Shown: positions 1-41,128 of the stretch, one piece after another
Numbering within the stretch: the first letter of the stretch is position 1
Layout of the letters: every line of letters starts with the position of its first letter
IMG/VR virus record: IMGVR_UViG_3300030233_000267
Location: 1-41,128 of that record
Length of the DNA: 41,128 bases
Source of the DNA: a virus
Reading direction: 5' to 3' (one strand)
The notes under the pieces: generated by a model
What the model was told of the DNA's origin: nothing
The model's input: the letters and a program-made list of their open reading frames with translations, nothing else
The model's database searches: none
Translations under genes and position numbers: made by a program

Positions 1-40
1 CAGGATACCCTGAGGTTGATTGCCGAACATGGATTGAGCT

Positions 41-55
41 GCGAACACCGTTCGC
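41..55. promoter_or_regulatory. Inverted repeat, possible operator
   Basis: Perfect 6-bp inverted repeat GCGAAC-ACC-GTTCGC in the leader of the first gene, ending 65 bp before its start codon. Its symmetry and position fit an operator for a phage regulator. No convincing sigma70 promoter could be assigned around it and the binding protein is unknown. Confidence 0.3.
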
Positions 56-119
56 TTCAATTCCTATCCTTCATGCCGCCGAACTCTTCGTCATCGCATA
101 ATTCCGATGGATCTATGCA

Positions 120-596
120 ATGAGCAGCCGTCCGACCACAGAACAGGACCGGGCGGCGATCAAGGCCGCTGTGCGCCGGTTGATACGCCAGGCCGGCGGG
201 CAAACAGAAGCCGCAGCCTGCACACGGGTGGGGCAGCCCGCGCTGTCCCGATATGGCTCGCCCAACCACCCGGACGACCAGGTGCCGGTGGATATCCTGA
301 TGGACCTGACGATGGACGCGGACGACCCCGACGCGATCCGCACGCTGTGCCGGCTCGCCAATGGCGTTTTCGTGCCGCTGCCGCGTGCACAGGATTGCGT
401 GACCAACTGGCCGGCGGCCGTTGGGGCCTCGGTCCGGCGCGGGGCGGAAGCCGCCGAGGCGATCTGCACGGCGCTGAACGACGATGGCCGGGTGACGGTG
501 GAAGAAATCGAGGATCTGGAAATTCTGGACAAGCTGTCAGCGGCGATCGAGGCGCTGGTGGTGTTGCAGAGCTATGCAAAGTCGGTGGAGGGATGA
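120..596 (+). CDS. Phage regulatory protein, CII-like
   Basis: 158 aa. The N-terminal third (residues about 9-45) is a helix-turn-helix-like segment with the pattern GGQTEAAACTRVGQPALSRY, typical of DNA binding. The C-terminal half is acidic and helical, with the layout of the phage regulatory protein CII family (an ANGVFVPLP stretch, then an ALNDDGRVTVEEIEDLE helix). It is the first gene of the early run, next to other putative regulators, which fits control of the lysogeny/lysis choice or early transcription. The start ATG at 120 follows a 119-bp leader holding an inverted repeat. The DNA-binding role is inferred from pattern and family resemblance; the target is unknown. Confidence 0.6.
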   Translation: MSSRPTTEQDRAAIKAAVRRLIRQAGGQTEAAACTRVGQPALSRYGSPNHPDDQVPVDILMDLTMDADDPDAIRTLCRLANGVFVPLPRAQDCVTNWPAAVGASVRRGAEAAEAICTALNDDGRVTVEEIEDLEILDKLSAAIEALVVLQSYAKSVEG

Positions 597-600
597 GGCG

Positions 601-822
601 ATGAGCGGAAGTGGAAATCGCGGCGTTTCGCCCGAGCGGATTGACCCGGCGGCTTGTCACATGTGGAACGTGCATCCCGAAGGGCCTCCGGCGGATGTGC
701 CTGAAACCACTGAACATGAGCGTATTGCGGAACGTCGAGGCAGGGCTCTGACAAAAGTCGGTGCGTTTGATGCGCCGGTGCTCCATCCGGAGCTGTTTCA
801 GCAGCAGAGCTTCTCATGCTGA
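601..822 (+). CDS. Small hypothetical early protein
   Basis: 73 aa, unrecognised. The start ATG at 601 lies 5 nt after the stop of the CII-like gene, and the stop overlaps the start of the next gene (ATG at 816), so it is packed like a real operon member. The product is rich in Pro, Glu and Arg with no motif, membrane segment or signal. It could be a small early regulator or a chance open frame. Support comes only from spacing and the tight fit between neighbours. Confidence 0.4.
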   Translation: MSGSGNRGVSPERIDPAACHMWNVHPEGPPADVPETTEHERIAERRGRALTKVGAFDAPVLHPELFQQQSFSC

Positions 823-1151
823 CCGGCCGCCATGCCCGCCGGACATTGGCGTTGTTCACGCTCGCCCGGGCGATCCATCGGGATCCCACGCGCACTTACG
901 GCCTGGCGCCTCGGATCATCGCGGAAGAGGCCGGGGTGCCGGTGGAGGCGGCCCGGCGGTGCCGGGAGGGGCGGCCGATCTCCCTTGAGGACGCGCGCAA
1001 GATGGCGGCGTGGAACGGGCTCGATCTGGACCGGTTGCTTGAAAGCGAGTCGAGGCCGGGAGCGGTGGCGACAGACGGGCGCGCCATGCAGGCGGGCGTT
1101 TTGAAGGCCGCCGATTTTGCCGGGATTTTTCCAAAAGGATTTCAGCCATGA
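816..1151 (+). CDS. Small HTH-like early protein
   Basis: 111 aa. Residues about 25-55 read as a compact helix-turn-helix (APRIIAEEAGVPVEAARRCR) followed by ISLEDARKMAAWNGLDLDRLL, the kind of tail seen in XRE/Cro-like phage regulators. It overlaps the preceding stop by 7 nt and the following start by 4 nt (ATGA), implying translational coupling inside the early operon. It is probably a DNA-binding regulator. The assignment rests on the helix pattern, not on a recognised family. Confidence 0.5.
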   Translation: MLTGRHARRTLALFTLARAIHRDPTRTYGLAPRIIAEEAGVPVEAARRCREGRPISLEDARKMAAWNGLDLDRLLESESRPGAVATDGRAMQAGVLKAADFAGIFPKGFQP

Positions 1152-1480
1152 ATGCGGATTATGCCGGTCTCCTGCCGTTGGATCTGAAGCTCGACTACGC
1201 CTTGCTGGGGCGGGCGGTGAAGGCGGAGATTTTGCGCCGGCGCCTGACCCTTGGCGAGGTGCAGGAAGAGGCGCGGGTCTCGCGCGCGAGCGTCAGCCGG
1301 ATCACCACCGGGTTTCCGGTCAAGATCGTGCCGGTGCTGCGGCTGTGCATCTGGCTGGATCTCAACCCGTTTGAACTGCTGCAGCCGATGGGCGACCTGC
1401 CGTCGGAAAAGCTGTTTCACGGGAATACAGTACTGAAACTATCTGAAATTGCTCAAGAAAATTTTGGAGACCGGCCATGA
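1148..1480 (+). CDS. XRE-like HTH regulator
   Basis: 110 aa. A clear Cro/CI-type helix-turn-helix lies at about residues 20-60: LGRAVKAEILRRRLTLGEVQ, then EEARVSRASVSRITTG, then a third helix and LCIWLDLNPFELL, a common ending of XRE domains. The start ATG overlaps the preceding stop as ATGA and the stop overlaps the next start. Position and fold suggest a repressor- or antirepressor-type regulator of the early region. It is one of three putative DNA-binding proteins in the first 1.5 kb; which of them controls lysogeny cannot be told from sequence. Confidence 0.6.
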   Translation: MNADYAGLLPLDLKLDYALLGRAVKAEILRRRLTLGEVQEEARVSRASVSRITTGFPVKIVPVLRLCIWLDLNPFELLQPMGDLPSEKLFHGNTVLKLSEIAQENFGDRP

Positions 1481-1677
1481 GGACGCAAACCCGGCCGGTG
1501 GCCAAAGGCACACGCGATCCGCGCTTTCCCGATCACCTTCAAACCGTGATCCGGCTGGAGGACGAGCTTTTCGCCGAAATACGGGAGCGGGCGATCGTTG
1601 AGGAAACAAGCTTCTGCGAGCAGGTGCGCATCCTGTGTGAATGGGGGCTGGAGTCGGCGAAGGAGGCTGAGGGGTGA
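1477..1677 (+). CDS. Small protein, ribbon-helix-helix-like
   Basis: 66 aa. The pattern TVIRLEDELFAEIRERAIVE followed by ETSFCEQVRILCEWGLE (about residues 23-60) resembles a ribbon-helix-helix fold of the Arc/MetJ type: one strand, then two helices. Its start overlaps the previous stop (ATGA) and its stop overlaps a GTG at 1674, so it belongs to the early operon. The GTG is presumably the original start of the interrupted gene downstream. A DNA-binding role is an inference from predicted fold only. Confidence 0.5.
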   Translation: MRTQTRPVAKGTRDPRFPDHLQTVIRLEDELFAEIRERAIVEETSFCEQVRILCEWGLESAKEAEG

Positions 1678-1766
1678 GGGCGCCGGCGTCCTTTCTGGAC
1701 GGGCAGATCACAAGTGAATACTATTTCCCTGTTCTCATAAGCGGAAGCAGCCCTGTGCAACGGAGG

Positions 1767-3029
1767 TCAACGCTCCGAATCGTGAGCGCGGCGCAGCCAT
1801 TCATCAAACGGCAGTTCATCAGGGTAAACGACTTCCAGAAAACGGCGCTTTTCTCCACTGCGTCCTGCATCGAAACGTCGCAAAGCACTGTGCCATTCGG
1901 CCGGCACTCCTTTTGGTGGCATGTCATCCCACGCCCAGGCCTCCTCGATTCGTTCTTTGTTAATTTTCTTCGCCCCCCCGAGGCGGGCGTTGGAAATGTT
2001 GGCATTTGTGAGTTTGGCATCATTCAAATCGGTTGTGCCAATTTCAGCAGAGGTCAAATCAGTTTCGTAAAATTCTACGTTCACAACCTTTGTTCGAACG
2101 AAACTGGCGTTGCGAAGCTTAGCGAACGAGAAGTTGGCGTGGTAACAATTTGCGTCATCAAGAATTGCATCTGTCAGATTTGTTCTGTTCATTTGCGTAA
2201 AGCTGAGGTTCGCCGAATTCAATTTTGCTCTGCTGAGATTAAACGATTTCAGATCAACAGAAGACAGGTTGGCACCAGACAAATCTGGCCTCCAATCCTC
2301 TTGAATTTCCGACCATTCTGCCAACTTCACGCTAGATCTCAGCCAGTTTGCGCTTTCAAGAGCTTTGAGCACATCGCGTTGCAATGGCTCAAAACTTGGA
2401 CGTTCTATTGCGGAATTGTCCTCTTCGATTTCTTCCGCGCGCTTCTGGGAGTGCTCCCTCACAAAATCGTAAAGCAGATCCAGGACCAGATAATACGTTT
2501 CGTCAGGATCGCTCCAAACCAGCTCCCTGAGGGCATATATGCCGGCAAGGCGGACGGAGACATCCTCGCTTTCCAGCATTTGTGCACCTTTTTGATATCG
2601 ATCTATGACCAGGCCCTTTTCGGAAAGCTTATGCGCCTTATGGGCGACCAGCGACCGCCAAAGAGCAACTCCTCCAGCGAGTATGCCAAGCGGTATCACG
2701 CCAAGGTTTCGGATGTTCTCGAGAATAGTTTGTGGTTTCTCCGCTCCGAAGTGGACAAGAAATTCCGAGGGGCTTTTTTCTATGGCAAGCCATCCGATGT
2801 TCCAGCCATGGAGCATCAACGCCCAAACAAATGGTCCAACGATTACAAAAGTCGCGCACGTAATCATGATTGCTGCAGTTGCTTGAAGCCAAGTGATGTG
2901 GCGCCACCGGCGATAAAGCCATTTATTGAAGCGCCGCCATTTTTTCTGGAAGCGGCTTCGTGTGATCACCAGCCACAACTGAGCGCGGCCGGCAATACCG
3001 GGAAGCACAACTTTACTTTTCCGCTGCAT
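1767..3029 (-). CDS. Pentapeptide-repeat membrane protein 1
   Basis: 420 aa, antisense to the phage replication operon. Basic N-terminus (about 1-50), a membrane segment at about 51-73, a second near 108-126, then a helical block (VSVRLAGIYALREL, DETYYLVLDLLYDFVREHS). This block matches a widespread class of membrane-anchored pentapeptide proteins. Pentapeptide repeats of the A(N/D)LXX type follow at about 250-350 (ANLSSVDLKSFNLSRAKLNS), then a C-terminal domain with AWAWDDMPPKGVP. The expected topology is a membrane anchor with a cytoplasmic right-handed beta-helix. It is visibly more AT-rich than its neighbours, paralogous to the gene at 3869-5005, and replaces the 5' half of a sliding-clamp gene. 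No good ribosome site precedes the ATG, so the true start may lie further in or the 5' end may be trimmed. Function is unknown; superinfection exclusion or defence is a hypothesis. Confidence 0.85.
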   Translation of the reverse strand: MQRKSKVVLPGIAGRAQLWLVITRSRFQKKWRRFNKWLYRRWRHITWLQATAAIMITCATFVIVGPFVWALMLHGWNIGWLAIEKSPSEFLVHFGAEKPQTILENIRNLGVIPLGILAGGVALWRSLVAHKAHKLSEKGLVIDRYQKGAQMLESEDVSVRLAGIYALRELVWSDPDETYYLVLDLLYDFVREHSQKRAEEIEEDNSAIERPSFEPLQRDVLKALESANWLRSSVKLAEWSEIQEDWRPDLSGANLSSVDLKSFNLSRAKLNSANLSFTQMNRTNLTDAILDDANCYHANFSFAKLRNASFVRTKVVNVEFYETDLTSAEIGTTDLNDAKLTNANISNARLGGAKKINKERIEEAWAWDDMPPKGVPAEWHSALRRFDAGRSGEKRRFLEVVYPDELPFDEWLRRAHDSER

Positions 3030-3059
3030 ATATCAAGCATCCAATCTTCTACTAGGCAA

Positions 3060-3848
3060 GGTTGCAATAGAACAGCTCGAGTGTTCGCGCTCAAGGGAAT
3101 TGGAGGTGTGGTGGCGACGGACGGTCACCGCCTCATTGCCCACGATTATACGCATAGCTTCGAGTGCTACCTGATCCTGCCGCGCCATGTCGTCCACACC
3201 GTTCTGGGGATGGTTGAACCGGAAGAGATCCTCTTCAATCAGAGTTATATGGAGTTCCGCTTTCCGGGCGGAAATCTCCTGCGCAGCAAGCTGATCGACG
3301 GCACGTTCCCGGACTGGAACCCAGTCGTTCCGGCCTACCCGGAGGACACCCGGCGGCTGAGCTTTGCCACGCTCGAAATGAAGGCGGCGCTCGACCGCAT
3401 GAGCAGGCTTGCCGGCTCGCGCATCCGGGGGGTATCCAACAGCGCGAACGCGAATGGAGACCTTCTCTTCGTCACCATGAACGGGATGGATGGCAAGGAA
3501 TGCGCGGAGCGGATTTCCAGCGGGGCGGCCGAGCACTGGCCGGGCGGCGCGGAGGTCTACGGCTTCAACGCTTCCTATCTGGCCGATCTGTGCAGGTTGT
3601 ACCGGCATGCGGCGCTGATATCGTTTATCGCGCCGGATGCAGGCAGCCCCACGCTCGTCGGTCCCGATGAAACATGGGGCCAGACCGTGCTGATGCCGAT
3701 GCGCGTCGTCGGCGACAAGTTGTTCCGCACCGCGCTGCTCGAGTTCGCCATCGCCGCGAACGCCAAGGTGTCCGGGGGAGGCGACTGCGTGACCGTGATC
3801 ATTGCGGGCACCGACCCGGCAGGCCAGATGATGGAGGCGGCCGAATGA
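3060..3848 (+). pseudogene. dnaN: DNA polymerase III beta clamp, 5'-truncated
   Basis: About 262 codons of a DnaN-type sliding clamp, domains 2-3 only. Visible landmarks are VVATDGHRL, SKLIDGTFPDWNPVVP, VYGFNASYLADLC and the C-terminal VLMPMRV, matching the bacterial clamp signatures VATDGHRL, KLVDGRFPDY, GFNVSYVLDVL and YVVMPMRL. Some 150 residues (domain 1 and the start of domain 2) are missing: similarity begins near 3075, directly beside the pentapeptide cassette. No start with a ribosome site precedes the conserved part; the nearest candidate is GTG at 3081. The reading frame stays open back to a GTG at 1674 that overlaps the previous gene, probably the original start. A ring-forming clamp needs all its domains, so this is likely inactive, unless translated as a fusion across antisense sequence. 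Confidence 0.65.
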
Positions 3849-3868
3849 CCGAAAGTCAGGAAGCCCAA

Positions 3869-5005
3869 CTATTGCGGTTGCCAAGGCAGCGGATCAACCA
3901 TGTCAGGCTCGCCGATTTTATCTGCTTCCAGGTAAGCCCTACGGAACTCCTCGTTTCTGCCTGGTGGATAACGTCTCCAAAACATTCCCCAATCGCTATT
4001 CAATCCAATGGGAACTCGATCGGACCAAGTCCATGCGAACGCGAGCTCGTCTCTTTGGTTGAAGTTGGGAGAAAACTTAGCTCCAGATATTTCGGCATTC
4101 GAAAAAATTACGCCTTCAAGATCCGAAGTGCCAAAATTGACGCCCGAAAGATCGGCCTCAAAGAAAGAGACACTGTTCAGTTTTCCTTTGGCAAGCAAAG
4201 CGCCTTTCATTCGGGCCCTGTCGAGTTGTGCGCCTTCAAATTTGCATTCGCGACAAATTGCTCCTTTAAAAGAGGCGTCCGACAGAATTGCACGTCTGAA
4301 GCACGAGTCTTCGATCCACATGTTGGAAAAGTTTACGCCCGACATCGAACAATCATCGAATATGGCTCCCTTTATTCTGATTGTCTGCGTTCCTTCCAGT
4401 TCGACCCAGTCAACTATTTGCTTACGCATAGCTGTGACCGCCCGGAGAGCGGCGATAGCGCTGTCGTCAATTGGCTGGTGGATAGGATATCCTTGCTGAC
4501 GGAAGTGGTTCGTAGATTTTCGTTGTTTCGATCGCTCTACTGCAAATTCAATCAATATTCCGGATATTATCAGGTAGTATTCGTCCGGAAGGGAGAGCGC
4601 CAATTTTCGAAGGGATGCTATGCCAGCATTTCGTTGAATTTCTTCCTGGCTGCTCAACAGCTTTACACCTTCTTGAAAACGTTGATTTTGCAGTCCAGCT
4701 TCAGCAATCGAAAGTTGTCCTTGGCTGAAATTCGCCTGCTTGTGAGCGGTGTAGGATCTCCAAATACCGAGTGGAAGTGCAATTGCTCCAAGCAAGAGCA
4801 ATCCGAGGTTTCTAAAAACACCAGATCTATTCTGTTCGCCTCCCCAATACTCCAAAGTCCATTCGATGCCAAAGTCACGCAGTACGAGTGCCAGAACTCC
4901 CAGCAGAACCAGCAAAAAAACCATTCCGGCAACAAATGCTTCAGGAGGTTCAAAGCCAAATTTTCTTTGAAGTTCCTTCAGTCTCAATTTGGAAAGCTTG
5001 TTCAT
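3869..5005 (-). CDS. Pentapeptide-repeat membrane protein 2
   Basis: 378 aa, a divergent paralogue of the product of 1767-3029 with the same architecture: membrane segments at about 24-45 and 69-88, the shared GIWRSYTAHK segment, a helical block (RNAGIASLRKLALSLPDEYY), pentapeptide repeats at about 205-290 (GVNFSNMWIEDSCFRRAILS) and a C-terminal AFAWTWSDRVPIG matching AWAWDDMPPKGVP of the first copy. GGAAG five bases before the ATG is a reasonable ribosome site. It lies antisense between the clamp remnant and the primase. Its stop is only 24 nt inside what looks like the start of another plus-strand gene (ATG at 3845), so it too seems to have interrupted a gene. Function is unknown; a membrane-located exclusion or defence role is a hypothesis. 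Confidence 0.85.
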   Translation of the reverse strand: MNKLSKLRLKELQRKFGFEPPEAFVAGMVFLLVLLGVLALVLRDFGIEWTLEYWGGEQNRSGVFRNLGLLLLGAIALPLGIWRSYTAHKQANFSQGQLSIAEAGLQNQRFQEGVKLLSSQEEIQRNAGIASLRKLALSLPDEYYLIISGILIEFAVERSKQRKSTNHFRQQGYPIHQPIDDSAIAALRAVTAMRKQIVDWVELEGTQTIRIKGAIFDDCSMSGVNFSNMWIEDSCFRRAILSDASFKGAICRECKFEGAQLDRARMKGALLAKGKLNSVSFFEADLSGVNFGTSDLEGVIFSNAEISGAKFSPNFNQRDELAFAWTWSDRVPIGLNSDWGMFWRRYPPGRNEEFRRAYLEADKIGEPDMVDPLPWQPQ

Positions 5006-5096
5006 CGGGCTTCCAGACCAAATTTTCTAAATAACAAAGATATTGAAACAGAACTGTCTCTGGCTGCCAACTGCAAATGGTTCGGGAGTTTATGAC

Positions 5097-6314
5097 ATGA
5101 AACGCTACTCCGAGTCCGAGAAGGAGCGGGTGAAGGAGAAGAACCCGATCTCGACCATCATCGGACAGCATGTCACGTGGGACCGTGCCAAGACCAATGC
5201 CGGCACCGGTGACTATTGGGCGTGTTGCCCGTTCCATCTGGAAAAAACGCCGTCGTTCCACTGCCTGGATCGGGAGCACACCTACAAGTGCTTTGGATGC
5301 GACGCGACGGGCGATCAGTTCACGTTCCTGCAGGAAATGGAGGGTCTCAGCTTTGTCGAGGCGATGGAGCGGCTTGGTGGCAAGGCCGAAGCGGAGCCGC
5401 TGACGCCTGAGCAGATCGCGGCCGAGGAAGAGAAAAAAGCCCGGCGCCGCCGCGAGCAAGAGGCGATTGCCAAGCAGAAGCGGCGGGAGGAGATCCGCAA
5501 GGCCTGGCGCTATTGGGGCTGGGGCGGCCGTGTCGCCGGCACGGAGGGTGCCGGCTATCTGCGCGGGCGTGGCCTGTTGCCGATGCCGGTGCCTTTGCCG
5601 TTGCGGTTTCATCCGCATTTCAAATACTGGCACCAGAGGCCGGTGGACGAGGGGGAGCGGAAAAAGGAGTTTTACGTGCTCTTTTCCGGCCCTGTGATGA
5701 TGGCCGCGATCACCGGGCCGGACGGTGGGTTTCTCGGTCTTCACGTCACTTATTTCGATCCGGCGCGCCATGGCAGGAAGATCGAGGTCGAGGACCCTTA
5801 TGGTGACCCGGACGAGGTCGGCAATCGCCCTCTGGTGGTGCCGAAGAAGATCCGCGGCTCGAAACGCAATGCCTCGATCAAGCTTTGGCAGCCGCCGGAG
5901 TTCGACCGGCTGGTGATCGGGGAGGGGTGGGAAACCACGGCCTCCGTTCTGCTGGCCGAGCATGGCACGGAGCGGTTTGCGCGGACCGCCTATTGGACCT
6001 CGATCGACCTGCAATCCATGGGCGGCAAGGCTGTGAAAACTATTTCGCATCCTTGGCTCAAGAACAAAACGGGAAAACCGCTGAAAGTGCCCGGGCCTGA
6101 GCCGGACCTGAATGATCAAAAGGCGCTAACCATTCCGGACCATGTCACCGAGGTGTTGCGGCTCGGAGATGGCGACAGTGACCGGTTCACGGCTGAGCAG
6201 GTGATGGCCCGGGCGGACGCCCGTTGGGCGCGGCCCGGCCGCACCCAGCACACCGCCTGGGCGCCGGAGGGCGAGGACTTCAACGATATTCTGATGGGGG
6301 TGGCGCGTGGCTGA
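5097..6314 (+). CDS. Phage primase (CHC2 zinc finger + Toprim)
   Basis: 405 aa. An N-terminal DnaG-type CHC2 zinc finger has ligands C44-x2-H47 and C65-x2-C68 (CCPFHLEKTPSFHC then YKCFGCDATGD). A charged coiled linker follows at about 105-135. A Toprim-like domain has VIGEGWETTASVLLAEHG at about 272-290, where the Glu would bind metal, and EDFNDIL near the C-terminus is typical of this group. It synthesises RNA primers for phage DNA replication. ATG 5097 is chosen because the family begins near KNPISTIIGQHV, and a stop lies just upstream at 5093-5095. The stop overlaps the GTG start of the helicase, so the two are translationally coupled. Confidence 0.88.
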   Translation: MKRYSESEKERVKEKNPISTIIGQHVTWDRAKTNAGTGDYWACCPFHLEKTPSFHCLDREHTYKCFGCDATGDQFTFLQEMEGLSFVEAMERLGGKAEAEPLTPEQIAAEEEKKARRRREQEAIAKQKRREEIRKAWRYWGWGGRVAGTEGAGYLRGRGLLPMPVPLPLRFHPHFKYWHQRPVDEGERKKEFYVLFSGPVMMAAITGPDGGFLGLHVTYFDPARHGRKIEVEDPYGDPDEVGNRPLVVPKKIRGSKRNASIKLWQPPEFDRLVIGEGWETTASVLLAEHGTERFARTAYWTSIDLQSMGGKAVKTISHPWLKNKTGKPLKVPGPEPDLNDQKALTIPDHVTEVLRLGDGDSDRFTAEQVMARADARWARPGRTQHTAWAPEGEDFNDILMGVARG

Positions 6315-7965
6315 GAAAAAGAAGGCGGCCGAGGGTGCCAGCCCCAATGTTCACCAGAAGCTTCTGGACGAGCTGACCGGCAAAGAAGTGGCGGAAACCG
6401 AGGCCGAGGCAGAACAGGGCGAAAGGGGGAGATCGCCCTCCGGGGACACCGAGAAAGCCGGGAAAAAGGGAGTTGAGCAGATCCGCGAGATCATCGCGCG
6501 TGCCAGCCAGCCCGGCGCCCTGGAGGATGATGACGATCATCTGGCCGGAGCTGAGGACGACACCGGGAATGACACCGGCGCCAGCGCGCCTGTGCCCCAG
6601 GAGTGGGGCTATTCTCTGGAGAAAATGAACGCCGAATGGTCGCTGGTGCTGATCGGCTCGAAGGTCGCCATGGTGCGCGAACAGCCGCACGCCAAGGAAG
6701 AGGACCGGGTGCGTGTCGTCCAGGTGGATTCCTTTCACAAGCTTTACAACAACAAACCGACGCAGGTGATTGGCGCGGATGGCAAGATCAAGACAATCAG
6801 CTGGTCGAAGCGCTGGGAAAGCGAACGGCACCGCCGGCAGTTCGACGGCATCGAGTTCTGGCCCAATCCGGAGGGTGCGCCGGGCACGCGGGGGTATCTG
6901 AACCTCTGGCAGGGGTTCTCGTTCCGTCCGGATCCGGATGCGGGCTCGTGGACGGTGCTGAAAGACCATCTGCTGACCAACATCTGTGACGGGGACCGGG
7001 ACCTCTACATGTGGGTGTTCGCCTGGTTCGCGCATATGCTGCAGCGGCCGCGCGAGCGGCCGGGCACGGCGATCGTCATCCGAGGGCTGATGGGATCGGG
7101 AAAATCGCTGTTGGGCGAGATCATGCGCAGCCTGATCGCGCCGCATTTCTTCCAGGTTGACGATCCGCGCTATATCACAGGCCAGTTCAACGCCCATATG
7201 AGCGCGTGCCTGCTGCTGCAGGCGGAAGAGGCGGTGTGGGCAGGTGACAAGGTGGCGGAGGGCCGTCTCAAAGGCCTGATCACCTCCAAGACGCAGATGA
7301 TCGAGTCCAAGGGTGTCGACCCTTACCGGCTCGACAATTTCGTGCGCATCATGATGACCTCGAACGAGGATTGGGTGGTGCCGGCCGGAAAGGACGAGAG
7401 ACGCTATTGCGTTCTCGATTGCGCCCCGAACGTGAAGGAAAATCACGACTATTTCGGGGAGATGATGGAAGAGCTGGGGAATGGCGGCCGACAGGCGCTG
7501 CTGGCGGATCTGCTGTCGTTTGACCTTGCCACGGTCAACCTGAGGAAGATCCCGCGCACAGGCGCGCTGCTTCAGCAAAAGCTGCGCTCCCTGGACAGCG
7601 TCGATCAGTTCATTTTCGAGCGGCTTTGTGAGGGGACGCTGCTCAAGGCCGATGACACGTGGCAGCCGTTCGGCTCCATCGTCAAGCAGACGCTCTATGA
7701 GGAGTATCTCGCCGCAGCCGACAAGATCGGGATCAAGCGCCGCGCGAGCCTGAATGAATTCGGCAAATCGGTTGCCCGGTTGATCCCGGGGCTGAAGGAC
7801 GCCCGGCCGCGCAATGAGGGGCGCAAGCGGATCTTTCTCTTTCCGGAGCTGGCCGAATGCCGGAGGGGCTTTGAAGAGGCCGTCGGCCAGGCCGTCGACT
7901 GGCCGGTGGAGGAGATCGAACCGCCCTATCAAAGCGGACAATCCGCATCGGGAGAGACAGGATGA
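6307..7965 (+). CDS. Phage replicative helicase, DUF5906-like
   Basis: 552 aa. After an acidic, low-complexity N-terminus of about 90 residues, a P-loop GLMGSGKS (about residues 260-267) opens an NTPase domain. It has QAEEAVWAGD (Walker B-like acidic pair) and the MMTSNEDWVVP and KDERRYCVLD segments (sensor and arginine-finger region) found in DUF5906 and SF3-like phage helicases. It probably unwinds the origin and works with the primase encoded immediately upstream. GTG 6307 overlaps the primase stop by 8 nt. A 334-bp gene-free repeat region follows, which fits an origin next to the initiator helicase gene. Confidence 0.82.
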   Translation: MAEKKKAAEGASPNVHQKLLDELTGKEVAETEAEAEQGERGRSPSGDTEKAGKKGVEQIREIIARASQPGALEDDDDHLAGAEDDTGNDTGASAPVPQEWGYSLEKMNAEWSLVLIGSKVAMVREQPHAKEEDRVRVVQVDSFHKLYNNKPTQVIGADGKIKTISWSKRWESERHRRQFDGIEFWPNPEGAPGTRGYLNLWQGFSFRPDPDAGSWTVLKDHLLTNICDGDRDLYMWVFAWFAHMLQRPRERPGTAIVIRGLMGSGKSLLGEIMRSLIAPHFFQVDDPRYITGQFNAHMSACLLLQAEEAVWAGDKVAEGRLKGLITSKTQMIESKGVDPYRLDNFVRIMMTSNEDWVVPAGKDERRYCVLDCAPNVKENHDYFGEMMEELGNGGRQALLADLLSFDLATVNLRKIPRTGALLQQKLRSLDSVDQFIFERLCEGTLLKADDTWQPFGSIVKQTLYEEYLAAADKIGIKRRASLNEFGKSVARLIPGLKDARPRNEGRKRIFLFPELAECRRGFEEAVGQAVDWPVEEIEPPYQSGQSASGETG

Positions 7966-8299
7966 GAGGGGTGAAACGGGTTTCAGCCCGCGCCGGTCCA
8001 TGCTGTGTGTGGACCACATGTTTCTGTGTGGACCGGAATTTCTCAATGAAAACAAGGGCCGGTCCATGTGGTCCATATGGTCCACACAAAACGGCGCCCC
8101 GCGCGCGCGTGAAGTGAGACAAGCGATATACCCCTTTGGGCCTGCTCTCTACGGGGCCGGTTTGTCTGGACCATGTGGACCGCGTTTTCAACTATCTGAA
8201 ATGCTTGAGAAAATGCGGTCCACACTGTTGTTTTTTTAACTGGACCATTGTGGACCATATGGACCACCTGACGATTGGCACGGAAACCGGGGCACTTGC
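7966..8299. repeat. GGWCC repeat array, candidate origin
   Basis: Gene-free stretch holding twelve GGACC/GGTCC cores between 7995 and 8265. Forward copies start at 8011, 8030, 8168, 8177, 8242, 8252 and 8261; reverse copies at 7995, 8061, 8070, 8079 and 8217. The extended consensus is TGTGGACCATAT. Copies are phased at 9 nt within a reverse triplet (8061-8083), a forward pair (8168-8181) and a forward triplet (8242-8265; spacings 10 and 9). The stretch between the triplets includes a GC-rich block (8091-8109) and AT-rich tracts (8183-8240). Iterons at a replication origin are the leading reading; binding sites for a transcription regulator of the late genes are the alternative. Open frames here are repetitive translations of the array and are not credible genes. 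Confidence 0.75.
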
Positions 8300-9094
8300 A
8301 TGAAAAAGCGCATCGATATCGAGAAACTGTTGAAGTGGGCGTATTGCGAGGAGCTGCCGAAGGGTGGGGGAAGTGGGGCTGGGATGCGGGCGTCGTCGGC
8401 CTGGGCATCGGTGGAGAGCTTCATGCAGCTTTTGACCAGGGTTGACGACAACGAGTATGGCGTTGTGCCGACGCTGAGCCTGGAAGATGGCGAGCCGCAT
8501 GAAGATGCCCTGGCGGTTCATGCGGCCGTTTGCGCGCTCGATGAGCTGCAGCTCGATTTTCCCGCTGACTGGAACCCTATGCCGGAGATCGAAGACTTTC
8601 CGGAATGCCGCCAGGTGCTGGAGGCGGCGCGGTTCGGCATCGTCAATCGTCGCAGAAGCGCCGCAGACGTTGTGAAGCGCCACGCCATTCTCGGCGGATG
8701 TCCTGATTGGGCAGGTGAAGCGCCGACACGCGAGGTCGTTCGCAACGCCCATGGCGAACCGGTCTGGTTTCAGATGCGCGTCGTTCAATCGCTCGACGAA
8801 GAGGGCCGGCCCGTCGAATTCCGGAACGAGACGGAGGACGGGTGGAATCGGAACACCAAAGCGCCGAAGGCGGGGGCCTATCAGAAGTTCGTTCTAAAGC
8901 CCGATCCGACAGATATCATCATCTCGCGCGGTGAGTATCAGATCTGGCGGGCGTGTCTGGTCATGTTGGTTGAAGACCTGAGGGAAACCCTGACGTCTTG
9001 GACGGTGACCGGGATGGTGCGGCCGGCCTGTCCGTGGGAGGGAGAGGGCGCGCGCGGACCTTTGGTTTATCCTGACCTGAGATTTAGTGCTTGA
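8300..9094 (+). CDS. Conserved hypothetical phage protein
   Basis: 264 aa, not a family I can name. The N-terminus (IDIEKLLKWAYCEELPK) and a central segment (RRSAADVVKRHAILGGCPDW, about 115-135) are helical and the latter looks like a DNA-binding helix pair. The C-terminal half is mixed and contains ISRGEYQIWRACLVMLVEDL. It lies alone between the repeat array and the packaging operon, the place where many temperate phages carry a late-gene regulator. That role is only suggested by position. The ribosome site before ATG 8300 is poor. Confidence 0.6.
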   Translation: MKKRIDIEKLLKWAYCEELPKGGGSGAGMRASSAWASVESFMQLLTRVDDNEYGVVPTLSLEDGEPHEDALAVHAAVCALDELQLDFPADWNPMPEIEDFPECRQVLEAARFGIVNRRRSAADVVKRHAILGGCPDWAGEAPTREVVRNAHGEPVWFQMRVVQSLDEEGRPVEFRNETEDGWNRNTKAPKAGAYQKFVLKPDPTDIIISRGEYQIWRACLVMLVEDLRETLTSWTVTGMVRPACPWEGEGARGPLVYPDLRFSA

Positions 9095-9108
9095 CGTGAC
9101 AACGCTAC

Positions 9109-9137
9109 TTGACATAGAAACGCCGCACTGAAAAAGG
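9109..9137 (+). promoter_or_regulatory. Possible weak late promoter
   Basis: A consensus -35 box TTGACA (9109-9114) lies 15 bp after the stop at 9094, with a second TTGAC at 9091. The -10 position 17 bp downstream is poor (AAAAGG), so if this is a promoter it may need an activator. It precedes the terminator-like hairpin and the first packaging/tail gene. Confidence 0.25.
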
Positions 9138-9146
9138 TTTAGACAA

Positions 9147-9175
9147 CCCCGCTGGCGCCGCCCGCGGGGTTTTTT
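9147..9175 (+). terminator. Rho-independent terminator ahead of packaging genes
   Basis: CCCCGC (9147-9152) pairs with GCGGGG (9164-9169) across an 11-nt loop and is followed by six T residues (9170-9175). It lies only 13 bp before the ATG at 9189. This position, at an operon boundary but upstream of late genes, would let an antiterminator control entry into the late operon. Confidence 0.6.
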
Positions 9176-9188
9176 GTTGGGGGCGCCC

Positions 9189-9764
9189 ATGCTCAGCATG
9201 CACTGGTCGGATCTCACGGGGATCAAGACCCTCGACCGGGCCGTCTCCAAGCTGTCGGGCAAGACGATCCGGCTGATCGGATCGCGGGCCTTGAACCGGG
9301 CTGGCTCTTCCGGCCGCACCAAGTCTGGCCGCGCGCTGGCAAAGCAGACCGGCCTGAAGGTCCGTCTTATCCGGGCCGCAATGGTCCAGACCAGGGCGTC
9401 AGCCGCCAATCTCGAATACAAGATCAAGGCCCGGGGCGGTGACATCGCCCTCAAGCATTTCGATGCGCGGGAAACCCGCAAGGGCGTGAGCGCCAGGCCG
9501 TTCGGCAAGCGCAAGGTCTTCGCCGGCACGTTCATCAAGGGCGGAAAATTCCCCGCTCGTGTTTCGCTCAACATGGGCGGGCAGGTGTTTGCGCGTTCCG
9601 GCTCGAGCCGGTTGCCGATCGAAAAGCAGAAGTCGGGCGTGATAATCCCGAATAAGATGATCAAGGGCGCAAGCGCCGCCGCATGGCAATCGACCGTCGC
9701 AACGGTTCTGCCGCGCCGCGTGATCCACGAGGTCAAGCGCGAAACCGGCAAGGCCTTCAGCTGA
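9189..9764 (+). CDS. Tail completion protein, GpZ-like
   Basis: 191 aa, basic. The sequence resembles the prophage minor tail protein Z family: an early ALNRAGSSGRTKSGRALAKQ segment, a middle IKARGGDIALKHFDARETRK segment, and a Gly-rich GKRKVFAGTFIKGG stretch before a short C-terminal domain. Members help finish the tail-head end in lambda-like systems. Its place ahead of the terminase, away from the tail genes, is unusual relative to lambda. ATG 9189 is preferred over a TTG at 9174, which lies in the terminator T-run. Confidence 0.55.
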   Translation: MLSMHWSDLTGIKTLDRAVSKLSGKTIRLIGSRALNRAGSSGRTKSGRALAKQTGLKVRLIRAAMVQTRASAANLEYKIKARGGDIALKHFDARETRKGVSARPFGKRKVFAGTFIKGGKFPARVSLNMGGQVFARSGSSRLPIEKQKSGVIIPNKMIKGASAAAWQSTVATVLPRRVIHEVKRETGKAFS

Positions 9765-9872
9765 TCGGTTTTAGGGACCGTATCGCGGCTCAGCCCCGCC
9801 ACGGGCGGGAAGCTCCCGGGATCTCGTCAGTCTGACGCTAAAATCAAAGCCTAAAATTAAACTTGAGAGCTA

Positions 9873-9893
9873 AAGTTCTAAAGTTGAGAACTT
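9873..9893. promoter_or_regulatory. Inverted repeat before terminase genes
   Basis: AAGTTCT (9873-9879) and AGAACTT (9887-9893) form a perfect 7-bp inverted repeat with a 7-nt loop. The octamer AACTTGAG also occurs twice nearby (9860-9867 and 9889-9896). The structure abuts the ribosome-binding site of the small terminase gene, so it could hide that site or serve as an operator. Confidence 0.35.
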
Positions 9894-9908
9894 GAGGAGA
9901 TCGGTTCG

Positions 9909-10586
9909 GTGGACGCCCCCATGCCGGAACTCCTGTCCAAAGGCGACTTCGCGAAACTGATCAACGTCTCCGCGGGCCGGGTTTCGCAATACATCAGTGA
10001 AGGCAAGCTCTCGGGCGATGCGCTGGACGGCGAGGGGCGCCGGGCAAAGATCCGCGTTGTCCCGGCATTGGCACAGCTTCGCATGAAGCTCGATGTCAGC
10101 CAGATGATGGGGAACGGGCTCGACACGCGCCTTTCGACTCCGCCGACGATGCCGGCGCATCCTGCGGGTAGCGAGTTGCCGTTGCAGCCAAGTCCGTCGC
10201 CTGCGCGCACGTTGCCTTCGCCGGACAACTCAGAGCCGACGATCGAGGACAGGCTCAAGCAAGAGAAGCTTTTCCAGGCACGGATCAACAGCCGCAAGGC
10301 GGCGGAAGATGAAGAGGCCAGAAAAGGGCGTTTCATCGAAACCGTCGCCGTCAAGGCGGAGATGGTCCAGCTGGCGGCGAAGCTTCTGGACACGTTTGAA
10401 GGCGCCTTGCCGGATTTCGCAAATGCGATTGCCGGCAAGTTCGAGGTGCCTGCGCGAGATGTCCTGCACCTGTTGCGCGCCGAATTCCGTGACGTGCGCA
10501 CAAGAGCCGCGAAAAACGCACGCAGGGACGCCGAGGAAGAACCGGAAACGACCGAAACCGAGATTGAGACCAGCGACGACGGATGA
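9909..10586 (+). CDS. Terminase small subunit
   Basis: 225 aa. The N-terminal 30 residues are a winged-helix/HTH of the Nu1 type (LLSKGDFAKLINVSAGRVSQ), which would bind the packaging site. A Pro/Ser-rich linker follows (about 75-115), then a charged helical C-terminal half that would contact the large subunit. It ends in an acidic tail. GTG 9909 follows GAGGAG by about 10 nt; an ATG at 9921 is a possible alternative. The stop overlaps the large terminase start by 4 nt, as expected for a coupled terminase pair. Confidence 0.72.
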   Translation: MDAPMPELLSKGDFAKLINVSAGRVSQYISEGKLSGDALDGEGRRAKIRVVPALAQLRMKLDVSQMMGNGLDTRLSTPPTMPAHPAGSELPLQPSPSPARTLPSPDNSEPTIEDRLKQEKLFQARINSRKAAEDEEARKGRFIETVAVKAEMVQLAAKLLDTFEGALPDFANAIAGKFEVPARDVLHLLRAEFRDVRTRAAKNARRDAEEEPETTETEIETSDDG

Positions 10587-12544
10587 CCTGTCTTACAGTT
10601 GACACGGCAAACCCTCGACGCCTGTCTTTGGAATCGCTTGCCGAGGTCCTCGATCCTCCGCCGCCCGTGGACTATCTCGACTACGCCGAGAACAAAGTCA
10701 GCTTTTCGGAGCGGGAAAGTCCGTTCAAGGGGGACTACAACCGGAACCTTTTCGGTTACTTCGACGAGGTCCTCCGGGCTCTGTCTCCGGACGATCCCTG
10801 CCGGATCGTGACGCTTGCCAAGAGCGCACAGCTCGGCGGCACCGTGCTCGCCAACATCTTTACCTGCGGTTCCATCGAGATGGACCCGGTCGATTTCCTC
10901 TATGTCCACCCGACAGAAGGAAACGCCAAGCGCTGGTCGAAGATGAAGCTCGCACCGATGCTGAAGAACTCGGCATCGCTGAAAGCCCTGTTTCCGCAGT
11001 CATCGCGGGATGGCAGCGACTCGGTTCTCTACAAGGAGCGTGTCGACGGCCGTGGCGCGATCCAGATTTCCGGCGCGAACTCGCCGGCGTCACTCAGCCA
11101 GGTGACCATGAAACGCCAGGTGCAGGATGACCTGGCAAAATGGGAAACCAACACAGCAGGCGATCCGGAAGCGCAGGCTGACAGCCGCAGTCAGGCGCAT
11201 GAGTTCGCCAAGATCTTCAAGATCTCGACTCCATTGGTGATGCCGGGTTGCCGGATCACTCGGAACTTCGAGGATGGCAGTCAGGAACTTCCCTACGTCC
11301 CTTGCCCGCATTGCGGTCATATGCAGGTTCTCCGGTGGGAGAACATGCTGGCAAATCTGGACGAAGAGCATCCGGAGAAGGCCAGCTTCTATTGCGAAGC
11401 TCCCGATTGTGGCGCCGCGATTGAGGAGCATCACCGTTCCGAGATCAGCAAGCGCCTCGAATGGAGGCCGCAAAACCCGAAGGCCAAGCGTCAGCACCGG
11501 TCTTTCTGGATCTGGTCGGCTTATTCGGTCCTCCAGACGTTCGAACGGATTGCACGGGCGTGGTTGAAGGCCAAGGGTGATCCGGCCAGCGAACAGACGT
11601 TCATGAACGACGTCGTTGGTCTCGCGTTTCAAACGCAAGGCGAAGCGCCGCCCTGGGAAACCTTGCGGGACCGGGGCGCGGCTTCGGAATACGTTCGTGG
11701 GAAAATCCCGGCCGGCGCGCTGATCCTCACGATCGGCGTCGACTGTCAGGACGATCGCGTCGAATGGCAGGTGGTCGGTTGGGGGCGGAACAAGAACCGC
11801 TTCGTGATCCAGTACGGTGTGTTTCCGGGACACATCTCGGATGAAGGCTGCCAGGCGAAACTGAATGCGCTGGTCAAGCAGACATGGACCAACAGTTACG
11901 GCCGAAAGATTTCAGCTGACCGCATCGGTATCGACGGCAACGCGTATACCGAGGATGTCTGGGATTGGGTGAAGAAGCATCCGGCGAGCCTCGTCATGAT
12001 GGTTCGCGGAAACAATTCCGACAGCGCGCCCCTGCTGCTGCCAGTGAAAAAGGAACGGCACAAGAAGACCGGCAAGCTGCTGAAGTGGTCCAAACGGTTC
12101 TATTCGTTCAATGCGTCCGTCATGAAAATGGCGCTTTACCGGAATTGCCGGAAGGAAGATCCGCTCGCGCCGGGATATGTCGCGTTCCCCGCGGGGCTTG
12201 AGGATGAATATTACCGTCAAGTGACTTCGGAACGGCGCGTTGCGAAGAAGAACAAGGACGGCTTCGACGTCTACAAGTGGGAAAAAGATCCAACTCAGGC
12301 GAACGAAGCCCTCGACACAATGAACCAGGCAGAAGCCGCGGCCATCCGCTTCGGTGTCCGCGACATGCTGGAACAGCTCTGGGATAAGTATGAAGCCGAA
12401 CGGGAAAGCTACCCGGAAGAGGCGCAAGGCGATCTTGAGGATCTCCTAAGTCTGCCCGGACAGGGTGAGACGGAAACCGAACCCGACCAAAAACCGAAAT
12501 CGCAAGAAGGTAAGCGCAGCAAATGGGCGAGACGAAGGGGCTGA
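10583..12544 (+). CDS. Terminase large subunit, GpA family
   Basis: 653 aa, the usual GpA size. The N-terminal ATPase has an atypical P-loop region LAKSAQLGGTVLANI (about 78-92), as in lambda gpA relatives, and a VQDDLAKW acidic motif. Cys pairs CPHCGHM (about 240) and CEAPDCG (about 271) form a zinc ribbon. The C-terminal nuclease begins with GVDCQDDRVEWQVVGWG (about 385) and contains DRIGIDGNAYTEDVWDW, supplying metal-binding Asp residues. It pumps DNA into the prohead and cuts concatemers. It overlaps the portal gene by 22 nt. Confidence 0.93.
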   Translation: MTCLTVDTANPRRLSLESLAEVLDPPPPVDYLDYAENKVSFSERESPFKGDYNRNLFGYFDEVLRALSPDDPCRIVTLAKSAQLGGTVLANIFTCGSIEMDPVDFLYVHPTEGNAKRWSKMKLAPMLKNSASLKALFPQSSRDGSDSVLYKERVDGRGAIQISGANSPASLSQVTMKRQVQDDLAKWETNTAGDPEAQADSRSQAHEFAKIFKISTPLVMPGCRITRNFEDGSQELPYVPCPHCGHMQVLRWENMLANLDEEHPEKASFYCEAPDCGAAIEEHHRSEISKRLEWRPQNPKAKRQHRSFWIWSAYSVLQTFERIARAWLKAKGDPASEQTFMNDVVGLAFQTQGEAPPWETLRDRGAASEYVRGKIPAGALILTIGVDCQDDRVEWQVVGWGRNKNRFVIQYGVFPGHISDEGCQAKLNALVKQTWTNSYGRKISADRIGIDGNAYTEDVWDWVKKHPASLVMMVRGNNSDSAPLLLPVKKERHKKTGKLLKWSKRFYSFNASVMKMALYRNCRKEDPLAPGYVAFPAGLEDEYYRQVTSERRVAKKNKDGFDVYKWEKDPTQANEALDTMNQAEAAAIRFGVRDMLEQLWDKYEAERESYPEEAQGDLEDLLSLPGQGETETEPDQKPKSQEGKRSKWARRRG

Positions 12545-14136
12545 TCGACGCGCAGGGCCGTCCGCTGCGCTCTGCCGGCTCGTCCCGGCACACGGCGCGA
12601 TATTTGCGCGACACACGCTCGGGCGTAATTGCTTCGCGCATGGCGTCACTAACCGAAAGCCGAGACGATATCCGCGTGGCATGGCGCCGGTCGGCCGCGC
12701 TTGCACTTGACCTGATTAAGAATTCTGGCCGACTGCGCGGAGCGGCTGACCAGGTTATTGCCGATACGGTTGGAACTGGTCTCAAGTTGACACCTACTCC
12801 CGACTTTACTGGACTGGGCTGGCCTGACGATCAAATCAGGGACTGGAAGGCCCTCGTTAAGAAACGTTGGAAGCGATACCGCAGTAGTGCACGAGAGGTC
12901 GATTTTCGGGGTAAGTTCACGCTTTCCCAGCTTGTTGAAGTGGGGCTCCGCTATGACATGGCCTATGGCGAAGTCACTGGGCTGCTCGAGTTCCTGCCGC
13001 GAAGGCTCCGCAAACGCTATGGGATCGAGACTGGCACAAAGCTCTGCCTAATTCCTCCACACAGACTTGTGCAAGACACCAACGAGGTTGAGGGGCTTTT
13101 TCAGGGTATCTACCTGGACGAGAACGGTCGCCCGGCCGCTTACCTGTTCGAGGAGCGAGAAGCCGGTGTTCTGGTCAAGAAATCTTATGACGCTTACGAC
13201 CAGACCGGTCGCAACACGGTCCTGCACATTTTCAACCCCATGTGTGCAACAGACGTGCGCGGTATCTCGGTGTTGGCTTCGGCTTTTCGAACGCACATTC
13301 AGCGGGAGAAACTGATAGACGTCACTTTACAAACAGCAATTCTACAGACGTTTTTCGCCGCAACCCTGACCAGTGAACGGCCGACAATGGAGGCGTTTGA
13401 AGCACTGGAAACCCTCAAGAGTGAGAACGTTGAGGGTGCATCAGAATATGCGGACGACTATGTCGATTACCTGAAAGGTAGTCTGGAGGCCGCGGCCGAA
13501 GAGACTGTGCGGATCGGTGAAGATCCACGTGTGTCGCACCTTGCACCAGGCGAGAAGCTTGAGTTCAAGAGCGCAGGGGCACCGGGACCTCAATTCATAC
13601 CCTTTGAAAGTGGCCTTTCCCGCGAAACCGCACGCGCCATAGGGATCACAGCGGGTGCGCTGACGATGGATTACACGTCGTCAACATATTCATCCGTTCG
13701 GATGGAAAACTCTTCAATTCGGCCGGTCGTAGATCGTCGTAGAGGCAACACTGCCGCGCCGATCGAGCGGGCTGTCTACGAAGGTTGGCTCGATGAGGAG
13801 ATCTTCACCGGAAGGATTCCATTCAAGGGTGGCTACAGGGTGTTCGCCGTCAACCGCGCCACCATTGTTTCAGCAACCTTTCAGGGGCCGCCGGCACCGA
13901 CTGCGGATGATTACAAGAGCGCACGAGCATCAAGCGAACGGCTAGAAAACGGAACCAGTTCCGTGGAAATCGAAGCCGCAGACATGGGGATCGATGCAGA
14001 CGAGTTGTTCGAACAGCGCCGTGAGACGCATCTCAAATACGAAGCGGCCGGCATGAGGTCTCCCTACGCCGGAAAGCGCAACGATAGTGCTGCGGCTCCA
14101 ACGGCCGAGCCGGAAGCGGAGGAAACAACGAAGTGA
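12523..14136 (+). CDS. Portal protein, lambda family
   Basis: 537 aa. It has the lambda gpB/phage portal pattern: an N-terminal helix-rich arm (SLTESRDDIRVAWRRSAALA), a core with TGLKLTPTPDF, then RFRTHIQRE-like and GLSRETARAIGITAGALTMDYTSSTYSSVR segments (split here around residue 370), and an acidic helical C-terminus. Twelve copies form the ring at one capsid vertex through which DNA passes and to which the tail attaches. It overlaps the large terminase start-side and couples by GTGA to the joining-protein gene. Codon choice looks slightly more AT-rich than in the flanking terminase, a possible recombination mosaic. Confidence 0.9.
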   Translation: MGETKGLIDAQGRPLRSAGSSRHTARYLRDTRSGVIASRMASLTESRDDIRVAWRRSAALALDLIKNSGRLRGAADQVIADTVGTGLKLTPTPDFTGLGWPDDQIRDWKALVKKRWKRYRSSAREVDFRGKFTLSQLVEVGLRYDMAYGEVTGLLEFLPRRLRKRYGIETGTKLCLIPPHRLVQDTNEVEGLFQGIYLDENGRPAAYLFEEREAGVLVKKSYDAYDQTGRNTVLHIFNPMCATDVRGISVLASAFRTHIQREKLIDVTLQTAILQTFFAATLTSERPTMEAFEALETLKSENVEGASEYADDYVDYLKGSLEAAAEETVRIGEDPRVSHLAPGEKLEFKSAGAPGPQFIPFESGLSRETARAIGITAGALTMDYTSSTYSSVRMENSSIRPVVDRRRGNTAAPIERAVYEGWLDEEIFTGRIPFKGGYRVFAVNRATIVSATFQGPPAPTADDYKSARASSERLENGTSSVEIEAADMGIDADELFEQRRETHLKYEAAGMRSPYAGKRNDSAAAPTAEPEAEETTK

Positions 14137-14399
14137 CCGTAGCTTCCACAATCGAAATCGGCGGCGAGGAAGTTGATCTCAACAAGCCCTGCGATGTCGC
14201 CCTGGCGCTCCGTAAGCGAAAAATCGCCGTCTCCGCGGGTAATTCTGAGCTGATCATCCGCATGGGCGGTGAAGAGGTCACCTTCAGCAAGGCGAATATT
14301 TCGGCCCTCAACGGGCTGATTGCCGAATTTGAGGACAAGTGCCGCCGGGCATCCAGCCGGGCGGGCAAAGGCCGCGCTCGGCGCATCAGCTTCCTCTAA
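14133..14399 (+). CDS. Head-tail joining protein, gpW-like
   Basis: 88 aa. The stretch DVALALRKRKIAVSAGNSEL, then MGGEEVTFSKANISALNGLI and AEFEDKC, follows the helix-hairpin-helix layout of lambda gpW, which plugs the portal after packaging. A basic tail (SSRAGKGRARR) follows. GTG 14133 overlaps the portal stop by 4 nt. In lambda gpW lies before the portal; here it lies after it. The assignment is by layout and size. Confidence 0.55.
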   Translation: MTVASTIEIGGEEVDLNKPCDVALALRKRKIAVSAGNSELIIRMGGEEVTFSKANISALNGLIAEFEDKCRRASSRAGKGRARRISFL

Positions 14400-14414
14400 G
14401 CAAGGACACCAGAC

Positions 14415-15446
14415 ATGTCGGTTTATGTGAAAGGCGAACTCGTCTTGTACGGGTTCGTTGGGGACAACTTTTGGGATGAGGGCTTCACCGATCGTGAGGT
14501 TCTGGCCGCGCTTGCAGAGCACGGCAATGGCAATGACCTGAATGTCAGGCTGAATTCCGGTGGCGGTTATGTCGATGCCGGCCGCAGCATCTACAATGCG
14601 CTGAAACTGCATGATGGCGACGTGACGGTCTACGTCGACGGGATCGCCGCGTCTTCCGCCAGTCTGATCGCGATGGCCGGTGACAAGATCGTCATGCGCT
14701 CCGGGTCGATCATGATGATCCATGATCCGTCCACCGTGACATTCGGGACCGCTGAAGACCACGAGGTCTCCAAGCAGGCCCTGGAGCGCCAGGGGCAATC
14801 CTTTGCCGAAACCTATGCCGCCCGTTCGGGGCAGGGCGTGGAAGCAGTCCGGGCGGCAATGAAGGCGACCACCTGGATGACGGCCGAGGAGGCGGTGGAA
14901 GCCGGCTACGCCGACGAAGCGGATGACATATCCGCTGAAATGGTCGCGGCCTTCGACTTCCGGGCCTATGCCAATGCGCCATCCGATCTCACCAAACTTT
15001 CCAAGAAACGTGGCTGGTCGTTCAAGGCCAGCGCAAAGGCGGCGTCCGCCGCCCCCACTAGCCAAAAGGAGACCGATATGGCTGACAAAACCGAGGCGGA
15101 CGGCAAATCCGCCGATATTGCCGAGGCCATCACCAAGGCAACCGCCGATACCCAGGCGCGCATCCAGGCCATTCTCGGTTCGGACGAGGCCAAGGGCCGC
15201 GAAAGCCAGGCAAATCATTTCGCGTTCAAGACGCAGATGAGCGCCGAGGACGCGATTGCCGCCCTGGCGACCGCCCCTGTTGCCAATTCCGACGCCGGCA
15301 ATGACGGCGCCGACCAGGACGACTATGAAGCCGGCCGCATGCGCGGTGCAGGCCAGGCCCAACCGCACGTCCCGACGGCGCCTGCAACAGCGAAACTCGA
15401 CCGCGCAGGCATCTTCGCCAAGCGCGCGCAGCAGATGAAGGGGTAA
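14415..15446 (+). CDS. Head maturation protease, ClpP-like
   Basis: 343 aa. Residues about 1-190 form a ClpP/SppA-like serine protease. NVRLNSGGGYVDAG is the oxyanion-side strand, GIAASSASLIAMAG (about 76-90) carries the nucleophilic Ser, IMMIHDPS (about 99-106) carries His, and GYADEADD (about 161-168) follows. The rest (about 200-343) is Ala/Asp-rich and helical, like a fused scaffold. The protease trims the scaffold and head proteins during prohead maturation. An internal ribosome site and in-frame ATG at 15078 indicate a nested scaffold, as in lambda C/Nu3. Confidence 0.9.
   Translation: MSVYVKGELVLYGFVGDNFWDEGFTDREVLAALAEHGNGNDLNVRLNSGGGYVDAGRSIYNALKLHDGDVTVYVDGIAASSASLIAMAGDKIVMRSGSIMMIHDPSTVTFGTAEDHEVSKQALERQGQSFAETYAARSGQGVEAVRAAMKATTWMTAEEAVEAGYADEADDISAEMVAAFDFRAYANAPSDLTKLSKKRGWSFKASAKAASAAPTSQKETDMADKTEADGKSADIAEAITKATADTQARIQAILGSDEAKGRESQANHFAFKTQMSAEDAIAALATAPVANSDAGNDGADQDDYEAGRMRGAGQAQPHVPTAPATAKLDRAGIFAKRAQQMKG
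15064..15080 (+). promoter_or_regulatory. Internal Shine-Dalgarno and start for nested scaffold
   Basis: AAAAGGAGA (15064-15072) precedes an in-frame ATG at 15078 with 6 nt between GGAG and the start codon. This site is stronger than many gene starts in the window, yet lies inside the protease frame at the junction of the protease and scaffold parts. Confidence 0.75.
15078..15446 (+). CDS. Nested capsid scaffold protein
   Basis: 122 aa, same frame and stop as the protease gene. It begins MADKTEADGKSADIAEAITK and is helical, Ala/Asp-rich and highly charged, with an AGRMRGAGQAQPHVP linker and a basic C-terminus, features of capsid scaffolds. In lambda the scaffold Nu3 is made from an internal start in gene C; gene order and the internal ribosome site here match that plan. 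It would guide gpE-like capsid assembly and then be digested by the protease. Confidence 0.65.
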   Translation: MADKTEADGKSADIAEAITKATADTQARIQAILGSDEAKGRESQANHFAFKTQMSAEDAIAALATAPVANSDAGNDGADQDDYEAGRMRGAGQAQPHVPTAPATAKLDRAGIFAKRAQQMKG

Positions 15447-15452
15447 CCAGCC

Positions 15453-15833
15453 ATGCAGAATAAAACCATGGGTCCGCGCAATCTCTCATTTGTGCTCTCC
15501 GAAGCCTCCGGCAAGCGTTCGGTCGACACCGTCACAATCGCTTCCGGAGAAGGCGTCCTCGAGCCGGGCTCCGTGCTCGGTGAGGTGACGGCATCGGAAA
15601 AATTCGTTTTCTCGCCGAATGCCGAAGTTGTCGGGAAGGAAGGCGCAGAAACTGCGACGGCGATCCTTTGTTACCGCATCGACGCCACCGACGAAGATCA
15701 ACAGGCCGTCGTCTTCAACGCCGATGGCGAAGTGAAGACGCCGATGCTTCTCTTCCACTCGTCGGTAGACGACGCCACCAAAACCGCAACCAAGCTCGAT
15801 CAGCTGCGCGCTGCCGGCATCAAAGCACGCTAA
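15453..15833 (+). CDS. Head decoration protein, gpD-like
   Basis: 126 aa, mostly beta-strand. Position (directly between protease/scaffold and major capsid) and size match lambda gpD, which binds as trimers on the expanded capsid and stabilises it against DNA pressure. The core reads VDTVTIASGEGVLEPGSVLG, then a CYRIDATDEDQQAVVFNADG segment, as in gpD-family proteins. ATG 15453 lies 6 nt after the preceding stop; a second in-frame ATG at 15468 is possible. Confidence 0.82.
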   Translation: MQNKTMGPRNLSFVLSEASGKRSVDTVTIASGEGVLEPGSVLGEVTASEKFVFSPNAEVVGKEGAETATAILCYRIDATDEDQQAVVFNADGEVKTPMLLFHSSVDDATKTATKLDQLRAAGIKAR

Positions 15834-15844
15834 GGAGGACCTGC

Positions 15845-16858
15845 ATGCCTACCATGGATATTTTCAACGACGATGCCTTCAGCGTTCAGAGCCTGACGGC
15901 CACCGTCAACGAACAGCCGTATGTGCCCGGGCAGATCGGAGCGTCCGGCATGTTCGAGGAAGACAGCGTCAGCACGACGATCATTTCCGTTGAAGAACAG
16001 AAGGGCGAACTGAGCTTGGTGGAGCCCACCGAGCGCGGAGGTCCTGGTGAGACAGCTGGCGACGGTTCGCGTGGCCTGATCCCGTTCTCTATTCCCCACT
16101 ATGAGCGCAATGATGCGGTCAAAGCGGATGAGGTGCAGGGCATTCGTGCCTTCGGCTCCGAGACGGAAGTCGAGCAGGTCATGGACCGCGTGACGTCCAA
16201 GACCAACCGTCACCTGCGCGACCTCGACATGACGGTGGAGCACCAGCGCGCCGGCGCCATCAAGGGCATCGTGGTGACAAAATCGGGCCGGGTTCTTGAG
16301 GATCTTTATTCGCGGTTCGGCATCGCCGTTCCCGCGGCCGTCAGTCTGGACCTCGACAATGCCAACGCCAAAGTGGAAGAGACCCTCGAAAGAGACGTCG
16401 TCTGGTCGATCGAGGATGCTCTCGACTCATACTACACCGGCTTTCATGTCTGGACCGGTCGGGAGTTTCACCTGAAGGTCTGGAACCACCCGCGCATTCG
16501 CGAAACCTTTCTGAACACGGTCGGCGCTGAAAAGCTGCGCCAGGCGATCCCGGACAAGTTCCAGATCGGCAAGCTCACTTTCGAGCGCTATCGCAACGGC
16601 AGCAAGGCCAAGGCGGACAACGGTGGCGTGGGCTACATCGGGGAAAACGAGGGCCGTGTGACCCCGATGGGCGTCCCGGGACTCTTCATCACCCGGTTTG
16701 CCCCTGCCGACTACATCGAGACCGTGAACACGCCGGGTCTGCCGCGCTACGCCAAGGTTTGGGTGCCGCAGAACCAGAAGAAAGCGGAAATCGAAATTCA
16801 GACCAACGCGATCTCCCTTTGTACCCGGCCGGGCGCCTTGCGGCGTCTGACGATCTAA
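15845..16858 (+). CDS. Major capsid protein, gpE-like
   Basis: 337 aa, the usual gpE length. It begins MPTMDIFNDDAFSVQSLTAT, followed by NEQPYVPGQIG and GLIPFSIPHYERNDAVKADE, the hallmark start of lambda gpE-type capsid proteins (HK97 fold). It ends with a beta-rich segment (RYAKVWVPQNQKKAEIEIQT). ATG 15845 has a strong AAGGAGG site just upstream. It forms the icosahedral shell, decorated by the gpD-like protein. Confidence 0.93.
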   Translation: MPTMDIFNDDAFSVQSLTATVNEQPYVPGQIGASGMFEEDSVSTTIISVEEQKGELSLVEPTERGGPGETAGDGSRGLIPFSIPHYERNDAVKADEVQGIRAFGSETEVEQVMDRVTSKTNRHLRDLDMTVEHQRAGAIKGIVVTKSGRVLEDLYSRFGIAVPAAVSLDLDNANAKVEETLERDVVWSIEDALDSYYTGFHVWTGREFHLKVWNHPRIRETFLNTVGAEKLRQAIPDKFQIGKLTFERYRNGSKAKADNGGVGYIGENEGRVTPMGVPGLFITRFAPADYIETVNTPGLPRYAKVWVPQNQKKAEIEIQTNAISLCTRPGALRRLTI

Positions 16859-16871
16859 CCGCAGAGGCGAT

Positions 16872-16920
16872 CAGACTGCCAAGTCTGGCAAAAAAGAGGC
16901 CCGGGCACGCATCCGGGCCT
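16872..16920. terminator. Tandem hairpins after capsid gene
   Basis: CAGACT-gcca-AGTCTG (16872-16887) is followed by AGGCCCGG (16897-16904) pairing with CCGGGCCT (16913-16920) over an 8-nt loop. The second stem is strong but is followed by CCTTCT, not a T-run, so it is an imperfect terminator or an mRNA-end stabiliser. Such attenuation after the most abundant structural gene is common in phages. Confidence 0.45.
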
Positions 16921-16971
16921 CCTTCTGATCTCCAAGGGCAAGAGCCTTTCGACATCAGAAGGAGAAGGCAA

Positions 16972-17319
16972 ATGGCTTCGAAATCCACCATGAAAATCCA
17001 GTTCCCCCGCGGCGGCACCATCCCGAAGGAAGTGCTCAAATCCGACAAGGACAAGAAATGTGACCCGGGCGAGGTTGTCACCGTTCCGAAAGCCTATGGG
17101 GAACACGTCGTCACCGACCGTTTTGCGGAAAAGGTGACGGCCAGCACCAAGGCCAGCAACGCGGAGGCCGACAAGAAAAAGGCCGATCTGGAGAAGCTCG
17201 TTACCGCCGTTGTCGACGCGGAGGAAGCCCTCGCCAAGGCGGCGACGGACGAGGCCAAGGCGGACGCTCAGGCGGCTCTGGACGCCGCAGAGAAGGCCCT
17301 GGCCGACGCCAGCGCCTGA
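16972..17319 (+). CDS. Small Ala/Lys-rich head protein, unknown
   Basis: 115 aa. The N-terminal half is a compact domain (KKCDPGEVVTVPKAYGEHVV) with the pattern of short phage proteins found after the capsid gene. The C-terminal half is one long Ala/Lys/Asp-rich helix (about 55-113). Place and composition recall lambda gpFI, a packaging accessory, but similarity by eye is weak. Ribosome site AAGGAGAAGG lies close before ATG 16972. Confidence 0.55.
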   Translation: MASKSTMKIQFPRGGTIPKEVLKSDKDKKCDPGEVVTVPKAYGEHVVTDRFAEKVTASTKASNAEADKKKADLEKLVTAVVDAEEALAKAATDEAKADAQAALDAAEKALADASA

Positions 17320-17337
17320 TACCGGACCATCTGACCC

Positions 17338-17715
17338 ATGCGGCGTTTCAATCAGTTCAAGCGCAAGCTTCACGCGTCCACGGACGGGATGTTTGCCGAG
17401 CGCGTCCGGATCGTCGCCTGGGTCGATGGACGGGAAGATCAGAACCGGCATGCAAGAGAGATCGTCGCGCCGATCATTGAGGAGGGCCGCGACAATCAGA
17501 ACCTCGCCGGCAACCGGTCGGATACGTTCTCCGCGAATATTCGCACGGGTGGAGCGGTCCTGAAGCCGGACCCGGTAGCCTATCCGGATCTCGACGTTCG
17601 CGAGGGCGATACGATCATTGCCCTCGATCGTCCAGGCGAGCCGAAGTGGCGAGTGTCGTCCATCGACCCGCCGGGCAACGGGCGCCTTATCGTCAACCTT
17701 GGAGACATCGGATGA
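17338..17715 (+). CDS. Head-tail connector, FII-like
   Basis: 125 aa. A helical N-terminus (RRFNQFKRKLHASTDGMFAE) is followed by a beta-rich domain with DLDVREGDTIIALDRPGE and KWRVSSIDPPGNGRLIVNLG. This GD..I...W.V..I....G....L layout is seen in lambda gpFII-type joining proteins that bind the tail to the head. Order after capsid and an FI-position gene supports the reading. The stop overlaps the next start (ATGA at 17712). Confidence 0.5.
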   Translation: MRRFNQFKRKLHASTDGMFAERVRIVAWVDGREDQNRHAREIVAPIIEEGRDNQNLAGNRSDTFSANIRTGGAVLKPDPVAYPDLDVREGDTIIALDRPGEPKWRVSSIDPPGNGRLIVNLGDIG

Positions 17716-18527
17716 GTTTGATCCGGATCGCGCTGCGCATGGCGACAGTGATGGCGTTGAAAGGGAATACGCTGGCCGAGGACAACGTGCTCGACAGCGA
17801 GATCGGCGTTCTGACCGAAGACCTGCAAGGGCTGAAAGTGAAGGTCAAGAAAGGCCGTTTCATTGCCGTTTACACCGACGAGGCGGAAGCCAAGCCGGAC
17901 GAACTGCGAATGTTCCACGACAACGGTCTGGTCAATCTCTGCCTTGAATATGGTGTGACCGACACGATGATCGAAGAGGTCGAGGACCCGGACGATCCTG
18001 CCAAGAAGATCCGGCAGGTCATTCCAGGCATTCCGCACGCCGATCGCATTCATGAATTCTATCTGGATCTGCTCGGGCGCCAGATCCGAACCAACCTGTC
18101 GGACAGTCAAAGCGCCGCGGCGGAAGTGTTAAGAGGGCTGATCTCCCGTGTCGTCAATATCAAGATCGAGCGGGCAGGCAGCCAACGCGAACGCGAGAGG
18201 GTTGCCGCTCAGAAAATCACGTTCACCGTTGAAGCGCTTCGGGACCCGCAATTCACCGGCGACCTTCCGGCGGGCGCACCGTTCTTGAACTTCCTCGCCA
18301 TGCTGGACGCCGGCGGCGTTGATGACCAGAAGCTCGCGGACCTGATGCGAGACCAGATACCGGACGCGCCTGGTGATATCGAGGCGAGCCGCGAGCGGAT
18401 AGGACTGACGCTGGACGAGCTGAATTCGCTTGGCCTTGGCTATATCCCGGACGCGGACGAGGACAGCGAGATTTCAACTGTGACGGTTGAAATGACCGGA
18501 GCCGAACCTGTGGAGGTGAGCAGCTGA
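17712..18527 (+). CDS. Hypothetical tail/connector protein
   Basis: 271 aa, family not recognised. The N-terminal part (SLIRIALRMATVMALKGNTL) begins helical and continues with VKVKKGRFIAVYTDEAEAKP. A central helix set (HADRIHEFYLDLLGRQIRTN) is followed by an acidic C-terminus. It lies between the connector gene and baseplate gene V, where tail terminator or tail completion proteins are often coded. ATG 17712 overlaps the preceding stop, and its own last base is the first base of the V start (18527). Confidence 0.5.
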   Translation: MSLIRIALRMATVMALKGNTLAEDNVLDSEIGVLTEDLQGLKVKVKKGRFIAVYTDEAEAKPDELRMFHDNGLVNLCLEYGVTDTMIEEVEDPDDPAKKIRQVIPGIPHADRIHEFYLDLLGRQIRTNLSDSQSAAAEVLRGLISRVVNIKIERAGSQRERERVAAQKITFTVEALRDPQFTGDLPAGAPFLNFLAMLDAGGVDDQKLADLMRDQIPDAPGDIEASRERIGLTLDELNSLGLGYIPDADEDSEISTVTVEMTGAEPVEVSS

Positions 18528-19075
18528 TGTTCGATATCATCACCGGTATGCGCATCGATCTCGAAATGCTGAAGACCCGGTTCGGGGAAATGATCCGGAT
18601 CGGCCCGATCGAGGAGATCGACGCCGTCAGGGGATACCGGATCAAGCTGGCAGATGGCGAAGACGGGCCGTTCTTGTCCCCCTGGTTGCCGCATCCGGAA
18701 AGCGGCGGACAGTCGTCATCCTGGATGCCGCTCTCCAAAGGCCAGGTTGTCGGCGTCCTGAGCCCGAACGGCGATATGCGCCAGGGCGTTTTGCTCCGCA
18801 GCGGCTTCACAGATAGCAACCAGCCGCCGAGCGAAGATTTGCTCGCCAACGTCCTGAAGGCCTTCGGGATCACCATCACCATGAAGGATGGCGAGGTCAT
18901 CATCGAGGGTGATGTGATCATCAAGGGCAATGTGAAAATCGAAGGCGACCAGGAAGTCGAGGGCGATGTCGATTTCCGCGCCGGACATGTCCACCACGAT
19001 GACAACAACATCGGCTCGGACCACGTGCACGGCGGCGTGGTCCCGGGTGGTGCCGACACGCTTGGCCCGCACTAG
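18527..19075 (+). CDS. Baseplate spike protein V
   Basis: 182 aa. An N-terminal OB-fold domain (about 1-100; MIRIGPIEEIDAVRGYRIKL, GQVVGVLSPNGDMRQGVLL) is followed by a beta-helix of short repeats (EVIIEGDVIIKGNVKIEGDQ). The tip is His-rich (GHVHHDDNNIGSDHVHGG), expected to hold iron as in P2 gpV. It forms the trimeric spike that pierces the outer membrane. It is the first gene of the V-W-J-I baseplate cluster. Confidence 0.9.
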   Translation: MFDIITGMRIDLEMLKTRFGEMIRIGPIEEIDAVRGYRIKLADGEDGPFLSPWLPHPESGGQSSSWMPLSKGQVVGVLSPNGDMRQGVLLRSGFTDSNQPPSEDLLANVLKAFGITITMKDGEVIIEGDVIIKGNVKIEGDQEVEGDVDFRAGHVHHDDNNIGSDHVHGGVVPGGADTLGPH

Positions 19076-19084
19076 GAGAACATC

Positions 19085-19267
19085 ATGCAGACGAAAACCT
19101 TTTACGTCGCTGACGGTGTCAGCGCGCTCAGCGCCGGTGCGTTCACTTCAAAGCGCACCATCCGGCTGACCGAAGGTGAGGCGGCCTATGACTTGGCGCT
19201 TGGCCGGCTCTTGCGCCAGAAGCCGAAGGCAGAAGGCAAAACTGAGAACGAAAGCTCCGAAAACTGA
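19085..19267 (+). CDS. Small hypothetical baseplate-region protein
   Basis: 60 aa. Opens with KTFYVADGVSALSAGAFTSK, two short strands, then EGEAAYDLALGRLLRQ and a polar tail. GGAGAA before ATG 19085 is a good ribosome site and it fits closely between V and the W/gp25 gene. Small proteins of this sort commonly sit between these genes in alphaproteobacterial phages; no role is known to me. Confidence 0.55.
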   Translation: MQTKTFYVADGVSALSAGAFTSKRTIRLTEGEAAYDLALGRLLRQKPKAEGKTENESSEN

Positions 19268-19269
19268 TC

Positions 19270-19668
19270 ATGGCCGGAATTGATCGTTGGACCCTGAAGC
19301 CAATCGATAATCTCGCTTCCACGCTGCAAAGCGTCGAAGTGATCCTTTCTACCGGCATCGGAACGCGTGTGATGCGCCGCCCGTTCGGTGGCGGTGTGGC
19401 CGAACTGCTCGGACGGAACCTGACGCCACGACTTTTTGCGGTAGTCCAGCAGCTGATCGGCACGGCGATCGATCTCTGGGAGCCTCGCCTGCATGTTCGC
19501 CGTGTGACATTCGATGGCACGACCGACGAGATCCGCCGCGGCACAGCGACGGTCAGGATCGAAGCGGACTATCGCCCGCGCGGCCATCTTGGCGACTTCA
19601 CCGTTGAACGCAATCATACTTTCTCCGTCAGCTTCGCACAGGGGCGGGCGTCAAGCTCAGTGTTGTGA
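19270..19668 (+). CDS. Baseplate wedge protein W (GPW/gp25)
   Basis: 132 aa. It contains the gp25 lysozyme-like core: VEVILSTGIGTRVMRRPFGG (the conserved I.T..G.R...P.FG stretch, about 23-42), then LWEPRLHVRRVTF and GTATVRIEADYRP. It joins the baseplate wedge to the tail tube and is essential in P2 (gpW) and T4 (gp25). ATG 19270 lies 2 nt after the small upstream gene and 3 nt separate its stop from J. Confidence 0.88.
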   Translation: MAGIDRWTLKPIDNLASTLQSVEVILSTGIGTRVMRRPFGGGVAELLGRNLTPRLFAVVQQLIGTAIDLWEPRLHVRRVTFDGTTDEIRRGTATVRIEADYRPRGHLGDFTVERNHTFSVSFAQGRASSSVL

Positions 19669-19671
19669 TCC

Positions 19672-20532
19672 ATGACAGACCTTCCCGAACTTTCCGATCT
19701 ACCGCCTCCCCAGGTGGTCGAGGAGATTTCTTTCGAGACCTTTTTGTCTGAATTGGCAGCGGACATCAAAGCCCGATTTGCAGCGGTTGGCGTCGATTGG
19801 GATGTTGATCAGCTGGAAGTGGACAGCGCGATTATTCAAGCGCAAGCGGCGACATATAGGGAAATGTCCCTTCGCAGCCGGATCAACTATGTCGCTCAGC
19901 AAGGTTTCCTGTATTTCGCCTCCGGCTCCAATCTCGATCAGCTTGCCGCGTGGCTGGATGTTACCCGCATGGAGGGCGAGGATGATGATCGCCTGAAAAC
20001 GCGTTACCGTCTTGCCACGATCGGTCGTTCGCCAGGAGGCCCGGCCGATCGGTATCGCAAGGTTGCGCTGGATGCGGATCTGGATGTTCGGGCGGTTGCA
20101 ATCTGGCGAGAGGGGCGCGATCCGACCGTCAATGTTGCTGTGCTCTCCAAGTCAGGCAACGGTGAGCCCACACCGGCGTTGCTTGCAAAAGTAGAAGCAG
20201 CTCTGACTCAGCCTGATGTGCAGGTGGTCAGCGATCGTTTCAGTGTGCAATCAGCTATCCGGAGAACGATAGACGTCTCCGTTTCCGTTCGGCTGGACCC
20301 GACAGTGCCTGAGAGTGTCGCCGAAACGGTCGCTGCAACCATCGTGACGACGTGGCAGAAGAAAGATTTGCTCGGTCTCGATTTGACTCGGGCGTCCTTG
20401 ATCCAGGCCGCCAATGTCACGGGCGTCACAAATGTTGAGGTCATCGAACCGGCGGAAGATGTCGTCGCCGTTGAAAATGAAGCCATCGGCATTGGTACGG
20501 TCAGCGTCGCCATCAGCGGACGCGGCCGATGA
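19672..20532 (+). CDS. Baseplate assembly protein J
   Basis: 286 aa. Landmarks of P2 gpJ are the N-terminal LPPPQVVEEISFETFLSELA, a middle FASGSNLDQLAAWLDVTRME with EDDDRLKTRYRLATIGRSPG, and strands RTIDVSVSVRLDPTVPES and VTNVEVIEP toward the end. It builds the outer wedge of the baseplate. The stop overlaps the I gene start (ATGA at 20529). Confidence 0.92.
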   Translation: MTDLPELSDLPPPQVVEEISFETFLSELAADIKARFAAVGVDWDVDQLEVDSAIIQAQAATYREMSLRSRINYVAQQGFLYFASGSNLDQLAAWLDVTRMEGEDDDRLKTRYRLATIGRSPGGPADRYRKVALDADLDVRAVAIWREGRDPTVNVAVLSKSGNGEPTPALLAKVEAALTQPDVQVVSDRFSVQSAIRRTIDVSVSVRLDPTVPESVAETVAATIVTTWQKKDLLGLDLTRASLIQAANVTGVTNVEVIEPAEDVVAVENEAIGIGTVSVAISGRGR

Positions 20533-21620
20533 CCACGATCCTTCCGCCCAACGCGACGCCGCTCGAAAAGGCAATGGATGAGGCAATTGCGCCCGAGGCG
20601 CGCCTCTTGCCCGTTATCGACAACATACTCTCGCTGAAACATGTCACGCGGCCGGCGAGCGTCATGCCTTTTCTGGTTTATGAATACGGGCTTGAACCCC
20701 TGCGGCCCTATATCCCGAACCTCTACAGTTTGATTGATGAGGGCCGGCAGTGGGCGCGCTATCGAGGGACACACAAGGCTGTTCACGACGGCCTGGGTTT
20801 TCTCGGATATTCCGGCGAGATTGTTGACCCGCCGGCACGCCGAAATTCCTGGGCCGACTTCCAAGTTGCGCTTGACCGGCTTCGGGATGAAGAAGCCGAT
20901 CTTATCCCGATCGACGGCGTTGTGAGCCTGTCGTCGCCGGAACGGTCGAAACTCCGCCGTGTTTTCTTCGGTCACGACATTCCGGCCGCCGAAAACGGAT
21001 ACACGCGGCATGGGGACGCCATCTGGGGCGACGACAGCGGCGCGCGTATTTCAGGCTCGGAAGTAAAATGGTCGTTCGGAAGAGACCACGACTTTGCAGG
21101 GGAGCTCGATCAAGCGACCATTGAGGCGTTTGGAGCCTGGTTGCCGCCGGTGTCATCCGATTATTGGGTCGATGCCAATTTCCCCTGGGCCGACGCCGAT
21201 TATGAATGGGCGAATTCTCCGGAGCGGGCTCGCCGGGCGACAATCCTTGGTGACCTAGCGGAATATCGCTTTTGGGTAAAGTTCTCAGACGAAAACGACG
21301 AGCTGATCGGATATCGCAAGGCGCAAGCACTCCCGGTCAGAGCCGGACTTGTGGACAACTTTCGAGTGAATGGGCTCAAATACAGCCGTTCCAACGACGA
21401 TCCGACGCACCTGTTGATTTACGCCCGGACCGGCTTTGGCGACGGCGCAGGAAAGACCGCCAGGAACATCTCAATCTTTGGCGGAACAGTGCTTCAGCAA
21501 AAGGGGAAACTCTGGCGCCAGGATGTGCTCTTCGGTGTTCATTTTGGTGCGTTTCCAACCGACATCCCCTTCGGTGAAACCGTCCGGGACAAAATCCAAA
21601 TACTTCTGGAGATCAGTTGA
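20529..21620 (+). CDS. Tail protein I with extended C-terminus
   Basis: 363 aa. Residues about 1-150 match P2 gpI: LPPNATPLEKAMDEAIAPEA, RPASVMPFLVYEYGLEPLRP and a YRGTHKAVHDGLGFLGYSGE segment. P2 gpI is about 175 aa, so the second half (about 160-363) is an added beta-rich domain, with YWVDANFPWADADYEWANSP in the middle, that may hold the fibre base. Its last base is the first base of the ATG of the next gene. Confidence 0.82.
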   Translation: MTTILPPNATPLEKAMDEAIAPEARLLPVIDNILSLKHVTRPASVMPFLVYEYGLEPLRPYIPNLYSLIDEGRQWARYRGTHKAVHDGLGFLGYSGEIVDPPARRNSWADFQVALDRLRDEEADLIPIDGVVSLSSPERSKLRRVFFGHDIPAAENGYTRHGDAIWGDDSGARISGSEVKWSFGRDHDFAGELDQATIEAFGAWLPPVSSDYWVDANFPWADADYEWANSPERARRATILGDLAEYRFWVKFSDENDELIGYRKAQALPVRAGLVDNFRVNGLKYSRSNDDPTHLLIYARTGFGDGAGKTARNISIFGGTVLQQKGKLWRQDVLFGVHFGAFPTDIPFGETVRDKIQILLEIS

Positions 21621-24600
21621 TGTTTCAGCATCCCTCGGGGATTGCAGGCGCTATGGATCGTTTTGATCCGGGGTCTGCCTGGACGGCGCTTGTTTATCTT
21701 GCCGGCCGCTACACCCAGCCGTCCGAGTTCAACGAACTACAGTCGCGATTGCTCCATCAGATCAAAGGTGTTGGCAATCTGGTCGCGGCAGATGGGGACC
21801 GAAGGTCTGGCGGTGACATCATCGTGACCCCCAATGACCCGGCGACAACGGCGACGGTGCAGCTTGCGGATGGGATGATCTATGTCGGCGGTCTGATCCA
21901 CCCGGTGCTGGCGAGCACGATCGCGGACGTTCCCATGGTTGGAGATGTTTCCATCGGTGTGCGCGTGAAAAAAGACTACATCACGCATGAAGAACATGAG
22001 GACCTGCTTGGCATTGATGAGGGCACGGAGTCTTTCGGAGAGCCCGGAGCCGTGCGCGAAACACGCACCCTTTCGTGGTCCGTCGATGGCGATGGCCAGG
22101 AAGGGGAATTCGCGCAGGTTTATCTCATGCGGGACGGTGCAGTGCTGGAACAGGGGCCGCCGCCTGCATTGACTGGCGTGCTGCAACAGATCTCCGGCTA
22201 TGACTTTGACAGCAACGGTCACTACATCGTGGAAGGTTGCAAGGTTGTTGCGCTTGGAAAGAGCGGGGCCGATCAGGTTTATTCCATCGGGGCGGGCATC
22301 GCGAACATTCGCGGCTGGAAGCGTATTCGGGAATCCGCCCTGAGGCTGGCGGTACCGGAAGATCCAGAACTTGAGTCCATCGATCTGGAGCCGCACACCT
22401 ATATCGACAGCGGCGATGGCTCCGCGGTTGTTTCGGTCCACTTGCCGCCGATTGCCTCTGTCACGGCGGCGACGGTCACGAAACAGACCACCGAGGTGAT
22501 TACGCGCGGTGCGGTGCCGGGCGGGTCCGATCTTTTGGGCAATTCATCCATTGTCGAGATCCTCTCCGTCGAACAGGGATCGACGTTTGACCCATCGACC
22601 TATTCTCTGGAAGGGAACTCGATCTCCTGGGCGCCTGCAGGCGCGGAGCCGTCTCAGGCATCCAGCTATTCGGTGACCTATCTCTACTTTGACGCCGTTG
22701 CGCCCGATGAAGTGACCGAAACGACCGTCAGGTTGTCCGGTGGCGTGGTGAACCGTCCGGTGACCATCACCTATCAGTCGAAAATGCCGCGCATCGACGC
22801 GGTCGGCCTCGATCAAGCCGGTGCTGCCATCTACATCAACGGCGTTTCTGCGCGAAAGAATGCGGTCGCACCGAAAGCCCCGAGCGATGTCTTGAAGCTT
22901 GCCGATGTGCACCACGATTGGCAAAACGCGCCGACGGTGATCAACAACGGCACCAAGAATTACACCTATGACGAGATGCGCCGGTTCTTCGAATTGCTCG
23001 AAACCGTTGTTCGGCAATTCGACCGGTCAGAGCAGCGCCGCGATATTCAATCCCGCGACAGTGTCGCGCGCGATGGAATTTTCACAGACCTCCTACAGAA
23101 TGATTTTTACCGGGACGCCGGCGTCCCGCAAACGGCCGCGATCAACCGCGGTGTTCTCCAGCTTGCTGTTGACGGTGTGGATGTGCAGAGCGTGTCGGGC
23201 ACACACATGCTCGACTGGCAGGAAGAGGTAATTCTGTTCCAGCGCCTGTCTACGCGCTCGCTCAGGATCAACCCTTACGCAAACTTTCTGACGATGCCGG
23301 GCGCCATGCGGCTTGAGCCGGCCAGCGACTTCTGGACGGATCATGTGACCGAATTCACCAGCGCGGTCACGCGCGAGTTCACGGCGGCTCCGAACCAGCC
23401 GCCGGGGCAAACCACATTGAACGAGGAGGTCAGCGAGACCGTCACAGCCGCGGCCACGCTGCGGGAGATCGATCTCGAATTCGCGATCGAGGGTTTTGCT
23501 GCCAACGAGACAATGACCGCGCTCCTGTTCGATGGAGTGAATATCACGCCGGACCCTGCACCGGTCGCAGATCTCAACGGCGAAATCAGCGGCACCTTGA
23601 CCATTCCGCCTCTTGTACCGACAGGCGTTCGGCTGGTTCGAGCCGAAGGCGAGGCGGGCTCGTTTGCAGAAGCGTTGTTTGTTGGAGAGGGCACGATCGA
23701 AACCGAAGTGATGCGGCGGGTTAACCTGGTCACCCGCGCGGCACCCCCACCGGTAACGAACATCAACATCACCAACATCACGAACGTGACGCAGAACATC
23801 ACCAACGTTGTCACCCGTGCCGGCGGTGGCGGCGGCAATGACCCGTTGGCACAGACCTTTTCACTCTTCCAGGGCGCGCATATAGCGGGGGTGAACATCA
23901 GGATCGGCGCGATTGGGGACGCAAACAACGGTGTCCGCGTGCAGCTTTGCACGGTGATCAACGGGTATCCAACCAACGACATCATTGCCGAGGACTTCCT
24001 GTCGATGCAGGGGCGTCAGGTGGGAGACATCTTGCAAGCCCGTTGGGATGTGCCGGTTTATCTGCCGCCGGCACGGGAATTCTGTTTTGTCGTCCTGACG
24101 GACGATGCCGCCCATGCGCTGTCGATTGCCCGGATGGGCGACGTCGATCCGGCGACGGGACAACTCGTTACCGCTCAGCCTTATACGGTCGGCACGTTGT
24201 TTTCCTCGGCCAACCGGACGGCCTGGACGGCGCATCAGGAAGAGGATCTCTGGTTCGAGTTGATCGGAGCCCGGTTCGATCCGGTTCAAAAGACCGTAGA
24301 CCTTTACACCGGCACCTTGAACGCCTTCACAGACCTTCTGATCCGGGGGGCGGTTGAGCTGCCCACCGCAAACACCCGTTTTCGATACGAGCTGGTGCGG
24401 GAGAACGGTCAGGTTATCCCGCTGGCGCCGGAGCAGGCGCTCGAGTTTGGCGAGCTGGTCGATGAGGTCGTGACACTTCGAGCCGTGATGAACGGCACGG
24501 CGAGTGAAAGCCCAATTCTCTGGTCGGGAACCACACTGATCGCCGGCCGCGTGCGCAACAGCGGTGACTATGTCACCAAGGCCTGGCCGATCAGAGGGAC

Positions 24601-24853
24601 CTCGCGTGCAACTGCGCTGTTCGCCCAACAGCTGCCGCCTGGTTCGTCCGTCACTGTTGAAATGGACAAGTCGGACGGGAACTGGGTGCCGCTTTCGGTC
24701 GTGGCAAGTTCTGACCTGGGTGGCGGCTGGCAAGAGCCGGTTTACGAGGTCGCGCCGCATGACGCGACAGCGGGCGGCCGCCTGAAGATCACTCTCAATG
24801 GCGGCCCCGGCGCGCGGCTGTCTATCGCCGATATTCGCGCTTACGGCATTTAA
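21620..24853 (+). CDS. DUF4815 tail/fibre-base protein
   Basis: 1077 aa. The first 130 residues carry the DUF4815 signature seen in phage proteins next to gpI: AWTALVYLAGRYTQPSEFNE and LADGMIYVGGLIHPV. Long beta-rich middle regions follow. An Asn/Thr-rich coil with the triplet pattern INITNITNVTQNITNVV lies near residues 714-730. The C-terminal part has a carbohydrate-binding-like beta sandwich (FSLFQGAHIAGVNIRIGAIG, about 750). It probably anchors or forms the side fibre and contacts the host surface. Start: ATG 21620 as TGATG with gene I. Confidence 0.8.
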   Translation: MFQHPSGIAGAMDRFDPGSAWTALVYLAGRYTQPSEFNELQSRLLHQIKGVGNLVAADGDRRSGGDIIVTPNDPATTATVQLADGMIYVGGLIHPVLASTIADVPMVGDVSIGVRVKKDYITHEEHEDLLGIDEGTESFGEPGAVRETRTLSWSVDGDGQEGEFAQVYLMRDGAVLEQGPPPALTGVLQQISGYDFDSNGHYIVEGCKVVALGKSGADQVYSIGAGIANIRGWKRIRESALRLAVPEDPELESIDLEPHTYIDSGDGSAVVSVHLPPIASVTAATVTKQTTEVITRGAVPGGSDLLGNSSIVEILSVEQGSTFDPSTYSLEGNSISWAPAGAEPSQASSYSVTYLYFDAVAPDEVTETTVRLSGGVVNRPVTITYQSKMPRIDAVGLDQAGAAIYINGVSARKNAVAPKAPSDVLKLADVHHDWQNAPTVINNGTKNYTYDEMRRFFELLETVVRQFDRSEQRRDIQSRDSVARDGIFTDLLQNDFYRDAGVPQTAAINRGVLQLAVDGVDVQSVSGTHMLDWQEEVILFQRLSTRSLRINPYANFLTMPGAMRLEPASDFWTDHVTEFTSAVTREFTAAPNQPPGQTTLNEEVSETVTAAATLREIDLEFAIEGFAANETMTALLFDGVNITPDPAPVADLNGEISGTLTIPPLVPTGVRLVRAEGEAGSFAEALFVGEGTIETEVMRRVNLVTRAAPPPVTNINITNITNVTQNITNVVTRAGGGGGNDPLAQTFSLFQGAHIAGVNIRIGAIGDANNGVRVQLCTVINGYPTNDIIAEDFLSMQGRQVGDILQARWDVPVYLPPAREFCFVVLTDDAAHALSIARMGDVDPATGQLVTAQPYTVGTLFSSANRTAWTAHQEEDLWFELIGARFDPVQKTVDLYTGTLNAFTDLLIRGAVELPTANTRFRYELVRENGQVIPLAPEQALEFGELVDEVVTLRAVMNGTASESPILWSGTTLIAGRVRNSGDYVTKAWPIRGTSRATALFAQQLPPGSSVTVEMDKSDGNWVPLSVVASSDLGGGWQEPVYEVAPHDATAGGRLKITLNGGPGARLSIADIRAYGI

Positions 24854-24863
24854 AGGAGTTCTT

Positions 24864-26156
24864 ATGGCCGATGCTCGTTCGCCTCACTATGGCCTGCAGA
24901 TTCCGGACGAAGGAAACCTTACGAGCGAAGAGTTTGTTCGTATCCGGAACATGGTTCTCGCCCTTGAAAGTGTTGTGTTTGGGCTCGACACAGCGTTGGC
25001 CGGAAAGGCTGCAACCGGGCATGACCATGTCATTGCGGGGGTTCAGGGGCTTCAAGATGAACTCACAGCCCTCAGTGATGCCATCTCAGCGCTGCAGTCG
25101 CCCACACTTGCCACCCTCAATGATGTCAACGTCGACAGTGCGGCGGATGGTCAAGTCTTGCTCCGTCTCGGAGCCTCGTGGCAAGCAGCCAAAATCTCTT
25201 CCGCTAACGTCACATTTGGTGCGACCGGGACAGTGGAGGGGCAGCTTAATAGTCTTTCGGTTTCTCTGTCCGGCAAAGCTGCAACCGTTCACACGCACAC
25301 GATCTCGCATGTGACCGGCTTGCAGTCGGCGCTTGACGGAAAGGCGAGCAACGCCGCCGTGAACGCAAAGCTCGACGCGAGCGCGTCTGCGGTCAATGCC
25401 GACAAGGTCGATAACTTGCATGCCAGTTCGTTTGTCCGTTCCGACGCTGACGACACGGTGACGGGGCATACCGAATGGCAGGACGGTAAAGAAATCAGGC
25501 TAGGCGCCAGTGCAGACTTCAGGATGATGCACAACGGGAACCACACTTACTTCACGAACTATACCAACGATCTTTACATTCGCAATCTCGCGCATGGGCG
25601 AGAAATATTTATCGGTGGTGAGAAGAGTAATGGCGTTTACAGGAACATCATCATTGTTCAAGACGGTCTCTATGCCAGGTTTTTCTATGACAACTCAGAG
25701 AAACTGCGAACGGACGGTAGCGGGGTAACCGTTTACGGCCGTCTTCATGCAGACGATATGATTTATGTCGGCAAGAACGGAGGCGGGGACAGCTGGATCC
25801 AATACTATGATGACAACTCGAACACCTGGAGGTTTTTGGGTTGGGACGACAGCGCCAATGCGTTTGTTGCTGAAGAGAACGATGGTGGCACACACAAGCT
25901 CGCTCTTGTCTACGACGGATCGAGTACCAGCAACACGAACTACCCAATCGGGACGATCATCTTCGCAACGGCAGCCGCCATCACCAATCGGAATGCCTCT
26001 CGGGGTGTTTACACCGTTGCTGGGTATAGCCACGGATGGATTGACAGCACGTTCAGCAGCGGGAGCCGTGGATCGCAGCTTACCGGGACGTGGCGCAACT
26101 TTGGGATCATCTCCGCAGGAGGTGGCATGTTTGCTATCTACGTGAGGACCGCCTAA
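24864..26156 (+). CDS. Tail fibre protein
   Basis: 430 aa. Early residues resemble a phage fibre attachment segment (SPHYGLQIPDEGNLTSEEFV). Two collar-type repeats follow: GKAATGHDHVIAGVQGLQDE and GKAATVHTHTISHVTGLQSA (about 49 and 138). Later SADFRMMHNGNHTYF and a distal domain typical of fibre tips appear (GTWRNFGIISAGGGMFAIYV). It probably determines host range. GGAGTT before ATG 24864 is a good ribosome site. The distal half looks more AT-rich than the head genes, as often seen in exchanged fibre tips. Confidence 0.88.
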   Translation: MADARSPHYGLQIPDEGNLTSEEFVRIRNMVLALESVVFGLDTALAGKAATGHDHVIAGVQGLQDELTALSDAISALQSPTLATLNDVNVDSAADGQVLLRLGASWQAAKISSANVTFGATGTVEGQLNSLSVSLSGKAATVHTHTISHVTGLQSALDGKASNAAVNAKLDASASAVNADKVDNLHASSFVRSDADDTVTGHTEWQDGKEIRLGASADFRMMHNGNHTYFTNYTNDLYIRNLAHGREIFIGGEKSNGVYRNIIIVQDGLYARFFYDNSEKLRTDGSGVTVYGRLHADDMIYVGKNGGGDSWIQYYDDNSNTWRFLGWDDSANAFVAEENDGGTHKLALVYDGSSTSNTNYPIGTIIFATAAAITNRNASRGVYTVAGYSHGWIDSTFSSGSRGSQLTGTWRNFGIISAGGGMFAIYVRTA

Positions 26157-26665
26157 TGCAAGCGGAAATTGTCGAATTCCTTGGGTTCGAACGCGGCTGG
26201 GAAACCGACCACACTGAAATGGACATGCAGAAAATCATTGGCATGGCCCATTATGAGGTCGCTTACCCTGACGGCTCGAAGGAAGTGCTATTCACCGGCC
26301 TTCGCCCCGGTGAGAACAATGCGTGGAATGAAAAGGTCATCGCCGCCGCTCAAGGCTGGCGGAACCAGGGAGGCGTAATCGAACCCTACGCTCCTCCGAC
26401 ACAAGATGAGATTCGGGCGGTCATGAAAAACCTGACCGCCCGTCAGTTTCGTCTTGGCTTGCTGCAGGCAGGCCGTTCTCCCGATCAGGTCGAGGCGGCT
26501 ATTGCGGCGATAACGGATGAGGCCGAGCGGAGCAAAGCGAAAATCGAATGGGAGTACGCCTCCGAGTTTCAGCGCCAGCACCCGCTGATCGAGTCGGTAT
26601 CCGCCGCGCTCGGCCTATCCCCCGAAGATGTCGACACGCTCTGGAACGAGGCTTTGACACTATGA
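26156..26665 (+). CDS. Tail-fibre-associated protein
   Basis: 169 aa. The C-terminal half has the helical pattern common in fibre-linked phage proteins: LTARQFRLGLLQAGRSPDQV, then KIEWEYASEFQRQHPLIESV and SAALGLSPEDVDTLW. This resembles DUF4376-like or fibre-assembly proteins. ATG 26156 shares a base with the fibre stop (TAATG), so the two are coupled and the product probably helps fold or attach the fibre. Confidence 0.6.
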   Translation: MQAEIVEFLGFERGWETDHTEMDMQKIIGMAHYEVAYPDGSKEVLFTGLRPGENNAWNEKVIAAAQGWRNQGGVIEPYAPPTQDEIRAVMKNLTARQFRLGLLQAGRSPDQVEAAIAAITDEAERSKAKIEWEYASEFQRQHPLIESVSAALGLSPEDVDTLWNEALTL

Positions 26666-27222
26666 CCGTACTCTTCTTGAAATGGCTCGCGGCCTTGCCG
26701 GTCTTGATGGTTTTCAACCGCATTCGCGGCGGCGGCATGTCAAGTTTCACCGACCGGCTTCCTGGCCGCGCACTCTACTACGTCGCAGCGGTTTTCGGCG
26801 CTTTGACCTCCGCAATTCTCGACCCGCTTCTTGGCGCGTTTGTCGCTCTCGGGATTCTGTTTTGGGGCGCCGCGGGCTGGGGACTTTGGTTCGACCTTCA
26901 CCGGCACGATCATCACCAGGTCGAGGATCCGCGGCGAGACGATCTTTTCGTCAGGATCATGGACGCCGTGAGCTTCAAATCCGATCATGTCGCCTTGTTT
27001 TTGAGGTTGAGCCTCTTTCTGCTGCCGTTGCTTCTCGCGTGGTCTTACGGCACCGGGACGACCTACTGGCTCGCTCTGGCGGCCCTCCCGTTCGGGCTGC
27101 TCGGTGTCGGCGCCTATGAACTGCGCTGGCGGACAAGCTGGGGCAACACTCTTTCCGAAATGCTGATCGGCGCGCTTTGGTGGGGACTCATCCTGACTAT
27201 GGCGCTCTTGAGGGGCTTCTAA
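26662..27222 (+). CDS. Phage integral membrane protein
   Basis: 186 aa with four to five hydrophobic segments (about 3-20, 38-55, 58-75, 112-130, 135-150, 165-183). The loop at about 78-100 is charged and His-rich (DLHRHDHHQVEDPRRDD). ATG 26662 overlaps the preceding stop by 4 nt. Membrane proteins of this kind occur in fibre-end clusters and may act in exclusion or host-surface change, but no family is recognised. A strong terminator follows. Confidence 0.6.
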   Translation: MTVLFLKWLAALPVLMVFNRIRGGGMSSFTDRLPGRALYYVAAVFGALTSAILDPLLGAFVALGILFWGAAGWGLWFDLHRHDHHQVEDPRRDDLFVRIMDAVSFKSDHVALFLRLSLFLLPLLLAWSYGTGTTYWLALAALPFGLLGVGAYELRWRTSWGNTLSEMLIGALWWGLILTMALLRGF

Positions 27223-27269
27223 CCACGCATCGCAGGTCTTCCTGCAGGACGATTCAAACCAAACCGATG

Positions 27270-27292
27270 ACCGCCTGACAGGCGGTTTTTTT
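27270..27292 (+). terminator. Rho-independent terminator before sheath
   Basis: ACCGCCT (27270-27276) pairs with AGGCGGT (27280-27286) across a 3-nt loop, with a seven-T run from 27286 to 27292. It separates the baseplate/fibre block from the sheath/tube block. It is followed by ATGCCC and then the ribosome site of the sheath gene, a layout repeated at 35344. Confidence 0.85.
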
Positions 27293-27321
27293 ATGCCCGC
27301 AGCCAGGCAAGGAGACAGACA

Positions 27322-28557
27322 ATGACTGCACCCACTTTCGGAATGAGTTTCACCCGGCCGGATGACGAGATCGTTCCGGCGCTTGGCGCGGACTTCTCGC
27401 ATGTCCTGGTGATCGAAACCTCGGAAGATGCTTCGGTTGCCGACTTCCCGGAAGGCGAACCCGTTCGCTTCTCCACGAGCGATGCCGCCAAGGTCAACGC
27501 TCTTGGGACAGGGCTGCTTGCCGATGCCGTGAACGGTATCCACGACCAGCTAAATGACCTCAACGCCGGGGCCGATGTGACTGTCGTTCGCGTTGCCGAG
27601 GGCGTCGATACCGCCACAACGGCCGCGTCGATCGCCGCGATCGTGGACGACATCGCCAGCATTCCCTCCAAGGTCAACAAAACGCCGCGTATCGTTGTGG
27701 CGGGCCGCACCGCCTGGCGTCCGGATCTCGAAACCACCAATCCGGTCGTGGCTGCGCTCGAAGCCAATCTCGGCAAGATCCTGGCGGTTGCTCCGGTCGA
27801 TGTGGACGATACCTCGGCGGCCAATGCCATCGACGCCCGCGAATCCATGTCTTCCGAGCGCCTCATGCCGATCGGCGTTGCTGCCCGCATCTGGGACGGT
27901 GCGCAGGTCGTGACACGGCCGATGGCACCGCGTGTCGCCGGCCTGATGATCCGGATCGACAACCAGGTTGGCGGCGGCAAGCCTTTCCACCCCTTCGCGA
28001 ACCGGTCCCTTTACGGTCTTGCCGGCATCTCCCGGAAGATCCCATTCTCGACGCTCGACGGCTCCACGGAGGGCCAGCAGCTGCTGGCGGCCAATGTCGC
28101 TATCGTGGCCGAAGGCGAGACCGGTGTTGACGGCGCGGTGGCCGATGGCGGGTATCGTTTCATCGGCACCGACAACGCACAGACGGGCGAACTCTGGGAG
28201 CAAATGCATCAGGTGCGCGGCACCGACTACATCATCACGCAGATCATCAAAATCACGAACGAGTTCCTCGGGCGGCGCATCCAGCCGGACACGGTCGAGG
28301 CCTGGATCAACTCCATCCATTTCGCGCTGCGGGACCATGTCAACCAGGGCAATATCCTTGGCTATTCGCCGAAGAACGAAATGTTCAAAGCCAGCCAGAA
28401 CAGCCCTGAACAGATCCGGCTCGGCACGCTGAAACTGGATATCGGTATTGAGCCGTGCCCGGTCTTCAAACTGGCCCAGCACGAGATCCGCCGCTGGCGC
28501 CCGGCTGTAGACGGTCTGGTGCAGGAGATCGTCGCGAGGCTTTCGAACGACAGCTGA
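27322..28557 (+). CDS. Tail sheath protein (P2 FI-like)
   Basis: 411 aa, standard P2 FI size. It begins TFGMSFTRPDDEIVPALGAD; an ADFSHVLVIETSEDAS strand-turn segment follows. The contractile core includes VAGLMIRIDNQVGGGKPFHP with NRSLYGLAGISR and ends GIEPCPVFKLAQHEIRRW. The sheath surrounds the tail tube and shortens during injection, so this phage is a myovirus. AAGGAGACAGACA precedes ATG 27322. Confidence 0.93.
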   Translation: MTAPTFGMSFTRPDDEIVPALGADFSHVLVIETSEDASVADFPEGEPVRFSTSDAAKVNALGTGLLADAVNGIHDQLNDLNAGADVTVVRVAEGVDTATTAASIAAIVDDIASIPSKVNKTPRIVVAGRTAWRPDLETTNPVVAALEANLGKILAVAPVDVDDTSAANAIDARESMSSERLMPIGVAARIWDGAQVVTRPMAPRVAGLMIRIDNQVGGGKPFHPFANRSLYGLAGISRKIPFSTLDGSTEGQQLLAANVAIVAEGETGVDGAVADGGYRFIGTDNAQTGELWEQMHQVRGTDYIITQIIKITNEFLGRRIQPDTVEAWINSIHFALRDHVNQGNILGYSPKNEMFKASQNSPEQIRLGTLKLDIGIEPCPVFKLAQHEIRRWRPAVDGLVQEIVARLSNDS

Positions 28558-28607
28558 CCCGTCGCCAAACCCGGCAATCAACTGACTAAGACAATCAGGA
28601 TCTGATC

Positions 28608-29120
28608 ATGCAGACGCTTTACATGCTGACCGCCGTGGATGTCCGCCGCGCGGAAAAAGAAGGCACGTCGCGGGCAACCACCATCTCGAAACTGACCATT
28701 CCGCCGATCAAGTTCATGACCGCCGGGCACAACCCCGGCGGCAGTGTCATGGCAACGGATTTCAGCCTGCCGCGCATCGAGGCTCTGGAGCCCAAGTTCA
28801 TGGTAAAGGGCCTGGATACCGACATCTTCGGCGGCCTCGGGGAGCGTGACCGTTGGGTTTTTGCGGGCGCTTACAAGGACAAGAGAACCGGGCTTGACGT
28901 TCCGGGGCGGGCGGTCATCGAAGGGGCGATCACCCAATGGGAACCGGATGAGAGCGACCCGGCAGACTTCCAGGGCTGCAATCACTCTCTGACGGAGGTT
29001 ACCCATTTCGAGCTGACGCTCGACGGCAAGGAGCTTTTCTACATCGACTTCTGGGAACGCATTCTGCGCCGTGACGGCGAGGATCTTTTCGCGGGTGTGC
29101 GCGGCGCGCTCGGCTCGTAA
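28608..29120 (+). CDS. Major tail tube protein (P2 FII-like)
   Basis: 170 aa. TLYMLTAVDVRRAEKEGTSR opens the chain; LTIPPIKFMTAGHNPGGSVM and FSLPRIEALEPKFMVKGLDT correspond to the conserved first half of P2 FII. The tail ends LDGKELFYIDFWERILRRDG. It stacks as hexamers to form the inner tube inside the sheath. It directly follows the sheath gene as in P2. Confidence 0.92.
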   Translation: MQTLYMLTAVDVRRAEKEGTSRATTISKLTIPPIKFMTAGHNPGGSVMATDFSLPRIEALEPKFMVKGLDTDIFGGLGERDRWVFAGAYKDKRTGLDVPGRAVIEGAITQWEPDESDPADFQGCNHSLTEVTHFELTLDGKELFYIDFWERILRRDGEDLFAGVRGALGS

Positions 29121-29170
29121 ACGCCCGCAATCTGAAAACCGCGTTCGAATTTCAACAAGGATCAACTCAC

Positions 29171-29527
29171 ATGAAGAACCAGGTCACTATCACACTGGAA
29201 GAGCCGGTCACGCACGGCGAAACCACCCACGACACCATCGTGTTTTCGCGCAAGCGAAAGGTTCGCGATCTTCTCGCGGCCGACACCGTCAGGGGCCAGC
29301 GCAACAAGGTGTCTGCTGTTTATGCCTCCATGGCCGATGTTCCGCTGGACGTCATCCTGGACCTGGACGCGGATGCCTATGAAGAGCTTGAGGCCAAGGT
29401 GGAACCTCTTATGGGAAAGTCATGGTCTCAAGTGAAGCTGGACTTCATGGCGGAAGACGCGATGAGCGAGACGATGTCGAGCGAAGTGCGGGCGGAGATG
29501 AAGCGCCGGGCCAAAGCTTCGGACTGA
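29171..29527 (+). CDS. Tail assembly chaperone E
   Basis: 118 aa. The layout matches the phage tail assembly protein family (P2 gpE, Mu gp41 relatives): ITLEEPVTHGETTHDTIVFS, KRKVRDLLAADTVRGQ and DLDADAYEELEAKVEPLMGK. It chaperones the tape measure protein while the tube is built. A GGGAAAG slippery sequence at 29413-29419 is in the right phase to shift a share of ribosomes to the -1 frame, giving an E+E' fusion of about 173 aa. Its stop overlaps the E' start (TGATG). Confidence 0.82.
   Translation: MKNQVTITLEEPVTHGETTHDTIVFSRKRKVRDLLAADTVRGQRNKVSAVYASMADVPLDVILDLDADAYEELEAKVEPLMGKSWSQVKLDFMAEDAMSETMSSEVRAEMKRRAKASD
29413..29419 (+). promoter_or_regulatory. Programmed -1 frameshift site GGGAAAG
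   Basis: The heptamer G GGA AAG is in the zero frame of gene E (codons ATG-GGA-AAG). Both tRNAs can re-pair after slipping back one base (GGA to GGG, AAG to AAA). It is the same heptamer that lambda uses for its gpG/gpG-T frameshift. The -1 frame is then open without interruption to 29691, through the E' gene. The site lies 108 nt before the E stop. Confidence 0.75.
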
Positions 29528-29691
29528 TGGTCGCGCAGATCGCGCGCTATCTGCACCAGTCGATCACCGAGATCGAAGACTGGGACGTGCCCTCGCTGTT
29601 CCGGTACTTCCATCACATGGAAGAGGCCATGCAGCGAGAGGCGGAAGCAAAGAGGCCGCCGGGGGGGCGGTTCAGGTTGAGCGCTAAATGA
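29527..29691 (+). CDS. Tail chaperone extension E' (GpE-like)
   Basis: 54 aa when started at ATG 29527; the same frame is open from 29419 and is reached by frameshifting. IARYLHQSITEIEDWDVPSL followed by FRYFHHMEEAMQREAEA resembles the short GpE/E' products of P2-like phages, where Trp- and Leu-rich helices bind the tape measure protein. The fused form would carry both E and E' parts. It lies directly upstream of the accessory insertion that separates it from the tape measure gene. Confidence 0.75.
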   Translation: MVAQIARYLHQSITEIEDWDVPSLFRYFHHMEEAMQREAEAKRPPGGRFRLSAK

Positions 29692-29815
29692 CACCCTAAG
29701 CACGATGCTCGAGTGATTGGATCATGAAATGGTAGAGATTGGTTTGTCTCCAGAACATCACCAGCTCCCCGATGAACAAGAAGGGGAGCAGTTGCGGATA
29801 GGGGGGCATCCTACG

Positions 29816-30607
29816 CTAAGGATTGGATCGGTCGATGTTGTGGATCGCGTCAGCGAGTTTGAGCAAATCGGCAGCGTAGAAGCCTGCCGCATTGATGCAG
29901 TTTGTCTCAAGCATCTTGAGGCCAGTTTCCGTGCGGCAGACGTCCATGACATATGCGCGGGCGTATCTAGGGTTCAATTTGACCAACCGCTCTGCAAATT
30001 CAGCGGCGTCTTGATCAATCTCAGGCCGGTAGACGACGCGTGCCCCTTCCTTATAGAGCGAATAGGTGCGGATAACGTCGTTCACAATCCATATTCGCCA
30101 CTCCTTAAATATGCGCGTGGGCTGCGTCAGCATGAGCTCGGTATCGTGACGCAATGACCCTTTCGGGATCTCGTCCTCTTCAAGGGCTAATACGCGCTCT
30201 GCCAAATCGGCGATTTCGGAAGTATAGCGTACCTTGCCAGGTTCCTCTTTGCTGTCGTCAACCGGACGCATGAACCACTGGCGTTCCTCTTTCGGGAGAT
30301 GGTCAGGGATGCCTCTTAAAGAGAGAAACAAAGAATCAGCACCGTTCAGGAGATATGGATGCCATGGTTTCTCATGGACGAATGGCCGGATCTTGAAAAC
30401 GCCTGGGCTTAGGCCTTCTCGCCGCGCATATCGCCATAGTGTATAAGAGCCAAACAAGACCACGGCATCTCGGTCATCAATCACAGGTTCAGGCTGAAGT
30501 TCACCGACGAATGGAACAACTTTGTGCCAGGTGTACGGGATGCCAAGGCGGTCCAAGGCACCTGCCAGTTTCTCAGTGTCCTCAAAGTGCTGCAAAATCC
30601 ACTGCAT
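29816..30607 (-). CDS. ATP-grasp domain protein (moron)
   Basis: 263 aa, antisense to the tail operon. It reads as an ATP-grasp enzyme, DUF4343-like. The N-terminal MQWILQHFEDTEKLAGALDR and LGIPYTWHKVVPF form a pre-ATP-grasp domain, and FGSYTLWRYARREG and RPVDDSKEEPGKVRY follow. Late segments KEWRIWIVNDVIRTYSLYK, VVYRPEID and MLETNCINAAGFY supply the expected ATP and Mg-binding Glu/Asn residues. ATP-grasp enzymes ligate a carboxylate to an amine or thiol; the substrate here is unknown. The start ATG 30607 lies 1 nt after the stop of a small HTH gene, so the two form a coupled pair. It is more AT-rich than the flanking tail genes. Confidence 0.75.
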   Translation of the reverse strand: MQWILQHFEDTEKLAGALDRLGIPYTWHKVVPFVGELQPEPVIDDRDAVVLFGSYTLWRYARREGLSPGVFKIRPFVHEKPWHPYLLNGADSLFLSLRGIPDHLPKEERQWFMRPVDDSKEEPGKVRYTSEIADLAERVLALEEDEIPKGSLRHDTELMLTQPTRIFKEWRIWIVNDVIRTYSLYKEGARVVYRPEIDQDAAEFAERLVKLNPRYARAYVMDVCRTETGLKMLETNCINAAGFYAADLLKLADAIHNIDRSNP

Positions 30608-30608
30608 T

Positions 30609-30776
30609 TCATGCGCTCGTTTTAACAATGGCGCGCAGGATGTTTTTTGAGATGCCAAGCTCGCGGGCGTTCCAACGATAGCTGCGACCTTCATCCACAA
30701 ACTTCAAGACCTTCGGCGCGTGCCGGTCTGATTTAGGCCGCTCACCCGCTTGCCGGTCCATCTTTTTGAAATTCAT
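30609..30776 (-). CDS. Small HTH protein, resolvase-tail-like
   Basis: 55 aa beginning MNFKKMDRQAGERPKSDRHA. The second half, SYRWNARELGISKNILRAIV, is a helix-turn-helix close to the C-terminal DNA-binding domain of serine resolvases/invertases, but the catalytic domain is absent. A clear GGAG lies 6 nt before ATG 30776 and the stop is 1 nt from the ATP-grasp start, so it may be a functional small regulator, not debris. The alternative is a resolvase remnant left by insertion of the cassette. Confidence 0.55.
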   Translation of the reverse strand: MNFKKMDRQAGERPKSDRHAPKVLKFVDEGRSYRWNARELGISKNILRAIVKTSA

Positions 30777-30835
30777 CAAAAACTCCAATGCATTCACCCG
30801 CCCACAAGCGGCTATGCAATCAGAGGTGTGAATCC

Positions 30836-33202
30836 TTGGCAACCCTCACGTCGCAATTAATCGTCTCGATGATCGAGCGGGTGTCCCGCCCGGCCCAGGC
30901 CGTCAGCCGATCTCTGACGCAGATGAAGCTCAGGGTCGATGCCAATGCACGGGCGATGGACGCCATGCGCGGGCGGATGCTCGACGCCGCCGGTATGGGC
31001 TATGTGCTCGCCAAGGCGATCAGCGCGCCGATCAATGCCGCGCGTGAATTCGAAAACGTGATGGCGGATGTCAACAAGGTGGTCGATTTCGACACGCCGG
31101 ACGGGCTCAAGCAGATGAGCGCGGACATCCTGGCGCTGAGCCGGGAAATCCCGGTGGCCGCCACCGGCATTGCCGAGATCGTCGCCGCGGCCGGCCAGGC
31201 CGGCATGGTCGGTGACGAGTTGCTCGACTTTGCCGAACTGGCCGCCAAGGTTGGGGTGGCGTTTGATCTCTCGGCCGATCAGACCGGGGAAAGCCTTGCC
31301 AAGATCAAGACCGCCCTTGGTTTGACGGTTGAGCAAACCGGCGAACTGGCCGACGTCCTGAACCACTTGTCCAACACGTCGGCATCGTCCGCCTCGGACC
31401 TGCTCGACTTCATGCGCCGTGTCGGTTCGGCCGGCACAGCTATGGGCTTTTCCGCGCGCGAGACCGCGGCTATCGGTTCTGCAATGGTGGCGGCCGGCGC
31501 GCAGGCGGACGTGGCAGCGACCAGCTTCCGCAATGTCGCAAAGGCTCTGGCCCGCGGGGACTCAGCCACGAAACGTCAACGGGAAGCCTACAGCAAGCTC
31601 GGCCTTTCGGCGACGGATGTCGCCAAGCGGCTCCAGGAGGACGCAGTCGGAACCCTGACCGACGTGATCAAACGCATCCGTGCGATGCCGAAAGAGCTTC
31701 AGGCCTCAACCATTTCCGATCTCTTCGGGGACGAGGCGCGGGCGATTATGCCCTTGATCGAAAACGCTGAGCTTCTGTCCGGCGCGCTCGGCGAGGTTGC
31801 GAGCGAGACCAACTATCTCGGTTCCGCTCAGAAGGAATTCGAAGTCCGGTCCCAGACTTTCAACGCGAGACTGCAAAGTTTCCAGAACCGGCTCAACGAA
31901 CTGGCGATCGTGGTCGGCAATGCCTTGCTGCCGGCACTGACTGACATCATGGAAGCGATCATGCCCGTGATCAGCAAGGTTGCGGAACTGGCCGAAGCTT
32001 ATCCGGAAGTGACTGCCGCTGTGGTTGGAACGACGGCGGCACTTGTTGCCCTCAACGTCGCTGCTATTGCCACGAGGTTCGCATTCCTGTTCATGAAAGG
32101 CGGGGTGCTGAACGCCGCGCTCTTTATCGCGCGTGGCGCGGATCTGATCGTTGCGGCCACCAAGCGCCTACGCCTGGCGGTCCTTGCGGCGGGTATGCTG
32201 GGGGCCGCGTCTGGCGGCAGCACGATCTTCGCAGTTCTGGCAACGGCAGCGACGGCGGCGGCCGCAACGATCAAGGCGGCAGCCGTTGCGATCGGCGGAG
32301 CCATTCTCGGGATCTCGTGGCCGATCGCGGCCGTTATTGCGGCTGTCGCGGCGCTCGGGATCGCTGTCTATCGCTATTGGGAGCCGATCAGGGAATTCAC
32401 GCTCGGTTTTGCGGAGGCCGTTGGTGCCGGTCTCGCTGATGCGATGGCGGTCATCACCGGCTTTGCGGCCGACCTCACGACAAAAGCCGCCAAATGGGCA
32501 ACAGACAAGCTGATCGATATCGGCACCATGCTTGGGCTGGATGAGGGGGAGATCCGTGCCGCGCTGGACAGGGCAAAGGCGATTGTGTCGCAAACGATAG
32601 AAGCCATCGCCGATACGGTTCTGGCTCTTCCGGGGATGGTCGGAGACTGGATCTCCGACATCTTCACGATGAACGATTACTCGACGGAGGCGGAGGCCGA
32701 ATTCCGGGATGCCGGAAGAAGGGCGGGGCAGGCTTTGGTCGATGCGATCAAGGACGCCTTTGGCGCGCTCTGGGAATTCCTCAGGACGATACCGGATCGC
32801 ATCGTTAGTGCGATCGGTCGAGTCAATTTGTCAGACATGCTTGGCCTTCCGTCTTGGGCAGGCGGTTCGGACGCACCAGCGCCAGCACCGCAAGCGAGGG
32901 TCGAAGGCGCCCGTGCCCTTGGTGGGCCGGTGGTCGCCGGCCGCACCTATGAGACTGTTGAAAAGGGGTCCGAGCTTTTCACGCCCGATCGGAACGGCTT
33001 CATTCACAGCGCGTCCGCTACAAAGCGGATCCTGGCAGGGGCAGGCGAAGCTCAAAATGCGCCGAGCCAGATGTCGGTCACCTTCGGTGACATCCATGTC
33101 CATGGGGTTCAGGACGCAAAGACCATCGCAAATCAGATCGGCGATGAAATTGAGAGCCGTCTTGCCGGTCTGCAATCGGACACCGGCTGGTCGGTGGCGT
33201 AG
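30836..33202 (+). CDS. Tail tape measure protein
   Basis: 788 aa from TTG 30836. The start TLTSQLIVSMIERVSRPAQA is the usual beginning of P2-type tape measure proteins, and AGAGGTG lies 8 nt upstream, so TTG is preferred to an ATG at 30788 that lies in flanking sequence. A helical N-terminal half contains ISAPINAAREFENVMADVNK. Hydrophobic helices lie at about 391-415 and 450-515, with a Gly/Pro-rich C-terminal region after about 680. It sets tail length and probably inserts in the inner membrane at injection. In P2 it directly follows E+E'; here an ATP-grasp cassette intervenes. Confidence 0.88.
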   Translation: MATLTSQLIVSMIERVSRPAQAVSRSLTQMKLRVDANARAMDAMRGRMLDAAGMGYVLAKAISAPINAAREFENVMADVNKVVDFDTPDGLKQMSADILALSREIPVAATGIAEIVAAAGQAGMVGDELLDFAELAAKVGVAFDLSADQTGESLAKIKTALGLTVEQTGELADVLNHLSNTSASSASDLLDFMRRVGSAGTAMGFSARETAAIGSAMVAAGAQADVAATSFRNVAKALARGDSATKRQREAYSKLGLSATDVAKRLQEDAVGTLTDVIKRIRAMPKELQASTISDLFGDEARAIMPLIENAELLSGALGEVASETNYLGSAQKEFEVRSQTFNARLQSFQNRLNELAIVVGNALLPALTDIMEAIMPVISKVAELAEAYPEVTAAVVGTTAALVALNVAAIATRFAFLFMKGGVLNAALFIARGADLIVAATKRLRLAVLAAGMLGAASGGSTIFAVLATAATAAAATIKAAAVAIGGAILGISWPIAAVIAAVAALGIAVYRYWEPIREFTLGFAEAVGAGLADAMAVITGFAADLTTKAAKWATDKLIDIGTMLGLDEGEIRAALDRAKAIVSQTIEAIADTVLALPGMVGDWISDIFTMNDYSTEAEAEFRDAGRRAGQALVDAIKDAFGALWEFLRTIPDRIVSAIGRVNLSDMLGLPSWAGGSDAPAPAPQARVEGARALGGPVVAGRTYETVEKGSELFTPDRNGFIHSASATKRILAGAGEAQNAPSQMSVTFGDIHVHGVQDAKTIANQIGDEIESRLAGLQSDTGWSVA

Positions 33203-33210
33203 GAGGACGC

Positions 33211-33648
33211 ATGCTCTACATGATCGGGGCCGTCCAGGTCGATACTTTCCCGTTTTCGGTGGATGGCGTGTCGCGCAGCGGTTCGGCGGATATCGCAACC
33301 AAACCGCTCCTCAACGGTCTCAAAGGCGCCGAATTCATGGGCGAGGGGGACGACAGGCTGAATATGCGCGGGCAGTTATTGCCAGCAAAGATCGGCGGTT
33401 TGCCTCAACTGGAAGCCTTGCGCTCGGCCATGAACCAGGGCGCAGCCTTGCCTGTCATGCGCGGTGACGGAACCCGGCTCGGCACCTACATGATCACGAA
33501 CTTGCGTGAAAACCACGACCATCTGTTGCGCGACGGCATCGGCGCCGTCGTCAAGGTTTCGATTTCTTTGAAAAAGGTTCCGGCCGAGCGATCCGCCGGC
33601 ACGCAGGTTATCCCGGCGCTCCTGCAGCTGTTCGACATTCTGGGGTGA
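33211..33648 (+). CDS. Tail protein U
   Basis: 145 aa. MLYMIGAVQVDTFPFSVDGV, KPLLNGLKGAEFMGEGDDRL and MNQGAALPVMRGDGTRLGTY match the conserved start and middle of P2 gpU-type proteins, with ENHDHLLRDGIGAVVKVSIS near the end. It acts in completion of the tail/baseplate hub. Gene order T-U-X-D is that of P2. Stop TGA overlaps a GTG of the next gene. Confidence 0.88.
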   Translation: MLYMIGAVQVDTFPFSVDGVSRSGSADIATKPLLNGLKGAEFMGEGDDRLNMRGQLLPAKIGGLPQLEALRSAMNQGAALPVMRGDGTRLGTYMITNLRENHDHLLRDGIGAVVKVSISLKKVPAERSAGTQVIPALLQLFDILG

Positions 33649-33650
33649 AA

Positions 33651-33866
33651 ATGGCGGAAACGATAACAGTCGCGGGCGATAATCTCACGCTCGATCTGAT
33701 CTTGTGGCGAGAATACGGAGTGCGCGGCCAGGAGCTGGTCGAGGAGGCTATGGAACTTAATCCGGATCTGGTTGATGCCTTCCTGCCCATAGGCGCGGCG
33801 GTTGTCCTTCCGGTTCTGCCGGTTGAAGCCGTCGCGACGCGCAAAGTCGTGACGTTGTTCGGGTGA
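33651..33866 (+). CDS. Tail protein X (LysM-like)
   Basis: 71 aa. The whole chain is a LysM-like domain: DNLTLDLILWREYGVRGQEL then EAMELNPDLVDAFLPIGAAV and a final beta strand. P2 gpX is of this kind and binds the tail hub. ATG 33651 is taken as the start; GTG 33645, overlapping the U stop, is an alternative adding two residues. Confidence 0.87.
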   Translation: MAETITVAGDNLTLDLILWREYGVRGQELVEEAMELNPDLVDAFLPIGAAVVLPVLPVEAVATRKVVTLFG

Positions 33867-33870
33867 TCTG

Positions 33871-34887
33871 ATGGCTTGGAAAACTAAGTGGTCAGTTCTG
33901 GTCGACGGCAAGGATGTGTCGAACCAGATGGCGAATTATCTGGAATCGATCACCGTATCGGACAAGGCTGGCGCCTCGTCCGACAGCTGTTCCCTAAGGC
34001 TTGACGACACTGGCGGGCAAATCCGCTTACCGCAGCCCGGCGGCTCGGTAGTTGTGCGGCTTGAAGGGGTACAGGTGTTTGCCGGCATAATCGACAGCGT
34101 GAAGTCCTCCGGATCGCGCTCCTCCGGTCGCTCGCTGTCGGTCAGCGCAAAGGGGTTCGATGTCAACGGCAAGGCCAAGGAGCCGCAGCGCGTCCACCAG
34201 GACGAGGGCACGGTCGGGGATTTTCTGAAGTCTGTCGCCAAGAAGGCCGGCTTCGATATGAAAGTCGACCCTGCCTTCGCAAATATCGTGCGCGATTATA
34301 TCGCAGCGGACGCCGAGAGCCTCCTGCATATCGGCGAGAAACTTGCCCGCGAACTCGGCGGGACCTTCAAGCTGCGCGAAAACATGGCCGTCCTCGCCAA
34401 GCATGGCGCGGATTTCGGTTTGCCGCTGGTCAAGGGCCTCTTCAGCACCAGCGGTGGCGGCAATCTGATCTCATGGGACATCGAACCGGTTGCCACACGC
34501 GGCGTCTTCAAAGAAATCAGCGTGCCTTATTTCGATTGGAAGAACGGCTTGCCCAAGGACTACAAGACCGGCAGCGGAGCTGCGGGGCAAAGCGCCAAGG
34601 CTGTGAACCTGCTGCGCTCTGTCGCACGCGATGAAAACCACGCCAAAGAGATCGCGGAGGGCCGCAAACAGCAGATCGAGCGCGAAGGTGGAAAGGGCAG
34701 GGTGACCCTGGACCTGACGCCGGAAGCGCAGGCCGAGGCGCTCTTCCAGCTGACAGGGATACGCCCCGGCGTTGACGGCACCTATCGCATTGTTTCCGTC
34801 ACCCACAAGGCTGACCGCTCGGGGGGAGCAACGACGGATCTGGAATTGCAACAGCCGCAAGAGGGCGCGGGCACCGACAGCCGCTAG
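33871..34887 (+). CDS. Baseplate hub protein D (late control D)
   Basis: 338 aa. It has the P2 gpD layout: LVDGKDVSNQMANYLESITV with DKAGASSDSCSLRLDD in the first domain, then VVVRLEGVQVFAGIIDSVKS, and AKKAGFDMKVDPAFANI and GEKLARELGGTFKLRENMAV further on. It forms the hub to which the V spike attaches. It is the last tail gene; a minus-strand nuclease gene follows 2 nt later. Confidence 0.93.
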   Translation: MAWKTKWSVLVDGKDVSNQMANYLESITVSDKAGASSDSCSLRLDDTGGQIRLPQPGGSVVVRLEGVQVFAGIIDSVKSSGSRSSGRSLSVSAKGFDVNGKAKEPQRVHQDEGTVGDFLKSVAKKAGFDMKVDPAFANIVRDYIAADAESLLHIGEKLARELGGTFKLRENMAVLAKHGADFGLPLVKGLFSTSGGGNLISWDIEPVATRGVFKEISVPYFDWKNGLPKDYKTGSGAAGQSAKAVNLLRSVARDENHAKEIAEGRKQQIEREGGKGRVTLDLTPEAQAEALFQLTGIRPGVDGTYRIVSVTHKADRSGGATTDLELQQPQEGAGTDSR

Positions 34888-34889
34888 GT

Positions 34890-35291
34890 TCATTTGAGAT
34901 AGTAGGGCTCACCGAGCTTTTTCATTTTGAGCCAGGCGTTCACGTTAATGTTTCCGAAGAAAATCTCGACGAGGAATCGGCCGTATTTGTCCGTCTTGTC
35001 CTGGATCGTACAGATCCGGACTTCCTTTCCAAGGATCAACTCCCGGAGTTCGTCGCGAACCGCGATCGCGCGCGCTTTGTCAGTGCTTTTGATCTCAGGT
35101 GTATCGACGCCGAACAGCCGCAGCTTGGCGTCATGGCGCCACGAACCTAAGCCGAGATCGATATCAGCCGTCACCGAGTCACCGTCGTAAGCGCCGGTAA
35201 CGATGGCGCGATACTCAAACAGACCACAGTCACGGGCCTCAGCTAGTGATGGCGCCAGACAAACAACCAGAACAATCAAGAGACTTCGCAT
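34890..35291 (-). CDS. Secreted thermonuclease-like protein (SNase)
   Basis: 133 aa. A Sec signal peptide is visible (MRSLLIVLVVCLAPSLAEA, cleavage probably after residue 19). The staphylococcal-nuclease core is intact: AYDGDSV (D36, D38), LRLFGVDTPE (R58, D63, T64, E66) and DKYGRF (R105), matching the Asp/Arg/Glu/Arg active site. It should cut DNA and RNA outside the cytoplasm, in the periplasm or beyond. It stands antisense, alone, between the tail and lysis genes, so it is best read as a moron that could degrade incoming or released DNA. The C-terminus is short compared with larger family members. Confidence 0.85.
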   Translation of the reverse strand: MRSLLIVLVVCLAPSLAEARDCGLFEYRAIVTGAYDGDSVTADIDLGLGSWRHDAKLRLFGVDTPEIKSTDKARAIAVRDELRELILGKEVRICTIQDKTDKYGRFLVEIFFGNINVNAWLKMKKLGEPYYLK

Positions 35292-35343
35292 AACGGCACC
35301 CTAGCTGCGCCGAACGGTCTCGTGAAGACAGCGTTTCATCCAG

Positions 35344-35364
35344 CCCGCCATTGGCGGGTTTTTT
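35344..35364 (+). terminator. Rho-independent terminator before lysis genes
   Basis: CCCGCC (35344-35349) pairs with GGCGGG (35353-35358) across a 3-nt loop, followed by six T (35359-35364). It ends transcription coming from the tail genes, or leaves it open to antitermination, 24 nt before the endolysin start. The layout T-run, ATGCCC, AGGAG, start is shared with the boundary at 27270. Confidence 0.85.
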
Positions 35365-35388
35365 CATGCCCAAACGAAGGAGGGCGAT

Positions 35389-36105
35389 GTGAGCACCTTG
35401 ACGTTCGAAGAATGGATTCAAAGACGATTGAACCTGCATGGGGCCAATATTGCCGAAGACGGCGATATTGGCAACGAAACCACAAGTGCGATCAAGCGCT
35501 TTCAGGCCTTGAAGGGCCTTAAGGTGAGCGGGTTGGCGGACAGCGACACGGTCAAGCTTTTGCGTCAGTCCCCGGATGGACGCGGTCGAGTGGCCACACG
35601 CGATGTTCCGGCGCAGATCATGCCGCCATGGCTCTTAGAAATGAACCGTCGAATGGGGCTACACGAGGTTCGTAACAGGTCAACCTTGTCGAAGTGGCTC
35701 AAGGCCGGCCGCTTTCTTGGCGATCCAGCCAAATTGCCTTGGTGCGGTGACGCGGTTGAAACCTGTATCGTAAAGACATTGCCGGACGAGCCAGTCCCGT
35801 CCAACCCATTTTGGGCGCAGGCCTGGAGCACGTTTGGCAAAGACGCCGGCGGCCCCTTGGTCGGGGCGATCGGCGTGATCCGCTGGACCGCGCGGTCAGG
35901 TCATGTCGGTATTGTTGTTGGATATGACGCCGCCCGCCGCCGCGTTTACCTGATGGGTGGAAACCAGCAGAACGCGGTCACCATTTCCTCGTTCCCGGCA
36001 AACAGGTTTATCGCGTTCCGCTGGCCGCAAACATTTCCATTCAGACAGTACCCGGCCATCCGCGCGGAAAGCGTCGCACCCGCTGACTTTCACGCGACCC
36101 GCTGA
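35389..36105 (+). CDS. Endolysin, TIGR02594/CHAP-like
   Basis: 238 aa. Residues about 1-60 form a peptidoglycan-binding domain (EDGDIGNETTSAIKRFQALK, GLADSDTVKLL). The catalytic domain follows with the active-site Cys in LPWCGDAVE (about C119) and His in SGHVGIVVGY (about H171), as in TIGR02594/NlpC-P60-type enzymes. It cuts the cell wall peptide at the end of infection. No signal peptide is seen, so it depends on a holin. GTG 35389 follows AAGGAGGG. Lysis genes follow in order: holin-like, Rz, Rz1. Confidence 0.87.
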   Translation: MSTLTFEEWIQRRLNLHGANIAEDGDIGNETTSAIKRFQALKGLKVSGLADSDTVKLLRQSPDGRGRVATRDVPAQIMPPWLLEMNRRMGLHEVRNRSTLSKWLKAGRFLGDPAKLPWCGDAVETCIVKTLPDEPVPSNPFWAQAWSTFGKDAGGPLVGAIGVIRWTARSGHVGIVVGYDAARRRVYLMGGNQQNAVTISSFPANRFIAFRWPQTFPFRQYPAIRAESVAPADFHATR

Positions 36106-36131
36106 CGCCTTCAACCTAAGGATCAAATGTC

Positions 36132-36347
36132 ATGATCAAAACGTACAAGCGGGAAACCGCGATCGCGATGCTGTGCAGCCTCGCAGCCTTGTGCAGCTAT
36201 GGCCTCGGCGCTGGTGACAAGGAAGCCATTGAATGGGCCAAACTGTTCTGCGCTCCGATCTTCCTGTTTGCCGGTGGAGCCTTCGGTCTCGATGCCGCCG
36301 CCAAGCAGTGGCCGAAGAAATCCGGTACATCGAGGGAATACGGCTGA
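36132..36347 (+). CDS. Holin-like small membrane protein
   Basis: 71 aa, two hydrophobic segments (about 9-27 and 39-56) separated by a short charged loop (GDKEAIEWAK), with a basic C-terminus. Size, topology and place directly after the endolysin fit a class II holin that permits endolysin release. Stop TGA overlaps the Rz-like start (TGATG at 36345-36349). Confidence 0.65.
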   Translation: MIKTYKRETAIAMLCSLAALCSYGLGAGDKEAIEWAKLFCAPIFLFAGGAFGLDAAAKQWPKKSGTSREYG

Positions 36348-36703
36348 TGTGGCCCGTTCTCGGCTGGTTCTGGAAATCCAGAACCGGCGCCATCCTGACC
36401 GCCTTGCTGGCGGCCGGGATGGTACTTTTCATCTGGCACAAGCTCGACAAGTCCAGCGCAGTCCGCCAGGCCGTCACCTCCTTTGTCGCCGATGTCGAAT
36501 TGTCCGCGGCCGAGGCAGAGCTGGCCGTTCTGAAACGCCGCGCAGCCGCGCTCGAAGCCGCAAATTTTTCGTTTCAGCGGCAGCTGGTGGAATCCGAAAC
36601 CCTTCGCACACAACAAGCCCTGGAGCTGGACGTCTATGTTTCGACCGTTGGTGCCGATTGCGCTGTCGATCGGCCTCTTCTTGAGCGCCTGTCAAACCGA
36701 TAG
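36347..36703 (+). CDS. i-spanin, Rz-like
   Basis: 118 aa. One N-terminal membrane segment (about 13-32, TGAILTALLAAGMVLFIWHK) is followed by a long coiled-coil periplasmic part (about 50-95, rich in Ala, Glu, Leu). This is the usual inner-membrane spanin form. A second gene, the o-spanin, overlaps its 3' end in another frame, exactly as in lambda Rz/Rz1. The pair would bridge and fuse the inner and outer membranes in the last step of lysis. Confidence 0.72.
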   Translation: MWPVLGWFWKSRTGAILTALLAAGMVLFIWHKLDKSSAVRQAVTSFVADVELSAAEAELAVLKRRAAALEAANFSFQRQLVESETLRTQQALELDVYVSTVGADCAVDRPLLERLSNR

Positions 36704-36941
36704 GGAGCGCGCAAAACTTGCCGGCGAGCGGCTTGGCGCGGTTGCGGCTAAACAACAGCCGGAGCCATCGCTCCCGTCGGATTGCCGCCGTCGTGAGCGC
36801 TCGGGCGTGCAGCTCGAAGATCCGCTCGATCTTGCCCTTCTGAAAACAGACCAGGCCCTTGGCCGGGCCAACGACCGGGTCGCGCGCTGCGCGGACTGGC
36901 ACGACAACTATCGCGGACACATGGGGAGGGGCAATGAGTGA
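36636..36941 (+). CDS. o-spanin lipoprotein, Rz1-like
   Basis: 101 aa, starting inside the Rz-like gene in a different frame. A signal peptide with the lipobox LSAC (FRPLVPIALSIGLFLSAC; lipidated C19) marks an outer-membrane lipoprotein. The mature part contains a Pro-rich stretch (KQQPEPSLPSD), as in Rz1. It is somewhat longer than the lambda protein. It pairs with the i-spanin encoded by the overlapping gene. Confidence 0.72.
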   Translation: MFRPLVPIALSIGLFLSACQTDRERAKLAGERLGAVAAKQQPEPSLPSDCRRRERSGVQLEDPLDLALLKTDQALGRANDRVARCADWHDNYRGHMGRGNE

Positions 36942-37326
36942 ACCATTGAGCGAGGTCATTGGCATTGCGACCGCCATTCATCAGCGGCTGGATACGATGC
37001 AACAGGAGCAGGTGCGAGATCGCGCCAATGCTTCCGAGAGCCGCCGCCGTGTGCACGAACGTTTAGACAATCAAACCAAGGGCATTCACGACTTGGCGCT
37101 GAAGGTCGCGTCTATGGATCACCGGATGGAAAAAATGGAGACCGCCCAAGCTGCGGCTGCACCAACCCTTTCTGAAATGAAAAAGGTGAAACAGCGCGTC
37201 ATAGATGCGGGTGCTCTTGGCCGCGTCTTGTGGAAGGCCGGCGCATTCCTGCTGTTGCTTGCCTCGGCGCTTTACAGCATCCGCGCCGAAATCTGGTCGG
37301 CGATTTCCAAGCTGATGTCCAAGTGA
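36934..37326 (+). CDS. Coiled-coil/TM phage protein, DUF1515-like
   Basis: 130 aa. The N-terminal 80 residues are helical and charged (IHQRLDTMQQEQVRDRANAS, RVHERLDNQTKGIHDLALK) and probably coil. One C-terminal membrane segment follows (WKAGAFLLLLASALYSI, about 99-115). This fits DUF1515-type proteins of rhizobial phages, often in lysis clusters. A second holin-like or lysis-timing role is possible. ATG 36934 overlaps the o-spanin stop by 8 nt. Confidence 0.6.
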   Translation: MSEPLSEVIGIATAIHQRLDTMQQEQVRDRANASESRRRVHERLDNQTKGIHDLALKVASMDHRMEKMETAQAAAAPTLSEMKKVKQRVIDAGALGRVLWKAGAFLLLLASALYSIRAEIWSAISKLMSK

Positions 37327-37329
37327 AAA

Positions 37330-37539
37330 TCAGGCGCCGTCTTGTTGGGTGACTTCAGGGGCGGCGCTCATTTTCACCTTTAGCGCAGCGTCCAACTCCG
37401 CGGTGTCGTCTTCCAGAGACTGGAGTGCAAGCGACAGGAAATAGGAGCAAAGAGACCGTCCGTCATTCTCGCATTTCGATTGGGTGATCTGAATGAGTTG
37501 CCTGATGGCTTCTTCGTTGCCGTTTGTGTTTTCTGCCAT
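37330..37539 (-). CDS. Small hypothetical minus-strand protein
   Basis: 69 aa, acidic and helical (GNEEAIRQLIQITQSKCEND, LQSLEDDTAELDAALKV). Two Cys residues lie at 23 and 31. It is convergent with the lysis operon (stop codons 3 nt apart). No family is recognised. It may be a small accessory regulator or anti-host factor, but nothing in the sequence shows this. Confidence 0.5.
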   Translation of the reverse strand: MAENTNGNEEAIRQLIQITQSKCENDGRSLCSYFLSLALQSLEDDTAELDAALKVKMSAAPEVTQQDGA

Positions 37540-37651
37540 GTCATGTCCAGCGCTTGAAACTACTCCGGAGGGATATTCAGGCGCAACCGTGACACCGTCG
37601 TTACACGTTCAGGCGAAGCAAAGACGCGCATAAGCCTATGGTTGCAATGGT

Positions 37652-37948
37652 TTATTCGTCCTGGCCGGATCGTGCCTCGGAATAGGCCAGGCCATACCAG
37701 CCGCTTGTGCGCTCATCACTGGCCCTGTAGACGGGCCGGGCGCTCAACATCTCCGGGTTTGCGTTGCCGCAACGCGGGCAGGAATGCCCGTGGTTCCGGG
37801 GTAGGTCGATGACCCGCTCTTGGTCCAGATATCCGGCGAACCCGACGTCTTCATGATAGGCGCAATTCAAGCAATCCAGCCGGATCGCGCTGCAATGGGC
37901 CTTGGCAAATGCAACCGTGATGGGGTCAAGTTGACGTAGCGGCTTCAT
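37652..37948 (-). CDS. Small zinc-ribbon-like hypothetical protein
   Basis: 98 aa. Cys pairs occur as LDCLNCAYHED and HSCPRCGNANPE (about residues 25-28 and 57-60), the spacing of a small zinc ribbon. The remainder is Pro/Arg-rich. It lies in the minus-strand accessory block at the right end. DNA or RNA binding is plausible for a zinc ribbon but is not shown. Confidence 0.5.
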   Translation of the reverse strand: MKPLRQLDPITVAFAKAHCSAIRLDCLNCAYHEDVGFAGYLDQERVIDLPRNHGHSCPRCGNANPEMLSARPVYRASDERTSGWYGLAYSEARSGQDE

Positions 37949-38014
37949 GGTGAGTTCTTGGTTTGTTTCCTGGCGATCATATCGCGAACGCGGGGTGAAA
38001 TTTTGTTGTCAAAT

Positions 38015-38563
38015 TTACGCTGTTGCCATGGTGCCGCCGACTACAATACAGCCAATCATAAAGAATATGTAAGAGGTAACTCCAGCTCCCACGCCAATTT
38101 TAAATGTTAGGGAGATTTCGTCCTGACTCTTACTGATTTGCTCGTCCCAAAAGGCGTTGTCGTGATCGACTGCCTCTTGGATATCAGAGTAATCGCCTGG
38201 AAAGAACTCGATGCATTTTTTGAGTGCTTTTTGATCTGAGTCGAAAATCGCAGCTTGGGAAAATGACTGGTAATTGAAGTACGCGGCTAGAGCGGATGAC
38301 GCCGCACTGATTATCCCTAACACAAAGCATGCTGAGGCAACTATGAAGCCCACAGAAAAAGGATTTTCATTTCCATCTCGAGCGAGGGCTCCCATAAAGG
38401 CCAGCCCCGCGAACATTGCGCCGCCGTTCAATAACAACGAACTACGAACCGCCATCATTGCATAGCCAGCAGACAATTGTTGGTAGGCTAAAAATGCGTC
38501 GGCTCCCCGTTTGCGGACTGAATCCCATTCCGCGAACCAAATTTCCCTTCTTTTTTCAGCCAT
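38015..38563 (-). CDS. Three-TM membrane protein (moron)
   Basis: 182 aa from ATG 38563, taken as start because upstream frame lacks a good ribosome site. After a soluble helical N-terminus (REIWFAEWDSVRKRGADAFL) there are membrane segments at about 45-65, 72-100 and 155-178, with a charged cytoplasmic loop between (DSDQKALKKCIEFFPGDYSD). It is clearly more AT-rich than the lysis genes. The form is that of phage-carried exclusion or defence membrane proteins, but no family is recognised. Confidence 0.65.
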   Translation of the reverse strand: MAEKRREIWFAEWDSVRKRGADAFLAYQQLSAGYAMMAVRSSLLLNGGAMFAGLAFMGALARDGNENPFSVGFIVASACFVLGIISAASSALAAYFNYQSFSQAAIFDSDQKALKKCIEFFPGDYSDIQEAVDHDNAFWDEQISKSQDEISLTFKIGVGAGVTSYIFFMIGCIVVGGTMATA

Positions 38564-38681
38564 TTCCAAATCTCTCCGATCTTGACGCGGGAGATCCAGA
38601 GCGTTGGAGCGCTCCGAATACCGGCAGTCCGCCAAGACTATACGCCGGCCGATGTCTGTCTAGCATTCCATCGCCCCCGCG

Positions 38682-38701
38682 ATCAGGCCCGAAGGCCTGA
38701 T
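38682..38701. repeat. Stable 8-bp hairpin before methyltransferase
   Basis: ATCAGGCC (38682-38689) and GGCCTGAT (38694-38701) form a perfect stem; on the minus strand the loop is TTCG, an exceptionally stable tetraloop. It stands in the 207-bp divergent gap between the minus-strand membrane protein gene and the plus-strand methyltransferase. No T-run follows, so it may be an operator or RNA structure, not a terminator. Confidence 0.4.
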
Positions 38702-38770
38702 TCTGCACTGCCGCAGAAGAGGGCGTTATCGGAGTGCTTCAACCTGGAGTCAAATTTTGTCTGTGAGGCG

Positions 38771-39565
38771 GTGCCTCGCAAACTCCGCATCCTGGATCTC
38801 TTTTCCGGGATCGGAGGGTTTTCGCTTGGCCTGGAGCGCACGGGCGGTTTCGAGACGGTCGCCTTTTGCGAGATCGAGCCCTGGCCGCAACGGGTCCTCA
38901 GGAAACACTGGCCCGACATTCCCCTTTATGAAGACGTGCGCGAGGTGACCCTTGACCGACTTTCTGCCGATGGAATTACCGGAATTGACGTCCTCACGGG
39001 CGGGTTCCCGTGTCAGGATCTCTCGGCCGCGGGTCGCAGAGCAGGAATTGGCGGCGAGCGTTCAGGGTTATGGAGTGAAGTGCACCGCCTTATTGGCGAG
39101 CTTGGACCCCTATACGCAGTTATGGAAAACGTCTGGAACCTCCTTGCTGGCCCCAACGACCAACCAGGCGGATGGTTCGGACGTGTTCTCGCGGACCTGG
39201 CCGAGGTCGGGTATGATGCGGAATGGCACTGCATTCCAGCTGCGGCGGTTGGTGCCGACCACCACCGGGAAAGAGTCTGGATTATTGCCTACCCCGCTGA
39301 AGACCGATGGTTTCGCGATCGGTCAATTTTCACTGGAAACACAGTTGCGCGCCGAGTCGAACGGTTACCAGAGGCGGTTCTACGCCCCCTTGATTATTCA
39401 GGGATACTCGGTCGGGGAAATCTGCCTGACGTGCGAAAAGATGCTCGGCTATCCGGAGCGGTGGACCGAATTGGAGCCGTAGGCAACACGGTCCAGGTGC
39501 AGATCCCGCAGCTGATCGGCGAGGCGATCCTGAGGACGGAGCGAAAAAAGCGGTTAATTGATTGA
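38771..39565 (+). CDS. DNA cytosine-5 methyltransferase
   Basis: 264 aa from GTG 38771. C5-methyltransferase motifs appear in order: I DLFSGIGGFSLGLE (residues 9-22), IV GFPCQDLSAAG with catalytic C81, VI MENV with E119, VIII HHRERVWIIAYP, and X GNTVQVQIPQLIGEAI (about 238). The segment between VIII and X is only about 60 residues, so the target-recognition domain is very short for the family (most phage forms exceed 300 aa). The start is uncertain: the frame is open upstream to 38582 and GTG 38771 has a poor ribosome site. It probably methylates phage DNA against host restriction; no partner nuclease is visible. A second frame overlaps it from 38952 to 39482. Confidence 0.82.
   Translation: MPRKLRILDLFSGIGGFSLGLERTGGFETVAFCEIEPWPQRVLRKHWPDIPLYEDVREVTLDRLSADGITGIDVLTGGFPCQDLSAAGRRAGIGGERSGLWSEVHRLIGELGPLYAVMENVWNLLAGPNDQPGGWFGRVLADLAEVGYDAEWHCIPAAAVGADHHRERVWIIAYPAEDRWFRDRSIFTGNTVARRVERLPEAVLRPLDYSGILGRGNLPDVRKDARLSGAVDRIGAVGNTVQVQIPQLIGEAILRTERKKRLID
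38952..39482 (+). CDS. Overlapping +1-frame protein within methyltransferase gene
   Basis: 176 aa in the +1 frame relative to the methyltransferase, wholly inside it. TTG 38952 follows GAGGTG with 4 nt spacing; ATG 38970 is an alternative. The sequence carries features I associate with a phage protein group often annotated near C5 methyltransferases: LLASLDPYTQLWKTSG, FSRTWPRSGMMRNGTAFQL, then ESGLLPTPLKTDG and a C-terminal MLGYPERWTELEP. WKTS lies opposite the ENV motif and WPRSGMMRNG opposite the VGYDAEW segment, so the group may have arisen by overprinting. A methyltransferase 'shadow' with no product of its own is the competing reading. Confidence 0.4.
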   Translation: MTDFLPMELPELTSSRAGSRVRISRPRVAEQELAASVQGYGVKCTALLASLDPYTQLWKTSGTSLLAPTTNQADGSDVFSRTWPRSGMMRNGTAFQLRRLVPTTTGKESGLLPTPLKTDGFAIGQFSLETQLRAESNGYQRRFYAPLIIQGYSVGEICLTCEKMLGYPERWTELEP

Positions 39566-39640
39566 TACAAAAAGAGCATGTCACTAATCTTTGGACAATC
39601 GACTTTGTGTTTGTTGAATCGCTTGAATTGGAGTAATTTT
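39566..39640. promoter_or_regulatory. Possible promoter for small RNA
   Basis: TTGTTG (39611-39616) and TAATTT (39634-39639) are 17 bp apart and fit a sigma70-type promoter firing at about 39646, the first base of the hairpin that follows. The rest of this AT-rich leader shows no gene. Confidence 0.4.
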
Positions 39641-39739
39641 GGGGTGCAAGACCCGAGGGGGTAACTCGGGCCTTGCTATCTTGCTCTCAGAGAGTGAGCG
39701 ATAAGCGGAGGCGGATCACGTATCCGTCCCGCTTTTTTT
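39641..39739 (+). ncRNA. Candidate structured small RNA
   Basis: No reading frame, but three stems in about 95 nt. First, GCAAG (39646-39650) and CCCGAG (39652-39657) pair with CTCGGG (39665-39670) and CTTGC (39672-39676), leaving a 7-nt loop GGGGTAA and a single A/C mismatch. Second, a small stem CTCT-cag-AGAG lies near 39685-39695. Third, a terminator at 39705-39739 ends in seven T. A plausible promoter lies just upstream. The shape is that of a bacterial small RNA ending in a rho-independent terminator. An attenuator at the end of the methyltransferase transcript is the alternative. I do not recognise an Rfam family. Confidence 0.45.
39705..39739 (+). terminator. Rho-independent terminator of sRNA/methyltransferase unit
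   Basis: GCGG...CGGAT-cacgt-ATCCG...CCGC stem with small internal mismatch, followed by seven T at 39733-39739. It ends plus-strand transcription from the methyltransferase and the candidate small RNA. Confidence 0.7.
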
Positions 39740-39866
39740 CAAACTCCAGAAGCAAGAGCACCGGAATAATTCCCATAGCTCTACTCCGTAGTTGAAATTG
39801 CAGCCTCTTCGACTGCACCTTTATAATAATTCACCGATGTTATTGACGCTCGGAAAAAGCCCACTT

Positions 39867-39889
39867 TTCTGAAAGGCGACCTTTCAGAA
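39867..39889. repeat. Perfect 10-bp inverted repeat
   Basis: TTCTGAAAGG (39867-39876) and CCTTTCAGAA (39880-39889) with a 3-nt spacer. No T-run follows it on the plus strand; on the minus strand a short T-rich run appears about 10 nt later. It lies in the convergent gap between the plus-strand transcription unit and the minus-strand methyltransferase, and may be an operator or a second terminator. Confidence 0.45.
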
Positions 39890-39904
39890 CGATATAAGGC
39901 GCTG

Positions 39905-39936
39905 AAAAAAAACAAGTAATATCGAAAATTACTTGT
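39905..39936 (-). terminator. Rho-independent terminator of minus-strand methyltransferase
   Basis: On the minus strand ACAAGTAAT and ATTACTTGT form a perfect 9-bp stem with a 7-nt loop, followed by a run of eight T (complement of the A-run at 39905-39912). It lies 11 bp beyond the stop of the gene at 39948. Confidence 0.85.
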
Positions 39937-39947
39937 GAATATCTGCC

Positions 39948-40889
39948 TCAAAGTCGCTCAATCACCACCAACGCCGTTGAAACACCGGTTCCACTGCCCT
40001 TGAAACTGCCCTCGGGCAGATCCTCGAACCAGCCATCATGTGCCGCCACGATGTTGCGGAACATGGCCGCTCGTTTGGTCTGACGCGTCGGCGTGGCGCC
40101 GGACAGCACCGACACCAGCTTGCCGCCTTCCTTCAGCCAGCGCAGCGCCTGGAGCACGTGGATAATGTCCTGTTCGCGTTCGAACGGCGGGTTCATCACC
40201 ACGAAGTCGTAGACCGGCCGCGGCTCGGGTGCGAGGAAGTCGCGGCCCTCCAGCTCATAGCCCTTCAGCTCAAGGATCTCGCGCAAGGCGGGCGCGATCT
40301 CGAAGGCGGAGAGCTGTGCGCGTGGGTGGTGATCGGCGATGTAATCCAGAATGGCACCGCTGCCGGCGCCGGGCTCCAGCAGTTTGAACGGCGTGTCCGG
40401 CAAACCGATTGCCGCGACCATGCGCTCGATCATCGGAACCGGTGTGGAGAAGAAGCCCGGTATCTTCTTGAACCGGACATCCTCCAGCTTGCGGCGCAGG
40501 TCTTCAGCGGCCTTGCGCTCGCCAGCGTCGTTGTCCTGGATGAGATCCCAGAGGAGACGGGCCTCCAGCGTTTCGCTTGCCGGTCTGCCGGTCTCGATCG
40601 GTGCCGTGTAATACCCGCCATCATGTTTCATTTCGGCCCGTGTCAGTTTGTGCACGGCCGTTTTCGTGGTGATCCGCGCAAGGATCTCCGGAACGGTCCC
40701 GCTTGAATGCAAATCGGCCAGCTTCCGGAGGGCGCGTTGCGTTCGCTCCAGGTGGAGCCCGTCGAGGCGGGCGCTGGCAGCCTCACGGGCGCGTTTCGGC
40801 GTGTTGGCGAGGCGATCTGCAAACTTGTGGTCAATCTGCGGCTGCAGCTTGTCTGCCATCGTGTTCAGTCGAATTGCGAGCTTGCTCAT
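39948..40889 (-). CDS. SAM-dependent methyltransferase, NPPF type
   Basis: 313 aa. A helical N-terminal domain (about 1-135; LAIRLNTMADKLQPQIDHKF, KTAVHKLTRAEMKHDGGYYT) precedes a class I methyltransferase fold. FKLLEPGAGSGAILDYIADH (motif I, about 168-187) binds SAM, and YDFVVMNPPFEREQDIIHV (motif IV, NPPF) matches amino-methyltransferases acting on adenine (N6) or glutamine. STPVPMIERMVAAIGL just before motif I is typical of DNA adenine methylases in mobile elements. GGAAAG lies 5 nt before ATG 40889. It may modify phage DNA; the target site is unknown. A strong terminator ends the gene. Confidence 0.8.
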   Translation of the reverse strand: MSKLAIRLNTMADKLQPQIDHKFADRLANTPKRAREAASARLDGLHLERTQRALRKLADLHSSGTVPEILARITTKTAVHKLTRAEMKHDGGYYTAPIETGRPASETLEARLLWDLIQDNDAGERKAAEDLRRKLEDVRFKKIPGFFSTPVPMIERMVAAIGLPDTPFKLLEPGAGSGAILDYIADHHPRAQLSAFEIAPALREILELKGYELEGRDFLAPEPRPVYDFVVMNPPFEREQDIIHVLQALRWLKEGGKLVSVLSGATPTRQTKRAAMFRNIVAAHDGWFEDLPEGSFKGSGTGVSTALVVIERL

Positions 40890-40993
40890 GGGTCTTTCCT
40901 TTTCTGAAGGCGAGCGGAAGGGTTCGGGCGAGTCGGCCCGGCGAAAGGTCAGGAGTTGGGGAAGGGCGCCCGGAGGTTCCGGGCGCGTGGGTG

Positions 40994-41128
40994 TCAGGCG
41001 TAGGCCGTCCAGTTGTTGCCCGCGGTGTCGGGGGCGATGCCGAACCCTGCGAGCCCGTCGGCGCCGTTGTTTTCGAGGATGCGCGAGTTACCGACGGTCT
41101 GGTTTCCAATGACCAGGCCACCCTCGGC
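40994..41128 (-). CDS. 3' end of minus-strand gene, beta-helix-like
   Basis: The last 44 codons and the stop (TGA at 40996-40994) of a gene running off the right edge. The visible chain (GGLVIGNQTVGNSRILENNG then ADGLAGFGIAPDTAGNNW) is Gly/Asn-rich with regularly spaced hydrophobics, as in right-handed parallel beta-helix proteins such as tail spikes or surface enzymes. It is translated in one frame with no interruption. Whether it is phage or host cannot be told. Confidence 0.55.
   Translation of the reverse strand, partial: AEGGLVIGNQTVGNSRILENNGADGLAGFGIAPDTAGNNWTAYA

Follow-up and report, generated by a model that had tools for sequence, protein, structure and literature searches.

Antisense cargo genes with a stop-free codon-aligned complement in the replication operon of a temperate phage

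Within the early replication operon of a phage, two genes encoding pentapeptide-repeat proteins (genes A and B) are oriented antisense to the operon. The window analyzed here is a 41,128-nt stretch of viral DNA (IMG/VR record IMGVR_UViG_3300030233_000267), and its relevant features are listed in Table 1. The codon-aligned plus frames are fully open across the whole of both genes, far beyond chance, a property that had escaped the first-pass annotation.

Table 1. Features of the window discussed in the text
Feature	Position	Strand	Description	Basis
CII-like regulator	120..596	plus	its stop is the origin of the plus-ORF chain search	
Relay ORF A	1674..3848	plus	724 aa; GTGA overlap start; runs opposite gene A in the codon-aligned frame, then on, without a frame change, into the clamp remnant	
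Probable clamp gene 5′-end remnant	1752..1790	plus	QRRSTLRIVSA vs. IQRRSTLPILSA in L091	short match judged by eye
Cargo gene A	1767..3029	minus	420 aa; pentapeptide-repeat protein with N-terminal membrane helices	Pfam, AlphaFold2
DnaN-like sliding-clamp gene remnant	3063..3848	plus	lacks the N-terminal domain, retains the central and C-terminal ones	
Relay ORF B	3845..5095	plus	416 aa; start overlaps the clamp stop (ATGA); crosses the complement of gene B	
Cargo gene B	3869..5005	minus	378 aa; diverged paralogue of A	BLASTP, Pfam
Primase-like gene (presumed)	5097..6314	plus	directly downstream of relay ORF B	
Primase-helicase family gene	6307..7965	plus	relatives annotated DNA primase / DUF5906	
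Tail-region antisense gene (phrog_7313)	29816..30700	minus	internal control; 6 TTA/CTA/TCA vs. 13.3 expected; complement not open	

Genes A and B and their surroundings

Both proteins match the PF00805 pentapeptide repeats (A, 7.5e-18 and 64.2 bits; B, 4.2e-17 and 61.8 bits; cut-off 20.2). The AlphaFold2 model of gene A (mean pLDDT 73) consists of long helices (11–84 and 102–152), a helical block (157–202), and a coil built of single strands at about 249–355, and most of the structures that it matches in the PDB are designed solenoids or proteins with pentapeptide repeats. The layout ascribed to both proteins by the first-pass annotation, i.e., membrane helices, a helical block, a pentapeptide β-helix, and an AWxW motif (AWAW in A and AWTW in B), is thus upheld by Pfam, the model of A, and the motif. 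The strong divergence of the paralogues agrees with the BLASTP alignment of A and B (28% identity over 288 aa, E 2e-34). Each gene was also said to lie antisense within the start of a plus-strand gene; indeed, GTG 1674 and ATG 3845 are present, each overlapping the stop of the preceding gene. The reported AT-richness is real as well, with GC contents of 0.50 (A) and 0.47 (B) against about 0.60 in the surroundings.

In a tree of homologues, A groups with the gene of locus L092 and B with that of L094, a grouping read without support values. Since they fall into different groups, two captures are favored over an old duplication, the two origins offered earlier, and A and B look like separate acquisitions rather than sisters. 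Four related prophages share a site at which the cargo is only 26–32% identical while the adjoining gene is 84–95% identical, indicating that the cargo has been exchanged or diversified. The proposal that the genes are mobile cargo (morons) holds insofar as homologues lie antisense in early operons of several unrelated prophage types; non-nested relatives also exist, so the chromosomal homologues named as an argument against it were found in part. Overall, the sequence comparisons support the view that A and B behave as phage cargo. PADLOC models gave no match above noise for nine cargo proteins, so a membrane exclusion or defence role is only a plausible guess. Besides A, B, and the pentapeptide protein of L003, no cargo protein tried reached the Pfam cut-off. 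A tblastn search of 50,697 phage records returned partial matches alone, none reaching 80% query coverage. Patterns drawn only from A, B, and the clamp retrieved no viral relative; a search with the primase-like gene did.

Among the neighboring genes, the clamp remnant is 46% identical to a longer gene in L091, with weak Pfam clamp domains (E 0.012 and 0.019), and its probable 5′ remnant overlaps the last codons of gene A. The gene at 5097, which we take to be primase-like from its motifs, starts 1 nt after the stop of relay ORF B. A scan of genome contigs yielded 80 contigs from Rhizobiales and relatives (40–54% identity), taken to be host primases and used solely as the source of a taxonomic centre (L084).

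Codon avoidance and the open frame

TTA, CTA, and TCA are the reverse complements of the stop codons. Neither gene contains any of them, against about 21 expected in A and about 27 in B. In 23 nested pentapeptide-membrane homologues (8536 codons), TTA and CTA are absent and TCA occurs twice, whereas the next rarest sense codon occurs 41 times. The expected number is 449.9 from A-ending codon usage; calibration with 11 non-nested relatives whose GC3 is below 0.70 lowers it to 290 (Poisson 5e-122 if the genes are taken to be independent). Both TCA codons lie at the margins of the open frame: one is the relay ORF's own stop (L184), and the other precedes the relay ORF start, under the upstream gene (L203). 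By contrast, 18 non-nested relatives contain 134 such codons, with 251.4 expected; nested or non-nested status was assigned by eye from gene lists, after the open frames had been seen. With a crude automatic neighbor rule, genes with zero or one such codon amounted to 12/13 versus 17/34 (Fisher p = 0.06 at GC3 < 0.70), a poor separation that is put down to neighbors that are antisense cargo or spurious ORFs. The same avoidance is seen in another, unrelated cargo family found by homology: 11 of its 12 members lack all three codons, and the twelfth has three, none of them within the plus ORF but in a predicted N-terminus that is probably too long.

Homologue loci were analyzed down to L161 (E 3.8e-19), below which the matches are weaker and mostly repeat-only. 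In the pentapeptide count, three genes (L176, L202, and L185; 4 such codons vs. 49.0 expected) were set aside as ambiguous. L202 has a true internal stop followed by a restart 21 nt on, and L176 has three such codons and a chain that is continuous only via three ORFs. L139 has no full ORF, and the nested gene at 7069–8247 of L093, which has none of the three codons, stands outside the count. L207, L211, and the second gene in L215 (0 each; 4.7, 8.4, and 6.7 expected) were not counted as non-nested; their GC3 of 0.75–0.89 places them outside the calibration set, and in the GC-rich L207 and L211 genes the complement can be open through codon bias.

The openness is restricted to one frame. In 18 nested inserts, picked for plus-frame openness and including six of the 23 genes above, the aligned frame has 0 stops and the other two antisense frames have 298 and 153. 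At least 58 and 26 of these, in total, would be left under any synonymous change, so the aligned frame is the one accessible by this route. For the majority of relay ORFs, the stop overlaps the start of the gene that follows. In the window, the plus-ORF chain is unbroken from 596 to 7965 with an untranslated gap of 0; elsewhere, gaps of 28 nt (L092), 10 nt (L117), and 26 nt (L182) were found. The search was permissive, accepting any ORF of about 30 codons starting within −60 to +120 nt; the L198 chain, for which the search began at the relay ORF of that locus, is hardly informative, and the L095 and L185 chains pass many short ORFs. In a test of eight loci with 60 synonymous reshuffles of the inserts, no reshuffle kept the observed gap in seven, and 6.7% did so in L117.

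The avoidance is not a universal rule for antisense phage genes, which was ruled out by the tail-region gene of the same phage and by classic antisense genes. Since the complement of the former is not open, the rule is not even phage-wide. The latter are likewise accessory and opposite nearby lytic genes, but they use TTA, CTA, and TCA at ordinary levels, with observed/expected values of 9/11.2 for lambda sieB; 20/22.1, 52/48.0, 47/47.9, and 19/20.0 for P2 tin, old, fun(Z), and orf30; and 24/34.6 for D3 wzy-beta. By annotation, most P2 antisense genes are located between operons, not inside one.

A probable explanation based on ribosome passage, and its alternatives

We consider it probable that A and B are ambigrammatic cargo genes. 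Both would have entered the early operon of a temperate phage in antisense orientation, and a synonymous purge of TTA, CTA, and TCA would have left one stop-free codon-aligned complementary frame, joined to the operon neighbors through overlapping stop and start codons. When the operon is on, ribosomes would cross the insert, making a filler polypeptide; a transcript kept covered by ribosomes would not be ended by Rho and/or lose coupling, and the downstream primase and helicase genes would stay expressed. In the lysogen, with the operon repressed, the cargo strand itself would be expressed. The explanation builds on the open frames, the missing codons, the stitched ends, the contrast with relatives and classic antisense genes, and a filler without clear conservation; from these we infer translation of the filler frame, Rho as the main agent, lysogenic cargo expression, and a function of the cargo as membrane proteins. 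The plus strand of the inserts has a GC skew of about −0.065, compared with +0.12 in the next genes, i.e., a C-richer RNA, and C-richer RNA favors Rho. We lean only slightly toward a broader proposal, namely a cassette system in temperate phages of one bacterial order, in which the operon would admit only ambigrammatic antisense inserts in phase, the other strand would set the synonymous codons, and ribosome flow would replace antitermination.

The strongest competitor, though an unlikely one, is translational coupling without Rho, in which downstream ATGA or GTGATG starts need upstream ribosomes. It would account for the overlaps that end most relay ORFs; yet coupling would be served by a short ORF placed where the insert ends, and the starts of some downstream genes are preceded by their own purine-rich stretch, such as the GGGAG before 5097. 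The openness spans 250–500 codons, which argues for continuous ribosome coverage.

Considerably less probable is the proposal, made for narnaviruses, that a ribosome coating keeps RNase or double-strand cleavage away from the antisense RNA rather than sustaining transcription. The codon signature is the same as theirs (PMC6884476, PMC8155312, as far as the consulted parts go), and the cargo and operon transcripts would be complementary. Protection, though, needs no stitching into the operon at both ends, which is nevertheless present, and other antisense phage genes do without openness.

It is very improbable that the plus ORFs are real proteins forming overlapping functional gene pairs, as their length, start codons, and operon position would allow. 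The selection comparison concerns one pair of loci, L090 and L116, in which the cargo is 65% identical and its fourfold sites, which are the first positions of the plus codons, are as variable as in an ordinary gene (52% identical vs. 49% in the neighboring primase-like gene). The plus-frame identity of this pair is somewhat over the saturated expectation (0.448 vs. 0.312), with third positions unsaturated. Furthermore, the ORF at 3845–5095 has no Pfam match, openness is also found in unrelated cargo families, and in some plus ORFs the ends of broken upstream clamp or methyltransferase genes continue in frame into filler. Coding on both strands is thus disfavored by the fourfold sites of this one pair and by the fusions. 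Given these in-frame fusions and a plus product that seems not to be conserved, selection appears to act on openness rather than on a second protein.

Finally, ordinary codon bias or chance in high-GC hosts using few of the three codons is scarcely credible and was ruled out, because, although complements of this phage's core plus genes are also partly open, the AT-rich cargo abounds in A-ending codons (GAA 160 vs. GAG 57), and the three codons do occur in minus genes of the same phages that lie outside the operon, repressors among them, as well as in non-nested homologues and in the classic antisense genes.

Comparison with known systems

No report of ambigrammatic genes in phages or bacteria was found in the literature; if the explanation is true, these would be, as far as that search goes, the first for either DNA phages or bacteria. 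Operon continuity would provide a testable reason for ambigrammatic coding, which is still debated for narnaviruses, and a route to genes on both strands without antitermination. The Rho-polarity cost of antisense insertions would become measurable in evolution. The pattern also gives a sequence test for hidden antisense cargo, such as membrane proteins and possible defence genes, which gene callers may miss in favor of a long plus ORF.

Bacterial antisense overlapping genes similarly comprise two long ORFs on opposite strands, and the question posed in the part of that work consulted is whether both proteins are functional (PMC7457138). Here, the plus product is seemingly unconstrained except for the absence of stops. 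A closer positional parallel is the noncontiguous operon of the Staphylococcus aureus phage 80alpha, where an antisense gene of the tha/ith pair is nested between genes of one operon and the strands are expressed mutually exclusively (PMC11087260). The nesting is matched here at the sequence level by the plus-ORF chain on both sides. In 80alpha, however, the main operon carries the defence gene, whose inhibitor is encoded by the nested gene, and the sections consulted describe no stop-free complement.

The codon pattern itself most resembles that of ambigrammatic narnaviruses, e.g., Culex narnavirus 1, in which the codon-aligned reverse frame is kept open by avoidance of UUA, CUA, and UCA; in the portions consulted, the reverse product is argued to be non-functional as a protein, and translation itself is proposed to matter (PMC6884476, PMC8155312, PMC8316113). 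In A, B, and the other inserts, too, the reverse frame is open nearly gene-wide and the three codons are avoided (2 vs. 290–450 expected). The genes are not narnaviral, being DNA phage cargo with pentapeptide repeats rather than an RNA genome with an RNA-dependent RNA polymerase gene. The same avoidance is seen in small RNA genomes of eukaryotes and in exchangeable, multi-family cargo stitched into DNA phage operons by stop/start overlaps.

Open complements of genes A and B

The window spans all 41,128 bases of a complete virus record in IMG/VR. Its genes A and B proved to be real, antisense, AT-rich and paralogous, with the domain order given in the first-pass annotation (two transmembrane segments, a conserved helical block, a pentapeptide β-helix and a C-terminal AWxW motif). 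The GTG at 1674 and the ATG at 3845, which it had read as apparent gene starts, indeed open plus-strand ORFs enclosing genes A and B, and each overlaps the stop of the preceding gene. The first of these relay ORFs (plus-strand ORFs open through the complement of antisense cargo) has no stop across the whole complement of gene A. Without a change of frame it then enters a DnaN-like clamp gene, of which the central and C-terminal part is present and for which Pfam matches are weak. The second is open along the complement of gene B, and its stop lies 1 base upstream of the start of the primase-like gene. Both relay frames are codon-aligned with the cargo; thus, a plus-strand stop can arise only from a TTA, CTA or TCA codon of the cargo. 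The complement of the antisense gene in the tail region is not open; this gene is a second, non-ambigrammatic cargo gene of the phage.

Coordinates of the features discussed (L178 and L179 are oriented with the pentapeptide gene on the minus strand)
Locus	Positions	Strand	Feature
Window	1674-3848	+	Relay ORF over gene A
Window	1767-3029	-	Gene A
Window	3063-3848	+	Clamp remnant
Window	3845-5095	+	Relay ORF over gene B
Window	3869-5005	-	Gene B
Window	5097	+	Start of primase-like gene
Window	29816-30700	-	AT-rich antisense gene between late-region tail genes; phrog_7313 (function unknown)
Window	38582-39565	+	Near right end; matches DNA-methyltransferase PHROGs
Window	39948-40889	-	Near right end; matches DNA-methyltransferase PHROGs
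L090	8694-9893		Cargo gene compared with L116
L116	10060-11253		Cargo gene compared with L090
L092	before 10001		22 nt stretch, nearly identical in L092, L115 and L117, ahead of primase-like start
L115	before 11046		Same stretch
L117	before 11619		Same stretch
L178	12706-14751	+	Giant ORF, 681 aa; spans a tandem pair of antisense genes lacking TTA/CTA/TCA
L179	12944-15118	+	Giant ORF, 724 aa; spans a tandem pair of antisense genes lacking TTA/CTA/TCA
L222 (Rhizobium phage 16-3)	37067-37693	both	Annotated p070 and p071, on opposite strands, almost fully overlapping

Codon avoidance in nested cargo

Nine inserts contain no TTA, CTA or TCA, despite using GAA 160 times versus GAG 57 and AAA 98 times versus AAG 66. 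Over 18 inserts, antisense-frame stops number 0 in the aligned frame and 298 and 153 in the other two. Even at the minimum over all synonymous codings, 58 and 26 stops in total remain in the non-aligned frames, although one of these frames could be cleared completely in a few individual genes; that they cannot be freed of stops overall is consistent with the aligned frame being used in every case.

For a test free of selection for openness, the pentapeptide-membrane family (alignment A4) was used to search for homologues irrespective of the other strand, with a viral scan included. They were found in 30/87 genomes of the host family (E ≤ 1e-15) and, at E ≤ 1e-25, in 8/397 genomes of the order, 7/372 of the class and 4/249 of the phylum. 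Genes assigned by hand-reading of gene context to a nested position within early operons of the plus strand (n = 23) contain 2 of the three codons versus 449.9 expected from A-ending usage, and non-nested homologues (n = 18) contain 134 versus 251.4. Calibration on 11 non-nested genes with GC3 < 0.70 (ratio 0.64) lowers the nested expectation to 290, giving a Poisson P(≤2) of 5e-122 on the assumption, not entirely true, of independent codons and genes. The nested set has TTA 0, CTA 0 and TCA 2; the next rarest sense codon is TGT, with 41. An automatic neighbour rule (longest ORF within 2.5 kb on each side) separates poorly: no more than one of the three codons occurs in only 12/13 versus 17/34 genes (p = 0.06 for GC3 < 0.70). 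In many cases the longest neighbouring ORF is spurious or is itself antisense cargo. Eight of ten flanking proteins match PHROG families of replication initiation, primase, CII-like proteins or methyltransferase; the other two have no PHROG match.

Of the two TCA codons, the one in L184 is the stop of the relay ORF itself, and the one in L203 lies upstream of the relay start under the preceding gene, so neither breaks the relay. L176 has three such codons, with coverage kept by three overlapping plus ORFs, and L202 has one true internal relay stop, with a restart 21 nt further on. On our own reading of the gene list, a transposase-like protein lies near the L202 cargo. A second cargo family, found among the fetched loci with a profile built from L095, L115 and L117 proteins, comprises 12 distinct genes, 11 of which lack the three codons; the L182 member has three, all in an N-terminus that extends beyond the relay ORF and is probably predicted over-long.

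Antisense genes of known phages lie near expectation (observed/expected TTA+CTA+TCA: lambda sieB, 9/11.2; P2 tin, 20/22.1; P2 old, 52/48.0; P2 fun(Z), 47/47.9; P2 orf30, 19/20.0; D3 wzy-beta, 24/34.6), indicating that the codon estimator is sound; none is ambigrammatic. In Rhizobium phage 16-3, p070 and p071 have 1 versus 5.3 and 0 versus 4.9 expected, a non-significant count, and are possibly a weak ambigrammatic case in a named phage.

Operon continuity and cargo turnover

From the stop at 596 to 7965 in the window, the best plus-ORF chain leaves no untranslated gap. The gap was 0 in 24 of 28 loci checked and 10–28 nt in four; the L198 chain began at its own relay ORF and is hence little informative, those of L095 and L185 are pieced together from numerous short ORFs, and for L176 one run, started outside the operon, yielded no chain. 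When inserts were reshuffled synonymously (60 times each, 8 loci), the observed gap was never retained in 7/8 loci; for L117 it was retained in 6.7%. The best chain at the window's tail-region gene has a gap of 68 nt, and two non-nested homologue regions gave 113 nt and no chain, respectively.

Three close relatives, found by a scan with the primase-like protein (L002–L004) and refetched with longer flanks as L090–L092, each carry antisense genes in the corresponding operon, opposite an open plus frame. L091 and L092 have pentapeptide-membrane genes, and all three have antisense genes unrelated to this family, several of which show membrane segments on visual inspection. In L093, two antisense genes lie under one plus ORF of 870 aa, and L094, L095, L115, L116 and L117 are further open-frame examples. 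The close relatives have hosts in the family that includes Stappia stellulata (Stappiaceae); a primase-helicase relative is present in 10/87 genomes of that family (E ≤ 1e-60) and 9/397 of the order (E ≤ 1e-90).

In four related prophages, the gene directly upstream of the cargo is 84–95% identical and the cargo at that site 26–32%. The cargo beside the 22 nt stretch differs among L092, L115 and L117, and the stretch may mark an exchange junction. In the topology of a midpoint-rooted tree, gene A groups with L092 and gene B with L094, and non-nested genes are interspersed among nested ones; thus, the ambigrammatic property was probably gained or lost more than once.

In the single close cargo pair compared (L090/L116), identity is 65% (0.75/0.83/0.53 by codon position). 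At fourfold sites it is 52%, similar to the 49% of the adjacent primase-like gene. Identity in the plus frame (0.448) exceeds the fully saturated expectation (0.312), an excess to be expected as long as third positions are unsaturated. In L090, and probably likewise in the window, the 5′ end of a broken clamp gene is fused to the relay frame, and in L092 a methyltransferase 5′ end is joined to a clamp 3′ end. The fourfold-site variation and these fusions of broken genes argue that selection appears to act on the absence of stops only, not on the plus product.

Proposed basis and comparison with known systems

The selected trait, a stop-free, stitched and codon-aligned complement, is established by the data more firmly than the reason for its selection. 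We rank Rho polarity first: ribosomes would cover the operon transcript continuously and guard against it, which would account for full-length openness, stitching and restriction to early operons. Translational coupling, ranked second, would account for the stop/start overlaps. Rho acts on antisense RNA left untranslated, and N antitermination is in use in the lambda operon with sieB. The structure of the cargo and its turnover lead us to guess that it acts in the lysogen while anchored in the membrane, perhaps in phage exclusion.

The term "ambigrammatic" is used in 26 papers of the literature searched; judged by titles and abstract openings, these concern RNA viruses or viromes. No report of ambigrammatic phage or bacterial genes was found in the literature searched, which lacks most subscription papers and any bioRxiv preprints. 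The papers compared were PMC6884476, PMC8155312, PMC11087260, PMC7067206, PMC7457138 and PMC8316113. We know of no kind of system that stitches ambigrammatic cargo into operons. The codon trick as such is already known from narnaviruses.

Follow-up and report, generated by a model that had tools for sequence, protein, structure and literature searches.

The programmed -1 ribosomal frameshifts of the phage P2 E/E' and phage lambda G/GT gene pairs are established (PMC3091744, PMC5009743), and in each case a short and a long tail assembly chaperone are produced. P2 carries a T-rich slippery heptamer, TTTTTTG, near the end of gene E and has no downstream RNA structure at the site (PMC3091744), while lambda carries GGGAAAG in a gene pair located between the tail protein and tape measure genes (PMC5009743). 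Lambda is a siphophage, and its G and T show no amino acid similarity to P2 E and E' (PMC3931495). In HK97-type chaperone genes the frameshifting has been measured at 6-7% (PMC3711429). A -1 shift can also be stimulated by a Shine-Dalgarno (SD) sequence located 9-14 nt upstream, as in Escherichia coli dnaX, where it lies at 10 nt (PMC5009743).

We analyzed a virus record of 41,128 bases (the window, meaning the whole stretch) which contains a P2-type tail module in the order sheath FI, tube FII, E, E', T, U, X, and D. The tail sheath gene (27322-28557, PHROG 23) and the tail tube gene FII (28608-29120, PF04985) are followed by gene E on the plus strand, with its ATG at 29171 and its TGA at 29525-29527 (29171-29527, 118 aa). 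Gene E encodes the short form of the tail assembly chaperone and matches Pfam PF10109 (Phage_TAC_7, E=3.8e-10, 40.1 bits against a cut-off of 25) and PHROG 166 (tail protein). On the 3' side of E' are the tape measure gene T (plus strand, 30836-33202 with a likely TTG start; PF10145, E=4e-42 when scanned from the ATG at 30788), gpU (PF06995), a gpX-like gene (PHROG 46), and a gpD-like gene (PHROG 52). The terminase and portal proteins belong to PHROGs 15 and 21. Gene E is thus placed between the tail tube and tape measure genes, as in P2 (after FII, before T) and in the same role as lambda G/GT, and the tape measure protein is the presumed client of E and E+E'.

In the window an accessory insert of 1.1 kb sets T apart from E'. 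The E'-T junction (29691-30836) is a slot for accessory genes, and the inserts of the relatives are mostly on the minus strand. In the window the slot holds an R2K_3 ATP-grasp gene on the minus strand (29816-30700, PF14243), together with a small ORF with a possible HTH (30609-30842). Other occupants are a YccF membrane protein (L009 and L010), a MazF/MazE-like pair (L011), Arc-type regulators (L005), and a small membrane protein (L008); L007 has no insert and its T starts 77 nt past E'. Near the left end of the window the ORF list shows two minus-strand ORFs (1767-3029 and 3869-5005) with pentapeptide-like repeats (ANL/ADL) and hydrophobic stretches.

When the sequence is read in the E frame, bases 29411-29419 are ATG GGA AAG, which places the heptamer GGGAAAG (plus strand, 29413-29419) in the slippery phase X XXY YYZ as G GGA AAG, a phase common to the close relatives. 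The -1 frame past the heptamer continues as GTC ATG GTC TCA AGT GAA GCT GGA (VMVSSEAG) and contains no stop codon before the TAA at 29689-29691, so that the E' coding stretch after the slip (plus strand, 29419-29691) has 90 aa. A slip on AAG is predicted to create the junction MGK-VMVSSEAG and an E+E' fusion of 173 aa (83+90). The sequence also contains TGATG (plus strand, 29525-29529), in which the E stop overlaps a possible E' start ATG (29527). An earlier sequence-only reading of this DNA had proposed a frameshift in a P2-type chaperone pair, and its description of the exact slippery phase, the -1 frame open to the end of E', the TGATG overlap, and the T-rich site of P2 agrees with all of these data. 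By count alone GGGAAAG is not significantly enriched, with 10 copies in the window vs 7.2 expected; the significance of this copy comes from its position, phase, and conservation.

The E' stretch of the window has no direct match in Pfam. A profile of the E' proteins of the clade, aligned with hhalign to a profile of E' proteins from genes with T-rich sites including P2, gave a probability of 95% and E=3.2e-8, which makes the window E' a distant match to P2 E' (PF06528). Since P2 E also belongs to PF10109, the P2-type nature of the pair was correctly recognized in the sequence-only reading. In the -1 product a loose, glycine-rich linker would lead into a conserved domain that has the motif ARYLHQ...W, because the -1 reading inside the overlap is identical at only 13 of 36 positions between the window and Roseibium L008, compared with 35 of 48 after the E stop. 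In both P2 and the window the -1 shift is near the end of E. The heptamers are different, TTTTTTG and GGGAAAG respectively, and inspection of the protein alignment puts the window site about two codons further downstream than that of P2; counted from the first slip codon, the E tail has 37 codons up to the stop in the window vs about 8 in P2. The lambda G/GT heptamer and its phase are identical to those of the window.

We conclude, with a probability of about 0.95, that programmed -1 ribosomal frameshifting at this site produces a short and a long tail assembly chaperone, as in P2 and lambda. The slip itself, its frequency, and the division of labor between the two products are modeled on these two phages. 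The majority of ribosomes would read E to the stop at 29527 and make the 118-aa protein. In a minority of ribosomes, tRNA-Gly on GGA and tRNA-Lys on AAG would move backwards by one base to GGG AAA, and the slipped ribosomes would translate the glycine-rich linker and the E' domain to the end at 29691 (about 173 aa). The expected role of the E part, present in both products, is to coat the tape measure protein, and that of the E' domain, present only on the rarer long form, is to recruit the tail tube subunit. An SD-like AAGGTGG located 10 nt upstream of the heptamer may stimulate the slip.

The sequence-only reading had named conservation of the heptamer in relatives as a check. Labrenzia sp. 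OB1 (L007) and Roseibium aggregatum IAM 12614 (L008) encode the closest E relatives, with 60% identity. Among the alphaproteobacterial relatives found by protein search (40-60% identity), GGGAAAG is kept in the same phase in L007, L008, the Paracoccus-type L009, L010, and L011, phage vB_PyeM_Pyei1 (L005), and Rhodopseudomonas palustris (L002/L012), the exception being L014 with GGGAAAC. TTTTTTG is the heptamer of two more distant relatives, L004 (AcaML1) and L006 (a Chromohalobacter phage). For a wider survey, E homologues were collected by protein profile alone in family, order, class, and phylum samples, and the count was restricted to pairs whose -1 extension runs for 30 codons or more beyond the E stop. 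Among 115 distinct pairs, 109 contain an in-phase XXXYYYZ heptamer in the overlap; the corresponding counts for the wrong phases are 12 and 9. After collapsing at 60% identity to 80 clusters, 76 contain the in-phase heptamer (wrong phases, 11 and 5), vs 13.9 +/- 2.9 clusters (maximum 20 in 100 runs) after synonymous recoding of the overlap; thus the site is conserved beyond the protein constraint. Four of the 80 clusters have no heptamer at all, which counts against a programmed frameshift. With the heptamer, its phase, the open -1 frame, and the E' domain all conserved, the frameshift proposed in the sequence-only reading is strongly supported.

The most frequent heptamers in the survey are TTTTTTG (36), GGGAAAG (23), TTTTTTC (13), and GGGAAAC (7); TTTTTTA/T, GGGTTTT, CCCTTTN, CCCAAAC/T, and AAAAAAA were also found. 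The frequency of GGGAAAG (23 of 113 sequences) comes from a sampling biased towards the alphaproteobacterial clade of the window, and it falls from 7/20 in the Roseibium family sample to 5/26 (order), 2/26 (class), and 0/19 (phylum). GGGAAAG is the common site of the whole alphaproteobacterial clade of E genes. The combination of a lambda heptamer with a P2-like pair was therefore correctly noted in the sequence-only reading, but the oddity that it implied is overstated, since the combination is clade-wide in alphaproteobacterial prophages; an earlier published case of GGGAAAG in a P2-type pair may exist.

Several other arrangements were observed in the survey. The heptamer GGGAAAC, a type typical of eukaryotic viruses, is in phase in the alphaproteobacterial E genes L014, L035, L083, L130, L134, L135, and L138, and the upstream SD-like stretches of these genes are often strong. 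In Aurantimonas phage AmM-1 (L003, 4573-5049) an E-like domain forms the C-terminal end of a 158-aa protein encoded directly 5' of the tape measure gene, with neither a slippery heptamer nor E', and the frameshift arrangement has apparently been lost. PF10109 genes lacking both a long -1 extension and an in-phase heptamer (L099, L100, L101, L102, L103, L106, and L108) may use another shift or none; phage Mu uses a -2 shift. L106 (G1076:C1:3520658-3521176) and similar genes contain two adjacent PF10109 matches in a single 201-aa open frame, apparently a tandem duplication of the E domain. GGGAAAC and AAAAAAC heptamers have already been reported in Caulobacter siphophages (PMC3556154).

Selection on the slippery codons can also be seen at the codon level. 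The glycine of the PL.G[KN] (or ALMGK) motif is encoded by GGA in 21 of 22 genes, while GGA makes up 11% of the glycine codons in the window. The sole exception, L036, keeps the PLMGK residues with the non-slippery codons GGT AAA; an in-phase AAAAAAA heptamer lies further downstream in this gene, 11 codons short of the E stop. L031 and L035, which are close relatives, have TTTTTTT and GGGAAAC, respectively, at different codons of similar proteins. These patterns indicate that the site is replaceable while the function of having one there is kept. The codon pairs at these changing heptamers include Gly-Lys, Gly-Asn, Pro-Asn, Phe-Leu, and others. On the tree of E, which has 74 columns and is poorly resolved, the heptamer classes cluster strongly (for GGGAAAG, 0 of 500 shuffles were as low), and L061 and L068, which are apart on the tree, may represent separate gains of GGGAAAG.

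The SD-like AAGGTGG (plus strand, 29396-29402), which ends 10 nt before the heptamer, is a candidate upstream stimulator as in dnaX; dnaX is an unrelated gene and has a downstream stem-loop, whereas none is seen at the window site, and lambda has no SD-like stretch comparable to that of the window. Downstream of the heptamer no RNA structure is conspicuous (z -0.2 for the window, class means of z -0.6 to -0.8), a point against the frameshift that applies equally to P2. In 108 loci the complementarity to the 16S tail has a peak 6-10 nt upstream of the heptamer, where it reaches about -3.6 to -4.0 kcal/mol while the background is near -1.3, and it exceeds that after synonymous recoding. It is possible that the frameshift is real and that conserved residues and purine-rich codons give rise to this SD-like stretch as a by-product that does not stimulate the slip, a reading to which we give only slightly less than an even chance. 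Sham anti-SD sequences of equal composition are also in excess (z -2.9 to -5.6), and the test with an 8-nt anti-SD was not specific enough, with 1 of 25 shams reaching a stronger z. When the test was repeated with a longer, 13-nt 16S tail, the real sequence exceeded all 40 shuffled tails in both excess and z, though two shams were as strong in absolute binding. Against a by-product, SD core tetramers are more frequent than expected (z 2.7) and other purine tetramers less frequent (z -2.3), and five control positions in E show no anti-SD excess. In its favor, the P2 AAGGTGG lies only 4 nt before its site, the group with other heptamers has no clear excess at 6-10 nt, and the motif is weak in L007, L008, L011, and L129, so that the SD-like stretch is at most a frequent helper. 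The odds that AAGGTGG stimulates the slip in the window are about even. We found no description of an SD layer for tail chaperone genes in the literature examined.

Much less probable is translation of E' from a small gene of its own through re-initiation at TGATG, with the heptamer incidental. The ATG on the E stop is present as TGATG in the window, L005, L007, L008, and L011, and an ATGA overlap is present in L014 and L129. Yet a start codon of any kind within -16 to +29 nt of the E stop occurs in just 60 of 113 loci and a start overlapping the E stop in 21 of 113, vs the in-phase heptamer in 76 of 80 clusters, and re-initiation needs no slippery codons and leaves the GGA bias unexplained. 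Because a start codon near the E stop is not a conserved feature, we rejected re-initiation as the general route to E', although it could take place in the window itself. Transcriptional slippage as the source of the fusion is most improbable and was rejected: long T runs can slip during transcription and some relatives have them, but the GGGAAAG site has no homopolymer longer than 3, and the sites keep a strict codon phase of which RNA polymerase slippage is independent.

A point against the preferred reading, ribosomal frameshifting at the heptamer, comes from the lysine tRNAs of the hosts. E. coli has a single tRNA-Lys (UUU) for AAA and AAG, as about half of known bacteria have a single lysine tRNA (PMC5009743). 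Roseibium, Labrenzia, Rhodopseudomonas, and two more hosts of GGGAAAG genes carry both tRNA-Lys TTT and CTT, and in the Paracoccus host a pattern search found tRNA-Lys TTT only. Re-pairing of a CUU anticodon with AAA is expected to be poor. Because these hosts carry both tRNA-Lys, GGGAAAG may behave differently than in E. coli, and the E. coli efficiency may not be transferable to them.

The window site is very probably a well-supported but ordinary use of a known mechanism, and a lambda heptamer in a P2-type pair is ordinary among alphaproteobacterial prophages. The turnover of the heptamer and the likely SD layer are the modest new points of this survey. We propose, tentatively and at somewhat less than even odds, that P2-type chaperone genes keep a fixed frameshift position and phase while the heptamer turns over freely, many of them with a dnaX-like SD stimulator at a fixed upstream distance. 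For annotation, E and E' should be joined in many alphaproteobacterial prophages; in Paracoccus phage vB_PyeM_Pyei1, for example, p50/p51 consist of a homologous E with the in-phase GGGAAAG and a -1 E' and are annotated as two separate genes with no frameshift. The E family is a case of an essential recoding event whose place and outcome are kept while the signal is swapped, and its dozens of natural variants (GGGAAAG, GGGAAAC, CCCAAAC, TTTTTTN, and CCCTTTN) could be used to test the ribosome response outside E. coli, including in hosts with two lysine tRNAs.

Follow-up and report, generated by a model that had tools for sequence, protein, structure and literature searches.

The viral DNA analyzed here (IMG/VR record IMGVR_UViG_3300030233_000267, positions 1 to 41,128; the whole stretch of 41,128 nucleotides is hereafter the window) very probably carries a two-subunit C5 cytosine methyltransferase of the M.EcoHK31I kind, with a single gene, read in two overlapping frames, encoding both subunits. 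We refer to the frame 0 protein as alpha and to the +1 frame protein as beta. An earlier sequence-only reading had pointed to a +1 open reading frame with its own GAGGTG inside the methyltransferase gene, and this is what we found: the methyltransferase open reading frame extends from stop to stop over 38582-39565 and encloses the +1 frame at 38952-39482, with GAGGTG at 38942-38947. The features of alpha are as follows.

38771-39565, plus strand: alpha, predicted catalytic subunit of a C5 cytosine methyltransferase, 264 aa, likely GTG start at 38771 (start uncertain).
38792-38818, plus strand: alpha motif I, LDLFSGIGG (AdoMet binding), from the sequence and conserved in alignment A7.
38999-39016, plus strand: alpha motif IV, GGFPCQ (catalytic Cys), from the sequence and near-invariant in A7; PCQ at 39008-39016.
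39125-39133, plus strand: alpha motif VI, ENV, from the sequence; E and N invariant in A7.
39260-39274, plus strand: alpha motif VIII, HHRER, from the sequence; both R invariant in A7; RER at 39266-39274.
39305-39454, plus strand: alpha 'recognition' segment, residues 179-228, predicted disordered (AF2 pLDDT about 40) and loosely constrained (family omega about 0.81).
39482-39493, plus strand: alpha motif X, GNTV, from the sequence; N invariant in A7.

PCQ, ENV, RER and GNTV thus lie in alpha as the sequence-only reading had placed them, motif X starting at the last base of the range that it had given. Alpha matched PHROG family phrog_363 (E 6e-67) and Pfam family PF00145 (E 1e-40), the latter over model positions 2-167 of 324 only. 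It carries motifs I, IV, VI, VIII and X on one chain, as do the C5 methyltransferases of PF00145; by sequence and motif census, motifs I-VIII and X are present and motif IX is absent. In canonical C5 methyltransferases, the recognition domain and motif IX lie in frame between motifs VIII and X, and neither a folded recognition domain nor motif IX was found on the alpha chain. In the AF2 model of alpha (pLDDT 82; the modelling alignments held viral-contig loci only), the large domain and motif X are confident and residues 179-228 are disordered (about 40). The best PDB match of this model is M.HhaI, over 173-209 columns of the large domain. Elsewhere in the window, the minus strand encodes at 39948-40889 another protein resembling DNA methyltransferases, which has an NPPF motif (phrog_15406, E 3e-51; Pfam MTS), and the plus strand at 10583-12544 a terminase large subunit of the gpA type (PF05876, PF20454), which fits a tailed phage.

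The +1 frame has its own series of features, listed below.

38942-38947, plus strand: GAGGTG, probable ribosome-binding site of beta, with 6 bases between GAGG and TTG.
38952-39482, plus strand: beta, +1 frame protein of 176 aa with a TTG start, wholly inside alpha; matches phrog_1008 (E 6e-12).
39123-39227, plus strand: beta N-terminal block, WKTS ... WPRSGMMRNG (alignment A6), overprinting alpha motifs VI-VIII.
39285-39434, plus strand: beta recognition segment, LPTPLKTDG ..., variable among relatives; the family constraint sits in the beta frame.
39435-39473, plus strand: beta motif IX, EKMLGYPERWTE, from a PDB profile alignment (weak E) and the +1 frame motif census.

WKTS (39123-39134) stands opposite ENV (39125-39133), as had been noted from the letters; WPRSGMMRNG lies at 39198-39227, LPTP at 39285-39296 and MLGYPERWT at 39441-39467, and the stop codon of beta (39480-39482) is reached where GNTV of alpha begins. 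The motif series had been associated with a separate family of phage proteins, an association borne out by the profile search of the +1 frame: in addition to the window beta, 110/110 relatives matched PHROG 1008 at E <= 0.001. Beta had no match in Pfam or NCBIfam. Modelled alone with AF2, it reached a pLDDT of 63, only the C-terminal 35 residues being near 85, and a fold search with this model, the confidence of which is too low, returned nothing meaningful.

An open frame within a conserved gene could be spurious, with its apparent conservation coming from that of the methyltransferase only. The amino acid sequence of alpha does force part of the beta motif, since synonymous shuffles of the methyltransferase still scored about 50 bits in the +1 frame. 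When a profile built from 54 +1 proteins was used to score 59 other loci against 60 synonymous shuffles each, however, the real +1 frames beat every shuffle in 58/59 loci (median z 8.1, or 6.8 when the dinucleotides at codon junctions were kept). For the window, an HMM that left out the closest relative gave 152 bits to the real frame and 52.6 +/- 12 bits to 1000 shuffles (maximum 91; z 8.3), that is, about 100 bits above them. The open length of 157 codons was attained in 16/1000 shuffles, the median of which was 28. By region, the excess over shuffles amounted to 0.3 bits in the non-overlapping N-terminus, 56.5 over motifs IV-VIII and 62.3 in the recognition part. The +2 frame, which is full of stops, also showed some excess inside the overlap, as is expected because two other frames are constrained there. 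Furthermore, the rate of synonymous changes creating a +1 stop dropped from about 0.2 in the N-terminus to about 0.02 over motifs IV-VIII. A spurious frame is, in view of these results, hardly credible. The shuffle tests rule out an origin of the +1 frame by chance or as a by-product.

Substitution patterns show which frame is constrained where. Among 24 independent pairs of relatives chosen by methyltransferase identity, changes at alpha codon positions 1/2/3 numbered 151/100/522 in the N-terminus, 341/166/561 over motifs IV-VIII and 574/360/428 in the recognition segment. Since position 1 of alpha is position 3 of beta, the +1 frame is the one kept in the recognition segment. There, omega was 0.35 [0.29-0.39] for beta and 0.81 [0.69-0.94] for alpha, and the beta frame was more alike than the alpha frame in 27 pairs and equally alike in one, in 28 alignable pairs chosen by recognition-segment identity, a choice that could favour the +1 frame. 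Pairs chosen by the nucleotide identity of the catalytic half gave 80/20/33 (8 alignable pairs), the same shift, and those chosen by methyltransferase identity shifted to beta-frame constraint likewise. Across the family, therefore, beta and not alpha is the constrained frame in the recognition segment. Between the window and locus L011, third positions had changed in 34/54 codons outside the overlap, and in 23/93 (p 8e-6) and 19/65 (p 4e-4) inside it. In the recognition segment of this pair both frames change (18/14/19), positions 1 and 3 about equally, so that the dominance of one frame there is drawn from the relatives.

Taken together, these tests show that both frames of the overlap are under selection, that is, dual coding. 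The synonymous-shuffle and substitution tests, with the non-overlapping part of the gene as internal control, bear out the true dual coding that the sequence-only reading had considered, and the per-frame dN/dS and synonymous-constraint analysis that it had proposed found the +1 frame independently constrained. Its suggestion that the second family overprints the first held for the N-terminal half of beta, over motifs IV-VIII, and failed over the recognition segment, where beta is constrained and alpha is loose and predicted disordered.

Recognition segments vary even between close relatives: in pairs with catalytic halves 70-97% identical, the recognition segments were less than 70% identical in 39/47, as expected if specificity is exchanged there. 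In L104/L108, L015/L019 and L025/L036, the catalytic halves are 92-97% identical and the recognition segments only about 45-53%; judging from these sequences, the doubly coded segment looks to have been swapped as a block.

The overlap is widespread. A tblastn search of phages with the +1 protein matched 63 records; in all nine of the matched phage records examined, the match fell within a methyltransferase gene, in its +1 frame, and a single frame was annotated in each, the methyltransferase in seven and the other frame in two. In the GenBank phage records of L003 and L005, the beta frame alone is annotated, as 'hypothetical protein', and the overlying methyltransferase was missed. We further sampled viral contigs, collecting 80 loci by methyltransferase motifs alone and 80 by beta motifs alone. 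Among the 75 unique loci of the former set with a recognised motif IV, 67 had a +1 frame without stops along 80% or more of what remained of the gene (median 181 codons; GC 0.40-0.70), and none had such a +2 frame (0/75; median 15 codons). In every one of the 80 beta-motif loci, a methyltransferase overlaps beta in the -1 frame, and likewise in 14/14 loci from bacterial genomes; beta apart from a methyltransferase was thus found in 0/94 loci. The N-terminal part of the methyltransferase of L169 is broken by a frameshift, either real or a sequencing error. Alpha went unrecognised in 31 of the bacterial-genome loci (L191-L239) put through the frame census, partly because of the motif pattern, and only alpha-positive loci were used. 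PHROG 1008 matches occurred in 24/398 sampled genomes of one phylum and in 25/297 of one class. Eight distant beta proteins, aligned early on, had diverged too far to serve for scanning, and literature searches turned up nothing of relevance on phage methyltransferases with overlapping or alternative frames.

The bacterial genomes also led to a second, distant subfamily of C5 methyltransferases with the same overlap (YYNEFDxYAAQW start, SCPCQPFS motif IV; L194, L198, L204 and L240-L319). In this subfamily the +1 frame was open in 76/76 viral loci (median 254 codons), its motif IX, LNPAHSRWLMGLPPEW, lay in the +1 frame in 74/76 and in frame 0 in none, and third-position changes were again fewer inside the overlap.

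The motif missing from alpha is found on beta. The C-terminus of beta resembles motif IX of C5 methyltransferases (MLGYPERWT in the window, LNPxWVEWLMGFPxGWT in the family). Searched against all PDB sequences, a profile of 110 beta proteins gave three hits at E <= 10, all of them C5 methyltransferases and all weak (E 1.5-2), with the alignment falling at motif IX, including that of DNMT3C and DRM. Among 163 loci, a pattern match placed motif IX in the +1 frame only in 141, in frame 0 at a single locus (L088) and in both frames in 0; the remaining 21 had no match. In some relatives the beta segment lies in the methyltransferase frame: PHROG 1008 matched inside the methyltransferase chain of Mycobacterium phage Philonius (E 4e-71) and of a Nocardioides genome (E 3e-43), and its motif IX part matched within the methyltransferase frame of L088 and L180, the PF00145 match of L088 extending to position 322. 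The sequence-only reading had also raised a split enzyme and recognition by the partner protein. The location of motif IX, these relatives and the frame-specific constraint speak for both, and dual coding, split enzyme and partner recognition are compatible readings, supported all three together.

Some relatives have moved or broken frames. In actinobacterial phage and genome loci (L009, which is phage Philonius, L181, L222, L225-L227, L230, L231, L233 and L235), the methyltransferase frame carries motif IX, and in L009, L181 and L235 a WPRSG-type piece of beta remains in the +1 frame; as read from their sequences, the split point has apparently moved in these loci. Stops in the +1 frame beside an intact methyltransferase, which the sequence-only reading had named as counting against the second protein, occur in five relatives. 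Four of them keep the downstream beta in the +1 frame: L016 has one stop within beta (real or a sequencing error), and stops lie ahead of or close to WKTS in L081, L085 and L090. The fifth, L088, with several stops in beta, is the one whose motif IX is in frame 0. In L093, beta continues into the C-terminus of the methyltransferase, this too being either real or a sequencing error.

Beta might be a real overlapping protein with another role, for instance in regulation or counter-defence, and not a subunit of the enzyme. The N-terminal block (WKTS, WPRSGMMRNG), foreign to canonical methyltransferases and with no known match in Pfam, would fit such a role, as would the beta piece that stays in the +1 frame in relatives with motif IX in the methyltransferase frame. 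We nevertheless consider it unlikely, given that beta always accompanies a methyltransferase (94/94 loci), has the motif IX that alpha lacks and, in some relatives, has its segment encoded in frame with the methyltransferase.

Beta also shows signs of a start of its own. An ATG in the beta frame 10-34 codons upstream of PCQ was present in 117/129 non-redundant loci, where shuffles predict 41.5, and the ribosome-binding sites before the beta starts of relatives surpassed those of synonymous shuffles (-4.26 vs -2.68 kcal/mol, p 8e-8). A typical site in relatives is GGAGGTGCC, followed by ATG about five bases on. In the window, the family-typical ATG (38928) meets a TGA at 38946 and the frame restarts at the TTG at 38952, at the position of which the closest relative, L091, has an ATG. 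A mini-ORF of six codons plus stop, from ATG to TGA, thus occupies 38928-38948 at the usual beta start of the family, and L091 likewise shows an ATG...TGA with an ATG after it. Reinitiation at the TTG after the mini-ORF is possible, L091 having a like arrangement.

These starts bear as well on the idea of a single long chain, in which ribosomal +1 frameshifting near motif VIII would join the catalytic half of alpha to the recognition half of beta. The +1 frame could then supply motif IX too, and relatives with a single chain do exist. Nonetheless, (i) the beta frame is constrained far upstream of such a site, (ii) the ATG and ribosome-binding site that beta has in most relatives would be superfluous, and (iii) the chain would be without motif X, yet the alpha frame is open up to it. 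Frameshifting is, in our judgement, very unlikely.

We therefore favour the two-subunit enzyme encoded in overlapping frames. Alpha would contribute the large domain for catalysis, comprising motifs I-VIII and X, and would be floppy where a recognition domain is expected. Beta would be translated within the alpha gene from a ribosome-binding site of its own (GAGG at 38942, TTG at 38952), would supply the target-recognition segment and motif IX, and would act as the reader of the DNA sequence. The two proteins would associate into the active enzyme, which would methylate the phage DNA, probably against host restriction. As to its origin, two compensating frame changes flanking the recognition and motif IX segment may have moved it into the +1 frame, as would follow from its canonical place between motifs VIII and X; alpha would then read through in the new frame, and beta would have extended upstream over motifs IV-VIII. 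Beyond the window, we lean towards the view that two-subunit C5 methyltransferases coded by overlap are the default in at least two large phage subfamilies, with recognition on the hidden frame and the alpha segment a mere shadow of beta coding, the recognition and motif IX segment having been moved between frames by frameshifts and the doubly coded segment swapped by recombination.

With about 530 bases shared on the same strand and both frames under selection, in phages that differ widely in base composition, this overlap offers a natural test of the origin and persistence of double coding. The arrangement is found again at well over 100 other loci of phages, the records of which usually annotate one protein of the two. 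Many phage C5 methyltransferases are thus predicted to be annotated as one gene, and to be inactive or unspecific if only a recoded (codon-optimised) alpha is cloned or expressed, because recoding destroys beta. The frame that usually goes unannotated is where we suggest seeking target specificity.

Among known systems, the single-chain C5 methyltransferases (PF00145, M.HhaI) share with alpha the large domain and motifs I, IV, VI, VIII and X, whereas alpha is without motif IX and a folded recognition domain. PHROG 1008, a phage 'DNA methyltransferase' family of 329 positions, is matched by beta and all 110 aligned relatives; it is treated there as a separate protein, whereas the examined loci encode it in the +1 frame of a methyltransferase gene belonging to the PHROG 363 type. 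The alpha/beta C5 methyltransferase M.AquI (CYCGRG) likewise has its catalytic motifs and its recognition and motif IX region on separate polypeptides. Its small subunit also bears motif X (PMC3404938). In contrast to that arrangement of motifs IX and X together on the small subunit, here motif X is on alpha, and beta, with motif IX, lies wholly inside alpha. The small polypeptide of M.EcoHK31I (YGGCCR) is reportedly encoded in another frame within the gene of the large one, just as beta lies within the alpha gene in the +1 frame, under selection. In M.EcoHK31I, a two-polypeptide C5 methyltransferase, the large polypeptide bears motifs I-VIII and X without IX, and motif IX alone is on the small one (PMC3404938); the likeness to the present enzyme is one of motif layout. 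The present enzyme differs in being apparently an orphan phage enzyme, with no restriction gene recognised adjoining it. It differs also in that the recognition domain of M.EcoHK31I is predicted on the large subunit (PMC3404938), whereas in the present case it is the beta frame that holds the recognition segment under constraint.
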